Source of the DNA: Acidimicrobiaceae bacterium
Lineage (GTDB): Bacteria; Actinomycetota; Acidimicrobiia; Acidimicrobiales; RAAP-2
Direction of reading: 5' to 3'
DNA: 49,293 nucleotides
Assembly: GCA_003133325.1 (NCBI GenBank)
Contig: PKXA01000092.1
Location: 1-49,293 of the forward strand
The position numbers and the translations under genes are program-made. The notes below the pieces were generated by a model that was given only the letters and a program-made list of their open reading frames with translations, was not told the origin of the DNA and did no database searches. Shown piece by piece: positions 1-49,293 of this stretch; positions within the stretch are counted from its first letter, which is position 1; every line of letters starts with the position of its first letter.

Positions 1-43
1 AGGACGAGCGTGCGCGCCTGAGCGCGGCGGAACGGAGCGTTGA

Positions 44-487
44 ATGTCAACGAGAAATGATGGCAGCCTTGGCACCCTGGAAGTTATCGACAAGGACGAA
101 TGCTTCAACCTATTGAGTTATCAGGAAATCGGAAGGATCGCCTTCCATGATGACGCCAAGATCGTGGTGTTCCCAGTCAACTACCAGCTCATCGGGAATG
201 CGATCGTGTTCCTGGTCGGCGGCGGCGGCCAACGGGATGCGGCGATGCGTCACAAGGACGCGACTTTCGAAGTCGATGAAAGCGATAGCAATTTTCAGAC
301 GGGCTGGAGCGTGATGGTATTTGGCAAGCTCCGTATTTACGAGGAACTCACGGACCAGGACGACATGAGTCGATTCACGCACCGTCCATGGGCAGAAGGT
401 GTCAAACAGCACGCCCTTGTGATCGAGCCGCACGCCGTAACAGGACGACTGATCTCGCACGGCAACCCACCGGACATTCCCTGGTAA
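44..487 (+). CDS. Pyridoxamine 5'-phosphate oxidase-like flavin-binding protein
   Basis: A 147-residue protein of the PNPOx-like split-barrel family, which binds FMN or F420. The N-terminal stretch around residues 22-60 (LSYQEIGRIAF, then PVNYQLIGNAIVF) is typical of the short actinobacterial members that act as general flavin or F420 reductases or as heme/nitroreductase-like proteins. The substrate cannot be read from sequence. The ATG is preceded by GGAG at 34-37 with 6-base spacing, which supports the start. It is the first gene in the window, and its upstream partner, if any, is cut off. A stretch of about 180 bases without a gene follows. Family assignment is fairly secure; the specific reaction is unknown. 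Whether it belongs to the mobile element or to flanking chromosome cannot be decided here. Confidence 0.85.
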   Translation: MSTRNDGSLGTLEVIDKDECFNLLSYQEIGRIAFHDDAKIVVFPVNYQLIGNAIVFLVGGGGQRDAAMRHKDATFEVDESDSNFQTGWSVMVFGKLRIYEELTDQDDMSRFTHRPWAEGVKQHALVIEPHAVTGRLISHGNPPDIPW

Positions 488-665
488 CCCTTGGCGCCCC
501 ACTGCCCCGGAACGGGACCAGGCACTTTCGAGCGACCCCACCCGGCGGCGAACTGTCCGCGAATCGGGTCGCCCGGTGTTCATCGCGAGTGACTACCCGC
601 TTCGTAGGTCCACGGGGAAACCGCGCCCGGCGGAAATGGCAGACCCGAACCGGTGATCGAGAACG

Positions 666-1485
666 CTAGGTGCGTCGCCAGGGCCACAGGCCTGCCTTCA
701 CGATTTCGGCCATCGCATCACCGATGCACTCGTCACGGCCCTCTGTTCTGAGCAGGACCACCTTCTGGTTGAACGACCCGAAGAACTCCGCCTCAGTGTC
801 GAAGTTGGTGCAAGTCTCGTCAGCGGCTTCTAGGGTGAACTGGGCAAGCGGGGTCAGAGAGTTGGCCACTTCTAGCTTCGGCGATTTGTCCGAGAGCGTC
901 TTGCCGATGCGTTCAGCTCGCTGCTGCTCAAGATCAGATGAGCGCTGAAAGACGAGTTGCAAAGAGCCGTCGTCGTCGACAACACAGCGCATTCGATACA
1001 AAGTCACGGAAACCGGTACATGTGGTGGCTGGGCCGTGCCGTGATTGGGCGACCTCGGCGGGATTTCCGGTACCGGCAGCCGTTGAATGCGGATCCAGTG
1101 CCCAAAGTCGATCCAGCTCCTTCGCTTCGTGCTTGCGGGGAAACAGATGGCCTCCCCTGGTGTGGATGGCGAGGGTGTAGCGGCCGGTCGGCTCGAGCAA
1201 GTGATCAAACCGTGTCGGAAAGTCCGCGAAGACCTCATTGACTCGCCTGTTGTCGTGGAGCTGCGTTGAATACGACGCAATGAGCGTGTGCTCGACGCTG
1301 ATCGAGCGGAGACTGTCGTGGGCAAGGAAGTCAATGGCCGGTTGTGGCCGCTCTTCCTCATCGGGGTACGAGTCAATCGTGACGAAGCCACCGCTCCTGC
1401 CACTAGCCAACTGCTGTGCCGCAAACAAGCAGACGCGCTTTTCGTGCGATGGGAGTTCGTTCATGTTCCTCGTCAAGTCTGCCAT
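666..1485 (-). pseudogene. Frameshifted hypothetical protein
   Basis: Two overlapping minus-strand frames together look like one protein. The N-terminal part (from an ATG at 1485, MADLTRNMNELP) reads naturally down to about residue KHEAKEL near 1116. The C-terminal part continues naturally in the next frame from WIDFGHWIRIQ to the stop at 666. The expected junction lies at roughly 1110-1122. The composite would be about 272 residues. I do not recognise the family. The C-terminal motif FTLEAADETCTNF, with acidic residues following an LE pair, is conserved-looking but not assignable. Either the gene is decayed or there is a single sequencing indel. No Shine-Dalgarno sequence is evident at 1485; 1464 is an alternative start. 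Confidence 0.5.
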
Positions 1486-1772
1486 CAGCGTAGTTGCGGA
1501 TCGCCAGTGGAGATAAGACTCCGGCGCCCCTTTCACACCCCCTTCGCATGTTCGGGTGGGAAACGTCGTCCAAGTCGTTCACCCGCCGAACTGGGGAACG
1601 GCTGAGGCTCAGAATCTATGCGCGAACTGACTTCCGTACTAGGGACCTCCCCCACGTCTTGACGGCGATTAATCCGTGGCTTCGGATCCAACGTTTATAT
1701 CCTGATGGCCGCCGACACCCGAGTGGTTTCCAAGTACGCGCCGTCTCCGCCCGACTGCGGCGTGATGGTTGT

Positions 1773-2831
1773 TCAGGCGTCGATGACGTGACGACGGGTG
1801 ACGGTGAGGGGTGATCGCTTGACCAGCAGGCCGGCTTCGGTCGGAGCCACGTCGGCGGCCGGGTAGGCGGCCAGCAACATGGTCTGCAACGCCCCTGGTC
1901 CCGACTTCCCCGGCTTTCCGAGGACGGCCTTCTTGAAGTCGCGCACGCTCGCGTACTGACCCCCGGTCTGGGATGCCAGCTGCTGCCAGGTCACGAGCAC
2001 TGAGTTTCGCTTGCCATGGTTGAGGGTGAACACCCGCCGCACCAGCCAGTAGTACAGGTCGATCGCGAGCGCTCCTGCGTTGGCGTCTTGGAGGTTACGC
2101 AGCGCCCGAAGGTCGATGGGTACGGCTCGATCCATGATCGAGGCGGCATATTCGGCGGTGAGCCGGATCGTGCTCGGGAAGAGGGTGTCGCCGTGGCGGT
2201 GCCGATCGCTCCACCACAGGTTCACTCCGCCAATGAAGCTGAAGTGCTCGCCTCGATGGTTCCATGCACCATCGCCATCTTCCCGGGTGTCGGTGACGAT
2301 GACGTCGGCGTAAGCGAGGCGCGTGATCTGGTCGGCCAGACGGGTGGCGTTGCCTCGGCTTCCACCACCGTTGCTTCTGTAGCCGATCGCGTGCAGGAAG
2401 GCGTTCATCGACCCTCCGAGGTCCAAGGTCAACATGTCGGGATGCCAAGCGTCCCCGCCGCGCTTCACCTCCGTCTCGATCCAGGCAAGCAGGTGGCGAG
2501 GGATGACGCCGAAGGGGTACGCCCATCGCTCCCTGGCGGTGCCCGCACCGACCAGGCCGGGCCGCAGGCGCATGGTCACGCTGCCATTGACCTGGACCCA
2601 CTCACGGGGGACCTCGCCGTTTCGGTCGAGCCTCGGCTCGCGATGGGGAAGAGCGGTCAGACACCACAGTGGGGCCACATAGCCCACAAGCCCGGCTGCC
2701 TTCGCATCCTCCTCGTCGAGCTCGGCGCCGAGGAGAAACAGTTCGAGGGTGCGGGGATCGAATACGGATGGACCGTCGGCGGGGGCCGCCCGGTGACGAA
2801 TCCTGCGAACAGGACTGAACGTTTGAGTCAT
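1773..2831 (-). CDS. repA: Plasmid-type replication initiator RepA
   Basis: A 352-residue protein matching the plasmid-encoded RepA family (RepA_C type). The recognisable core is the block PFGVIPRHLLAWIETEVKR at about residues 106-124, followed by LDLGGSMNAFLHAIG and a basic GGGSRGNATRL segment near 136-165 that leads into a helical DNA-binding region. Members bind iterated origin sequences and start replication of plasmids or of integrative elements that replicate after excision. The ATG at 2831 has a good GGGAGG Shine-Dalgarno 9 bases upstream. The gene lies 21 bp downstream of an unidentified gene on the same strand, probably in one operon. Its presence beside a relaxase is the main evidence that the left half of the window is a mobile replicon. 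No iterons were recognised by eye. Confidence 0.8.
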   Translation of the reverse strand: MTQTFSPVRRIRHRAAPADGPSVFDPRTLELFLLGAELDEEDAKAAGLVGYVAPLWCLTALPHREPRLDRNGEVPREWVQVNGSVTMRLRPGLVGAGTARERWAYPFGVIPRHLLAWIETEVKRGGDAWHPDMLTLDLGGSMNAFLHAIGYRSNGGGSRGNATRLADQITRLAYADVIVTDTREDGDGAWNHRGEHFSFIGGVNLWWSDRHRHGDTLFPSTIRLTAEYAASIMDRAVPIDLRALRNLQDANAGALAIDLYYWLVRRVFTLNHGKRNSVLVTWQQLASQTGGQYASVRDFKKAVLGKPGKSGPGALQTMLLAAYPAADVAPTEAGLLVKRSPLTVTRRHVIDA

Positions 2832-2852
2832 CTGGTTCTGCCTCCCTGCCGG

Positions 2853-3743
2853 TCAGATGCCGACGGCGAGGTTGGTAGGGGAATTGCTCTCCGGTCTGCC
2901 GGAGTCGAGCTTGGTCTCCATCCGCTGGAGAGACATCTTCCAGCGTCGGACCACTGGTGGCGGGGGCATCAGCTCGGGCTTCGCCAACCACCACAACAAT
3001 CCAAAGGCGGGCCGCGATTCAGTCTTGACCCGGTGGCGGTATCCAATGCCGAAGTAGAGGGCGGTCAACTCGGGCTTCACCGAGCTGGAAGGAAACGCAT
3101 TGCCGGGCCGTTGCCTACTGGTGGAATTGCCGGCCAGCTGAGATGTATTGACGAACGTGGCCCAGGAATCCACGCCGGGCCGAGCTCCTTTGCGTGATGC
3201 GAGCACTCTCTCCACGTGCCCGACGGCGGCTGCCGCCGAGGCGAGGACGGACTCTTTGGTGTTGGGACCAGCGTCGATCTTCAGGCGGTTCAACATCTCA
3301 CCGACGGCTTGGCGGGGATCGCGTTCGTGGTCACGCGGGGTGACTGCCGGCGAAGTCCGTGCTTGGTCGGTCAGCTTTTTCACCAGGTCGGTCTGTGGCC
3401 GTTCAACGGGGTGCGATCGCGTCTTCAGCCGAGCCAGAACTGAGAGCAGGTCAGCGCTGCGATCAGGGTCAACGCGTACGACTCCGGCAGATTGGAGGGC
3501 GCGGACGACGAGCAGTTCGGGATGAGGAGCGCTCGGGAAGTGGTGGCCGATGAAGGCGGCCATCGACCGCCAGCCGGGATGCTTCCAGATGTCGTCGGCC
3601 CAGGCAGGTGGTTGGTCGGCGTCGTAACGCAGGGCGGTGGCGAGTTGACGGACCGTGGCAGAGGGGAGGTCGGGAGTGTCGCCAGTGAGGATGGCGACCA
3701 GTTCGGATTCGGCATCCCTTCGGACGGCGAACGTGGTGGTCAT
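2853..3743 (-). CDS. Hypothetical protein upstream of repA
   Basis: A 296-residue protein if started at the ATG at 3743 (MTTTFAVRRDAE). The frame stays open to a further ATG at 3866, but the extra 41 residues are low-complexity and proline/arginine-rich, so the shorter form is preferred. Neither start has a clear Shine-Dalgarno. I do not recognise the family. The central part is helical, with DRSADLLSVLARLKTR and many charged residues; the C-terminal third contains a tryptophan-rich stretch (FGLLWWLAKPEL) and a short polyproline run. The position directly upstream of repA suggests a replication-accessory or partition-like role, but that is only context. Confidence 0.6.
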   Translation of the reverse strand: MTTTFAVRRDAESELVAILTGDTPDLPSATVRQLATALRYDADQPPAWADDIWKHPGWRSMAAFIGHHFPSAPHPELLVVRALQSAGVVRVDPDRSADLLSVLARLKTRSHPVERPQTDLVKKLTDQARTSPAVTPRDHERDPRQAVGEMLNRLKIDAGPNTKESVLASAAAAVGHVERVLASRKGARPGVDSWATFVNTSQLAGNSTSRQRPGNAFPSSSVKPELTALYFGIGYRHRVKTESRPAFGLLWWLAKPELMPPPPVVRRWKMSLQRMETKLDSGRPESNSPTNLAVGI

Positions 3744-3970
3744 GCCGATAGCGGGGGGAGATCCGGCTAACGGTGAATTCCCGACGTCGACGCATGTCCG
3801 TGTTCGGGTGGCGGTGACCTCGCGACGAGGTCGGTGGCGATTCGGTGACGGCGAATGGGTTGGCATCCATCCGTTGTCCGCCTAGAAGGGGTGACGGCAT
3901 AACCACGAATCGAGGACACTTTCGGGACGAACTACGCAACCAAAAGTCCCTGCAGCACTATGGTCTTCGG

Positions 3971-4705
3971 ATGGAGCGCAACTTCCGACTCGCAGACGCG
4001 ATCCATCAGCGGGGGTGGAACACTCAGCGGTTCGCACAGGAGCTCGACGTAGATCCGAAGACCGTCGAGCGTTGGGTCAAGAGCGGTAGGACACCTCATC
4101 TGCGCTCACGGGAGAGTGCTGCATCAGCGCTCGGAGTCCCGATGGCTGTGCTTTGGCCCGAGGTAGACGCGCCTATGAACGGCGTGGGCGAACTAGTCGG
4201 CCTGTACCCAACGAGGACGGAGGTCGCTTCGGCGACGATCCGATCGCTCTTGGCAGACGCGACTCATCACATCGACGTACTTGCTTACGCCGGGCTTTGG
4301 ATGTGGGACGCCATACCGAACTTTGCGGAGATGCTCGCGGCGAAGATCAGTAGCGGAGTTGAAGTGCGCGTCTGCCTCGGTGATCCAGATAGCGAGGCAG
4401 TGCAGCTGAGGGGGGATGAAGAGGGGATTGGGGCGAATCTCGCGGCCCGGTGTCGGCTGGCCTTGGGATACGCCCAACCGATTATCGACTTAGACCCAAT
4501 GGCCGTGCGCTTGTCCGGAGCTACCCTCTATTCGTCGATTCTTCGATTTGATGACGACCTGCTTGTCAACATGCATCTGTGGGGGAACCCGGCTGCAGCC
4601 TCGCCGGTGATCTGCTTCCGCAAGGACGAATCGCAGGGAATCGCAAGCAACGTCATCCGCTCGTTTGAGCGGGTATGGGAGCAAGCTCAGTCAGCGGTCG
4701 GGTAG
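3971..4705 (+). CDS. HTH regulator with PLD-like C-terminal domain
   Basis: A 244-residue protein. Residues 1-60 form a helix-turn-helix of the XRE/Cro type (FAQELDVDPKTVERWVKSGRTPHLRSRESAASALGVP). The rest resembles the phospholipase-D-like domain found fused to such HTHs in streptomycete regulators: LYPTRTEV, then IDVLAYAGLWMWD, VRVCLGDPDSEAVQLRGDEEGIG, and LYSSILRFDDDLLVNMHLWG. I see no classical HKD pair, so the domain may sense a phosphate ligand instead of cleaving it. The start was chosen at MERNF because it begins the HTH; no ribosome-binding site is obvious. The 3' end overlaps the convergent ispF-like gene by 19 bases. In other actinobacteria this regulator type often sits beside HD-domain genes, as it does here. 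Confidence 0.8.
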   Translation: MERNFRLADAIHQRGWNTQRFAQELDVDPKTVERWVKSGRTPHLRSRESAASALGVPMAVLWPEVDAPMNGVGELVGLYPTRTEVASATIRSLLADATHHIDVLAYAGLWMWDAIPNFAEMLAAKISSGVEVRVCLGDPDSEAVQLRGDEEGIGANLAARCRLALGYAQPIIDLDPMAVRLSGATLYSSILRFDDDLLVNMHLWGNPAAASPVICFRKDESQGIASNVIRSFERVWEQAQSAVG

Positions 4706-5175
4706 ACGAGTACGCTCGCCCACGCTCCACACGCAGTGCCTTCACCTTCGGGACCGAGACCATCGTTGGATCTGGCCTTGATCGAAACGTTGCTGCTGTC
4801 AATACCGAGAGCGTCGGACACATTGGCGCGCATCTCTTCGACGAAGGGGCGCAGCTTGACCGTGCCGAGGACAACGAACGCGTCGATATTCACGATCTCG
4901 TAGCCAGCCCGCCTGACGTGGCCGGCGAACTGGCGGAGGAAATCAAGACTGCGGGCGTCCTCGGCCTCGGGGTCATCCTCGGGGAAGTGTGTCCCAAGGT
5001 CGCCATCAGCGATAGAACCAGCCAGAGCGTCAATCAGAGCATGACAAAGCACGTCCCCGTCAGAATGGGTATGGAACCCCACGGGAGCAGGGATGGTGAC
5101 ACCACCCAAGACCAGTGCATATCCAGGTAGCAGCCGGTGGATATCGTGCCCAATCCCCGTGCGACAATGTTTCAT
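4687..5175 (-). CDS. ispF: IspF-like cyclodiphosphate synthase homologue
   Basis: A 162-residue homologue of 2-C-methyl-D-erythritol 2,4-cyclodiphosphate synthase, close to the normal length of 155-165. Metal ligands are present: D11 and H13 in GHDIHR, and H45 in SDGDVLCHAL, followed by the typical LADGDLGTHFPEDDPE-like segment. The nucleotide-binding loop is unusual. After K133 the family usually has KATTxExLGFxGRxEG; here it is KARSNDGLGPEGEG, two residues shorter, with the loop Arg missing and the Glu replaced by Asp. Canonical IspF makes MEcPP in the MEP isoprenoid pathway, but none of that pathway is nearby. The ATG overlaps the stop of the HD gene (ATGA, 5172-5175), so the two are coupled. 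The gene may be a paralogue with an altered substrate. The gene symbol denotes homology, not proven activity. Confidence 0.85.
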   Translation of the reverse strand: MKHCRTGIGHDIHRLLPGYALVLGGVTIPAPVGFHTHSDGDVLCHALIDALAGSIADGDLGTHFPEDDPEAEDARSLDFLRQFAGHVRRAGYEIVNIDAFVVLGTVKLRPFVEEMRANVSDALGIDSSNVSIKARSNDGLGPEGEGTACGAWASVLVYPTAD

Positions 5176-5771
5176 TGGAGGACTCCTTGCTCAATGGCTA
5201 GCTGAGTCTCCACCAGATGCACGGCCGCTAACAGTTCAGGCAGATTGGCGCGGGTAGCTCGATGCACAGCGGACTCTGGTGGGTAGCGATGCAAGATATC
5301 TGCGATCCGGTTGTCCGGTGTGCAGCATTCTCCGGCCGGCGACGAAGTGAGGTCCGCCCATGTGAGCACTGCCTGGGCGAGTTCGGGAGGTGGGGGAAAC
5401 TCCGTCACGAGTTCATTCTTGAGGTGGCGGATATCCGCTTCGGCGCCTGCACGCGTGTGCCACGCGACGAGGCGGCAAACTTCAGGTCTCCACCCATGAG
5501 TCCGCAACCACCGAGCTCCGTCGAGCGGATGGAACCCGGATGCAACCGCTTGAGGGGCATATCCCACATCGTGCAGCCAGGCAGCATCGCATAGAGCGGA
5601 ACTCCACTGGGCATCCAACAGATTGGAGGCGGTTGCCGCTTGGCGTGCGACAGCTCTTGAATGCTCCACCCGGGTTCCGACTGCAAGCAGAAGTTCGGAT
5701 GCGACGTCAGACGCTCCCACACGAAGGACCCTACCCACCTGAGCGTGTGAATGTTCCGTGACGGTTGGCAA
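5172..5771 (-). CDS. HD-domain phosphohydrolase
   Basis: A 199-residue HD-superfamily protein with the full metal set visible: H37 (VEHSRAV), H67-D68 (AWLHDVGY), H81, H105 (VAWHTRAG) and D140 (TWADLTSS). HD enzymes of this size hydrolyse nucleotides, cyclic nucleotides or other phosphate esters; the substrate is unknown. The frame opens with a TTG at 5771, and in-frame GTGs at 5738 and 5720 are plausible starts; no good Shine-Dalgarno separates them. The stop codon overlaps the ispF-like ATG, so translation is coupled and the two products are probably stoichiometric partners. A large inverted repeat at 5765-5799 covers the TTG, which favours a downstream start and an operator function for the repeat. 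Confidence 0.8.
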   Translation of the reverse strand: MPTVTEHSHAQVGRVLRVGASDVASELLLAVGTRVEHSRAVARQAATASNLLDAQWSSALCDAAWLHDVGYAPQAVASGFHPLDGARWLRTHGWRPEVCRLVAWHTRAGAEADIRHLKNELVTEFPPPPELAQAVLTWADLTSSPAGECCTPDNRIADILHRYPPESAVHRATRANLPELLAAVHLVETQLAIEQGVLQ

Positions 5772-5799
5772 TCAGGCCGTCCTGGCCGGCAGTTGCCAA
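5765..5799. repeat. Inverted repeat at the head of the HD-ispF operon
   Basis: Perfect 7-bp outer arms TTGGCAA and TTGCCAA enclose a second imperfect dyad (AGGCC/GGCC). It sits at the extreme 5' end of the HD gene and could be the operator of the convergent HTH/PLD regulator. No sigma-factor consensus was confidently placed. Confidence 0.4.
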
Positions 5800-5913
5800 G
5801 TCAGGACCCGCCTGCTCCCTGCGGGTCCGGTAACGCACGGGAATGGTCTCGTTCGTCACGGGCAGTTCCGTCAACAAGAGGAGCCCCTCGTCGCATCGGC
5901 CATCCTGCTGTTC

Positions 5914-6123
5914 TCAAGCAACGTCTATCAGCCCAGTCGCGCTACCTGGTCGAGGGATCGGCTGCCCTGCTTCACGGACGTCGTCAAGGTAGGCGCTGAC
6001 GGCCTCGTGGATAAGCACCTCGACCTCTTCACGGCTAGCGCCGACAGCGGTGCAGCCCGGCAGATCAGGGACATAGGCGCCCCAGCTCGTATCGCCTTGC
6101 TCGTAGACAACGGTGTAGCGCAT
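5914..6123 (-). CDS. hicB: HicB antitoxin
   Basis: A 69-residue HicB-type antitoxin. The partial RNase-H-like fold is clear from YTVVYEQGDTSWGAYVPDLP, then GCTAVGASREEVEVLIHEAV and AYLDDVREAGQPIPRP. It is the short form without a C-terminal HTH or RHH extension, so it may not autoregulate alone. The start at 6123 (MRYTVVYE) has a strong GAGGAGG Shine-Dalgarno located in the end of hicA, 10 bases before the ATG region. It follows hicA by 10 bp in the usual toxin-then-antitoxin order and is the last gene of the five-gene operon that begins near 9165. The frame is open further upstream, but that extension overlaps hicA and is not expected to be translated. Confidence 0.85.
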   Translation of the reverse strand: MRYTVVYEQGDTSWGAYVPDLPGCTAVGASREEVEVLIHEAVSAYLDDVREAGQPIPRPGSATGLIDVA

Positions 6124-6133
6124 CAAGACCTCC

Positions 6134-6337
6134 TCATCGCCGGTCGGGTCGATCGAACCCGGCCTCGCGGTAGATAGATGCAAGCGTACCTGGCGGCACG
6201 TCGGTTCCTTCGTTGCCGGCCACCACAACCCGCCGGGCCGGCTGGTCGGGATGGCGGTAGATGCGATGGCTACCACGCTGGCGATGCAACGACCACCCGT
6301 GGGCTTCCAGATCCTTCAGCACTTCCCGGACCTTCAC
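6134..6337 (-). CDS. hicA: HicA mRNA interferase toxin
   Basis: A 67-residue HicA toxin, a double-stranded-RNA-binding-fold ribonuclease that cleaves mRNA when free of HicB. The conserved core is VREVLKDLEAHGWSLHRQRGSHRIYRHP, with the catalytic histidine at residue 24 in RGSHRIY, followed by a VPPGTLASIYREAGF C-terminus. The start is a GTG at 6337 that overlaps the stop of the helicase gene as GTGA (6334-6337). That overlap, together with exact agreement with the family N-terminus, decides the start over the longer upstream frame. Toxin synthesis is therefore likely coupled to helicase translation, which is unusual for a toxin-antitoxin locus. Confidence 0.85.
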   Translation of the reverse strand: MKVREVLKDLEAHGWSLHRQRGSHRIYRHPDQPARRVVVAGNEGTDVPPGTLASIYREAGFDRPDRR

Positions 6338-8352
6338 AGACCCACGGCCCGTGCGGCATCGGGAACCGAGTCGGAACTCGGTGTGGCTCCGGGTTGCGGT
6401 TTTTTGGGCTTTCGAGGCCGGGCGATCGGCGCCACCCGCTCGGGCATGACTGAACGCCACCCGCCGTTCGGCCCGCCGATGAGGGTCACCGATCCATCGC
6501 TCCCGAAGCCCGTCACCCGATACGCCGAACTTCGGTCGCCCCGAATACGGACCTGTGTGCCCACGGGCGGCAGCGAAGGGGGTCGAACAGTCGTGGAGAC
6601 ACGCTCGGCGGCTTGCTCGATCGGGGCGTCTGCATGGTCGGGAACCCCGTCGAGGAACTTCAGGGTCACGTCAATAGCGCCCTGGTCCGTGCCGGACTGG
6701 TGGGCCTGCATCGCCTCGATATGGGTCTGCCCGGACTGTCGGGCGAATGCATATCTCCACATCTCGGCTCCGGCCTCGGCGGCCACCAGCGCCTCGGGAC
6801 GAGTGGCTCCGGCGGCAATGGCGTGGTCATATCCCGGCGGGTCCTGGTCGGCGTGCCCGTACCGGCGGCCGGGTGCGGGTGAATCCTTCTTCACCTTCGC
6901 CATTCCCCCCACCACAGAGGGGTGATCGTGGACCCAAGCCAAACCGCCGTTGTCGAGCCGGCACATGGCGCGGGTGACCGTTACGTAGGCAAGCATCGCC
7001 TCCTCGCGTTGGACCGGCCCCGGCGTTCCGGTCACCGGATCATCTTTCGGGGAACGAAAGTCGTCGCCGACGAGGACCTGTCCCCACTCTCGCCCCTTTG
7101 CCTTGTGGGCGGTGGAGATGGTCAGCTCGGCCTCGGATTCGGGAACACACGAGTGGATCGCTCCGATGATCGCCTCAGGCCCGTGTTTGTCGATGAGGTA
7201 CACCGCGACGGCCAGGTCCGACCCGCCAGGGTCGTGTTCGGCGTAGTCCTGCAAATCGGCCCAGTCCTTGAAGGCCACAAGTTCGGGGTGCCAGGCGGGC
7301 TCGCCCGCTCTCATTCGCTGTGAGCCTTCGGCCAGACGAACCATGTCTTCGCCACCACCAACGAGTGCCACCGGTCGGTCGTCTTCTTGGGCGGCCATGA
7401 CCTCGGAGACACACCCTCCATTGGTCCTACACAGGATCGCGTCGGGAGGATCGACGGGGCCGAGGGAGGACTTCCGGTGGGGAGAACCGACGAGGCGCAT
7501 TTCGGACCCGATTACGCCCAACCAGACGTTCGCCTCCTCGGCGATGACGGGGCCAAATCGCCACGACTGGCTGAGTGCCACGTGGTGTTCGGCCTCCACC
7601 TGGTCGAGAAAGTCGGTGGCCCCTCTCCACCCGTAGATCGCTTGCGCCGAGTCACCGACGGCAATCAGTTGAGATGCCTGGCGGGTCACGGCATCGGCGA
7701 TGGCCGGGTCTGCATCTTGGGCCTCGTCGAATAGCACGAAGTCGTAGTCGAACTTTGGTCCGGAGAGCTGCCAGAGCTTCAGATACACATCATGCGACGG
7801 CTTCAATTGGCCAGTAGGGGCGGAGAGGTCCGCCCATGCCCGCCGGGCTACCGACACCACCGTTGCGGCAAGCCCGGATAGATCGGTGTCCCCGGGAGCC
7901 TCCGGGGGGACGAAGTGCTTGCGGGTGATGTCGACGTCGGCAGAATGGCAGAACCGATCAACTGCTCGTAGGGCCATCGACGCGACTGTCGATGGATCCA
8001 GATCCGGGCCTGAGTCGAGTGGTACCCAAGGGGCCCTCAGGACGCCTGCAGCTTTCTTGGCGGTGACCCGTGGGCCGTTCAGCCGGGAACGCATGGGAGC
8101 GCCGAAGGAGCGGTAAGCGAGGCTATGAGCGGTCCGGCAGTCCACGTTCCGGGGGAAGGACTGTTCGGCCTCGGTCTGGATCGCTTTGTTGTAGGCCAGG
8201 TACAGGCCCTTCGCCTCCGGCCGGGTGGCAGAGAGCAGACGGAGGGTGGACGTCTTGCCGGTCCCGGCGCCGGCGTGGATGACCACCGTGCCTCCGGTGA
8301 CGAAGGCATCGATGGCTGCTTGTTGCTCGGCCGTGGGTTTGAGGACGCTCAT
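6334..8352 (-). CDS. UvrD/PcrA-like superfamily 1 helicase
   Basis: A 672-residue SF1A-type DNA helicase. Motif I is HAGAGTGKTST at residues 26-36 with catalytic K33. Further motifs are DFVLFDEAQDADP (motif II), VGDSAQAIYGWRGA (III), LSQSWRF (IV), STAHKAKGREWGQVLV (V) and AMLAYVTVTRAM (VI). It is shorter than full PcrA/UvrD and more like the helicases found in plasmids and defence islands. About 200 residues after motif VI are charged and of unknown role, ending with VRIRGDRSSAYRVTGFGSDGSVTLIGG-like beta segments. The ATG overlaps the stop of the preceding small gene (ATGA, 8349-8352) and its own stop overlaps hicA. The role may be in conjugative DNA processing or defence; context does not separate these. 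Confidence 0.9.
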   Translation of the reverse strand: MSVLKPTAEQQAAIDAFVTGGTVVIHAGAGTGKTSTLRLLSATRPEAKGLYLAYNKAIQTEAEQSFPRNVDCRTAHSLAYRSFGAPMRSRLNGPRVTAKKAAGVLRAPWVPLDSGPDLDPSTVASMALRAVDRFCHSADVDITRKHFVPPEAPGDTDLSGLAATVVSVARRAWADLSAPTGQLKPSHDVYLKLWQLSGPKFDYDFVLFDEAQDADPAIADAVTRQASQLIAVGDSAQAIYGWRGATDFLDQVEAEHHVALSQSWRFGPVIAEEANVWLGVIGSEMRLVGSPHRKSSLGPVDPPDAILCRTNGGCVSEVMAAQEDDRPVALVGGGEDMVRLAEGSQRMRAGEPAWHPELVAFKDWADLQDYAEHDPGGSDLAVAVYLIDKHGPEAIIGAIHSCVPESEAELTISTAHKAKGREWGQVLVGDDFRSPKDDPVTGTPGPVQREEAMLAYVTVTRAMCRLDNGGLAWVHDHPSVVGGMAKVKKDSPAPGRRYGHADQDPPGYDHAIAAGATRPEALVAAEAGAEMWRYAFARQSGQTHIEAMQAHQSGTDQGAIDVTLKFLDGVPDHADAPIEQAAERVSTTVRPPSLPPVGTQVRIRGDRSSAYRVTGFGSDGSVTLIGGPNGGWRSVMPERVAPIARPRKPKKPQPGATPSSDSVPDAARAVGL

Positions 8353-8618
8353 CGCCGGACGGCCTTCACCAGCCGCCTGACCTCGCCCACGTCGATCCCG
8401 AGCACCCCAGCGGTCAGTTCCGGCCCCACCCCGTTCGCCATGTCGACTACGGCACGGTCAACGCCGGATGCGGTCGCAGCGACGAGCTGATCCTGTGAAG
8501 CAATGACCTCGGCTCGCTTGGCCTCGGCGTTCGCCAACCGTGTGCTGGCCTTCTCGTGAGAAGTAGCGAGCTGACCCAAGAGCTGCTTGTAGTTCTTGAC
8601 TGAATCGGCGACGGCCAT
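8349..8618 (-). CDS. Small coiled-coil protein coupled to the helicase
   Basis: An 89-residue protein, almost entirely helical. It begins MAVADSVKNYKQLLGQLATS, runs through a heptad-like segment rich in Ala, Glu, Lys and Arg (ASTRLANAEAKRAEVIASQDQ), and ends with ITG-less basic helix EVRRLVKAVRR. The start at 8618 is set by a strong GGAGGAAG Shine-Dalgarno a few bases upstream, so a longer open frame is discarded. It ends inside the helicase ATG. No family recognised. The size and form suggest a helicase accessory or DNA-binding adaptor, by context only. Confidence 0.65.
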   Translation of the reverse strand: MAVADSVKNYKQLLGQLATSHEKASTRLANAEAKRAEVIASQDQLVAATASGVDRAVVDMANGVGPELTAGVLGIDVGEVRRLVKAVRR

Positions 8619-8658
8619 GGTGACTTCCTCCCGGGCGGCCCGGTGGCGGCCCACACCT

Positions 8659-9165
8659 TTAGCGGATGGGGATCCAGCTAACCGAGGGTGAGGCACTTCC
8701 AGACCGAGTGTTCTTGAGTGATCGCGAGCCGTCGGTCGCCATGCGTTGCAACTGATCCATCGGACAGCCAGAAACAACGACGGCAAGGTGGCCGAAGGGG
8801 ACCAGGCGGGCGGCAACTGCCTCCAACTCGTGTAGGGCGACTGCGACGTGTTCGGCTTCGCTGGTTTCGACGTCAGCCAGATGAGCAAGGGCGGCTTCGA
8901 CGTCGGCCCGAATCCGGCGAGCCCTGATCATGTCCAACCCATCCCGGGTGGTGTTGATCTGCGCTCGGGCGGACAACAAGTTGCGCCACCGCTGAAGACC
9001 CAGGTTGCCCAAAGCTGACATCAGGATTCGTTCCGCCGTCCGGACGCCTCGGCCCTGATGTTGGACGGCGTGGTCGTAGTTCCGGCGGGTGGCGCGCCAG
9101 ACGGGGACGATGGCATCCACGTCATCGAAGATTGCCTGGATGCGTTCTTGAGGGTTCCCGTCCAT
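8659..9165 (-). CDS. Hypothetical helical protein, first gene of helicase-hicAB operon
   Basis: A 168-residue protein if started at the ATG at 9165 (MDGNPQERIQAIFDDVDAIVP). The frame stays open to 9294, and the residues just before the ATG (KATEVRTLDLSSLVV) also read naturally, so the start may be further upstream. The body is helical, with repeated RxxAxxL patterns (RGVRTAERILMSALGNLGLQRWRNLLSARAQ spans the middle) and an EAEHVAVALHELEAVAARLVP segment. No domain recognised. It precedes the coiled-coil gene by 40 bp on the same strand and is divergent from the relaxase gene, so the 280-bp gap to 9445 should contain both promoters and possibly the transfer origin. Confidence 0.6.
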   Translation of the reverse strand: MDGNPQERIQAIFDDVDAIVPVWRATRRNYDHAVQHQGRGVRTAERILMSALGNLGLQRWRNLLSARAQINTTRDGLDMIRARRIRADVEAALAHLADVETSEAEHVAVALHELEAVAARLVPFGHLAVVVSGCPMDQLQRMATDGSRSLKNTRSGSASPSVSWIPIR

Positions 9166-9445
9166 GACTACCAGCGAGGAGAGATCCAGAGTACGGACTT
9201 CAGTCGCCTTAACCGGCCACCCGACACGACCTCCATCGGCCGCCAGCACCACCCGCCATTGCCGCCACCTGGACCGTCCACCGGTCACCAGCACCCCCTA
9301 CAGCCACCCGCCAACCACCGCTACTTCACACCGTTGGCACCCGAGGTTCACAATTTCGTGACCAGCGACTTCTCGGTAGCTGGATGCGCTCCCGCTTGTA
9401 GTTGCAGTGGCGCTTCCCATTACCAGAAAGCGGGGCCTGGACACG

Positions 9446-12400
9446 ATGATCTCGATCCGGAGAATCAGCTTGGGTGGCGGGTTCCGCTACCTCATAGACT
9501 CCGTGGCGGTCGGGGACGGAGCGCCGGAACAGTCGAGCAATCTGACCCGCTACTACGCCGAATCGGGAACGCCTCCTGGCGTCTTTCTGGGGTCGGGTTT
9601 GGCTGATTTGAACGACGGCAACGGAGTCGAGAAGTGGTCGCAGGTGACCGCACAGCACCTCGTCAACATGCTCGGGGCCTGCGCCGATCCGATCACCGGC
9701 GATCCGCTCGGGGCCACGCCGCCCAGCGGCACCAGGCAGGCTCCGGTGGCTGGTTTCGACCTCACGTTCAGCCCGTCGAAGTCCGTTTCGACCGCTTGGG
9801 CACTGGCCGACGAGGGAACCAAAGGAGTCATGTACGAGTGCCACCGGCGAGCGATCGACTACGTCATCGCTTACGCCGAACGAGAGGTGTTCCACTCCCG
9901 GTCTGGCCACGCTGGGGTGGTCCAAGAGGACGTGACCGGGGTGGTGGCGACTGCCTTCACCCACTGGGACAGCCGTGCCGGCGATCCGCAGCTTCACGAC
10001 CACGTGGTGGTGATGAACCGGGCCAAGAGTGTGTCGGACGGCCGGTGGAGGACCCTCGACAGTCGGGGCCTCTACAAGTCGGTCATCATGCTCGGGGAGA
10101 TGCACCAGGGGGTTCTCTCCGACTACCTGACCGAAGCGCTGGGGGTGGGGTGGGATGCCCGCAGGCGTCGGCACACGGACACGCCCCGGTGGGAGATAGC
10201 CGGCGTTCCCGAGACGCTGATGGCGGAGTTCTCCCAACGGGCCGAGCAGATCGCCGACCACAAGGACCGGTTGCGTGCCAACTTCGTGACCGCCCACGGC
10301 CGGAGACCGACCGCCGTGGAAGACATGCGACTCCACCAACATGCCACCCTGGCGACACGACCCGACAAGCAGCACCGGAGCTTGGCCGAGATGACCGAGG
10401 GATGGCGGGAGAGGGCCGCCAGCTACGTCGGTGACGAGCAGGTCGCTTGGGTCGCCAGCCTCACTGGTCGGAACGACTTGCCCCTGCTCCGTGTCGGCGA
10501 TCTGGCCGACGAGATGCTGGGTGATGCCGCATGGGCCGTCGTCGCCAAGGTGGCCGAACGCCACTCCACCTACAGCCGCCAGAATCTCATGGCCGAGGCT
10601 CACCGCACCATCCATGGGGTGCGTTTCGCCACCCCCGATGACCGGCTGGCCGTGGCCGAGCGAATCACTCATCTCGCTGTCGAGTGCTCGCTGACGCTCA
10701 CGCCACCGACCGTCCATCACACACCGGACCGCTACATCCGGGCCGACGGCAGCTCCCGGCTCCGGCCGAAGGACCACACCGTCTACACGACACACACCCT
10801 CCTCGAGGCCGAAGCTCGCCTCCTCGATGCCGGGCGCCGGGTGGATGCCCCGACCGTAAAGATCGCCACCATTGCGACCATCGCTGAGGCCCCGCTGCCG
10901 GGCAAGGAGTACGCACTCTCGACCGATCAGGCGCTCGCCATCGAGAAGATCGCAACGTCCGGGAGGGCCCTGGACGTACTCGTCGGGCCAGCCGGGACCG
11001 GCAAGACAAGCACCATGGCCGGGCTCCGGGCTGTCTGGGAGACAGAGCACGGTCCGGGGTCGGTGATCGGGCTCGCACCCTCTGCAGCTGCCGCCGAAGT
11101 GTTGGCCAACGACCTCGGGATCGACACGGAAAACACCTCAAAATGGCTGACTGAGCATCGCAAGCTCTCCGGCCAGCTGGCAGAGCGGGACAAGCTCGCA
11201 GGCAAGCTGGCACGCCATCCCTATCCCCTCTCTGGCTCTGCGGAACGGATCAGGGACCGGCTGCAGAGGCTAGACGCCGACCTCTCGCAGTGGCAGCTCC
11301 GGGGGGGCCAGCTCGTGATCGTGGACGAAGCCAGCCTGGCTGGAACGTTCGGGTTGGACGAGCTGATGAGCGCAGCGACCGATGCAGGGGCGAAGGTGCT
11401 CCTGGTCGGAGACTGGGGCCAGCTCAGCGCCGTCGACGCCGGTGGAGCCTTTGGCCTACTGGCCAGGGATCGGGGCGATCTCGCACCCGAGCTGACCGAC
11501 GTTCGTCGGTTCACCGAGGACTGGGAGAGGACAGCGAGCGTCGAGATGCGCCTCGGCAGAGAAGGAGTCATCGACGCCTACGAGGCCCACGGTCGGATCA
11601 CCGGGGGCGAACGGGAGACCCTGTTGGACGCCGTCTATGTGGCCTGGAAGTCCGACGTCGATGCCGGCAAGTCGAGCCTGATGATCGCCGGCGATTCCGC
11701 AACGGTCGCTGAGTTGAACCGGCGAGCCAGGGCCGATCGGGTGGCATCGGGGGCTGTCACCGGTTCTGGCCTGGCTGTAGCCGGACGCCAGATGGCCGGA
11801 GTGGGGGATGAAGTCGTCACTCGCCAGAACAACCGTCTCCTCGCTACCGGCAAGCGCTGGGTGAAGAACGGCGATCGCTGGGTTGTCACTGCCAGCAACG
11901 ACGACGGCAGCATGGCCGTGAGGCGGGCCGGTGGTGGCGGCGAAGTGGTACTCCCTACCGCCTACGTCACCGACCATGTCGAGCTGGCCTACGCCTCGAC
12001 CGCCCATCGGGTCCAGGGGAGGACCGTCGATACCGCGCATGCCTTGGTGTCACCGACCACCACCCGAGAGGTGTTGTACGTGGCCGCCACACGCGGTCGG
12101 GAGTCCAACCGGCTCTACGTGGACACCTGCTACGACCCGGACCCCCAGACCTCCCATGACGGAGTGACGAATCCGCAGACGGCCCGCGAAGTCCTCGTTG
12201 GCGTCCTTTCCAACGAGGGGGCCGACATCTCCGCACACGAGACGATCAGGCGGGAACAGCACGCCGCCGATTCGTGGCCGACGCTCTGTGCCGAGTATCA
12301 GACGCTTGCCAAGGCAGCCCAGGCTGAGAGGTGGGAGGCCCTGCTCGATCGTTCCGGCTTGGCCCTGGAAGCACTCGATCTCGTGCGATCGAGCGAAGCC

Positions 12401-12991
12401 CACGGTCCGTTGTTGGCGGCGTTCAGGGATGCCGAGAGCAGGGGGGTGGACATCGAGACCGCATTGCCCCGGCTGGTGCAGGCACACACACTGGCTGATG
12501 CCGACGACGTGGCGGCCGTCCTCCATGCTCGGGTCGAACGGTATGTGCAGAGGAGTGGGAGCAACCGCCGGACCGCCGGCAATCTCATCGGTGGATTGAT
12601 ACCCCGAGCGTTGGGTGTCACCGACCCGGACATGGCTCGAGCCCTCGAAGATCGGGACCGAGCGTTGGAACAACGTGCTCGGTTCCGGGCCGAGCAGGCC
12701 GTTGCCCATGGCGAGATATGGACACGAACTCTCGGGCAAGTGCCGAGCGACCCAGTCCAACGTGAGCGTTGGTTCGCCGGGGTGTCGACCGCCGCCGCCT
12801 ACCGGGAGAGGTGGGGCGTCAGGGGAGAAACCACGCTCGGGTCGGATGTCACCTGCATCGAGCAGATCGGCCATCGCAAGCGTGCCCAGGAAGCGATCGA
12901 CCGGGCCACGGCCGTCGGTCATCGGTTGCCGGGGGAGGCGCGATCGGAGTCGGAAGTGGTGCAAGTTGCACCGACCGAAATAACTCTTTGA
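9446..12991 (+). CDS. traA: MobF/TraA-type conjugative relaxase-helicase
   Basis: A 1,181-residue fusion of a TrwC-like relaxase and a RecD-like helicase. The N-terminal domain has candidate catalytic tyrosines Y36-Y37 (SNLTRYYAES), the FDLTFSPSKSVS segment near 104-115, and the metal-binding histidine triad H173, H184, H186 (FTHWDSRAGDPQLHDHV). The helicase half has Walker A GPAGTGKTST near 513-522, VDEAS near 626 and VGDWGQLSAVD, with AYASTAHRVQGRTVD and EVLYVAATRGRE later. Such proteins nick the transfer origin, stay bound to the 5' end and unwind the strand for conjugation. The start at 9446 (MISIRRISLGGG) matches family N-termini better than the ATG 13 codons upstream. No coupling protein or secretion gene is visible, so the element is either mobilizable or continues to the left. 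Confidence 0.92.
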   Translation: MISIRRISLGGGFRYLIDSVAVGDGAPEQSSNLTRYYAESGTPPGVFLGSGLADLNDGNGVEKWSQVTAQHLVNMLGACADPITGDPLGATPPSGTRQAPVAGFDLTFSPSKSVSTAWALADEGTKGVMYECHRRAIDYVIAYAEREVFHSRSGHAGVVQEDVTGVVATAFTHWDSRAGDPQLHDHVVVMNRAKSVSDGRWRTLDSRGLYKSVIMLGEMHQGVLSDYLTEALGVGWDARRRRHTDTPRWEIAGVPETLMAEFSQRAEQIADHKDRLRANFVTAHGRRPTAVEDMRLHQHATLATRPDKQHRSLAEMTEGWRERAASYVGDEQVAWVASLTGRNDLPLLRVGDLADEMLGDAAWAVVAKVAERHSTYSRQNLMAEAHRTIHGVRFATPDDRLAVAERITHLAVECSLTLTPPTVHHTPDRYIRADGSSRLRPKDHTVYTTHTLLEAEARLLDAGRRVDAPTVKIATIATIAEAPLPGKEYALSTDQALAIEKIATSGRALDVLVGPAGTGKTSTMAGLRAVWETEHGPGSVIGLAPSAAAAEVLANDLGIDTENTSKWLTEHRKLSGQLAERDKLAGKLARHPYPLSGSAERIRDRLQRLDADLSQWQLRGGQLVIVDEASLAGTFGLDELMSAATDAGAKVLLVGDWGQLSAVDAGGAFGLLARDRGDLAPELTDVRRFTEDWERTASVEMRLGREGVIDAYEAHGRITGGERETLLDAVYVAWKSDVDAGKSSLMIAGDSATVAELNRRARADRVASGAVTGSGLAVAGRQMAGVGDEVVTRQNNRLLATGKRWVKNGDRWVVTASNDDGSMAVRRAGGGGEVVLPTAYVTDHVELAYASTAHRVQGRTVDTAHALVSPTTTREVLYVAATRGRESNRLYVDTCYDPDPQTSHDGVTNPQTAREVLVGVLSNEGADISAHETIRREQHAADSWPTLCAEYQTLAKAAQAERWEALLDRSGLALEALDLVRSSEAHGPLLAAFRDAESRGVDIETALPRLVQAHTLADADDVAAVLHARVERYVQRSGSNRRTAGNLIGGLIPRALGVTDPDMARALEDRDRALEQRARFRAEQAVAHGEIWTRTLGQVPSDPVQRERWFAGVSTAAAYRERWGVRGETTLGSDVTCIEQIGHRKRAQEAIDRATAVGHRLPGEARSESEVVQVAPTEITL

Positions 12992-13204
12992 ACGCGGACA
13001 GCGATTCTGGGGAGCTGCCCTCGGGCGAGATACCAACCTTGACGGGTCCCAGGCAGCTTGCTCACCGATGACCTTCTCGCTGAGGCCGTAGGCGATCCGG
13101 TGCAGGAAGGACTCGTAGATTTCCACCGCTGGCGACGTCCGCTCGATGATCATCAGGGGAGGTAGTCCACTCACCGGGCGAACCCGTGGCTAGCGTCGAG
13201 GATC

Positions 13205-14515
13205 GTGGAACAGGGCACGAGCGATGGCGATGATCTGCGGGGAGAGCTTCGGAAACGTCGAGGCCGAGCTTGGATCAGCGCGGTGTTGGGACGGCCGGTC
13301 GATGGCGTCGCACCTCTGCTCCATGCCTTGGTCGTGGTCGGGCCTCGCCCGGAAGGCTGGATGGAACGAACCTGGGCCTACGGCGAGTGCTCCTTCACTT
13401 CCATCGCGGCGTCGACCGCGAGGCTGGCGTCCGTCCTTGTTCCCGAGAGCGACGCAGCGCTCAATGTGGGATCGGCCCGCGTGGGTCTCGAACTGACGAA
13501 CGGCAACTTCAACTGGGTCCGCAAGCCCAGTCTGGCTCTCTACGACGAGCTCACCTTGCCGTGGCCGTCGGTGGCCTACACCATCAATATGACTAACCAA
13601 GGGTCCGCGTTCCCTCAGAACGGCTATCTGGTCGGCGAGGGCGACGCTCCTTCGTTCCCGACGTTCGGGGCGGCGTACAACGCCTTCTACCACGGCAACT
13701 TCGTGGTGTCGGGTACGAGCAACCCGCAGCTCGGCCAGGTCTCGATGCGGTTCGTCGACGGTCGAGCGCGGATCGGCCGGGTTCGCATTCGACCGACGTC
13801 ACTTGAGGTCTGGGTCGGTGGACGTACTCTGCGGGGCACTCGGTTGGAGCTGAACGGAGCCGAGTACCGGACCTCGGTCGACTTGGACAAGGCTGGCCGG
13901 TTCGCGTTCCCCCTCCCCGCCGGCCTTCCATCGGACGCCTGGCTCTGGCTCAAGGAGGGGACCGATTGGCGTGACTTCCGCGCCCTCAGCTGGGAAGGCA
14001 GCCGGATTCCCAACGTCGAGACCGAACTACCCAGGGACCCCATTGCAGAGCTGAGCCTCCTGGCGGCTCAAGGCGAAGGTCCTCACCTTGAGTACAAGGA
14101 GAAGCTCCCCGACGGCCGAGATGAGAAGCGCCACGTCTTCAAAACCGTCGTAGCCTTCGCCAACGGCGACGGTGGCACCTTGCTCTTCGGGATCGGCGAC
14201 GGAGGTGAGCGGCGCGGTATCAAGGACAAGCTGCCCGAGGGCCGTCGTCGTCTGAACGATCTCCTGCGAGACATCATCGATCCGTCGCCCCAGGTGCGCA
14301 TCGAGGCTCATCGATTGGACGGGAAGAACATCCTCGTGCTCGAAGTCCTCTCTAGCGGAGGTGTCCTGCACGCGTTGACACTCGACCAGAACAAGCCCGA
14401 GTACTACGTCCGCCGGGACGGGACGACCTTCTACGCCCGCCCGGATGAACTGGCCGCAGTCGTTCGGAGGGGCTCCCCGCCCTCCGGCTCCCTGCCATGG
14501 TTCGCTCAGCAATAG
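13205..14515 (+). CDS. AlbA_2/Schlafen-type putative DNA-binding protein
   Basis: A 436-residue protein with a GTG start at 13205. The C-terminal part, from about residue 285, is an AlbA_2 (Schlafen-like) domain: E-x-K motif in GPHLEYKEKLP near 290-301, KTVVAFANGDGGTLLFGIGD near 312-331, VRIEAHRLDGKNILVLEV, and a closing EYYVRRDGTTFYARPDEL. Such domains occur in bacterial regulators and in defence proteins, where they may bind nucleic acid or ATP. The N-terminal 280 residues are beta-rich, with many aromatic residues, and not recognised; they may be a sensor. A HEPN gene follows after 47 bp on the same strand, so the two may act together. The gene opens the island of defence-type genes running to 23743. 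Confidence 0.75.
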   Translation: MEQGTSDGDDLRGELRKRRGRAWISAVLGRPVDGVAPLLHALVVVGPRPEGWMERTWAYGECSFTSIAASTARLASVLVPESDAALNVGSARVGLELTNGNFNWVRKPSLALYDELTLPWPSVAYTINMTNQGSAFPQNGYLVGEGDAPSFPTFGAAYNAFYHGNFVVSGTSNPQLGQVSMRFVDGRARIGRVRIRPTSLEVWVGGRTLRGTRLELNGAEYRTSVDLDKAGRFAFPLPAGLPSDAWLWLKEGTDWRDFRALSWEGSRIPNVETELPRDPIAELSLLAAQGEGPHLEYKEKLPDGRDEKRHVFKTVVAFANGDGGTLLFGIGDGGERRGIKDKLPEGRRRLNDLLRDIIDPSPQVRIEAHRLDGKNILVLEVLSSGGVLHALTLDQNKPEYYVRRDGTTFYARPDELAAVVRRGSPPSGSLPWFAQQ

Positions 14516-14562
14516 AAGCAACAGAGCCCGCGGCGACCGCGTAATCTTGGAAAGATCGGGGG

Positions 14563-15183
14563 ATGGAACCGCTGCGGGACCCGTCGGTCCTCGAATTCAA
14601 ACTGCTCCCCGAGTCGGTGGCCCTGAGCCTCATGAGGGCAGCGACGATGCTCACCGGATGGGAGTTCATTCACTCGAACATCGTGAGAGCGGTCAAGGAC
14701 TTCTTCATGGTTGGTTTCGACAAGGAGGAGTACCACTATGACGACGGCTACGAGCGCGACGTACTGTCCAAGGTCGGGAATGGGTCAACGATCTTCGACG
14801 CCTCCACGGCGTGGCTCGTGGAAATGGAAGCGCTCACCCAAGACGACGTCTCCCTTTTGAGGGAGATCCGGGCGCACCGCAACGACATCGCCCATGAGAT
14901 GGCCAAATACCTGGTTGACCCCGGACAAGACGTCAGCGTGGACCTGCTCCTCCGGGCACGAGGCATCATCCAGCGGCTTGGTCAGTTCTGGGGTCAGATC
15001 GACGTCGACACCAATCCGCGGTTCGATGATCAGGACGTTGCCCCCGAAGATATCCACTCCGGGCAGTTGCTCTTATTCGACTACGTGTTGTCGTTGGTGA
15101 CCGTTCCCTCCGGTGCAGACCAAGAGGATGGACAGGAGTCGCCTGGATGGAGGGACGTTCTGAAATCAGGTAACTCGGGTTAG
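14563..15183 (+). CDS. HEPN-motif protein, candidate RNase
   Basis: A 206-residue helical protein with the HEPN signature R-x4-H at R106-H111 (REIRAHRNDIAHE), the hallmark of HEPN ribonucleases of toxin-antitoxin and defence systems. The upstream helices (LLPESVALSLMRAATMLTGWEF) and the tail fit a HEPN bundle. No partner nucleotidyltransferase (MNT) is adjacent; the upstream AlbA_2 gene is the nearest candidate partner. It is convergent with the 373-residue gene on the other strand, and their stop codons overlap by four bases at 15180-15183. A weak GGGG precedes the ATG. The HEPN call rests on one motif and helical character; function is inferred. Confidence 0.6.
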   Translation: MEPLRDPSVLEFKLLPESVALSLMRAATMLTGWEFIHSNIVRAVKDFFMVGFDKEEYHYDDGYERDVLSKVGNGSTIFDASTAWLVEMEALTQDDVSLLREIRAHRNDIAHEMAKYLVDPGQDVSVDLLLRARGIIQRLGQFWGQIDVDTNPRFDDQDVAPEDIHSGQLLLFDYVLSLVTVPSGADQEDGQESPGWRDVLKSGNSG

Positions 15184-16301
15184 ACATCGCGCTTGCGCAA
15201 GGCCTCCGCAACGGCCGTTGTCATGGCTCGCCGGGCCGCTGCCGCTCGCGCTTCGTGCCACGCATCGCCTGGCTCGGAGGAGAGGATCGCAAGGACTTCG
15301 ATTCGACGGTCGAGCGCGTCCATGCTGACTCTGTCCGCGTCGCTTAGGGGCCGGTCACCCGTTTGTTCGAGGTGTCGCTTCACCGCGAGCGAAAACAGCT
15401 CAGCCGCGATGACGCCGTGGAAGAGGTCGGTCCACGTGCTCGGAGCGGATTCGCCGCTGTGGAGGGCTGAGCGTCGAACATAGAACTCGCGCATCCAGCG
15501 TTTGCGCCACGGCCCCGAGTCCGGCGAGGGGTTTCCCTTCATGCTGAAATTGACCCAATTGGTCGACCCCTGCGAGTAGGCGTCGAACAGCCCGTCCACG
15601 GCATCGGCGAGCCCCTGGCCGATCGGAGTGCTCACGCCGAGGAGCCGCTCGAATGCGGCTCCCATCCAGACGAGGTCGTCGAGGACGGCGGTCTGCTCGC
15701 TGAGCCGGTTTGCTTGGAGGAACGGCGGCAGAGCGCGTTCAAGCGTTTGGCCCAGCGCCGACGGCCCGGAGATCGTGTTCACCAGGGCATCGAGCAGGGT
15801 CTCGTCGATGCCGAGTTGATGCCCTGGCGATGCCGACAGGGGGACGGTGATCGTGATCTTGTCGAGCGGCCAACCGTCGAGGTACTGGCCTTCGCGGCGG
15901 CGCTTGTAGATGGCGACATGCGCTGTGTCCGATGAGAAGCGATGGAAGTACCCGTCGCAGTGAGCGTCGGTGGTCGGCCCGAGGCCCGCTGTGTCGTAGT
16001 AGTCGTTACTCATGACGAGACCGGCCGACAGACACATGCGGTGCCGGAGCAGGTCGTCGAAGTCGGCTGCGGTCAAGCTCAGGGGGTCGCCGGCGCTCAT
16101 CCACATGAGGCTGGGCGAGACGGGAGAACCGCCCAAGCCTCGGTAACAGGCGAGGATGCGTCGGGCCGCCTCGGTGCAGGGGTGATCCGGGTCGAGACAG
16201 CTGGTGGCCGGGGCGACCGACACCCTCCCGAAGTTGATCAGCTCGCGGAGTTGAAGCCAAGGCAGCACGTACAGGTGGGCCTCGCTCTGGTCTGACCCCA
16301 T
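15180..16301 (-). CDS. Protein with C-terminal HEPN-like motif, downstream of qatD
   Basis: A 373-residue protein. The ATG at 16301 (MGSDQSEAHLYVLPWLQL) has a GAAGGAG Shine-Dalgarno 6 bases upstream and is preferred over an open extension to 16370. The N-terminal half is mixed alpha/beta and unrecognised. The C-terminal third resembles the HEPN segment of ApeA-like or Abi-type proteins: WMREFYVRRSALHSGE, with R276-x4-H281, then WTDLFHGVIAAELFSLAVKR. It lies 114 bp after qatD on the same strand, so it may belong to the qat transcript as a fifth gene. Standard Qat systems have four genes, so this could be an accessory effector or a separate abortive-infection gene. Confidence 0.6.
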   Translation of the reverse strand: MGSDQSEAHLYVLPWLQLRELINFGRVSVAPATSCLDPDHPCTEAARRILACYRGLGGSPVSPSLMWMSAGDPLSLTAADFDDLLRHRMCLSAGLVMSNDYYDTAGLGPTTDAHCDGYFHRFSSDTAHVAIYKRRREGQYLDGWPLDKITITVPLSASPGHQLGIDETLLDALVNTISGPSALGQTLERALPPFLQANRLSEQTAVLDDLVWMGAAFERLLGVSTPIGQGLADAVDGLFDAYSQGSTNWVNFSMKGNPSPDSGPWRKRWMREFYVRRSALHSGESAPSTWTDLFHGVIAAELFSLAVKRHLEQTGDRPLSDADRVSMDALDRRIEVLAILSSEPGDAWHEARAAAARRAMTTAVAEALRKRDV

Positions 16302-16415
16302 CCGTCGCTCCTTCACGTAGGCCCGATCCGAGACTATGGGCTGCCCGAGAACCTGGGCCGTGACACTCAATGAACTGAAACCGCTACGTCCGAGGTATTA
16401 GTTCACCAGAGACGA

Positions 16416-17174
16416 TCAGCCTTGCGGGCTCGGCGTCGACGTTCCCACCGTGGCGCCGTAGAGAGTGGCTAAGTTGTCGTGCACGATTCCGGCTGCCTGG
16501 GATTGGGTGATGTCCCATCGCCGACCGAGTTCGCTCACAAGGCGGGACATGTCGGCTGGCTCGACCGACCGGGTTCCGGTCTTGGCGAACGGCCCGTCGC
16601 TCTCGGTCAGGACCCGATCGCGAGGGAGCGCTGCGACGGTGGCACGCCCCTTCTCGGTCCGCAGCATCGAAGGATTCACACTGAAATAGAGGCCGGCGGC
16701 GAGTGCCGAATCGATGAGCCCTGCCGGCCCCGTGTACCAGTGGAGGATGGCGGTAATTCCGGCGTCAGCGAAGCGTTCTATGAGGATCTTCTCGGCGCCA
16801 CGAGAGTGAGCGGTCACGACGCGGTATCGGAGGAGGGGCTCGGCGAGGAGGCGGTCCAACACCCGCAGCTGGCTCGTCTTCGTGTCGCGGCCGTGTCGGG
16901 AAAAATCGAGCCCGATCTCGCCGACATACTCGGCTCGGGGTAGCGAACGGATGAGCTGGCCCTCTTCGATCGGTCCCGCCGTGTGGGCCCGAAGTGGATG
17001 AAGGCCGAGGGCGACGCGGACCCGACGATCCCTGCGGAAGCGGGCCTCTAGAAGCCGGAACCGACTCGGTAGTTCGGTCACGGCGACGACCACGGTGTCC
17101 GGCGCCGCTTCCAGAGTCGTCAGGGGGTCTTTGAAAAGGTCGAGGTGGCAGTGGGTGTCGAGGTACGTGGTCAC
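16416..17174 (-). CDS. qatD: QatD, TatD-family metal-dependent nuclease
   Basis: A 252-residue TatD-family hydrolase. The TIM-barrel metal ligands are all visible: H8 and H10 (DTHCHLD), the glutamate in YVGEIGLDF, the histidines in VVTAHSRGA and AILHWYTG, and the aspartate in LTESDGPFA. TatD proteins are magnesium-dependent DNases. In Qat antiphage systems the TatD protein is the fourth component and the presumed DNA-degrading arm. Its ATG overlaps the qatC stop by four bases (ATGA, 17171-17174), so it is translationally coupled. The context of QatC, QatB and a KAP ATPase directly upstream identifies it as QatD and not the housekeeping tatD. Confidence 0.92.
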   Translation of the reverse strand: MTTYLDTHCHLDLFKDPLTTLEAAPDTVVVAVTELPSRFRLLEARFRRDRRVRVALGLHPLRAHTAGPIEEGQLIRSLPRAEYVGEIGLDFSRHGRDTKTSQLRVLDRLLAEPLLRYRVVTAHSRGAEKILIERFADAGITAILHWYTGPAGLIDSALAAGLYFSVNPSMLRTEKGRATVAALPRDRVLTESDGPFAKTGTRSVEPADMSRLVSELGRRWDITQSQAAGIVHDNLATLYGATVGTSTPSPQG

Positions 17175-18487
17175 GGAGTCGGCAATTGTCCTCGAACGTG
17201 AGGGGACGTGGTGATCTCCTGCATCCAGGTGAGGATCTCGTCGCGGCCGCGGCGGTAGACGTCGGCGAAGTCGTGCAACTCAGTATCAGGGACGGGTCCG
17301 TTCCTCAGGACGTCGATCGTTCGTGGGGCGTTGCTGAGGGACCGGACGAGGGCTCGGAGGTCGCTTCCGCGCTCGTTGACGAGTTCCCCGTCTTCGCTCA
17401 GTGCGTCGAAGGCGTAGTCACTCGGGTCGTCGAGTCCCACGTGGTGGAGGGAGCCTCGACGAATGAGGCAAGGGAAGCAGTAGCCGCAGTTGCCCTGGTC
17501 CCGCTTGGCGTAGCGGGATGCCTCAGGGTGGGCACAGGACAGGGTGCTCCGGGCGAGGGCTCGCATGGTTTCGGGGTCGCGACTGGACGCGACGATCTCC
17601 CCCTTGGTCATCAAGCGGAACGGGTTGACGACGGTATTGGTGATCCCCAGCCCGGTGATGCAAGACGCCAGAGTGGCCATGAAGTGGGGGTGAGTCGTAC
17701 GGGTACTGAAGCTCCCCGATCGCGCCGCCGTCAGCGGCACGTTGATGCCGATGAAACCGTTCTCGGGGATGTAGAGGGGCACATCAGGCCCGCAGCCTGC
17801 TGCGACCGCCAGTCCGGCGGCGAGGAACAGCAGCGATCGGGACCGCGTAGACGATTCCCTGGTATCAGGGAGCGGCCGTAGTTGGTCACCGCTCGTCGGG
17901 GCGGGACGGAGGAAGAGTCGACGGGCCATTACCCGGTCCTGTCCGAACCGTTGGGCGAGTCGGCGGGCCAGGTGGTCCTGGGTCTTCGGGGCTTGCCCCC
18001 CCTCGTAGTGACCGACCAGACAGACCCGTTTCCCCTGGGCGAGCAGATCGACGGCCCCGGCGAAGGAGTCGAGACCGCCGCTGAACAAGCACACGGCATC
18101 GACGAGCTCCGCTGGTGCGTCGGGCGCGGTCGCTGCGTTTCCGGCCGTCTGGATCGGTGCGAGTTGCCAGTCGTCGCCACTGAGGAACGAGAGCCCTCCA
18201 GCGAGGGCTTCTCCTACGTCGTCCCATGCGGTCCGGTCGGCGACCGGAAATTCGAGGCACATCTCCCTCGTCCATCCCGCCGGCCTGGGCGTGAGACGGT
18301 CAGCGCAGTACGTCGCGGCGGCCAGATGGAGGAGGTCGCGAGCCGGACCGGGCACGGCCAGGCGCCGCGTCAGATCTTCCCGCACCTGCACGGTCGACCC
18401 GAGGCCGTTCGCGAACCAATCGAGCAGGATCGTTGGTGGGGCTGGAGCCGTCTGGCTCGGGTCGGTGCGCAGCCGGAAGGCGTTCAC
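17171..18487 (-). CDS. qatC: QatC, QueC-like PP-loop enzyme
   Basis: A 438-residue protein. The N-terminal 130 residues are specific to QatC. The PP-loop motif LFSGGLDSFAGA is near residue 136, and four cysteines of a zinc site follow near 318-340 (STLSCAHPEA, then NCGYCFPC), as in QueC, the 7-cyano-7-deazaguanine synthase. NG-FIGINVPLT and HPHFMATL are further QueC-like segments. The GTG at 18487 overlaps the qatB stop as GTGA and has GAGGAG 5 bases upstream; another GTG at 18493 is possible. QueC-like enzymes in type IV CBASS have been reported to attach a deazaguanine to a partner protein N-terminus, so a similar act on QatB is plausible, but this cannot be read from the sequence. Confidence 0.92.
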   Translation of the reverse strand: MNAFRLRTDPSQTAPAPPTILLDWFANGLGSTVQVREDLTRRLAVPGPARDLLHLAAATYCADRLTPRPAGWTREMCLEFPVADRTAWDDVGEALAGGLSFLSGDDWQLAPIQTAGNAATAPDAPAELVDAVCLFSGGLDSFAGAVDLLAQGKRVCLVGHYEGGQAPKTQDHLARRLAQRFGQDRVMARRLFLRPAPTSGDQLRPLPDTRESSTRSRSLLFLAAGLAVAAGCGPDVPLYIPENGFIGINVPLTAARSGSFSTRTTHPHFMATLASCITGLGITNTVVNPFRLMTKGEIVASSRDPETMRALARSTLSCAHPEASRYAKRDQGNCGYCFPCLIRRGSLHHVGLDDPSDYAFDALSEDGELVNERGSDLRALVRSLSNAPRTIDVLRNGPVPDTELHDFADVYRRGRDEILTWMQEITTSPHVRGQLPTP

Positions 18488-19188
18488 TCCCACTCCTCGA
18501 GCTGGTCATAGACGGCCCTGAGCACGCCGTCGATGAGGTCCCGCCCGCCGACACCGCGCCAATCGACCTGAAGCGGGGACGCGCTCTGAAGGCGTAGCCG
18601 GACCAGGGCGTCGATGTACCGCCGCAGTTCCTGGTCCCGTTGCTGCGCGAGCGTGGGATTCTCCAGGCGGGTGAGCCGCTCGTCGATCACCGGGATCGCT
18701 CGGTTGTAGACGAGCGCGGCAATGTACCGGCACAGGGCGTCGGTTACCGCCTCTTCGTCGAGTTGGACCGCGTCGAGCGGCGTGGCGTCGTCCTCTGGGA
18801 GCATCTCGTCGAGGACATCGAGCAGTGCGTTGCGGGCCGCCTGTGCTTCGAGGTCGCTTCCCGAACCGGCGAACTCGTTCACCAGTTCGCTCAGGACCGT
18901 GAACCGATCTTCGCCGATGAGCCGTCCGAGGCCGACGGCTTCGAGACCGCCCGCGAGTCCGTTCGGTCCGGTCGAACCGGCGAGGAACGCGCCGAGTGAC
19001 TGGCCGGTCCTCGACCCTGCGCCCGCGGCCGCCGCGGCCGCTGCCGCGCCGCCCATCGCCGCCACGTATCCGGCGAGCGTCTTCGCGACCCGCTGTTCTC
19101 CGCCGCGCTTCGCGAATGAGGTGGCGTCGCGCTTGAAATCGGTCCAGGCCCCGCCAGTCCCGCCCGTGTTGCTCTTCGACGTCCCCAC
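18484..19188 (-). CDS. qatB: QatB
   Basis: A 234-residue protein with the features of QatB: an N-terminus beginning MGTSKSN with several glycines, a long Ala-rich segment near residues 44-60, and a helical C-terminal half ending LRAVYDQLEEWE. Biochemical function is not established from sequence. The Met-Gly start means removal of Met would expose glycine, of interest because the next gene encodes a QueC-like enzyme. Its ATG directly abuts the qatA stop (19189) with no gap, and its stop overlaps the qatC GTG. Identification rests mainly on position between a KAP ATPase and QueC/TatD genes, plus the typical N-terminus. Confidence 0.85.
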   Translation of the reverse strand: MGTSKSNTGGTGGAWTDFKRDATSFAKRGGEQRVAKTLAGYVAAMGGAAAAAAAAGAGSRTGQSLGAFLAGSTGPNGLAGGLEAVGLGRLIGEDRFTVLSELVNEFAGSGSDLEAQAARNALLDVLDEMLPEDDATPLDAVQLDEEAVTDALCRYIAALVYNRAIPVIDERLTRLENPTLAQQRDQELRRYIDALVRLRLQSASPLQVDWRGVGGRDLIDGVLRAVYDQLEEWE

Positions 19189-21030
19189 TCAGCCGGACCC
19201 CTTCCGCGCCTCCGCGACCGCTTTCACCAACGCGGTGTGACCGGATTTCGCCCACTGCTCGAACAGGGTTGCGATCTCGGGGCGGTCCTTCCCGACTACC
19301 GCGAGCTGAAGCGGAAGCGGAGTGGGAACGTCCTTCGGGGGAATCCGGCCGAGCATCGCCCCAAGGGCAGGCCAGTTCGTCGGTGCCTTCGCCGTCAACT
19401 CCATCGCACTGCTCAACGCGCTCGATTCGGGGTTCCGGCCCGCACGATCAAGCAATGCGCTGAACAGCGGCGTGAACTCCTCCGGCGACAGTTTCGCCGC
19501 GGCGTCGACCGCTGTACGTCGCTGGGCCGGCGTGGGCAGCAACAGCCGGCTCAGCAGAGACTGCAAATCGGCGGACAAGCGGGCTTCGGGCGCGGCCGGT
19601 GACAGCCGGTCCCGACTGAAGAAGAAGTACTCGCCCAGCGGCACCCCGGTGAGAGGTGGCTCCAGATCGAGCCAGCTGCGGACGGCTGGGGAGCTGTACC
19701 AGCTCTTCAGGTCCTGGGAGACCTCGGCTGCTGCCAGGTCTGTGCCCTTCTTCGCCGCTTCTTCGGCGATCCTTAGTTCCTCGGGCGTCCCGTCCTGGTC
19801 CACCTGCCACAGGAAGAGTTGCTGGAATGCGGTTTCGGCCCGTTCGAGGACCATGAGCTTGGCCAAGATCGCCGCATCGAGCTGCACGGACCTTCTCTTC
19901 GCCGTCTCGAGCCGGAGAAGCAGAGTATTGAGGAATCGCTTGAGCTGGCGGGGGTTTCCCCGCAAGCCGCGGCTGAGGGTTGGGGCGATCCGATTGGCGA
20001 TGGTGAAGTCGGCCTGCAGATCCGGGCCGATAGTCCCGAGCACGTCCTTGGCGATGCCGTAGTTCATGGCCACCGCGAACTGGCCCCGGCGGCGCTGCTC
20101 GGTGGCCGCGTCTCGAATGCGACCCATGTCAGCGTCGTCGAGTCGGAGGTCGGCGAAGAGCAGGTTGAGGTAAGTCTCTGCCTCCGCGGCGGCCAGGGGT
20201 GGGACCGTCACCTCGACCTGGACGATCTTCTCCAAGTAGTCCTTGCCCAAGGCGGCATCGCCTTCTCGGGCGGCCGGGTACCGCCGCTCGACAGCGGCCT
20301 GGACGATTTCGCGGTTCGCCGCGATCACGAAGGCGGTCTTCGACGCCTGCAAGAACAGACGGATGGCCTCGAAGACATCGATCACGGTGTCGTCGAGGCA
20401 GCGATCGAGATCGTCGATGAGGACGACCACGGCCTTCACCGCATCAAGCCCACGAACCAGGGTCTCGAACTCGTCGCGAAAGTCCGAGACGGACTCGAAT
20501 ACGGTCGGGACCTTGGGCTGACTCCCGCTGTCGCTCGCGGACTCTTCGGAGGCGATCGCGTCTACTCCGGCGACCACTGCCGAGCCTGCGGCAGCGCCCA
20601 GCTCGAGTGACATGCCCATGTGCGCAGCAGCAAGCGTTCCGACCGCGGGGGCGAGAACGCGCCCAGCGGCGGCCGGTCCGGCCATGATCCGGGCGACCTT
20701 CAGCCGAAGCCGGCGGAGCAGTCCGTTCTGCTCCGCGTCAGTGGGCGGGACCAGCTTCGCCACCTCGCCCAGCACCGCGTCCATGAGGGCGGCTTTCACG
20801 TCCTCATAGGCCTCGTAGCGCCAGGGGCTGAAGGGCACGACGACGTACCCGTCGGACAAACCGAGGCGAGCACCGGCCATCTTGAGGAGGCTCGTCTTGC
20901 CGGAACCCCAGTCGCCGAGAACGCCGATGGTGACGGGCAGGAGCCTCGGCTGGGTCAGTACCACTTCCAGGCTGTCGACGAGGTAGTCGAAGCCGAGGAG
21001 ATCAACCGTCGTCTCGTTATCCGCCCACAT
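19189..21030 (-). CDS. qatA: QatA, KAP-family P-loop ATPase
   Basis: A 613-residue KAP-family NTPase. Walker A is GDWGSGKTS at residues 39-47 (K45), followed by the family block VVPFSPWRYEAYEDVKAAL. A hydrophobic Ala/Gly-rich segment at about 118-158 fits the membrane insertion often found in KAP proteins. Walker B is VVVLIDDLDRC at 201-211, and AFVIAANREIV is the sensor region. The ATG at 21030 (MWADNETTVDLLGF) matches family N-termini, with GGAG upstream; the long open extension to 21528 is rejected because it runs through the divergent promoter region. It heads the four-gene qat operon. In QatABCD all four genes are reported to be needed for antiphage defence; QatA is presumably the sensor or power unit. 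Confidence 0.92.
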   Translation of the reverse strand: MWADNETTVDLLGFDYLVDSLEVVLTQPRLLPVTIGVLGDWGSGKTSLLKMAGARLGLSDGYVVVPFSPWRYEAYEDVKAALMDAVLGEVAKLVPPTDAEQNGLLRRLRLKVARIMAGPAAAGRVLAPAVGTLAAAHMGMSLELGAAAGSAVVAGVDAIASEESASDSGSQPKVPTVFESVSDFRDEFETLVRGLDAVKAVVVLIDDLDRCLDDTVIDVFEAIRLFLQASKTAFVIAANREIVQAAVERRYPAAREGDAALGKDYLEKIVQVEVTVPPLAAAEAETYLNLLFADLRLDDADMGRIRDAATEQRRRGQFAVAMNYGIAKDVLGTIGPDLQADFTIANRIAPTLSRGLRGNPRQLKRFLNTLLLRLETAKRRSVQLDAAILAKLMVLERAETAFQQLFLWQVDQDGTPEELRIAEEAAKKGTDLAAAEVSQDLKSWYSSPAVRSWLDLEPPLTGVPLGEYFFFSRDRLSPAAPEARLSADLQSLLSRLLLPTPAQRRTAVDAAAKLSPEEFTPLFSALLDRAGRNPESSALSSAMELTAKAPTNWPALGAMLGRIPPKDVPTPLPLQLAVVGKDRPEIATLFEQWAKSGHTALVKAVAEARKGSG

Positions 21031-21215
21031 CGGTTGGTCGGCTCCTCTCCCCGGCCCCGAAGAGTCTTGCACGAGGTAAACGACGCCGCGACGCTTGCTT
21101 TGGTGTCGGGACGGAGTTGAATTCCAAACAGCTGGCGGTCGACGGTTACTTCGCGGGGCGATCTCGGCGCCAACGGAGACCGTCGCCACCGCACTGTGGC
21201 CACACGACCATTCGG

Positions 21216-21275
21216 CACGACGTACCAGATATGCTACGTTCGCCCCTGGACACGACGTACCATATTTGCTATGAT
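21216..21275. repeat. Two 25-bp near-identical direct repeats (candidate operators)
   Basis: Copies at 21216-21240 and 21251-21275, 35 bp apart start to start, share CACGACGTACCA, then AT, TGCTA and further bases, 21 of 25 identical. The second lies across the core promoter of the HTH gene. They are the best candidate binding sites for the HigA-like protein encoded just downstream, and lie between that gene and qatA. Confidence 0.6.
21247..21275 (+). promoter_or_regulatory. Sigma-70-type promoter of the HTH gene
   Basis: TGGACA at 21247-21252 and TATGAT at 21270-21275, 17-bp spacer, 28 bp before the ATG. The -10 and spacer are inside the second direct repeat, so a protein bound there would block the polymerase. 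Confidence 0.65.
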
Positions 21276-21303
21276 GTAATTCTAACCGATGGAGGGGCTG
21301 ATG

Positions 21304-21717
21304 ATGGCTAACGAGCAGAGCGTGTTCTGGGACGACCTGGCAAGAGACCTTGAGGACCCAGCGTTCCTGCGCGAGTACATCGTCGAGTCCATGCGGATCG
21401 CGACCATCGACGATCTCGTCAACTCGCTCGACGAGGCTCGCGAAGCGGCCGGTATGACGAAAGCGGACCTGGCGAGGGCCATCAGTGCTGAACCGGCGGT
21501 GGTTCGGCGACTCTTCAGCGGTGGCCACATGAACCCGACACTGGGGACGGTGGCGGAGGTTGCCGCAGCTCTGGGCATGCGTGTCACGGTGGAACGGCTA
21601 CCTGCCGCCGAGCGCAAGGTGGTTACGGACCCCCTGGTGAAGGGTCGATCGACGAACACCGGAAGACTCGCCGAGCATCTGACGGCGATGCGGACGCGGT
21701 CGAAGACGGCGGCGTAG
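21304..21717 (+). CDS. HigA-like HTH antitoxin/regulator
   Basis: A 137-residue protein with an XRE-type helix-turn-helix in the centre: SLDEAREAAGMTKADLARAI, then AEPAVVRRLFSGG, and NPTLGTVAEVAAALG. This is the pattern of HigA-type antitoxins. The N-terminal 40 residues (DDLARDLEDPAFLREYIVESM) are typical of HTH proteins paired with HigB/RelE toxins. The ATG at 21304 (or 21301) has GGAGGGG 5-8 bases upstream and a good promoter. It is divergent from qatA and convergent with the HigB-like gene, with only 7 bp between their stops. It may be antitoxin for that toxin, regulator of qat, or both. Confidence 0.75.
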   Translation: MANEQSVFWDDLARDLEDPAFLREYIVESMRIATIDDLVNSLDEAREAAGMTKADLARAISAEPAVVRRLFSGGHMNPTLGTVAEVAAALGMRVTVERLPAAERKVVTDPLVKGRSTNTGRLAEHLTAMRTRSKTAA

Positions 21718-21724
21718 CTCTGGG

Positions 21725-22225
21725 TCAGGCAAGCGAACGGGGATTGCGGGCGAGGTACTCGTCCCCGAGAGCCCGCACGGCGGCGTAGTCGTTGGCACTC
21801 AGCACCGTCCGGAACGGCTTGTCCAGTCCGGTGATCACGACCAACAGGGGCTTCTCCCGCCCGATGGCTTCGTAGTCGAGGCGGCAGAAGAGGCGGTAGT
21901 GATGCCGCTGCGGCCCATTCACACGGACCTCGAACCAGCCGCTCATCTCTCCCTTCATGGCCTCCCAGTACCCTCCGCCGGCGAAGCGCTTCGGCGGGCT
22001 GGTTGCCACCGCGACCAGCACGGCCCGCATGGTCGCTCGCACCTTGGGGGGACATGCTTCGAGGAATTCACGACCGGGAATCGGCTGGCTGTCATCGTCG
22101 TCACGGGGCCGACGGAAGAAGGCGATCTCGTGAGGATCGTCTGACGACGGGCGAAGCCGCACTCGACTCGTCGGACGTGATTGTGCCGGCTTCGGCTTCC
22201 GACCTCGGTCTGGAGTCATCAGCAT
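21725..22225 (-). CDS. HigB-like (phage Gp49-type) toxin
   Basis: A 166-residue protein if started at the ATG at 22225; another ATG lies at 22219. From residue 60 on it resembles RelE/HigB and phage Gp49-like mRNA interferases: KVRATMRAVLVAVATSPP, then YWEAMKGEMSGWFEVRVNG, HHYRLFCRLD and LLVVITGLDKPFRT, ending YAAVRALGDEYLA. The first 55 residues are basic and not part of the domain. No Shine-Dalgarno is seen; TACGAT at about 22226-22231 on this strand just before the ATG suggests a near-leaderless message. It is convergent with the HTH gene, which is unusual since HigBA genes normally form one operon. Confidence 0.7.
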   Translation of the reverse strand: MLMTPDRGRKPKPAQSRPTSRVRLRPSSDDPHEIAFFRRPRDDDDSQPIPGREFLEACPPKVRATMRAVLVAVATSPPKRFAGGGYWEAMKGEMSGWFEVRVNGPQRHHYRLFCRLDYEAIGREKPLLVVITGLDKPFRTVLSANDYAAVRALGDEYLARNPRSLA

Positions 22226-22237
22226 GGATCGTACGGG

Positions 22238-22253
22238 CCGACACCTGTGTCGG
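22238..22253. promoter_or_regulatory. Perfect inverted repeat upstream of the HigB-like gene
   Basis: Arms CCGACAC and GTGTCGG separated by CT. It lies just upstream of a TACGAT -10-like element on the minus strand, where a repressor would block toxin transcription. It does not resemble the direct repeats before the HTH gene. Confidence 0.45.
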
Positions 22254-22494
22254 GGGACCACGGCCGGGTCTTCCTATCCCGATCCACCCTTGCATCCCCA
22301 TCGGACGATGTCATAACCCGAGGGTCTGTGGTGAGCGGTGGGTCACGTTTGGGTCACGCCGCCCCGTTTAGCTGCTACTCAGGTTGCAACATTCCTGGTC
22401 GGCGCCACTTTCGGCGGATCCGACCGCAGCACTGATAACGCTTACGTCGCAAGTTGACTGGGGGACGAAGTCTTGATCCGTACAACGGGCGTGA

Positions 22495-22512
22495 GAAGTT
22501 CGCTGGAACTTC
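22495..22512. promoter_or_regulatory. Inverted repeat upstream of fic
   Basis: Perfect 7-bp arms GAAGTTC and GAACTTC around GCTG, 35 bp before the fic GTG. A TATGTT hexamer at 22528-22533 follows it and could be the -10 of a short-leader fic transcript, so the repeat would sit near -35. Confidence 0.4.
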
Positions 22513-22546
22513 CTACCTAACGGCCAGTATGTTGTAAGTTCTGAGG

Positions 22547-23743
22547 GTGGATCCAACGAAGTTTGTAGCGTCAGAGGCGGGCAAGGTGGTCCGCACATCG
22601 GGCTCGCACGGCTACCACGCCTTCGTCCCGGTACCGATCCCGAGGACTGTGGCGATCAGCCCGGAGACCGTGCTCCTTCTGTCCGAAGCGGACGATGCTC
22701 TGGGACGTCTGGCTGGGTCCGGGAGGCTGCTCCCGAACCCCCATCTCCTCGTCGAGGCCTACCTGACTCGGGAGGCTCTGGCCAGCTCCCGCATCGAAGG
22801 GACCCAGGCGTCTCTGACCGAGGTATTCCAGGCCGCCGCCGGAGGTCTCCACGGGTCGAGCGACGTGGAGGAGGTCGCGAACTACATCGAAGCGCTGAAA
22901 CTCGGCCTCGCCCGGCTCGACGAGCTGCCCGTCTGTCTCCGACTCATCAGAGAGATCCACGGAGTGCTCCTGCGGGACGTCAGGGGCAAAGAGCACCAGC
23001 CGGGGGAGCTCCGGTCGACGCAGAACTGGATCGGCACCATCGGAGATCGGATCGACACGGCCACGTTCGTCCCACCCCCGCCGGAGCACCTCGACTCCCT
23101 TCTCGCCGACTGGGAGAGATACGCGAACGAATCGCCTTCGGTGCCGACGCTTATCCAGTGCGCCCTCCTGCACTACCAGTTCGAGACCATCCACCCTTTT
23201 CTCGACGGCAACGGGCGGCTCGGTCGGCTCCTGATCGTGCTGTTCCTCGTCCAGCGCGGTCGGCTTCCGAATCCCCTCCTGTACGTCAGCCGATTCTTCG
23301 AGACGCATCGCAGCGAGTACTACGAACGCCTTCAGATGACGAGGGAGCGGGGGGAGGTCCAACAATGGCTCCAGTTCTTCCTCACCGCTGTGGCCGAACA
23401 GGCGAAGGACGCGGTGCGCCGAGCCGAGCTGCTCCTCGACATCCGAGAGCGCGCCCGCGGCAAGCTCCACGGGTCGAGAAGCCGTGCCGTCGAGGTCGTC
23501 GACCTGCTGCTGGGGAACCCAGTCATCACTGTCCAGCGTGTCCAGCAGAGCCTGACGGTCAGCAACCCCGGAGCCATGAACCTCATCCGCCAGCTCGAAG
23601 GCCTCGGCATCATCAGCCACGCTGGCAGAGCCGGACGCGGGGGCCGGTACTTCTGGGTGGCACACGAAGTCCTCGAAGCGCTCGAGGGGACCGAACCCGC
23701 TTCCGCAACACCCGAGGTTGTTACCCGGGAGGGATCGTCATGA
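22547..23743 (+). CDS. fic: Fic-family AMP-transferase-like protein
   Basis: A 398-residue Fic protein. The active-site loop HPFLDGNGRLGR is at about residues 214-226, and the N-terminal inhibitory helix motif S-x-x-x-E-G is in SSRIEGT near 80-86, so it is a self-inhibited class II Fic. The C-terminal 90 residues form a winged-helix domain (NPVITVQRVQQSLTVS, AMNLIRQLEGLGIISH). Fic enzymes usually transfer AMP to a target hydroxyl; the target here is unknown. The GTG start at 22547 lacks a clear Shine-Dalgarno. It is the last gene before the tRNA-derived attachment site and is a common passenger of mobile elements. Confidence 0.9.
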   Translation: MDPTKFVASEAGKVVRTSGSHGYHAFVPVPIPRTVAISPETVLLLSEADDALGRLAGSGRLLPNPHLLVEAYLTREALASSRIEGTQASLTEVFQAAAGGLHGSSDVEEVANYIEALKLGLARLDELPVCLRLIREIHGVLLRDVRGKEHQPGELRSTQNWIGTIGDRIDTATFVPPPPEHLDSLLADWERYANESPSVPTLIQCALLHYQFETIHPFLDGNGRLGRLLIVLFLVQRGRLPNPLLYVSRFFETHRSEYYERLQMTRERGEVQQWLQFFLTAVAEQAKDAVRRAELLLDIRERARGKLHGSRSRAVEVVDLLLGNPVITVQRVQQSLTVSNPGAMNLIRQLEGLGIISHAGRAGRGGRYFWVAHEVLEALEGTEPASATPEVVTREGSS

Positions 23744-23960
23744 CCGTCACGCAGCTGGCCATGCACAACGCTGCCGCTCCGACATGTCCGCCGGGACGTC
23801 GAATTCAGGGATCCTGTCCCTACATCCGTCCCTACTAACCCGTCGCTGTCCGTCGCCAACTGCGGACAGTGGTCGACTTGATCCGAAGTGCCACCCCAAT
23901 TCACCTGGATCTATTCATCATGCAGCCACACACAGCGACGGGCTGGGACGAGCCTGAACG

Positions 23961-24006
23961 GATTTGTAATCGTCAGGTCGTGGGTTCGATTCCCACCGCC
24001 GGCTCC
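23961..24006 (+). other. tRNA-Thr(TGT) 3'-half fragment, candidate attachment site
   Basis: This is the 3' part of a tRNA-Thr gene: the anticodon loop TTTGTAA with the 3' anticodon strand TCGTC, the variable loop, the T arm GTGGG-TTCGATT-CCCAC at 23980-23996, the acceptor strand CGCCGGC at 23997-24003, a T discriminator and CC. The 5' anticodon strand does not pair (AACGG stands where GACGA is needed), and no acceptor 5' strand GCCGGCG or D arm lies upstream, so it is not a functional tRNA. Such 3'-end copies are left when an element integrates into a tRNA gene. Orientation places the element to the left and chromosome to the right. Confidence 0.75.
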
Positions 24007-24026
24007 TGGGGTTGTCGAAGACCCCA
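24007..24026 (+). terminator. Hairpin after the tRNA fragment
   Basis: Arms TGGGGT and ACCCCA around an 8-base loop, directly after the tRNA 3' end. Without a T run it is a weak terminator; it may be the original terminator of the tRNA gene. Confidence 0.35.
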
Positions 24027-24075
24027 TCCAAGTCCTCCGGGAATGCTGAATCGTTGCCTCACGTAGAACCTCCGC

Positions 24076-24321
24076 CTACAGCCGCTCGTTGAAAGCCCTC
24101 TTGACCCGGGGTTTGACTGGGGCAGGAGCTTTGGCGAGGGCCATTCGTTCGAGCTGTTTGGTGAGGGTCTGGATCTGGCGGTAGAGATCGCCTGGTCGGA
24201 CGGCATCCATCGTGGCGTGCATGTTCGAAAGGTCGGCTCGGGTGATCTCGTCCTTGGCGATTGCCCGCTCGCAGTGGGTCGTGGCCCGGTCGTATCGCTT
24301 GGCGACCCGGGATCGATTCAT
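24076..24321 (-). pseudogene. C-terminal fragment of a DDE integrase-type transposase
   Basis: An 81-residue frame with the look of the tail of IS481-like or rve-type transposases: VAKRYDRATTHCERAIAKDE, then a short helix pair, GDLYRQIQTLTKQLERMA, and a basic end. The RYD-x-TTxxER block usually follows the catalytic core by some 20 residues. A TGA lies 15 bases upstream of the ATG, and no catalytic core precedes it, so only the tail remains. It sits 70 bp from the attachment site on the chromosomal side. The alternative is a small independent helical protein; the transposase reading is from memory of family tails. Confidence 0.45.
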
Positions 24322-24464
24322 GGCTCCGGTTGCTCAGTGGGAACGATCGGTGACGCTCGCGGACAACAGCTGCCACTCGGTGATTTGCAAGCTCGGTCCT
24401 TTAGGGCCCAGAAGTTGACGAAAGGCTGCTTCGAAGAGGTCTTCGGGCCGACAAGCTCGAGGGC

Positions 24465-24998
24465 ATGAGGCCAGTGTCGGCTGACGTGACCTCCGAAGGA
24501 CACGGAAGTAGCCTGGTTCTCGTGGATGCGAGCGACTTCACCGTGGCGGATCGGATCGGCATGGATGATCTCCTTACCCGCTACGCCACAGCTATCGACA
24601 GTCTCGACTGGGAGCTGCTCGATGCCGTCTTCACCAACGATGCGCGTATTGATTACCGTTCGTCGGGCGGCATTGAAGGTGGTTACCCTCAGGTTCGCCG
24701 ATGGCTCGCTGAAGTCCTGCCCCTGTTTGATGTGACGCAACACCTCGTACTCAATCGGGAGTTCGCCCGTAACAACGATGGAGTGCACGCGAGATCGTGC
24801 TTCCTGAACATCAACCGTTTGGAACTTGAAGGCAAGCCGTCGCTGTTCACGGTTGGTGGTCGCTACCACGATCGACTGGTCGACACCGCCGATGGGTGGC
24901 GGATAGCCAGAAGAGTCGAGCACACGCTGTGGTGGGACAATCCCATTCCTGGGCTTCCCGCCATCCCATTCCCGATGGCCGAATCACTTGACCAGTAA
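24465..24998 (+). CDS. SnoaL-like (NTF2-fold) protein
   Basis: A 177-residue protein of the SnoaL_4/nuclear transport factor 2-like group. The pattern IGMDDLLTRYATAIDSLDWELLDAVFTNDARIDY at about residues 33-66 is characteristic, followed by VTQHLVLNREFARNNDG and GGRYHDRLVDTADGWRIARR near the end. Members act as dehydratases, isomerases or hydrolases, often in steroid, terpenoid or aromatic metabolism; many are uncharacterised. ATGs further in (residue 33, MDDLL) are possible starts, but the N-terminal part contains a natural first helix. It stands alone on its strand, followed by about 150 bases without a gene. Confidence 0.8.
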   Translation: MRPVSADVTSEGHGSSLVLVDASDFTVADRIGMDDLLTRYATAIDSLDWELLDAVFTNDARIDYRSSGGIEGGYPQVRRWLAEVLPLFDVTQHLVLNREFARNNDGVHARSCFLNINRLELEGKPSLFTVGGRYHDRLVDTADGWRIARRVEHTLWWDNPIPGLPAIPFPMAESLDQ

Positions 24999-25151
24999 GT
25001 GGTCCCGTCAAGTTGGCAACTGCGGGGCGAACTCGACTTCGCAACACCGATTGTTGGTGAAGCGTCTCACTGACCCGGCGTCTCCACCCGTTGAGGTGCG
25101 CCGCATCCCGTGCTCCGACGATTGGCCTTCCCCTGGGCGAGCCAGTTCGGA

Positions 25152-25346
25152 CTACTTGCCCTTGTGGCTGACAATCGAGGCGTCAGGCCCTGGGAAGAAG
25201 AGGTCCTCATGGCCCGTGTCCCCCCATCGAACGAGGTAGGGCGGCTCTCCATTCGGGTGGCGTAGCTCCAACACTTCGCCTTCACGATCAGGCTGACCCG
25301 CCCGATGCCCGCCTATCACAATCCGGTCCCCAACTTTCGCATGCAT
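25152..25346 (-). CDS. DUF1918 family protein
   Basis: A 64-residue protein matching the short actinobacterial DUF1918 family: MHAKVGDRIVIGGHRAG, then DREGEVLELRHPNGEPPYLVRW, and DTGHEDLFFPGPDA. It forms a small SH3-like beta barrel; function unknown. Length and sequence cover the whole family, and the ATG at 25346 begins at the conserved start. It is transcribed leftwards; the 256 bases upstream to the VOC gene hold no confident gene. Confidence 0.85.
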   Translation of the reverse strand: MHAKVGDRIVIGGHRAGQPDREGEVLELRHPNGEPPYLVRWGDTGHEDLFFPGPDASIVSHKGK

Positions 25347-25602
25347 CGTGGCTCCATTCCTCGGCCGCTTTACTCACTGCCATGTTCATCCGACCGTGAG
25401 GTAAGTGCAAGGGCCAAAGGTCCCCGAAATGCCATACCTCCCGGTGATCGAGGGCATGCCGCACTGTCGTCGCATCAGGGCTATGAGCGGCCACCCACTT
25501 GCTCTCGGACAAGCTTGATCATCTGGTTGGCAGCCTGCTGAAGGATCGGTTCAGTGACATCGGGAATCAGTTCCCGGCGGTTGAGCGCGACGGGGTTGCT
25601 GA

Positions 25603-26103
25603 TCAGCCCACGATCGTCCCGTACATATCGTTGAGTGGGTACGAGAGAAGCTCGAGCCGCTCGCCGTCGGGCCCCGGAAAGTAGACCGAGGTGCCGTTCA
25701 CGATGAGGGTCTCGACTCCGGCAGCCTCCAGTTTGCCAACCAGCCGATCCCACTGCTCAGGAACGACTGAGATGGCGATGTGATGAAGGCCTCCGAACAC
25801 TTCGCGGTATTCACCGAGGTCAAGGCCGGGGAAGTCGAAGTACGCCAGGTAGTTGCCATGGCCGACGTCGAAGAAGAAGTGGGTCGACCCCCGATAGTCC
25901 CGGTTCTCGAACAGTTCGACCAACGGAAACTCGAGGATGTCCTGGTAGAAGGATATGGTTCGTTCGACATCGCTGCAGAGCACAGCGAAATGATGGAGTC
26001 CCCTCGCCGACGAAGCAGGTCGTTCTTCTCGAGGCCGGAGGTAGCGGGCCTTCAAGGCCTCCCATTCCGCGCTTCGGTCGATGCCGCTTCCGTGCCCAGC
26101 CAT
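25603..26103 (-). CDS. VOC-family (glyoxalase/dioxygenase-like) protein
   Basis: A 166-residue vicinal-oxygen-chelate protein. The metal-binding and fold motifs are visible: GLHHFAVLCSDVERTISFYQDILEFP near residues 36-61, THFFFDVGHGNYLAYFDFP in the middle, LHHIAISV and YFPGPDGERLELLSYP near the end, so both beta-alpha-beta units are present. VOC proteins include glyoxalases, extradiol dioxygenases and epimerases; which applies is unclear. The start at 26103 has AAGGAG 8 bases upstream, better than the ATG two codons earlier. Upstream, after 137 bp, is an SRPBCC gene on the same strand. Confidence 0.88.
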   Translation of the reverse strand: MAGHGSGIDRSAEWEALKARYLRPREERPASSARGLHHFAVLCSDVERTISFYQDILEFPLVELFENRDYRGSTHFFFDVGHGNYLAYFDFPGLDLGEYREVFGGLHHIAISVVPEQWDRLVGKLEAAGVETLIVNGTSVYFPGPDGERLELLSYPLNDMYGTIVG

Positions 26104-26240
26104 TGACATTTCTCCTTGGTCGAACCGTATCCCCGAAACCCACATTGTCGTCAATGAACCGGTGCCCACAAATGACAGGCCCGGGTACCCTCGTCATTGT
26201 CGTCGACTCGGGTCGAAGTCGTGATCGGCGCGTCAATGAG

Positions 26241-26711
26241 TCAGGCGGCTGTGCCTTCGGCGGCCGAAGCAAGCCGCTCCAGTGTGGTCACGATCCCAGC
26301 CCGATTGTGGTCCGGCCGGTTACGCACGCCACTCACCGGCCCGCCGAGCCAGGTCGCTAGCTTGCCCCGCTGATCGATCCACGTCTCGGCCACCCTGCAA
26401 CCACCACCGCCGTTCGGCTCTATGCGATACTCCCAACGAGCGACGCTCAGTCCGACGGCTTTCACCTCGAACCCGAATACTCGAGCGGGCTCGGACTGAA
26501 CCACCCTGCAGTCCGTCTTCCACTGTCGCTTGCCATTCCGATTGGTCCCCCGAAAGCGTGCACCCACGACAGGCTCACGTTGATCACCGATCCACTCACA
26601 GCCCACGTTCTCAGGAGAGAACTCCCCCATTCGGGTCACGTCCGAGATCAGTGCCCAAACCGCCTCGGGCGTGGCCGAGATATCTCGTTCCACCGTCATG
26701 TTCTCGCTCAT
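26241..26711 (-). CDS. SRPBCC (START/Bet v1-like) protein
   Basis: A 156-residue polyketide cyclase/START-like protein: VERDISATPEAVWALISDVTRMGEFSPE at residues 6-33 is the family N-terminal block, then GARFRGTNRNGKRQW and the beta-strands FGFEVKAVGLSVARWEYRIEP and CRVAETWID. Such proteins bind hydrophobic ligands in a helix-grip cavity. The ATG at 26711 is preferred; a GTG three codons upstream is possible. It is transcribed in the same direction as the VOC gene but 137 bp away. Confidence 0.85.
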   Translation of the reverse strand: MSENMTVERDISATPEAVWALISDVTRMGEFSPENVGCEWIGDQREPVVGARFRGTNRNGKRQWKTDCRVVQSEPARVFGFEVKAVGLSVARWEYRIEPNGGGGCRVAETWIDQRGKLATWLGGPVSGVRNRPDHNRAGIVTTLERLASAAEGTAA

Positions 26712-26932
26712 GTCTCTCACCCTAGGTCGGGTCAGTCACCGTTCGCGGGTTCGGGCACCGCACCCATATCCGTGGCGTAGTGGAGAAGGCAGGCATCCTC
26801 CCTGCCTGCTGTCCCAATACCTGCAAGCCGGATAGTTGGGCCTTGCGGCTGACCGCCGCAGCGATCGGATCGGGTCATGTGATGAGATGGGCGAGGACTC
26901 GACGCAGCGCCCGACCGTGACAAGATCTGGCC

Positions 26933-27424
26933 GTGCGCTTCCACGCTGAGCACCGCTTCAACGGGTCGAAGCAAGCCGTCGGGGCGCTCCTGTCCGATCC
27001 CGCCTTCTACCTCGGCCTCGGCCTACCCGACCTGAGCCGGCCCGAGGTACTCGAACAACGCGAGGACGGAGACGACGCCATGCTGCGGCTCCGCTACGAG
27101 TTCGTAGGGAGCCTCGATCCGATCGTGCATCGCCTGCTCGGCCCTAACCGCTTGGCATGGATACAGGAAGTGCGGATCGACCGGTCGGCAGGCTCCGGAG
27201 CTCTCCGCTTCGAGGCTGAGAAAGACCCGAGGCGACTCCACGGTGCAGCCGACTTCGTCCTCACCGCAGCCGGTGACGGCACTATTCGGCGCCTCGACGG
27301 CGAGTTGGTTGTGGCGGTGCCGGGCATAGGTCGCATGGCTGAGCGGCGCATCGTGCCCGGGCTCCTGCGCCGGTTGGACATCGAGGCTCAGGCCCTCGAC
27401 GACCAGCTGCATCCAGGGGAATGA
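26933..27424 (+). CDS. DUF2505 family protein
   Basis: A 163-residue protein of the actinobacterial DUF2505 family, also a helix-grip fold: MRFHAEHRFNGSKQAVGALL at the start, FYLGLGLPDLSRPEVLEQ, LRLRYEFVGSLDP, then LRFEAEKDPRRLHGAADFVLT and GELVVAVPGIGRMAERRIVPGLL. The GTG at 26933 is used. It is divergent from the SRPBCC gene, with about 220 bases between. Ligand and function unknown. Its stop overlaps the ATG of a weak open frame (27421-27777) that I do not accept as a gene. Confidence 0.85.
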   Translation: MRFHAEHRFNGSKQAVGALLSDPAFYLGLGLPDLSRPEVLEQREDGDDAMLRLRYEFVGSLDPIVHRLLGPNRLAWIQEVRIDRSAGSGALRFEAEKDPRRLHGAADFVLTAAGDGTIRRLDGELVVAVPGIGRMAERRIVPGLLRRLDIEAQALDDQLHPGE

Positions 27425-27742
27425 GCGGCACACCGGGTCCAGCAGCAGACAATGCGCCCCGGTCCCTGGCGACGCTCCCGTCAGTGTCAAGCCCGGCTTC
27501 TGCTTTCGCCAACCCTCTGGTCACCGCATCACGCATCCAGTGGCCGGGGACAGGACTGGACAAGACCCACAAGGTGGTACTGGGCGAAACGGTGCTGTCG
27601 CTCGTCCGCTGGTTGACGACCTCCTCTGGGAGCGACGACGTGATCGTGGGTGCTGCGGGCCCGTCCTGTTACGATCCCCTCGTCATGCTCGCCGGGAACC
27701 CTCTCGGCCTCGGGGGTGGGCCTGAGGGGAAGGGGAGACGCG
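27425..27742. other. Intergenic stretch, no confident gene
   Basis: 318 bases between the DUF2505 gene and a secreted protein. An open frame starting ATGA-coupled at 27421 and running to 27777 has no recognisable features and ends in a low-complexity Gly/Arg tail. TTACGAT near 27668 could be a -10 element for the downstream lipoprotein gene, but no matching -35 was found. Confidence 0.4.
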
Positions 27743-29434
27743 GTGGCCAACGGTCGGAGAAGCGCGAAGGACCGTAGGTTTTCGGGGGCAGGGGCGACCA
27801 AGGCGCTGGGCCTGAGGCGATGGCGGCAGAGCGCGGCACGGCTCGGAGCCTGTGTGATGGGGACCGGGATGCTGGCCGCTTGTAGCTCCTCGTCCACCTC
27901 TTCGACCACCACCGGCTCGAGTGGTGGTCGGGCGCTTCTGGTGGGGACCTTCCGGGGGCATGCCGGCCGGTACAAGACCATCCAGGCCGCCGTAGACGCG
28001 GCCAAGCCCGGCGATTGGGTCCTGGTGGCACCGGGGGACTACCACGAGACCGCCGACGGTTCGGGTGCCGGACTGGATCCCGCCGATGGCTACGCCGGAG
28101 GAGTGATCATCACCACCTCGGGCATCCACGTCCGGGGCATGAACCGGTCCACGGTGATCGTGGATGGCACCAAGGCCGGCTCCTCCGGCTCCTGCAGCGC
28201 CGATCCGAGTCAGCAGACCTTCGGCTCCACCGACTCCAGCGGCAAGACGGTGGGACGCAACGGGATCGTGGTGTGGAAGGCCGACAACGTCAGCATCGAT
28301 AACCTCACCGCCTGCAACTTCCTCGGGGGGAGTGGCGATTCCGGCAACGAGATCTGGTGGAACGGAGGCGCCAGCAGCGGCGAGATCAGCATGCACGGGT
28401 ACTCGGGCAGCTATCTGACCGCCACCTCCACGTACTACGGCAACGAGGCCACGGCGGCAACCTACGGGATCTTCGCTTCGAATGCCGCCGGGCCTGCCGA
28501 GTGGAACCAGACCTACGCCAGCAACTTCAACGACTCGGGGATGTACGTCGGGGCCTGCAAGCAGGTCTGCGGCATCACCATCAACCATGCGTGGATGGAG
28601 TACAGCGCCCTCGGCTACTCGGGGACCAACTCGGGTGGCGCCATCGTCGTGGAGAACTCCCAGTTCGACAACAACCAGGATGGATTCGACACCAACACCC
28701 AGATCCACGGGGACCCGACGGCCCCGCAGAACGGAGCCTGCCCGAACAACGGCATCAGCCCGATCACCCACTCCCACTCGTGCTGGGTGTTCCTTCACAA
28801 CAATGTCCACGACAACAACAATCCCAACGCTCCCAGGTCAGGCAACGCCAGCCTGGGTCCTGTCGGGACGGGCATGACGGTGTCGGGCGGCCGCAACGAC
28901 ACGGTGATGGACAACAGCTTCTCCGACAACGGCGCCTGGGGCTTCCTGATGATCCCCTTCCCTGATTCGGGAACGCCCGACCTGGGCCAGTCGTGCTCGG
29001 GCACCGGTGGCATCCAAACGCCCGGCCTCGGTTGTGTCTACGACCCTATGAACGACGCTCTGCTCCACAACAACTTCACCCACAACGGCTACTTCGGGAA
29101 TCCCAGCAATTCGGACTATGGGCAGATCACGCTCAACGGCGGCCAACCACAGAACTGCTTTTCCGGCAACACCGCTCCAATTGGAAGCGCCCCGCCGAAC
29201 CTCGAGCAGCTCCAGCCCACTTGCGGAAAGATCACCAACGCGGCCAACACCGGCGGACCGCTTCTCAATCAAGTGCTGTGCGACACCGGGTTCGGGGCGT
29301 GTCCGGCCGGGGCGGCCTATCCGCAGCCCACCGGAGTGGTCATGCACCCGCTCCCCAGCGGCCTGCCCACCATGCCCGACCCGTGCAGCGGGGTGCCCGA
29401 CAATGCCTGGTGCTCGGGGGGCAAACCGGTCTGA
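27743..29434 (+). CDS. Secreted lipoprotein with parallel beta-helix
   Basis: A 563-residue protein starting at the GTG at 27743, which has GGGGAG just upstream. It begins with a basic n-region and hydrophobic segment ending in a lipobox (LAAC near residue 48), followed by a Ser/Thr-rich linker, so it should be anchored outside the membrane. The body has the right-handed beta-helix pattern of pectate-lyase and NosD-like proteins: YKTIQAAVDAAKPGDWVLVAPGDYHE, GIHVRGMNRSTVIVDGT, then rungs such as NVSIDNLTACNFLGG, GGAIVVENSQFDNNQDGFD, VFLHNNVHDNNNPN and TVMDNSFSDNGAWGF. Such folds bind or cleave polysaccharides, but no catalytic residues are identified. Several cysteines suggest disulfides. Confidence 0.85.
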   Translation: MANGRRSAKDRRFSGAGATKALGLRRWRQSAARLGACVMGTGMLAACSSSSTSSTTTGSSGGRALLVGTFRGHAGRYKTIQAAVDAAKPGDWVLVAPGDYHETADGSGAGLDPADGYAGGVIITTSGIHVRGMNRSTVIVDGTKAGSSGSCSADPSQQTFGSTDSSGKTVGRNGIVVWKADNVSIDNLTACNFLGGSGDSGNEIWWNGGASSGEISMHGYSGSYLTATSTYYGNEATAATYGIFASNAAGPAEWNQTYASNFNDSGMYVGACKQVCGITINHAWMEYSALGYSGTNSGGAIVVENSQFDNNQDGFDTNTQIHGDPTAPQNGACPNNGISPITHSHSCWVFLHNNVHDNNNPNAPRSGNASLGPVGTGMTVSGGRNDTVMDNSFSDNGAWGFLMIPFPDSGTPDLGQSCSGTGGIQTPGLGCVYDPMNDALLHNNFTHNGYFGNPSNSDYGQITLNGGQPQNCFSGNTAPIGSAPPNLEQLQPTCGKITNAANTGGPLLNQVLCDTGFGACPAGAAYPQPTGVVMHPLPSGLPTMPDPCSGVPDNAWCSGGKPV

Positions 29435-29576
29435 GCCTCTCCGCAAAGGACACCGCCCGGCGCCTGATCGAGAACACCCGGTACTCCCGGTATCCAGACA
29501 GATGAACGCGGCGCTGGTAGTTATAGTGATCAGTGCCCGATCGGACGCCTTCCGGGTGCATTCGCAAAGGAGCCTC

Positions 29577-30701
29577 ATGAAGCCATCGCTCGAATCATCC
29601 GGACGGGTTCTCTCGGCAAGGCGGATCTCCCCATCCCTGTTTGCCGTTGCATTGGCAGGGCTCCTCATGGCCGCATGTGGCTCCAGTTCCACGACAGGAT
29701 CTACTTCGACGACGGCTGGGGGGAGCACGAGTCGGAGTACGGCTTCCACGGCAGCGCCGGCGAAGTCCGGCGCCTGGTCGGCGCCGGTGAAAGTTGACCC
29801 TTTGGTCAAGCAGGGATTGTCCGCTGTCTCCTGCGTGTCCGATACCTTCTGTGTTGCCATCGATCCGACGGGTAATGCATTTGTGTATACCGCGGGGACG
29901 TGGTCGTCCGGAACGAACATCGATTCTGCGGTGAGTGCAACCAACGCGTTGCAAGACCAGCTGCTTAGCGTCTCGTGTGCCTCCTCGACATTCTGCGTTG
30001 CGGGAGACGCGAAATACAACGTCGTGATCTACAACGGAACCTCGTGGTCCCAGCCCCAATCTGTCGATTCGAATACTGGCTCGGGGTTCTTTTCGGTGTC
30101 CTGCCCGACGACATCCTTCTGCCTGGCGGTAAACGGTGCGTCCGATTCCACGACCTATAACGGCTCAACCTGGTCGCCTGCTCAAGCTGTCGACCCCAAT
30201 GGCTCGGTACTCTCTTCTGAGCTCACCGGAGTGTCGTGCGCCACGGCATCGTTCTGTGTTGCCGTGGACGGGGCCGATCATTCGATTACCTATAACGGAT
30301 CCTCATGGGCACAGCCACAAAGTCTGCGCACGGGGAGCTCTTCCCAACAGCCCGTCGTTCCCTACGTGTCGTGCGCCTCGGCGACCTTCTGCGTGGGCGC
30401 GGGAAGCATCAGCTCCACCAGCGAATATCTCACGACCTATGACGGATCATCATGGTCCGGTCCGCTGCCCGCAGACAGTTCTCCCAACGAGTACAACGCG
30501 GTGACCTGTGCCCCGGGTCCATTCTGCATGGTTCTCGAAGCCGCAGGGAAGACCACCAGCTATGCCGGGTCCTCGTGGTCACACGCTCAACTGGTCGATC
30601 CGTCGACGGTCATTGCCCAACCGACAGCCATTTCGTGCGCTTCAGCGTCATTCTGCATGGCTGTTGACAACGGCGGAAACGCTCTCACCTCGAAGCCCTG
30701 A
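29577..30701 (+). CDS. Lipoprotein with seven Cys-paired beta repeats
   Basis: A 374-residue lipoprotein. The ATG at 29577 has AAAGGAG about 5 bases upstream. A signal sequence ends at LLMAACGSS (lipidated Cys near residue 34), followed by a Ser/Thr-rich linker to about residue 64. The rest consists of six full repeats of about 48 residues and a partial seventh, each built around S-C-x6-F-C then YNGSSWS, for example VSCASSTFCVAG then VIYNGTSWSQPQSVD. This pattern suggests a beta-propeller with one disulfide per blade. It is known mainly from Acidimicrobiia and relatives. The function is unknown; a surface binding role is likely. It follows the beta-helix gene by 142 bp on the same strand. Confidence 0.8.
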   Translation: MKPSLESSGRVLSARRISPSLFAVALAGLLMAACGSSSTTGSTSTTAGGSTSRSTASTAAPAKSGAWSAPVKVDPLVKQGLSAVSCVSDTFCVAIDPTGNAFVYTAGTWSSGTNIDSAVSATNALQDQLLSVSCASSTFCVAGDAKYNVVIYNGTSWSQPQSVDSNTGSGFFSVSCPTTSFCLAVNGASDSTTYNGSTWSPAQAVDPNGSVLSSELTGVSCATASFCVAVDGADHSITYNGSSWAQPQSLRTGSSSQQPVVPYVSCASATFCVGAGSISSTSEYLTTYDGSSWSGPLPADSSPNEYNAVTCAPGPFCMVLEAAGKTTSYAGSSWSHAQLVDPSTVIAQPTAISCASASFCMAVDNGGNALTSKP

Positions 30702-31039
30702 CCGGCATCGGACGGGCTGCTGCGGTGGAGATACCGGGTCAAGCCCACTACCGGGTCCCAGCGGCCTTGAGTGAGTGGCTTGCTTCTGGGATGTGATGTC
30801 TCATGCCTTCAAGGGATGTCGGCGCGCTGGATGAGGTTGCTGTCGTGAAGTTGAGTCGATGTCGTTGTGAGTAGTGGCTGGGCTATGCCACCTGCTCCGT
30901 AACGGTGACCTCGTAACCGAATGCCTCGATCCACTCCGGGTGCGACGGGTTCTCGGCACCCACAAGGGGGAAAGCGGGCAAACCGTTCCCCTGCGATCCG
31001 TGATGAAGATCAAGCCGGCGATCGCGGTCACCTTCGGCC
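30702..31039 (-). pseudogene. Intergenic region with a possible decayed gene
   Basis: 338 bases without an intact gene. On the minus strand, from a GTG at 31031, the frame reads VTAIAGLIFITDRRG, and after a shift near 30990 continues naturally as GLPAFPLVGAENPSHPEW then IEAFGYEVTVTEQVA to a stop at 30883. The composite of about 50 residues looks protein-like but I cannot name it. Either a decayed gene or chance. Confidence 0.3.
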
Positions 31040-31609
31040 ATGATGTTGACTGTGGAGTATCTCGGGGCCGGAAGGATCACGAGCCAGCCCGGCGGTAGAC
31101 CGAGCCAGCCCGCAGCAACCGTCCTCGCTGACGCGCTCGCCGAGTTTCGAGGAACTGCCACCGAGTTTCTCGAAGACCTGGTCAGAGAGGAGATCTACGC
31201 GGACAAGCTCGTGCAGGTCGAGACGACTGCGGCGAGCCCCAATCGACTGTCTCTCGAAGACGGACACCCGCTGACACGCCGCGTGACTTTCCTTCGAGGC
31301 CGGCGAACCTCTCACGCGTACCTCTACGCGGAGACGTTGCTCGTTACGAGTCGACTCCCTTGGGTGACCACCCGCCGACTGGAAACGAGTAGTGACCCGA
31401 TCGGGCGGGTGATCGTCGAACAAGGCCTCACCGTGGCGCGAGCAAATCTCGCTCCGATCCCCCGACCCCTTGAGCGTCCACTTCCGAAGGACGTACTCGC
31501 GTTCATCTACACACGCGAGTACCAAATCGAGATAGGGGGTCTGCCCGTCATGGAGATCTCAGAATGGTTCCTGCCCAGCCTCGAAGACTTCCTCATCCGC
31601 CAAACATGA
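31040..31609 (+). CDS. Chorismate pyruvate-lyase-like protein
   Basis: A 189-residue protein resembling the chorismate lyase/DUF98 and UTRA fold. Typical segments are LTRRVTFLRGRRTSHAYLYAETLLV near residues 78-102 and LETSSDPIGRVIVEQGLTVARA near 113-134, where R, PIG and R line the active pocket, then the end VMEISEWFLPSLEDFL. Family members convert chorismate to 4-hydroxybenzoate and pyruvate; whether this one does is not shown by sequence. The ATG at 31040 is followed by another at 31043. No operon partner. Confidence 0.65.
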   Translation: MMLTVEYLGAGRITSQPGGRPSQPAATVLADALAEFRGTATEFLEDLVREEIYADKLVQVETTAASPNRLSLEDGHPLTRRVTFLRGRRTSHAYLYAETLLVTSRLPWVTTRRLETSSDPIGRVIVEQGLTVARANLAPIPRPLERPLPKDVLAFIYTREYQIEIGGLPVMEISEWFLPSLEDFLIRQT

Positions 31610-32134
31610 CTGGGCCCTCTCCGGTGGCACTTGGGTGCACGTGCCGATCGGCCGACAATCGCGAGCGGGCTTGCCCCGCACCGTAGGTGACCAGGCGGAA
31701 TCTCCACATTGGCTCGCGCTCGAACGCGCCTCCAGAACATCGGCGGTGGCGGCATCAGCATTGCTCGCGGCGAACCCCGACAACCCCGGTCCACACACCG
31801 ACACATCGGCATCTCCGGAAGGGAAGACAGGCTCAGGTACCTCGAGGGCTACAGGCCATCACTGGCCGGCAGAGGCAGCGAAGTGTAAGGGGAGCCCCCG
31901 GGCATCAGCCCTGGGGAGGATGTCAGGGAAACGCGGTCCGCCGGCCTCCGGGGCACCCGCGACCGCTGCGCTCTCGGGCAGCGATGTCTCGCTTCAGGAA
32001 CTCGTAGGACTGCGTGGCCTGCAACGAAAAGGCGCCTACTGTCACTCACACACCCGAGACCTGGCAACGACCAGGCCGCTCCAACTTGGGACTCGGGTTT
32101 GGCCGGCACCAATCCCTGCCCCTTCCTCTGAGCG
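31610..32134. other. Gene-free stretch with an IS scar
   Basis: 525 bases between the chorismate-lyase-like gene and phoU. Open frames here are not protein-like. The only recognisable structure is the IS605/TnpB right-end-like hairpin at 31891-31925, preceded by a short frame that may be the last residues of a tnpB ending in TAA at 31885-31887. Confidence 0.4.
31891..31925 (+). mobile_element. IS605/TnpB right-end (omega-RNA scaffold-like) remnant
   Basis: The sequence has a hairpin CCCCCGGGC-ATCA-GCCCTGGGG followed by AGGATGTCA. This matches the form of the 3' end of the TnpB transcript in IS200/IS605 elements, where a G/C hairpin is followed by GAGGAxGTCAA. The final AA is GG here. No intact tnpB, tnpA or left end lies nearby, so it is a scar. 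The match is from memory of these ends. Confidence 0.45.
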
Positions 32135-32758
32135 TCAAGGGTGAGTGTCGGCCAAGAGCTCGATGCGACGAGCGAGGTTGACGGCGTGGTCGCCGAGCCG
32201 CTCGTAGAACCGTGCCAGCAGCGTGACCTGGGCTGCGATCGCGGCCGGCATTTCCTCATTGGCAACCTCACGGGTCAGGCTTTCATGGAAGATGTCCATC
32301 TCGTCGTCCGCCTTGACCAGGCGGTCACTTACCCGGCTCCGTTCACCGAAGGCGTCGGCCGCCTCTTGCCACATCTCGTTGGCAACCTCGGTCATGAGTT
32401 GAATGATGCCTCGACTGCGTGCACTCATCTCCGTCCCCAGATGGTCCACCGCCCGCTGGGCGATGTGCTCGGCCAAGTCGGCGCTGCGTTCCAACTCAGG
32501 GATGATCAAGAGCATGGCCACCATGTAGCGCAGCTCGTCACCTTGGACGGGCCGCTGCTTCAGCTCCTCCCAAACAAGGAGCTCCACTTCGGCGGTCAGG
32601 TCGTCCACGTCCTGATCACCGTCGACGACCGCCTGGCCCAACAGTACGTCGCCTCCCAGCAGGGCATGGGTGGCACGCGCAAGAGCCTCTGAGACCAGAG
32701 CGAACAATTGAATGACCTTTCGGTCAATGGCGTCGATGCCGGTTTCGGGGGAATCCAT
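32135..32758 (-). CDS. phoU: PhoU-family phosphate signalling regulator
   Basis: A 207-residue PhoU with the usual two three-helix bundles: VIQLFALVSEALARATHALL, then DQDVDDLTAEVELLVWE; LRYMVAMLLIIPELERSADLAEHIAQ; and ARFYERLGDHAVNLARR at the end. The E/D-x3-D/E metal-cluster motifs (ELERSADLAEH, YERLGDHA) are present in both halves. PhoU links phosphate transport to the PhoR-PhoP two-component system. It is divergent from a phosphate:proton symporter across a PHO-box array, not next to pstSCAB, so here it may accompany the low-affinity MFS transporter. Confidence 0.92.
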   Translation of the reverse strand: MDSPETGIDAIDRKVIQLFALVSEALARATHALLGGDVLLGQAVVDGDQDVDDLTAEVELLVWEELKQRPVQGDELRYMVAMLLIIPELERSADLAEHIAQRAVDHLGTEMSARSRGIIQLMTEVANEMWQEAADAFGERSRVSDRLVKADDEMDIFHESLTREVANEEMPAAIAAQVTLLARFYERLGDHAVNLARRIELLADTHP

Positions 32759-32797
32759 GACGGTCAGAAGTTAACCATGGCACGAAAGGTTCACCCA

Positions 32798-32841
32798 ATT
32801 CACCTGAAGTTGTACTTTTGTTCACGTAACGTTTACCTTCT
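32798..32841 (+). promoter_or_regulatory. PHO-box array, four 11-bp repeat units
   Basis: Units at exact 11-bp steps: ATTCACC at 32798, GTTGTAC at 32809, GTTCACG at 32820 and GTTTACC at 32831, all close to the GTTCACC unit of actinobacterial PhoP boxes. Extra GTTCACC at 32789 and GTTAACC at 32770 lie out of phase. The array is between divergent phoU (32758) and the MFS gene (32909), so PhoP binding could control both. Confidence 0.7.
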
Positions 32842-32908
32842 GAATCCCTGCCGTCCACCTTCGGGCACCAAACTGGTGAGAGATCGCTCCACCTGGGGCG
32901 AAGAAGGG

Positions 32909-34492
32909 ATGCCAGTGACATCGACTTCGGCGGTGACCGGTGAATCGGCACTCACGAGTGGGGCGCCTTCCGTAAGCGACCTCCTCAATGAGGCCCCCAG
33001 GAGCAAATTCCATCGGCGAACGGTTCTCGTGTCGGGGGTCGGATTCTTCACCGACGCCTATGACCTGTTCGTCATCAGCACGGTGGCTGCACTCGTCGGG
33101 ACCCAGTGGCGACTGAGCACCCTACAGACGAGCTGGGTGACGGGCTCCGCCATTCTGGGTGCATTCTTCGGGGCGCTCATTTTTGGGCGACTCGCCGACG
33201 TATTCGGCCGCAAGAAGGTGTACACGGTCGTGGCCGGCATCATGATCGTGGGTGCCCTGGCGTCGGCTTTCGCTCCCGGGTTCATGTGGCTGGTCATCGC
33301 ACGATTCGTCCTGGGGCTCGGTATCGGCGGCGACTATCCGGTCTCGGCAGTCCTCATGAGTGAATACTCGAATCGGAAGGACCGCGGTCGTTTGGTTGGA
33401 ATGGTCTTTTCCATGCAGGCTCTCGGCCTGATCGTGGGGCCGCTTGTCGGGCTGGTGTTGCTGTCTTCAGGAATCAACCACGAGTTGACCTGGCGGATCA
33501 TGCTGGGCCTCGGTGCGATCCCTGCTGCCGGGGTCATCTACCTGCGGGCCAAGATGCCCGAGTCACCCCGATTCAAGTCCCAGGTGCAAGGGAAGGCAGA
33601 CCAGGCAGGCGAGGATATCGCTTCGTATTCCGCCGGCGTGGTCGAAGCTCCCATCGGTTCCGTGCAGACGACCCAGCGGCTGGGGATCGGGCAGTTTCTC
33701 AGGAACCGCCGAATGCTCCTCCTGCTCACGGGTACGGCCGGGTCATGGTTCCTCTTCGACTACGCCTACTACGGAAACACCCTCTCTCTGCCCGCGATCC
33801 TGAAAGAAGTGGACGCCACGGCCTCTTTGGAAACCAAGCTGTTGTGGACGCTCGGAATCTTCCTTGTGTTCGCGGTGCCCGGCTACGTCGTAGCCGTGAT
33901 GACAATGGATCGCATAGGACATCGCCGACTCCAGTTCATTGGATTTGCCGTCATGGCCGGGGCCTTTCTGACCTTGGCCGGGTTTGCCCACCTGACGACA
34001 ATGGTCGTGCCGTTTCTCGCCATCTTCGGGCTCAGCTACTTCTTCGTTGAATTCGGGCCGAACATGACGACGTTCGTCCTACCCTCTGAAGTCTTCCCGG
34101 TCAGCATGCGAACCACCGGCCACGGCATCGCCGCGGGGGTCGGGAAGCTGGGTGCATTCCTCGGGGTGTTCTTGGTCCCACAACTGCAGCGGCACTACGG
34201 GCTTCGCGGCATGCTGGCCATCGCCGGCTTCGCCGCAATCTTGGGTTTCGCTTTGACCAGAATCCTCCCCGAACCAGCTCGTCGGAATTTGGAAGACATG
34301 CACGGCGAATTTGACGCACCGAGGAGCTCGCCACCGCAGATCTCGCCACCGCAGATCTCTCGTGCGTTCGACGACGCTCAGTCAGCGTTGCCGCTCATCG
34401 TCCAGCAAAGCCCGGACGTTCACGCTGATGTCCCGGGTGGCCAAGCGGGGACTGTCCGGCAGAACTCGCGGACCCTGACAGATTCTGTTTAG
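32909..34492 (+). CDS. MFS phosphate:H+ symporter (PHS family)
   Basis: A 527-residue major facilitator protein with 12 predicted membrane segments. The family signature is GFFTDAYDLFVISTVA in the first segment, then GRLADVFGRKKVY and GLGIGGDYPVSAVLMSEYSNRKDRGRLVG, the PHS/Pht1 phosphate-transporter motif, and NMTTFVLPSEVFPVSMRTTGHG late in the protein. The start at 32909 (MPVTSTSAV) places the first helix correctly; the longer frame reads into the PHO-box region. The PHO box and divergent phoU support a phosphate role. The C-terminal 65 residues are hydrophilic and low complexity. Confidence 0.92.
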   Translation: MPVTSTSAVTGESALTSGAPSVSDLLNEAPRSKFHRRTVLVSGVGFFTDAYDLFVISTVAALVGTQWRLSTLQTSWVTGSAILGAFFGALIFGRLADVFGRKKVYTVVAGIMIVGALASAFAPGFMWLVIARFVLGLGIGGDYPVSAVLMSEYSNRKDRGRLVGMVFSMQALGLIVGPLVGLVLLSSGINHELTWRIMLGLGAIPAAGVIYLRAKMPESPRFKSQVQGKADQAGEDIASYSAGVVEAPIGSVQTTQRLGIGQFLRNRRMLLLLTGTAGSWFLFDYAYYGNTLSLPAILKEVDATASLETKLLWTLGIFLVFAVPGYVVAVMTMDRIGHRRLQFIGFAVMAGAFLTLAGFAHLTTMVVPFLAIFGLSYFFVEFGPNMTTFVLPSEVFPVSMRTTGHGIAAGVGKLGAFLGVFLVPQLQRHYGLRGMLAIAGFAAILGFALTRILPEPARRNLEDMHGEFDAPRSSPPQISPPQISRAFDDAQSALPLIVQQSPDVHADVPGGQAGTVRQNSRTLTDSV

Positions 34493-34695
34493 GCGCTCAG
34501 GCTGATCACCCGTGTCAGTGATGCGGTCATGTCACGCTTTTCGTCGGCTGAGTAGGGCGACTTCGGCTTTGAGATGAGGCTGGTTCCGCCTCCTCCGACG
34601 GCCGAGCGGGTCGGACCGGTCTCCCGGTCGCCATCGAGCCATGTTGCGCTGCCACCGCCCCGCTCCCGGGGTTCTTCAACATTCGGTGGACCCAT
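34489..34695 (-). CDS. Small hypothetical open frame
   Basis: A 68-residue frame convergent with the MFS gene, overlapping its stop by four bases. The C-terminal part (SLISKPKSPYSADEKRDM, then TASLTRVISLSA) reads protein-like; the N-terminal half is Gly/Arg-rich and weak. No ribosome-binding site or homologue recognised. It may be spurious. The 259 bases from 34493 to 34751 hold nothing else. Confidence 0.25.
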   Translation of the reverse strand: MGPPNVEEPRERGGGSATWLDGDRETGPTRSAVGGGGTSLISKPKSPYSADEKRDMTASLTRVISLSA

Positions 34696-34735
34696 GTCTC
34701 ATGCGGGGTGTCTGAAACTGGCTTGGCGCCGTGAA

Positions 34736-34751
34736 CCCCCAGCTCAGGGGG
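34736..34751 (-). terminator. GC-rich hairpin downstream of the 34752-35183 gene
   Basis: Arms CCCCC and GGGGG around a 6-base centre, directly after the stop of the minus-strand gene. A weak TT follows, so it is a terminator-like hairpin and supports that gene being real. Confidence 0.4.
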
Positions 34752-35183
34752 CTAACCGCGGATTCTGCCCCGGCATACTGAAGCAGACGCCGTCTGAATC
34801 ACGCCGGAGATGTGTCGTACGGGGTCCTCGCCATCCGTCGGACACGCCCACTCCATCCGCGCTCCAAGCGGGTCGTTCAAGGTGACTTCGGCGGTCCAGA
34901 GGACGCTGTGGGAGCCTGAACCCAGTGCATGGGACCCCTTCGAAGCCAGTCGACCTACATGCGCGGCAATGCGCACGTCGGAATCTGACTCGAAGATTCC
35001 CAAGCTGTGGAGGCATTCCCAGCGCGATGCCACACCCACGACAACGAGTTGGCGGTCACGAGTTGCACAAACCTGGATGATGACCGCTGGATGAGGAAGC
35101 GACGACCTGGGGTTGGGCTCGACTCGTTCGTCACCCAGCTCGACATGTAGTGAGGAACTGGTCGGAATCGGCGTTGGGGTCAT
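34752..35183 (-). CDS. Hypothetical protein
   Basis: A 143-residue frame with natural composition in the middle: HPAVIIQVCATRDRQLVVVG, then WECLHSLGIFESDSDVRIAAHVGRL, VLWTAEVTLNDPLGARMEW and ACPTDGEDPVRH. The alternation of hydrophobic and polar residues suggests a small beta-rich fold. I do not recognise a family. A terminator-like hairpin follows its stop, and an inverted repeat lies just upstream of its ATG. There is no good Shine-Dalgarno, so the start is uncertain. Confidence 0.45.
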   Translation of the reverse strand: MTPTPIPTSSSLHVELGDERVEPNPRSSLPHPAVIIQVCATRDRQLVVVGVASRWECLHSLGIFESDSDVRIAAHVGRLASKGSHALGSGSHSVLWTAEVTLNDPLGARMEWACPTDGEDPVRHISGVIQTASASVCRGRIRG

Positions 35184-35188
35184 GAATG

Positions 35189-35210
35189 CACAGGCCTCGC
35201 CATGCCTGTG
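35189..35210. repeat. Inverted repeat upstream of 34752-35183
   Basis: Perfect arms CACAGGC and GCCTGTG around 8 bases, 6 bp upstream of the minus-strand ATG. In the mRNA it could form a hairpin in the leader. Confidence 0.35.
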
Positions 35211-35389
35211 ACCCTACGAAGGGGGTGTATCGGTTCTTCTCCCTCAATCCCAGGGGGGCGCCGGCAAGCACGGCCTGGATTGTGCTTCGCATATCGCGAC
35301 CCGCAGCCGGTTCAGGGGCAGGCTGGAACGTCACGGTTCAGGGTCACGAGATCGGTGTGACAAACCCGGTCTCTGGAGCTATCGCGACC

Positions 35390-35427
35390 TGGACAAGCGT
35401 CCATAACGGCATCTGGACAAGTGTCCA
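35390..35427. promoter_or_regulatory. Tandem palindromic operators
   Basis: Two copies of a 14-bp dyad: TGGACAAGCGTCCA at 35390-35403 (one mismatch) and TGGACAAGTGTCCA at 35414-35427 (perfect arms TGGACA/TGTCCA). The centres are 24 bp apart, about two helical turns and on nearly the same face. The form is typical of TetR-family sites. They precede the dehydrogenase-Rieske operon. Confidence 0.65.
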
Positions 35428-35441
35428 GGTCCGCTGTACGA
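35414..35441 (+). promoter_or_regulatory. Candidate promoter of the dehydrogenase-Rieske operon
   Basis: TGGACA at 35414-35419, which is also the left arm of the second operator, and TACGAT at 35436-35441 with a 16-bp spacer, 51 bp before the ATG. A repressor on the operator would occlude the -35 element. Confidence 0.5.
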
Positions 35442-35492
35442 TGCCGAGACCAGCGGAAACGAGGGAGCGCCCGCGTGGTGGAAGGAAGTGTC

Positions 35493-36629
35493 ATGTCGAG
35501 GCAAACTCTCCGAGTCGTCCAGTTCGCCACGGGCAACGTGGGTTCCGAGATGGTGAGACGCATCGTCGAACACCCCGACCTCGAACTCGTCGGTCTCTAC
35601 TGCTACTCACCCGAGAAGGTCGGCCGCGACGCCGGCGAGATCGTCGGCATCGCGCCGCTCGGGGTGACGGCCACCAACGACATAGCCGACGTTCTTCAGG
35701 CGAAACCGGACGTCGTGAACTTCAACGGCGTATGGCCGGACGTCGACACGTTCTGCACGCTGCTCGAGAACGGCATCAACGTCGTGACCACCTCCGACTG
35801 GATCACCGGGCACCATCGCGATCGGAATCACCCGCACCCGTCCGGAGCAAAGCCCACCGAGCTCATCGAGGCCGCCTGCCAGCGTGGAGGGACGACGTTC
35901 TACGGGACCGGAATGAACCCCGGCCTCGCGCAGATCCTGAGCGTGGTCGCGACGGCAGGGATGGGACGTGTCGACCACCTGACCGTGCTGGAGACGGTCG
36001 ATGTCTCGTGCCACCACTCGGTCGACACCTGGAAGAACGTCGGTTACGGGCGGCCCGTCGATGATCCCGAGATCCCGGTCCTGCTCGAGACTGGCTGCAC
36101 GGTCTTCGCGGACTCGATCTACATGATGGCGGACTGCCTCGACCTCCCGATCGATGACGTCGTCTTCGAGTGCGAGCTCGGAGCGTGCACCGAGGATGTC
36201 GACCTCGGATGGTGGACACTGCCGAAGGGGTCAGTGGGAGGGAGCCTCGCCAAGTTCAAGGGGATGTCGAACGGCGAGCCGAAGATCGAAGTGCACCTCG
36301 AATGGCAGATGACTCCGAAGACTGAGCCGAAGTGGAACGTCCAAGGCTGTTACATCACCACCATCGAGGGTGACCCCACGATCATCAACCGCCACATGAT
36401 CTTCCCCGAGACCGGCACTCCGAACAGCCTGATGGATGCGGACTACTTTGCCTCGATCGGCATGACGATCACCGGGATGCCGGCGCTGAACGCCATGAGA
36501 GCGGTGTGCGAGGCCGAGCCGGGCCTTCTGACCAGTGCGGATCTCCCGCTGCGCGCCTTCGCGGGCCGCTTCCATGGGACCGCTCCGGCGAACGAAGAGC
36601 TCGTCGAGCAAATCGGGTTGGGCTCATGA
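35493..36629 (+). CDS. DapB-like NAD(P)-dependent dehydrogenase
   Basis: A 378-residue oxidoreductase with an N-terminal Rossmann fold (RVVQFATGNVGSEMVRRIVEHPDLELVG at residues 7-34), of the dihydrodipicolinate-reductase/diaminopentanoate-dehydrogenase-like group abundant in mycobacteria and related steroid and lipid degraders. Further segments are VNFNGVWPDVDTFCTLLENGINVVTTSDW and GTTFYGTGMNPGLAQ. The exact substrate is unknown. The ATG at 35493 has GAAGGAAG 5 bases upstream. Its stop overlaps the ATG of the Rieske oxygenase gene (36626-36629), so the two are coupled and likely act in one pathway. Confidence 0.85.
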   Translation: MSRQTLRVVQFATGNVGSEMVRRIVEHPDLELVGLYCYSPEKVGRDAGEIVGIAPLGVTATNDIADVLQAKPDVVNFNGVWPDVDTFCTLLENGINVVTTSDWITGHHRDRNHPHPSGAKPTELIEAACQRGGTTFYGTGMNPGLAQILSVVATAGMGRVDHLTVLETVDVSCHHSVDTWKNVGYGRPVDDPEIPVLLETGCTVFADSIYMMADCLDLPIDDVVFECELGACTEDVDLGWWTLPKGSVGGSLAKFKGMSNGEPKIEVHLEWQMTPKTEPKWNVQGCYITTIEGDPTIINRHMIFPETGTPNSLMDADYFASIGMTITGMPALNAMRAVCEAEPGLLTSADLPLRAFAGRFHGTAPANEELVEQIGLGS

Positions 36630-37576
36630 ACACGCGCTATCCGTTTCCTGCTTCACCCAATGGATGGTTCAGTATCGGCGCTGCTGATGATCTCGTCCAA
36701 GGCGACGTGAAGCCAGTGCACTACCTTGGTCGCGAGCTGGTGCTCTTCCGTGGCGAGGACGGGTGCGCGCGCGTCTTCGATGCCCACTGCCCGCATCTCG
36801 GCGCCCATCTCGGCGTCGGAGGACGTGTGTGCGGCGACGGCGTGGTCTGCCCCTTCCACGGTTGGCGTTTCGACGGCGAGGGCCAGCTCGTCGAAGTGCC
36901 GGGTCTCGACCGCACGCCCCGGGCCTCCGCACGCGCATGGCATGTGTGCGAGCGGAACGGGAGGATCTTCGTCTGGCACCACGCTGCGGATGCTCCACCG
37001 AGTTTCGACGTGATCGGCTACCGAGACGACGAGGCAAGCTGGACGCCATGGCGGAGCAGCACGTACCGGGTTCGCGTCCACGTCCAGGACCTGACCGAGA
37101 ACATCATTGACAGGGCGCACTTCGGGAAGGTGCACGATATGGCGGCGCCCGATCAAGACCACTTCGAAGTGAGCTTCTCCGGCGCCTCCATGGTCGTCGA
37201 ACAGAGCCTGAAGGTGACCGCCGTATCGAAGACGGGCATCGAGGTCAGCACGCGGACGACGACTTGTGGGCCCGGGATTGCTGCGATCGAGGTGAACCAG
37301 GGCCCGCTCGAGATGCTCACCTACATCGCGCAGACTCCCATCGACGATCAGCTCACCGAAGTAAACCTGCTGTTCTCGATGAAGCACCTGCTGGATGAGG
37401 AGTCGACCAAGTCGATCTCCGAGCTCAATGACCAGATCACTAATGTGCAATTCACGCAGGACGTCCCGATCTGGGAGAACAAGATCTACCGCGAGCGCCC
37501 GATCATCACGAAGGTCGACGGCCCGGTAGCGCAGTATCGCCGTTGGTTTCGGCAGTTTTACTCGGACCCGGAGTGA
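36626..37576 (+). CDS. KshA-like Rieske non-heme iron oxygenase
   Basis: A 316-residue oxygenase. The Rieske cluster ligands are C55-P-H57 and C75-P-F-H78 (CPHLGAHLG, then VCPFHGW). The mononuclear iron site follows at ENIIDRAHFGKVHD (N159, D162, H165, H170). The overall form is that of KshA, the oxygenase part of 3-ketosteroid 9-alpha-hydroxylase, and of related VanA-like single-component oxygenases. It would need a flavin/ferredoxin reductase, which is not in this window. The ATG overlaps the upstream stop. A palindrome covers its own stop codon. Confidence 0.85.
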   Translation: MNTRYPFPASPNGWFSIGAADDLVQGDVKPVHYLGRELVLFRGEDGCARVFDAHCPHLGAHLGVGGRVCGDGVVCPFHGWRFDGEGQLVEVPGLDRTPRASARAWHVCERNGRIFVWHHAADAPPSFDVIGYRDDEASWTPWRSSTYRVRVHVQDLTENIIDRAHFGKVHDMAAPDQDHFEVSFSGASMVVEQSLKVTAVSKTGIEVSTRTTTCGPGIAAIEVNQGPLEMLTYIAQTPIDDQLTEVNLLFSMKHLLDEESTKSISELNDQITNVQFTQDVPIWENKIYRERPIITKVDGPVAQYRRWFRQFYSDPE

Positions 37577-37620
37577 ATCACTCCGAGATTGATGGTGTCA
37601 CCGTGAATCCGCGGATTTAC
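37569..37620. repeat. Two palindromes after the Rieske gene
   Basis: CGGAGTGA-A-TCACTCCG at 37569-37585 spans the stop codon and could fold as a weak terminator without a T run. The dyad GTGAATCCGCGGATTTAC at 37603-37620 has one mismatch and no loop, so it looks like a protein-binding site. No gene starts directly downstream; the SDR begins at 37827. Confidence 0.4.
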
Positions 37621-37826
37621 TCACCTTGCGGCAACTCTTGCGCATTCCAGAATAGGTCCCCGAGGGTCGCTCCAGAAGTGTGTCGAGGATTCGTGCATCC
37701 ACCAGACTCGGAACTGGGAGGCGGACACCGGCTCTACGAGTCTGGCGTACTCGACAACTAGTGCGACACAAGATTAGGTTGCAATGAGGTCTCGGGGCGG
37801 GCTATCCGGATGGAGGACCCGGTCAG

Positions 37827-38546
37827 ATGAACATCGTCGTAGGTGGCGCATCCGGTATTGGCGCCGCCGTGGCAGCAGTACTCCCTGGGGAGACAATCAT
37901 CGGGGATCGCGTCGGCGGGGACGTGCATTGTGACCTCACCGACTGTGCATCACTCATCAGGTTGGCGAGTTCGGTGGACCATTTGGACGCCCTGGTCGTT
38001 ACCGCAGGCGTCTCGCCTGCAATGGCCGATGCTCATGCGATCTTTGACGTGGACCTTGCCGGAATGGCTCGGGTCCTCCAAGCATTCGACAGCCTCGTTG
38101 CCCCTGGCTCGGTTGCCGTGTGTGTCGCATCGATGGCCGGCCACCTCGGCGTTTGGCCGGCCACGACCATTCGGCAACTCGATGATCCACTCAGCACTCC
38201 TGATGCCGGACTCACGAGCGATCCCAGCACTGCGTACATGCTTGCCAAATTGGGCGTCATCCGCCTTGTCCGTCGGACAGCACCTGAGTGGGGACGCCGT
38301 GGCGCTCGCATCGTGTCAGTTTCCCCGGGCGTCGTGGAGACCCCGATGGGCAACCTGGAGTCAGCCAGCACTGAAGGCACGGCCGAGATTGCGCGCGGGA
38401 GCGCGCTGGGGCGAATCGGTCAGCCGGAAGAGCTCGCCGCGGTCATTGCGTTTCTCTGCTCCGACCAGGCGAGTTACATTACGGGAACCGACATCCTCGT
38501 CGATGGAGGAGCTGTAGCGGCGATCGAGCGTCAAGACGGCGGGTAG
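37827..38546 (+). CDS. Short-chain dehydrogenase/reductase
   Basis: A 239-residue SDR. The cofactor motif GGASGIG is at residues 6-12, VVTAGVS stands in place of NNAG, the catalytic Ser is in VASMAGHLG, and Tyr and Lys are in YMLAK. The C-terminal SPGVVETPM and DILVDGG blocks are typical of classical SDRs. It reduces or oxidises an alcohol/ketone pair, probably on a steroid- or terpenoid-like substrate in this context, resembling hydroxysteroid dehydrogenases. No Shine-Dalgarno is clear. Its 3' end overlaps the convergent solute-binding gene by 16 bases. Confidence 0.9.
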   Translation: MNIVVGGASGIGAAVAAVLPGETIIGDRVGGDVHCDLTDCASLIRLASSVDHLDALVVTAGVSPAMADAHAIFDVDLAGMARVLQAFDSLVAPGSVAVCVASMAGHLGVWPATTIRQLDDPLSTPDAGLTSDPSTAYMLAKLGVIRLVRRTAPEWGRRGARIVSVSPGVVETPMGNLESASTEGTAEIARGSALGRIGQPEELAAVIAFLCSDQASYITGTDILVDGGAVAAIERQDGG

Positions 38547-39862
38547 AAATACGGCTGATCGCATCGGAAGCCGTGGGTCGGCCCATTCATCGGAGAGTCA
38601 TCGACGCGCTGGAACTGCCCATTCTCTATCTGGGCCATGACGTAGCAATTGGTTGGCGTCTTGGCCGATGGATTGCCGGTTCCTATGAGATACCCGGCCG
38701 AGAACGACGTGATCTTCCGCAATGCTTGGAGTACCGATCCCCGGCTTGGATGTACACCTGCAGCTTGAAGTGCCTGAACGAAAACTTCGGTCGACAGCCA
38801 TCCAGCAAGCGTGTAGTAGTCGGCCTTGAATCCAGGCGATGCCTTTTGCACCCACCTAAGAAATGTGGCGACGGCCGGAACAGTCTTCGCATCCTCGCCC
38901 AGATAGAGGGCGGTAGGTTGCTCAAGATACGTCCCGTCGATGGCAGCTGCTCCCCCAGAATCGGGGACAAGCGCTTGGCTGTAGGTCGATGCGCCAACCA
39001 CTAGGACCGGGTGGAAGTCCTGTTGGTTGAGCGCTTTGACAACGCCAGCTGCATAATTCTCGGGCATCTGCTCGATGAACAGAATCTTCACCCCTGCATT
39101 CTTCATGGCGATTACGTTCTGGGTGAAGTCGGTCTGGCTTGTGGGAAACGTCGGATCGTACACCACGTCATACCCCAAATGCTCCATGGCAGCCTTTTCG
39201 CCGCTCCAGATCGTTTCTGCTGATCCGTAGTTCGCGATCAGGGCGCCGGTGTGGAGTACAGCATTCGGGTACTTCTTCTTTAAGTACACGAGTGGACCAA
39301 GGTAATAGCCGCCAGCGGCGGGATTCGGACTGAAACTGTTGGGTAACGCATTTGTGGAGGCATCGAGGGATTCAGCGACATTGGGAACCCCTGGATTGGC
39401 TGCCAACACGGTCCCGCCGAAACTGTCTTCCAGCGAAAACCCCCCCACCGTGGCGAGGTCACTCTGCACCGCTGCAGTGGTCAACTGTTTGTTCATTGCA
39501 CCTTGGAAATTGTCACTGGAAGAGTTGATGATCAACTTACGGCCGTTGACCCCTCCCTGAGAATTGACGAAGTCCGCGTAGGCCTCGGATCCGACCACTG
39601 CTCCCGTGAACAGCCCGGCAGTCAGCGTTGAGATATTGGCGACCGTGACAGACTTGGAGGTGATTCCCGTGTCGTCCGTAAAGGCCGAAGCGGGAATCGG
39701 CAGCTTCGACGAGGCGGACCTGGTCGAGGACGAAGTTCCGGGGGTAGGTGATGCAGTGGACGAGCACGCTGTCAACGTGACTGCCAGCATCATCACGCTC
39801 AACCCAACCGCGAGTTTGGAACCCTGCCGCCGTGGGGCCGAGCAGCGGTGGACTGGATTCAT
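38531..39862 (-). CDS. ABC-transporter solute-binding lipoprotein (branched-chain amino acid type)
   Basis: A 443-residue periplasmic-binding-type protein. The ATG at 39862 has GGGGGAG upstream; the signal peptide ends in the lipobox LTAC near residue 33, then a Ser/Thr linker. The body is a Peripla_BP_6 fold: SVTVANISTLTAGLFTGAV, YADFVNSQGGVNGRKL, VNSSSDN, and later TDFTQNVIAMKNAGVKILF. Members bind amino acids, but in actinobacterial catabolic clusters often aromatic or steroid-related compounds. No permease or ATPase genes are nearby, so transport partners are elsewhere. It is divergent from the NTF2-P450 operon, with about 300 bases between. Confidence 0.88.
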   Translation of the reverse strand: MNPVHRCSAPRRQGSKLAVGLSVMMLAVTLTACSSTASPTPGTSSSTRSASSKLPIPASAFTDDTGITSKSVTVANISTLTAGLFTGAVVGSEAYADFVNSQGGVNGRKLIINSSSDNFQGAMNKQLTTAAVQSDLATVGGFSLEDSFGGTVLAANPGVPNVAESLDASTNALPNSFSPNPAAGGYYLGPLVYLKKKYPNAVLHTGALIANYGSAETIWSGEKAAMEHLGYDVVYDPTFPTSQTDFTQNVIAMKNAGVKILFIEQMPENYAAGVVKALNQQDFHPVLVVGASTYSQALVPDSGGAAAIDGTYLEQPTALYLGEDAKTVPAVATFLRWVQKASPGFKADYYTLAGWLSTEVFVQALQAAGVHPSRGSVLQALRKITSFSAGYLIGTGNPSAKTPTNCYVMAQIENGQFQRVDDSPMNGPTHGFRCDQPYFYPPS

Positions 39863-40169
39863 TGAAGTTCTCCCCCTGTTGCCAGTGGCAAGTGAGCCCT
39901 GAACGTCGGCGTCACCATCCATTGTGGTTGTAATCCGAGCGACCGATCCGGCCTCGATGGCGCCGGCAGATGATCCCCCATCGGCAATGCTCGCGTCTTG
40001 GAAGACAATGCAGGCGATCGACTCTCCTCTGAAGGCACGACCGTATATCGACGTCCGACTCATTGCGTGGCAGCACGTGTCCCAGCAGCTTCGCTTGATC
40101 CAGACAACGAGGAACGCGTTGAGCGGCGCAGGAGTCGACAAGTGACCACTGGTTCACTAAAGTGAACCA
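39863..40169. other. Divergent promoter region
   Basis: 307 bases between the solute-binding gene and the NTF2-like gene, with no coding sequence I accept. The right end contains most of a perfect 32-bp palindrome. Promoters for both directions should lie here, but no clear -35/-10 pair was placed. Confidence 0.4.
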
Positions 40170-40175
40170 GTGGTC
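40144..40175. promoter_or_regulatory. Perfect 32-bp palindrome, candidate TetR operator
   Basis: Arms of 15 bases, GACCACTGGTTCACT and AGTGAACCAGTGGTC, around AA. Each arm also contains the smaller dyad ACCA-n-TGGT. It overlaps the presumed GTG start at 40170. The TetR protein at the end of the operon is the obvious candidate ligand. A 12-base half-site recurs at 47059-47070. Confidence 0.75.
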
Positions 40176-40625
40176 ATCGATCAAGGAGACCCGTCCTCGA
40201 GTGATGGGCATCACGTTGATGCCATTCGCTCTGCGGTTAGGGCGCTGAACTCTGGCGTTGTTGAGGAGTACCTCCAGCACTTCGACCATTCATGCCTGCG
40301 GTGGATTTCCGGATTCGAGAGTCCACTCACGCTGGCAGAAGTCAGTGACAACCTCCGCCAGCTTCGGGATGCTTTTGGCACGCTGCTCCTCGAAGAAGAA
40401 CACCTCTTTGGCAGCGGGCGTCTTGTATGCGCTCGCTGGCGGCTTCGAGGAGTTCACCAAGGCGAGTTCATGGGCCACGCCCCAACGCACCGAACGATCG
40501 ACGTGCAAACCTGCGAGGTCTACGAGTTCGGCGAGGAATCGGTAGTGGCGACGTGGACGTACGGCGATCCCATGCGGCTGTTCCGGCAGATCAGTGCCGG
40601 CTCTGAACAGGGGTCCGTCCAGTGA
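40170..40625 (+). CDS. NTF2/SnoaL-like protein
   Basis: A 151-residue protein of the NTF2-like fold: HVDAIRSAVRALNSGVVEEYLQHFDHSCLRW at residues 15-45, then SDNLRQLRDAFGTLLLEEEHLFGSG and VCARWRLRGVHQGEFMG, with a beta-rich end QTCEVYEFGEESVVATWTYGD. SnoaL-like ester cyclases and isomerases share this form. The only start is the GTG at 40170, which sits inside the palindrome with no Shine-Dalgarno, so the message may be leaderless or a rarer start codon is used. Its stop overlaps the P450 GTG. Confidence 0.7.
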   Translation: MVIDQGDPSSSDGHHVDAIRSAVRALNSGVVEEYLQHFDHSCLRWISGFESPLTLAEVSDNLRQLRDAFGTLLLEEEHLFGSGRLVCARWRLRGVHQGEFMGHAPTHRTIDVQTCEVYEFGEESVVATWTYGDPMRLFRQISAGSEQGSVQ

Positions 40626-41842
40626 CCAAGGATGTGCCAGGGACACTGTTGCTTGATCCGATGGTCATCGAGGATCCCTATCCGTTCTACCGCCGACTCC
40701 GGATGCAGGCACCAGTGTGGCGAGTGCCCGACCGGGATGTCTTCGTTGTCACGTCGTTCGCGATGGTGGCGGAAGCCGCGGCCCGAGTCGAGGACTTTTC
40801 CTCGAACATGCGATCCTTGCTCTATCGAGATGAGGAAGGGCTACCCACCCAGTTGTCCTTCGGGGATGCAGGCGTTGACGTGCTCGCCACCGCAGATCCA
40901 CCGTTGCACAAGACACAAAGAGGCGTCGTGTTCTCGGAGTTGGTGACCAAGCGCATGGCTCAGCTCGAGCCGCTGATCGCGGATCTTGCCTCTCGCTGCA
41001 TTGATTCGACAGTGGATCGGGTCGCCTTCGACTTCATGGCCGACATCGGCAACCTTGTGCCCATCACTCTCGTCAGCCGACTCATCGGCTTTCACAATGA
41101 GGACCTCGATCAGCTCCGTCGCGCTGCGTTCGACTCGACTTCACTTCTTGGTGCTTCACTTCGCCTCTCCGAGCTTGAAGGCTTCGTCGAGCGCGTTGCG
41201 GAGATCGAGCACTGGATCGCAGGGCAACTCTCCTCTGCCGTGGCTGCTCCGGACGACGACGTCCTGGGGGCAATCGCACGTGGCATCAGGGCTGAGTCGC
41301 TGTCGGTCCAGCAAGGCTGTGTCATCGTGCACACCTTGCTCAGTGCCGGTGGCGAATCGACATCGAGTCTGCTCGGTAATGCAGTCCGATTGCTGGCCGA
41401 AAACCAAGAGCTGCAGCAGGAGCTCCGTTCACATCCCGAACAGATCCCATCGTTCGTCGAGGAAGCACTCCGCCTCGAGTCACCCTTTCGTTCTTTCCTG
41501 CGCTCCGTGCCGGAACACACAACTCTCGGTGGTGTCGAGATCCCCGCCCACTCCACTGTCTTGTTGTTCTGGGCGGCGGCCAATCGAGATCCGGCGGTCT
41601 TTGAGCGTCCTGACGAGATCGTGCTTGGTCGGGCAGCACCCCGACGTCATGTTGCGTTCGGACGGGGGATCCATCACTGCGTTGGCGCACCCCTTGCCCG
41701 CCTTGAGGCCCGCATCGTTCTTGACGCACTTCTGGCACGCACGGAGAGCATCGCTCTCGACCCGGCATCTTCCCCCGAGCGAGTCGAGAGCTTGATGGTG
41801 CGTCGCCATGAGCATCTCCCGATTCGGGTCATTCCCCGGTGA
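40622..41842 (+). CDS. Cytochrome P450
   Basis: A 406-residue soluble bacterial P450. The heme loop is FGRGIHHCVGAPLAR with the ligand Cys353. The I-helix is LLSAGGESTSSLLGN, where the acid-alcohol pair E-S/T is present. The K-helix ExxR is in EEALRLES and the following PFRSFLR. The N-terminal PYPFYRRLRMQAPVW is usual for CYP family proteins of actinobacteria. It hydroxylates an unknown substrate, needing ferredoxin partners not seen here. The GTG start overlaps the NTF2-like stop (GTGA), and its stop overlaps the TetR GTG. Confidence 0.93.
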   Translation: MTKDVPGTLLLDPMVIEDPYPFYRRLRMQAPVWRVPDRDVFVVTSFAMVAEAAARVEDFSSNMRSLLYRDEEGLPTQLSFGDAGVDVLATADPPLHKTQRGVVFSELVTKRMAQLEPLIADLASRCIDSTVDRVAFDFMADIGNLVPITLVSRLIGFHNEDLDQLRRAAFDSTSLLGASLRLSELEGFVERVAEIEHWIAGQLSSAVAAPDDDVLGAIARGIRAESLSVQQGCVIVHTLLSAGGESTSSLLGNAVRLLAENQELQQELRSHPEQIPSFVEEALRLESPFRSFLRSVPEHTTLGGVEIPAHSTVLLFWAAANRDPAVFERPDEIVLGRAAPRRHVAFGRGIHHCVGAPLARLEARIVLDALLARTESIALDPASSPERVESLMVRRHEHLPIRVIPR

Positions 41843-42552
41843 CGACAAGGCTGTCACCGGCTCACTCAGCCGGTACGATCGTTCCCTTGAACGAGCCGAC
41901 GGCAAAAGTTGATCGCCGAGCCGAAAGGCGAGCCTCCCGGCGGGAGCAGAGTCGCACGGAGATCCTTGATGCCGCTGAGACAGTATTCGGCGAGGACGGG
42001 ATCCGCGATGGGTCGCTTCGCCGGATCGCCGAGCTTTCCGGCTTCTCCGCGGCTGCCCTCTATCTATTCTTCGAGGACAAGCAGCAAATTCTGGCGGAGA
42101 CGCTCACGAGGCGTGCCGACGAGTGGAACTCCACGATCCAAGGAGTGGCGGAAGGCGATTCGGATCCACTCGACAAGCTCCATGAGATCATCGATGCCTC
42201 CACCCGCTTCTTCGACGAGAGGCCCCAATTCCGACTTCTCCTCCGTCACATACGTGGAGGACCAGCAGTGACTGGTCCTGCCCTCGCTGAATTCGCAACG
42301 GAGGTGGACGGTCGTTACTTCGAGATCTTGAAGAGAGTCGCCACCATCGTCAAGGATGGACAGTCCGCCGGCCGCATCCGAAAGGGCAACGAGCGCTCGA
42401 TCGCTCATCTGTATTCGGTGATGGTCAATGAGTTCGTCCTTCTGGCCACATCGTCCGCCGAGGCCAATGTCGGAACGCTCACGGCCGAAGAGTTCCACGA
42501 GTTCGTCGATGGGGCTCTCCGAGCCCCATCTGCCGGAAGACAGAAGTCGTGA
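41839..42552 (+). CDS. TetR-family transcriptional regulator
   Basis: A 237-residue TetR regulator. The DNA-binding domain is at about residues 36-85: RTEILDAAETVFGEDGIRDGSLRRIAELSGFSA and AALYLFFEDKQQILAETL, a near-perfect TetR HTH. The C-terminal part is the ligand-binding helical domain. The GTG start overlaps the P450 stop; the first 25 residues are not part of the domain and a later start is possible. As the last gene of the NTF2-P450 operon it most likely represses it through the perfect palindrome at 40144-40175. Confidence 0.9.
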   Translation: MTTRLSPAHSAGTIVPLNEPTAKVDRRAERRASRREQSRTEILDAAETVFGEDGIRDGSLRRIAELSGFSAAALYLFFEDKQQILAETLTRRADEWNSTIQGVAEGDSDPLDKLHEIIDASTRFFDERPQFRLLLRHIRGGPAVTGPALAEFATEVDGRYFEILKRVATIVKDGQSAGRIRKGNERSIAHLYSVMVNEFVLLATSSAEANVGTLTAEEFHEFVDGALRAPSAGRQKS

Positions 42553-42555
42553 GTT

Positions 42556-42572
42556 CGACGACTCGGTCGTCG
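42556..42572 (+). terminator. Hairpin after the TetR gene
   Basis: Arms CGACGAC and GTCGTCG with a TCG loop, 4 bases after the stop. No T run, so a weak or Rho-aided terminator at best. Confidence 0.4.
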
Positions 42573-42702
42573 GCGCGCGACCAGCTATACCCTGCTGAAC
42601 CAGAGGCAGTCTCCAGGTTCGATGGTCCCGCCATTGCGCTGATCTCCTTTCGACCCCAGGGCCGGGGACGAATGGCCAGCGCTGCAGGCACGACGAGCCA
42701 CG

Positions 42703-44395
42703 ATGGTCGAGGGGGTGGACACGGTGTTGGGCGATGACCTCGTCATACGCGGAGGGACACTGGTGGATGGGACCGGTGCGCCCGGACGAGTCGCAGATGT
42801 GGTCGTCCGTGACGGCAAGATCGCAGCGATCGGAGAGGGACTGTCGGGTACCCCGGAACTCGACGCCTCGGGGCAGGTGGTGGCCCCTGGCTTCATCGAT
42901 ATCCACACCCACTACGACGCTCAGGTGTTCTGGGACCCTGATCTCACCCCGTCCTCACACCATGGGGTCACCACGGTAATCGCAGGCAACTGCGGGTTCT
43001 CCATCGCTCCCACCCGCCCAGAAGGGGTCGAGCTCCTGGTTCGCACCCTCCAGCATGTCGAGGACATGAGCCCCGACACCCTGATGGCCGGAGTCCCCTG
43101 GGACGAATTCGAGACGTTCCCCCAATACCTTGACGCGGTGGAACGTCGAGGCGTGGGCCTCAACTATGGCTGGCTGCTATGTAGGCCACACGGCAGTCCG
43201 CCTCTTCACCATGGGCGACGATGCCTACGAGCGGAGGGCCACCGACGGCGAGCTGACCGCCATGGCCCACATCGTCGATGATGCACTCGACGCCGGGGCG
43301 ATCGGCTTCGCCTCTAGTTGGTCACCGACTCACAAGGGTGACCACGGTCGGCCGGTGCCTTCGCGCGTGGCTGACCTCAACGAGCTAGCCGCCCTGCTCG
43401 AGCCATTGCATGGCCGCAGCCGTGGCGTGGCCGCCCTGTTGCCCGGCGGGGTCATGTCCCATGCCGAGATGTTCGAGCTCCAGCGCCACATCGGACGGCC
43501 ATTCACCTGGACGGCGCTGCTCACCTTCGCCGGATCCGACTACCACGAGCAGGTCATGGCCGAGCACGCGGCGGCCAGAGGCACAGGGGTGGACGTGTGG
43601 CCTCAGGTGTCGTGCCGGCCGCTGGTATTCCAGATGAACCTGGCCGAGCCGTTCTCTCTCAACACCTTTCCCAACTTCACTGCTCTCATGGACTCCCGTG
43701 TCGAGGAGCGAATGGCGGCCTACCGGGATCCTGCGTGGCGGGCCAACTCGTGGGAGCAGCTCAATTCCAGCGCGTTCAGTTTGTTCAATGTGAATTCACT
43801 GTCGGTCGCCGAGTCGCCCAACCGGCCCGATCTGGTCGGCCGCCCAGTCGTTGAACTGGCACAGGAGCAGGGTGTCACTCCCCTTGACGTGATACTTGAC
43901 CTGTCCCTTGCCGACTCCCTTGCCACTCGATTCTGGTCAGTTCTGGCAAACGACAACACCGAGGGAATCGCTTCGCTGCTACCCCGTGATGATGTGTTGC
44001 TGGGACTGGCCGACTCGGGTGCCCATGTCAGTCAACTTTGCGACGCATGTTTCGCCACCGACCTTCTGGGCAACTGGGTCCGGGAGCGCCAGGTCATGAG
44101 CCTCGAACATGCCGTCCACAAGCTCACCGGTGAACCAGCTCGTGTCTATGGGCTCGCGGACCGAGGTTCGGTGGAGATCGGGAAGGCAGCTGATCTGGTG
44201 GTATTCGATCCCGACACCATCGGACCCGGTCAGCTCCGGCGGGTAACTGATTTTCCCGCGAATGGCGAGCGACTGACGGCCGACACACCAATGGGCATGA
44301 CCCACACCCTGGTAAACGGGGTACCCATCCGGATCGACGGCAATCCAGTACCCGAAGGGCTAGCCACGCGACCGGGAACCGTACTGCGTTCGTAG
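42703..44395 (+). pseudogene. N-acyl-D-amino-acid deacylase-like amidohydrolase, frameshifted
   Basis: A D-aminoacylase/amidohydrolase-superfamily gene of about 563 residues split by one frameshift. Part one runs from 42703 (a GTG at 42724 is another possible start) through GGTLVDGTG, the metal motif FIDIHTHYDAQVFWDP and VIAGNCGFSIAPTRP, to GVGLNYG near 43167. The next frame then continues CYVGHTAVRLFTMGDDAYERRA and the rest to 44395, including LADSGAHVS and the KAADLVVFDP end. At the junction GGCT occurs twice in tandem (43168-43175); one copy fewer restores the reading GLNYGCYVGHTAVR. The enzyme family deacylates N-acyl-D-amino acids or related amides. It may be a real mutation or a sequencing error. 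Confidence 0.8.
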
Positions 44396-44450
44396 TGACA
44401 TTTCTGAAGCGCTGAACCCAGCTACGCGTCAAACAAGAGGAGAGAAGCGA

Positions 44451-45614
44451 ATGCCCAATCCGCTCGGTCCGCTCGGACCGGCTGACGAGCGATTCGACCA
44501 CCAGATCGCCGACACCTTCGCCACGGTCGGAGTCAGTGACCCGTCCTGGACAGAAAAGGTCTGCGCCATGGTGGCGAAGCGTGACGGGAGCCTGCAGCTC
44601 GGCTTTGGCATGGGCAAGTTCACCAACCGCAATGTGCTCGACGGCTACGCGGGCTTGTCCCGAGGGGTCGAGCAGATCACCGTGAGGGCAAGTCGACGCC
44701 TCTTTCCCCACCCGGATCTGACCTCAGTCGGTCCGATCCACTACGAAGTACTCGAACCCATGCAGAAGGTGCGGTTCGCGCTCGAAGCCAACGCGTGCCA
44801 GCCGGTCTCCTTTGAGTGGACCTACGAAGCGGTGCTGCCGCCGGCCACCGAGGAACGCACCCACATGCGAACACCCCTCGGCTACAGGATCAGCGCGGAC
44901 CTGGTTCGCTACCACCAGATAGGCACGGCCTCGGGTTGGATTGAGGTCGATGGACAACGGCACGAGATCACTCCTGACGAGTGGGTGTCGACACGTGACC
45001 ATTCATGGGGTGTGCGTTACGACGTGGGGGCGCCACCCACCGACATGGACCCGTTCGATCCCATTCCCGAAATGGTCTTCTCCATGATCTGGTGCCCAAT
45101 TCTCATGGTTGATCCCGACGGATCCCGCTGGGGTCTCTTCATGCACCTGGTCGACCTGAACGGATTCGGGCATGTCCAGCGGACGGTGACCGGCGCCGTC
45201 GAGCATGTCGATGGTCGGGTCGAGCGCATCGCTGACATCCGACCCGACCTCAGGTATGACCCATCCAACCGGCGCCTCCTCGGTGGCGTGGTGGAGGTGA
45301 CCATGGAGGATGGAGCGATCAGGCGCTTTCAGCTGAATGTTCCCACCTCCACAGGATTCCACCTGGGCACGGGCCTGTATTTTGGTTGGCGTGGTCACCA
45401 CTACGGGGAATGGCGGGGTGAGCTGCATGTCGACGGGGAGCGTTTGGAAGACTGCAGCGAGCCAAGCCTGGCGCGTGAACTCCACCAGATTCGTGACACC
45501 TTCGTGCATGTACGCGACCTGGACACCGGATCCGAGGGCTGGGGAAACTGCCAACCCACCGTCTCTGGCGCCCATCCGGATCTGGGACTCACCGGTGAGT
45601 CTTCGTTCTTTTGA
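44451..45614 (+). CDS. CrtC/lipocalin-like protein (DUF7064/7065 type)
   Basis: A 387-residue, beta-rich protein. The arrangement resembles the CrtC-like/lipocalin proteins found beside mycobacterial fatty-acid and steroid genes: GSLQLGFGMGKFTNRNVLDGY, GPIHYEVLEPMQKVRFALE, GWIEVDGQRHEI, then TRDHSWGVRYDVG with an RDHSWG motif typical of this group, and FFLH-like segments. No catalytic function is established. The ATG at 44451 has AGGAGAG about 6 bases upstream. It follows the amidohydrolase by 55 bp and probably shares its transcript. Confidence 0.7.
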   Translation: MPNPLGPLGPADERFDHQIADTFATVGVSDPSWTEKVCAMVAKRDGSLQLGFGMGKFTNRNVLDGYAGLSRGVEQITVRASRRLFPHPDLTSVGPIHYEVLEPMQKVRFALEANACQPVSFEWTYEAVLPPATEERTHMRTPLGYRISADLVRYHQIGTASGWIEVDGQRHEITPDEWVSTRDHSWGVRYDVGAPPTDMDPFDPIPEMVFSMIWCPILMVDPDGSRWGLFMHLVDLNGFGHVQRTVTGAVEHVDGRVERIADIRPDLRYDPSNRRLLGGVVEVTMEDGAIRRFQLNVPTSTGFHLGTGLYFGWRGHHYGEWRGELHVDGERLEDCSEPSLARELHQIRDTFVHVRDLDTGSEGWGNCQPTVSGAHPDLGLTGESSFF

Positions 45615-45771
45615 CCTACGGGCGGATGGTGCCGCAGGCATCAGAGGTTGCATCTGGCGTGAGCACGTATGGTCGGCGTCCTCAAGATGCGGGCTGGTAT
45701 CGATGGCCAGTGCTGATGCCTGATCCTGGACGGTCATACCGCCATCGGGAATGCTCGGAACATCGCGCCCT

Positions 45772-45787
45772 GGACAGGCCGCTGTCC
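45772..45787. repeat. Inverted repeat in the gap before the phosphotransferase
   Basis: Perfect arms GGACAG and CTGTCC around GCCG within the 289-base gap 45615-45903, which has no accepted gene. Could be a terminator hairpin for the upstream gene or an operator. Confidence 0.3.
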
Positions 45788-45903
45788 GTTCATCAGCTTC
45801 GGCCTGCCGCACTTCCGGCTGCAGAGCCGCTGCGGACAGGTGCAGGAGAGTCCAGGTGACATCGGGAACGTCATCAGAGTCGGCCCCTTCGTCAGACCAT
45901 CCG

Positions 45904-47034
45904 ATGGAGATGGATGCCGAGCACATCACCAGATCGACTCGCGACCGACTCGAGACTGCAGACAAACTCCAACGATGGCTTGCTCGGGAACTCCCCACCG
46001 GCAGCAATCCGGTGATCACCGAGGCCGTCAGCCCGGAGAGCAACGGGATGTCATCGGAGACGCTTCTCATCACAGCGTCCTGGAGTGAGTCCCATGCCCG
46101 TAGCGAGCATCGGCTGGTCGCCCGGATGGAGCCGCCCGGCGACGCGTGGCCGGTCTTCACGAACTACGACCTGGGCAAGCAGTTCAGAGTCATGCGCCTG
46201 GTGCGGGAACACACTGCGGTCCCGATACCCGAGACACATTGGTATGAGCCTGACCCCAGGGTGCTCGGTAGTCCATTCCTTGTCATGGATCGGATCGAAG
46301 GGCTGGTACCGCCTGATGTCCTGCCCTACACGTTCGCCGATAATTGGGTATTTGACGCCAGCGAGGCCGATCGCCGAACCCTCCAGGACTCGGCCATCCG
46401 AGCCTTGGCGGGAGTCCATGCGATTACTCCCGACGCATATGATCTCAAATTTCTGGAACACGATCTGCCGGGTGAGACGTCACTGGAACGGAGCGTGCAC
46501 CACTGGCGTCAGTACCACGACACTGTGGTGGGTGACGAGCCGTCGCCCCTACTGGCCGAGTGCTTTGACTGGCTCATCGACAATCTCCCCACTGATGTTC
46601 ATGGTGACGCTCTTTCGTGGGGCGATGCGCGCATCGGCAACATGATGTTCCGAGACCTTGAGGTGGTCGCAGTACTGGACTGGGAGATGGTGGAGGTGGC
46701 GCCGCCAGAGGTCGACGTGGGGTGGTTGTGCTACCTCCACCTGTTCTTCCACGACCTCACCGTGCAACTCGGTGCGCCCGGGCTTCCACACATGCTGCGA
46801 CCGGTCGACGTACGCAGGACGTACGCCGATGCCTCGAGCCGATCCCTCGGCGATCTCAGATGGCATATCGCGGATGCCGCAATTCGCCACGCCCTCAACG
46901 TGAGGCGCGTCGCGGAGAGGTCGATATTCTTCGGCGAAGCTCCAGAGCCCGACGATATCGATGACCTGATCATGCACCGATCGACCTTGCGCGGCATGTT
47001 GGATGGATCGTATTGGTCCGACGTGGCGCTATGA
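45904..47034 (+). CDS. Phosphotransferase (APH/ACAD10-like)
   Basis: A 376-residue protein-kinase-like phosphotransferase. Key segments are SNGMSSETLLITASW (nucleotide loop), LVARMEPPGDAWPVFTNYDLGKQFRVM, LGSPFLVMDRIEGLVPPDVLPYTF, the catalytic loop HGDALSWGDARIGNMMF and the metal motif VVAVLDWEM. This is the group often encoded with acyl-CoA dehydrogenases (ACAD10-type) and thought to phosphorylate hydroxyacyl substrates, rather than aminoglycosides. ATGs at 45904 and 45910 are both possible starts. A GC hairpin follows the stop. Confidence 0.85.
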   Translation: MEMDAEHITRSTRDRLETADKLQRWLARELPTGSNPVITEAVSPESNGMSSETLLITASWSESHARSEHRLVARMEPPGDAWPVFTNYDLGKQFRVMRLVREHTAVPIPETHWYEPDPRVLGSPFLVMDRIEGLVPPDVLPYTFADNWVFDASEADRRTLQDSAIRALAGVHAITPDAYDLKFLEHDLPGETSLERSVHHWRQYHDTVVGDEPSPLLAECFDWLIDNLPTDVHGDALSWGDARIGNMMFRDLEVVAVLDWEMVEVAPPEVDVGWLCYLHLFFHDLTVQLGAPGLPHMLRPVDVRRTYADASSRSLGDLRWHIADAAIRHALNVRRVAERSIFFGEAPEPDDIDDLIMHRSTLRGMLDGSYWSDVAL

Positions 47035-47047
47035 CCCCCGCCGGGGG
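47035..47047 (+). terminator. GC hairpin after the phosphotransferase
   Basis: CCCCC-GCC-GGGGG directly after the stop codon. Strong stem, very short loop, no T run. Confidence 0.45.
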
Positions 47048-47058
47048 ATCCCGGGAAC

Positions 47059-47070
47059 GAACCAGTGGTC
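47059..47070 (+). promoter_or_regulatory. Half-site of the P450-operon palindrome
   Basis: GAACCAGTGGTC is identical to 12 bases of the right arm of the palindrome at 40144-40175, and itself contains ACCA-G-TGGT. It is 173 bp upstream of the BKACE gene, which may therefore be under the same TetR protein. Confidence 0.4.
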
Positions 47071-47242
47071 GTGGACAGTTGGGATATGCGACCTCAACGA
47101 CCCATGGTCCCAAACGTGTCAAGAGGCGCCTGTAGGGGAGCCAGCACCAGCAGATGGTGCGTCCAGACGTAGATGGTCGGGTTGCGGGGTGTAACGAACG
47201 TCCTCACGTCGGGGACAGACGCGCAAGCTAGGGAGGGAGACC

Positions 47243-48088
47243 GTGGAGCATCCCGTCATCATCGAGGCCGCGATCAACGGCGTTACGTCAAAGCTGCAGA
47301 ACATCAACGTACCTCGTCTCCCCTTGGAGATCGCCGAAGATGCGCTCCAATGCTTCTCGGCAGGAGCGACCATTGTCCACAACCACGTGGACGTCGTGAT
47401 GGTGGACGGTCCGACGGCAGCGGAGCACTACCTGGAGTGCTGGCACCCGATCTGGGATGTCATCCCAGGTGCGCTCCTGTATCCGACAGTGAATGCCGGA
47501 CCCGTGCAGCAGAGCTTTGCCCACTTTCCCAACCTCGCCGCTGCTGGCTGCCGAATCGGCATCGTGGATGCCGGATCGGTCAACCTCGGTGACTTCGTCT
47601 ACGTGAACGCACGGACCGACATCGACTATCAAGTGGGGCTCTGCGCCGAGCACCAACTTGCCCCGAGTTTGGCGATCTTCGAGCCCGGATTCCTGCGCAT
47701 CGCCCTTCGCCTCTGGAGGGCCGAACGACTTCCACCTGGAGCCATGATCAAGCTGTATTTCGGGGGTGAAGATGGCTATCTCGGTGGAGTGTTCGGGCTG
47801 CCACCTACGAAGCCGGCGCTCGAGGCCTATCTGTCGATGCTGGAAGGCTGCCCCCTTCCGTGGTCGGCTGCCGTCATCGGTGGCGATGTCGTGGAGAGCG
47901 GTATCGCTCGCATGACACTCGAACGAGGCGGACACCTTCATGTGGGGCTCGAGGACTGGAGCGGTGAGGGTCAGCCCACCAACAGGGAGCTTGTCGAGGC
48001 CGCCGTGAGCCTCTGCGCAGATTTCGGTCGGCCGGTGGCATCGCACACCCAGACGGTCGAAGCCCTGGGATTGGTGCCATTGCCATAA
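47243..48088 (+). CDS. BKACE-family (3-keto-5-aminohexanoate cleavage-like) enzyme
   Basis: A 281-residue beta-keto acid cleavage enzyme (DUF849). Zinc ligands H46 and H48 are in ATIVHNHVD; further family segments are AAINGVT at the start, GALLYPTVNAG, and FEPGF and HLHVGLEDW near the end, with VASHTQTVE closing. These enzymes cleave beta-keto acids with acetyl-CoA to give acetoacetate and an acyl-CoA. The particular keto acid is not predictable from sequence. The GTG start has GGGAGG about 5 bases upstream. The 208 bases before it hold the hairpin and half-operator but no gene. Confidence 0.88.
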   Translation: MEHPVIIEAAINGVTSKLQNINVPRLPLEIAEDALQCFSAGATIVHNHVDVVMVDGPTAAEHYLECWHPIWDVIPGALLYPTVNAGPVQQSFAHFPNLAAAGCRIGIVDAGSVNLGDFVYVNARTDIDYQVGLCAEHQLAPSLAIFEPGFLRIALRLWRAERLPPGAMIKLYFGGEDGYLGGVFGLPPTKPALEAYLSMLEGCPLPWSAAVIGGDVVESGIARMTLERGGHLHVGLEDWSGEGQPTNRELVEAAVSLCADFGRPVASHTQTVEALGLVPLP

Positions 48089-48105
48089 GTGTCCTCCGTC
48101 AATGA

Positions 48106-48474
48106 GCGACATCGAATCAACTCGAGCTTCCTCGGGCAGACCCGTTTGTCACGGGTGACATCGAGAGCGCCATCGAACAGGGCCAACGTGCCGCGGCAGA
48201 GAAGGACGTGGTGCTCATGGGCGCGCGCATGGTGCAGCAGTGCCTACGCGCTGATCTTCTCGACGAGATCGTCATCAACTTGGTTCCCGTCACGCTTGGA
48301 GACGGGGTCAGGCTCGTTGAAGGCGTTGGGCCCGGGAAGAGGGAGCTCGCCATCGACAGCGTCATCTCCGCCCCTGGAGTGACGCACCTCACCTACCGAG
48401 TCGTGCGAAATCACGACTGCGGCCATCCCCCACGTGCCGGGAAGCCCCACCCGCACGGCGTTCCGGGAGGATGA
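48106..48474 (+). pseudogene. 5'-truncated RibD-C/dihydrofolate reductase-like gene
   Basis: The frame from 48106 (after a TGA at 48103) to 48474 encodes the C-terminal part of a RibD_C-type reductase: PFVTGDIESAIEQGQRAAAE then KDVVLMGARMVQQCLRADLL, DEIVINLVPVTLGDGVRL and APGVTHLTYRVVR. The normal N-terminal 80-90 residues, with the cofactor-binding start and substrate loop, are missing, and there is no start codon before the ATG at 48208. The VLMGARM and PVTLGDGVRL motifs are otherwise intact. Probably a gene fragment left by deletion. Confidence 0.7.
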
Positions 48475-48569
48475 CGGACCGAGATCGACCGAGTTGCGCA
48501 GACAATTGATGCTCAGAGTCAGGAGTATCGTCGGATCAGTGGCGAGAATGCCGCAAGGAGGGCTTGAAC

Positions 48570-48932
48570 ATGAGCGACTACTCTGACGGGCGGCTCGAAT
48601 GTGGGGCTGATGGGCTGCTCATCCATGCCTACTACTTCCCCACTCATTCATTGGGAACGAAGCGGATTGTCTACAACTCGATCCGAGGGCTGAAGCGATT
48701 CGACGTACCTGGACCCTCGAAATGGCGAATCTGGGGTACGACGCTCCCCGTCCGCTGGGCTAACTATGACCCGCAACGACCAAAGAAGAAGATCGGGTTC
48801 CTCGTCGACATCGGAAAGCGAGTGAAGCCTTTCATCACGCCGGATGACCCGGATGCCTTCGAAGCAGTCATCAAGGAGCGAGCAAGCCTCGGTCCCAGCA
48901 CTGGGGCTGCGAGCAAGGGTGCGATTACTTGA
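48570..48932 (+). CDS. Small PH-like domain hypothetical protein
   Basis: A 120-residue protein. MSDYSDGRLECGADGLLIHAYYFP then GTKRIVYNSIRGLKRFDVP and KIGFLVDIGKRVKPFITPDDPDAFEAVI have the strand order and closing helix of bacterial PH-like domain proteins. The start at 48570 has GGAGG 9 bases upstream, so it is preferred over the ATG two codons earlier. It probably binds a partner or membrane surface; function unknown. It stands alone at the right edge of the window. Confidence 0.65.
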   Translation: MSDYSDGRLECGADGLLIHAYYFPTHSLGTKRIVYNSIRGLKRFDVPGPSKWRIWGTTLPVRWANYDPQRPKKKIGFLVDIGKRVKPFITPDDPDAFEAVIKERASLGPSTGAASKGAIT

Positions 48933-49293
48933 TTTGAAGAGATGGCCTCCAATGGGCCAAGCACTCTCGACGAGTGCCGCTCCCGGCGATGTAGGACAGG
49001 CAGGTCATTGCCGAAACCATCACATGCAGGGCGGCCCCACTGGCAGTTGCGCCTCGATCTCCACTTCACGGACTCCGCTGTTGATCACAGGCGGCCCAAC
49101 GATCGCGTGCACTGCCGCCCTGGATGACGCACTGATCCGAGCGGTACGGAACGGCCACCAAGCCATGGGCCATCCTCTGCCGCCATCCCCCAGTTCCCGA
49201 GGTTGGACAGCATTCAGTAAACCCATGGCTTGTAGGCGGGACCGGAAACGTGGTCTCAGGGCGTAAAGCCGCAGTTCAGAGAGCCGGAGGGCC
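48933..49293. other. Right edge, no gene seen
   Basis: 361 bases to the end of the window. Open frames on either strand here are not protein-like, and no RNA gene or repeat was recognised. It may contain the upstream region of a gene beyond the window. Confidence 0.4.

Follow-up and report, generated by a model that had tools for sequence, protein, structure and literature searches.

Why would a mobile element carry an ispF homologue that overlaps a phosphohydrolase gene and faces a gene for a putative sensor regulator? The question is raised by a stretch of 49,293 nucleotides (hereafter the window), which is contig C56 of a host genome of 4.05 Mb in 133 contigs. Three genes are concerned: an HTH/PLD regulator gene (3971-4705, forward strand, called as an ORF of 244 aa), a gene for a divergent IspF (YgbB) paralogue (4687-5175, reverse strand, 162 aa, supported by the ORF and by Pfam and TIGR profiles) and a gene for a predicted HD-domain metal-dependent phosphohydrolase (5172-5771, reverse strand, 199 aa, supported by the ORF and Pfam). 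The HD gene runs into the IspF gene with a 4-bp ATGA overlap. The regulator gene is convergent with this pair, and the ORF ends place a 19-bp tail-to-tail overlap with the IspF gene at 4687-4705. Both the overlap and the convergence had been read correctly in an initial annotation of this DNA.

The same annotation had placed the IspF homologue on a mobile element. The trio was found to have as neighbours a RepA_C replication protein (1773-2831, reverse strand, Pfam 5.6e-22), a HicB-like antitoxin and HicA toxin adjoining the HD gene (5914-6460, reverse strand), a UvrD-like helicase (6334-8352, reverse strand) and a TrwC (MOBF) relaxase-helicase (9407-12991, forward strand, relaxase profile match 1.4e-75), and its mobile-element setting is therefore well supported. 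TrwC and RepA were present in the window, and no FtsK-type transfer gene was identified there. In its right half the contig resembles chromosomal DNA, and this suggests that the element carrying the trio is integrated. Other genes on the contig code for a Schlafen AlbA_2-type protein (13205-14515, forward strand), a complete QatABCD anti-phage system (16416-21528, reverse strand; PADLOC matches of 3e-94, 1e-11, 2e-95 and 2e-50 for QatA, QatB, QatC and QatD), a Fic/DOC protein (22547-23743, forward strand) and, at about 27000-49293, an MFS transporter, a DAP-dehydrogenase-like protein, a periplasmic binding protein, an amidohydrolase and APH.

Recurrence of the three genes was surveyed by scanning 84,980 species genomes for relatives of the cassette IspF. 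Because a hit had to share an exact peptide, more distant members may have escaped the scan; it returned four loci with an IspF of 77-82% identity, one at 57%, and none further above 50%. Four genomes yielded five more copies of the trio in the same order, HD then IspF with HTH/PLD convergent, one of these copies being the second within a single carrier genome (contig C267 of G199, locus L123). Co-occurrence elsewhere, which the initial annotation had set as a test, was thus observed, and because the same trio recurs in other genomes its association is not due to chance. The tail overlap of the HTH/PLD and IspF genes measured 19-22 bp in all six copies, and a contig end cut the HTH gene in L030, L031 and L123. 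All six copies come from draft and metagenome-assembled genomes, several of them on short contigs; an error of genome binning is possible for any single copy, and the five carrier genomes agree.

Backbone genes were partly common to the trio loci: the UvrD-like helicase was shared with L030/L125 and L033/L127, and TrwC with L124, L125 and L126. The immediate neighbours varied: HicAB adjoined the trio in the window, a NERD nuclease lay to one side of it in L032, and the place was taken by an AAA_25 protein at L123 and by the UvrD-like helicase at L033. In L126, a second HD copy (5552-6070) comes after a homologous HicAB pair. Of 397 genomes sampled from the order to which the window belongs, only four had the trio, and since these carriers lie in four different families the distribution fits horizontal spread. 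Close relatives of the cassette IspF were also sought among 72,556 plasmids, among 50,697 phages and in a set of 2.9 million viral contigs; these searches gave only housekeeping-type IspFs (up to about 49% identity) or nothing, and the IspFs found in phage records look like host DNA. When 395 genomes from the class were scanned for a signature motif, the window's own host was the only match. Two Actinobacteria with raised profile scores, G432 and G444, were considered as carriers of a cassette IspF and proved to have housekeeping ispD-ispF.

We then asked whether the cassette IspF could be the ordinary pathway enzyme. The host's other ispF is on another contig, between ispD and rlmB and next to carD, so the cassette gene does stand away from MEP-pathway genes as had been claimed. 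A separate carD-ispD-ispF locus was present in the host and in all four other carrier genomes; every carrier thus owns a housekeeping ispF, a point that the initial annotation had marked for checking, and the cassette IspF is therefore not the pathway enzyme. It is nevertheless a family member, scoring 155.5 bits against TIGR00151 (above the cut-off of 116.45) and 8e-52 against Pfam YgbB (score 176, cut-off 26.7).

The six cassette copies were compared residue by residue with 88 housekeeping sequences and the E. coli protein, using E. coli numbering. The zinc ligands D8, H10 and H42 (corresponding to D11, H13 and H45) were kept in all six, as were H34, S35, D38, D46, D56, G58, K104 and K130. 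Changes common to the six and rare elsewhere were A33T, L49A, L54D, D63E, Q101G, P103V, L106R, T132R, T133S, E135D, F139P, R142E and E144T. In crystal structures, cis-Pro103, which is conserved in over 95% of IspFs (PMC3927217), and the backbone at 105-106 shape the cytosine pocket, T133 binds the alpha-phosphate, and E135, an Asp in 18% of IspFs, holds Mg; R142 and E144 gate the isoprenoid-binding cavity, an aperture seen in the E. coli and M. smegmatis enzymes (PMC3927217, PMC2151065). In every cassette copy the cis-Pro103 of the cytosine pocket is Val and the Arg142-Glu144 aperture is Glu/Thr; R142 itself is present in 59 of the 88 housekeeping IspFs. Read against these crystal papers, the residue pattern indicates an intact reaction centre, with T133S and E135D as changes that keep the chemistry, alongside altered nucleotide recognition and an altered cavity gate. 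Since residues of the cytosine pocket and the trimer aperture are altered in all six copies, the enzyme may form something other than the cyclic diphosphate MEcPP.

In a phylogenetic tree with 89 housekeeping IspFs, the six cassette IspFs and an orphan from Scrofimicrobium grouped together (SH-aLRT 100), and a stem of 1.46 changes per column separated this clade from the housekeeping set. Among the six copies dN/dS was 0.07-0.20 (NG86, with dS often saturated), and IspF was the most constrained member of the trio, with identities of 75-81% versus 48-62% for HD and 53-70% for HTH. The orphan, in Scrofimicrobium canadense (L034, 5001-5505), is split into two overlapping frames by a frameshift or sequencing error. 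It lacks HD and HTH genes, and another ispF is present elsewhere in that genome; considered as a counter-example to the linkage of the trio, it looks rather like a decayed stray copy.

The HD protein passed the Pfam cut-off (HD, 3e-05) and gave a confident AlphaFold2 model (pLDDT 90). Its metal ligands were all present as the initial annotation had stated, although they number six and not five: H37, H67-D68, H81, H105 and D140, invariant in nine relatives. We take this pattern to suit a two-metal site. Searches for its function by sequence, and by structure against the PDB, gave generic HD fold matches only; PgpH, PhnZ, PPX and YqeK were considered as functional counterparts, and their matches were too weak to assign. 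No HD relatives were found in the viral contigs searched. On mycobacterial plasmids, members of the HD family occur alone or with a fused C-terminal HTH_3 domain (L007, 3905-4807; L008, 3917-5029).

The regulator consists of an XRE-type HTH (residues about 1-66) followed by a PLD-fold domain (about 72-244), and its homologues favour a start at 3971 over a longer frame from 3845. The PLD-like character noted initially was borne out by structure prediction (AlphaFold2, pLDDT 88, a confident model), Pfam giving no PLD domain match for the window protein. The best structural match of the PLD domain was archaeal TrmBL2 (Z 13.7, rmsd 2.6-4.0 A over 136-144 residues); the sugar-binding domain of TrmB (Z 11.7, rmsd 3.1 A over 133 residues) and PLD nucleases were also among the matches. 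A TrmB Pfam match was sought for the regulator and none was found, and DUF5919 matched weakly in its homologues. The catalytic HxK motif is HxW in the window protein (H202-x-W) and HxY, HxF, HxA or HxS in relatives. Judged from this motif the domain is catalytically dead, and because HxK is lost in both the window protein and its relatives, it more probably senses a ligand than catalyses a reaction.

Upstream of the regulator gene, a conserved block, GACGSCRTAAC...GGA...GGGACG (3893-3930, forward strand), is kept in the window, L032 and L033, and is the only exact site in the window. It may represent an autoregulatory operator or promoter. No operator common to the HTH and HD promoters was found above shuffles. 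Relatives of the regulator without Nudix were seen in Streptomyces phage Alderaan (L029, 4022-4753), where the gene is near a Cro-like gene, and in viral contigs L130, L131 and L132; in this phage and these contigs the same fold possibly serves as a phage regulator.

What, then, accompanies the regulator and the HD protein where there is no IspF? The HTH/PLD family was present in 16 of 346 Actinomycetota genomes surveyed, and 13 loci were read out for up to 9 kb per side. A Nudix gene adjoined the HTH/PLD gene in 12 of the 13, mostly directly downstream on the same strand; an HD gene of the trio's family was close to and convergent with it in 10, and both were present in nine. In one locus the HD and HTH genes stood side by side, with nothing between them. 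AICE markers (integrase, RepSA, RRQRL, GntR) were found in eight of the 13 loci, and an 18-kb Streptomyces plasmid carried a trio of HTH/PLD, HD and Nudix adjoining GntR and FtsK genes. The window regulator was about 30-44% identical over its full length to the regulators of the Nudix loci. A Nudix match was sought in the window and in the IspF cassette loci, and none was found.

An mdp-nud-xre cluster was described by Ghinet et al. in 2011 as common to four Frankia AICEs, Sco5349, pMEA100 and pSE211 (PMC3218068). Taken together with our HTH/PLD survey, this published cluster leads us to see the window trio best as mdp-ispF-xre, with the same HD and regulator families and IspF in the Nudix slot. 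The match to the published cluster was drawn from domain composition, gene order and the AICE setting, the surveyed loci having been compared directly and the named elements by their description. A variant of mdp-nud-xre in which Nudix is replaced by a divergent IspF is what is new here; we found no literature linking ispF with conjugative elements. The signal-circuit idea of the initial annotation is partly retained: a sensor-like regulator, a phosphohydrolase and IspF are supported as a unit, but the logic of a synthase plus a hydrolase does not define it, because the trio is a variant of a wider HTH/PLD, HD and Nudix module (PMC3218068) whose enzyme slot is variable.

We conclude that the trio is probably a metabolite-sensing switch of a mobile element rather than a part of the isoprenoid pathway, because at least four other genomes have its genes together and because it corresponds to a known three-gene cluster of conjugative elements where Nudix stands in the IspF position. 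In its fuller form, that of a small metabolite-responsive switch carried by MOBF-type elements of one actinobacterial order as the counterpart of the mdp-nud-xre of AICEs, we hold this reading with moderate confidence. Several observations speak against it: HD matches only a generic fold, the HTH and HD promoters gave no common operator, the backbone in the window is TrwC/RepA and not FtsK-type, and HD relatives are also found by themselves on mycobacterial plasmids. Nudix and IspF enzymes are unrelated, yet each cleaves a nucleoside-diphosphate-X at its diphosphate and sets free an NMP; phosphate esters are the targets of HD enzymes, and the PLD-type domain of TrmB binds small ligands. IspF and HD would together set the level of a ligand of the (nucleoside) diphosphate type, to which the PLD domain of the XRE-type regulator, by analogy, would bind. 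The ligand-bound regulator would then switch its own gene, whose promoter region holds the conserved block, along with functions that serve the element. In pSAM2, conjugal immunity is conferred by the Nudix protein Pif, through a mechanism unknown in the 2011 account (PMC3218068), and by analogy with Pif the most plausible output may be control of replication or transfer, or conjugal immunity excluding a second copy.

As for the ligand, MEcPP can act as a bacterial regulator, altering H-NS binding in E. coli, which makes it a credible ligand here (PMC11582573); the changes in the pocket make a substrate outside the MEcPP route at least as likely. Somewhat doubtful is the specific scheme in which mobile elements have recruited the paralogue outside isoprenoid metabolism to act on another NDP-linked substrate and, with HD, controls a new signal for a PLD-domain transcription factor governing transfer or immunity.

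The trio might instead be a dedicated MEcPP circuit, in which IspF makes MEcPP from host CDP-ME2P, HD destroys it and HTH/PLD senses it. The retained zinc ligands, D56, G58, K104 and S35, the TIGR00151 score, the overlap of the HD and IspF genes and the action of MEcPP through H-NS in E. coli (PMC11582573) would all fit. We nevertheless regard it as unlikely, since P103, L106, T132, F139, R142 and E144 are changed in all copies (roles: PMC2151065, PMC3927217), the housekeeping IspF already makes MEcPP, and homologous modules have Nudix and no IspF.

A signal-controlled module for anti-phage defence or plasmid competition would suit a defence-rich element, with QatABCD, Fic and HicAB genes on the same contig, a PLD-fold domain in the regulator and related HTH/PLD genes in phages. 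However, neither IspF nor HD had a PADLOC match, the PLD catalytic motif is dead, and no effector gene is conserved beside the six copies. Defence is thus distinctly unlikely. For a CBASS-type system in particular, a CD-NTase with a linked effector, PADLOC likewise gave no match for IspF or HD, and the part of the neighbours scanned showed no conserved effector. There is a slimmer chance that the genes are metabolic cargo, an extra IspF lifting isoprenoid flux or bypassing a bottleneck, with HD and HTH linked by chance or simple co-regulation: the family match and intact zinc site agree with this, but other MEP genes are absent nearby, the IspF belongs to a long-branch clade with pocket changes, and its link is fixed to HD and HTH/PLD, the partners of Nudix in other loci. 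It is very improbable that the three genes simply ride along on one backbone by shared descent, with no function in common, as the shared UvrD-like helicase, TrwC and other backbone genes might suggest: the trio and its overlaps stay intact while what adjoins them changes between HicAB, a NERD nuclease, an AAA_25 protein and a helicase, and 10 other actinobacterial loci again pair HD with HTH/PLD.

The mdp-nud-xre cluster has been on record since 2011, with no mechanism attached to it. Filling of the Nudix slot by an unrelated enzyme with NDP-breaking, NMP-releasing chemistry narrows the possible class of ligand and gives a testable substrate. The trio would also exemplify the diversion of an IspF from isoprenoid synthesis, marked by a distinct and recognisable pocket.

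Compared with known systems, the cassette IspF shares the family profile, zinc ligands, D56/G58 and K104 of the housekeeping MECDP synthase (TIGR00151), and differs from it in its pocket and aperture residues, its separate clade and its lack of MEP neighbours. The regulator resembles the archaeal TrmB and TrmBL2 in joining a DNA-binding domain to a PLD-fold domain and in lacking HKD catalysis, but its DNA-binding domain is XRE-type and not TrmB-type, and identity is about 11-15%. With mdp-nud-xre, the trio shares an HD phosphohydrolase and an XRE-type regulator (of the families seen in the surveyed Nudix loci), the convergent arrangement and a location on mobile elements. In contrast to that cluster, it has no Nudix gene, its divergent IspF is joined to HD and not to the regulator, and the backbone in the window is of the TrwC/RepA kind, not that of an FtsK-type AICE. 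Finally, IspF is not homologous to Nudix, and the likeness to Pif of pSAM2, a Nudix protein of a conjugative element, would be one of analogy, in that both may occupy the same enzyme slot.
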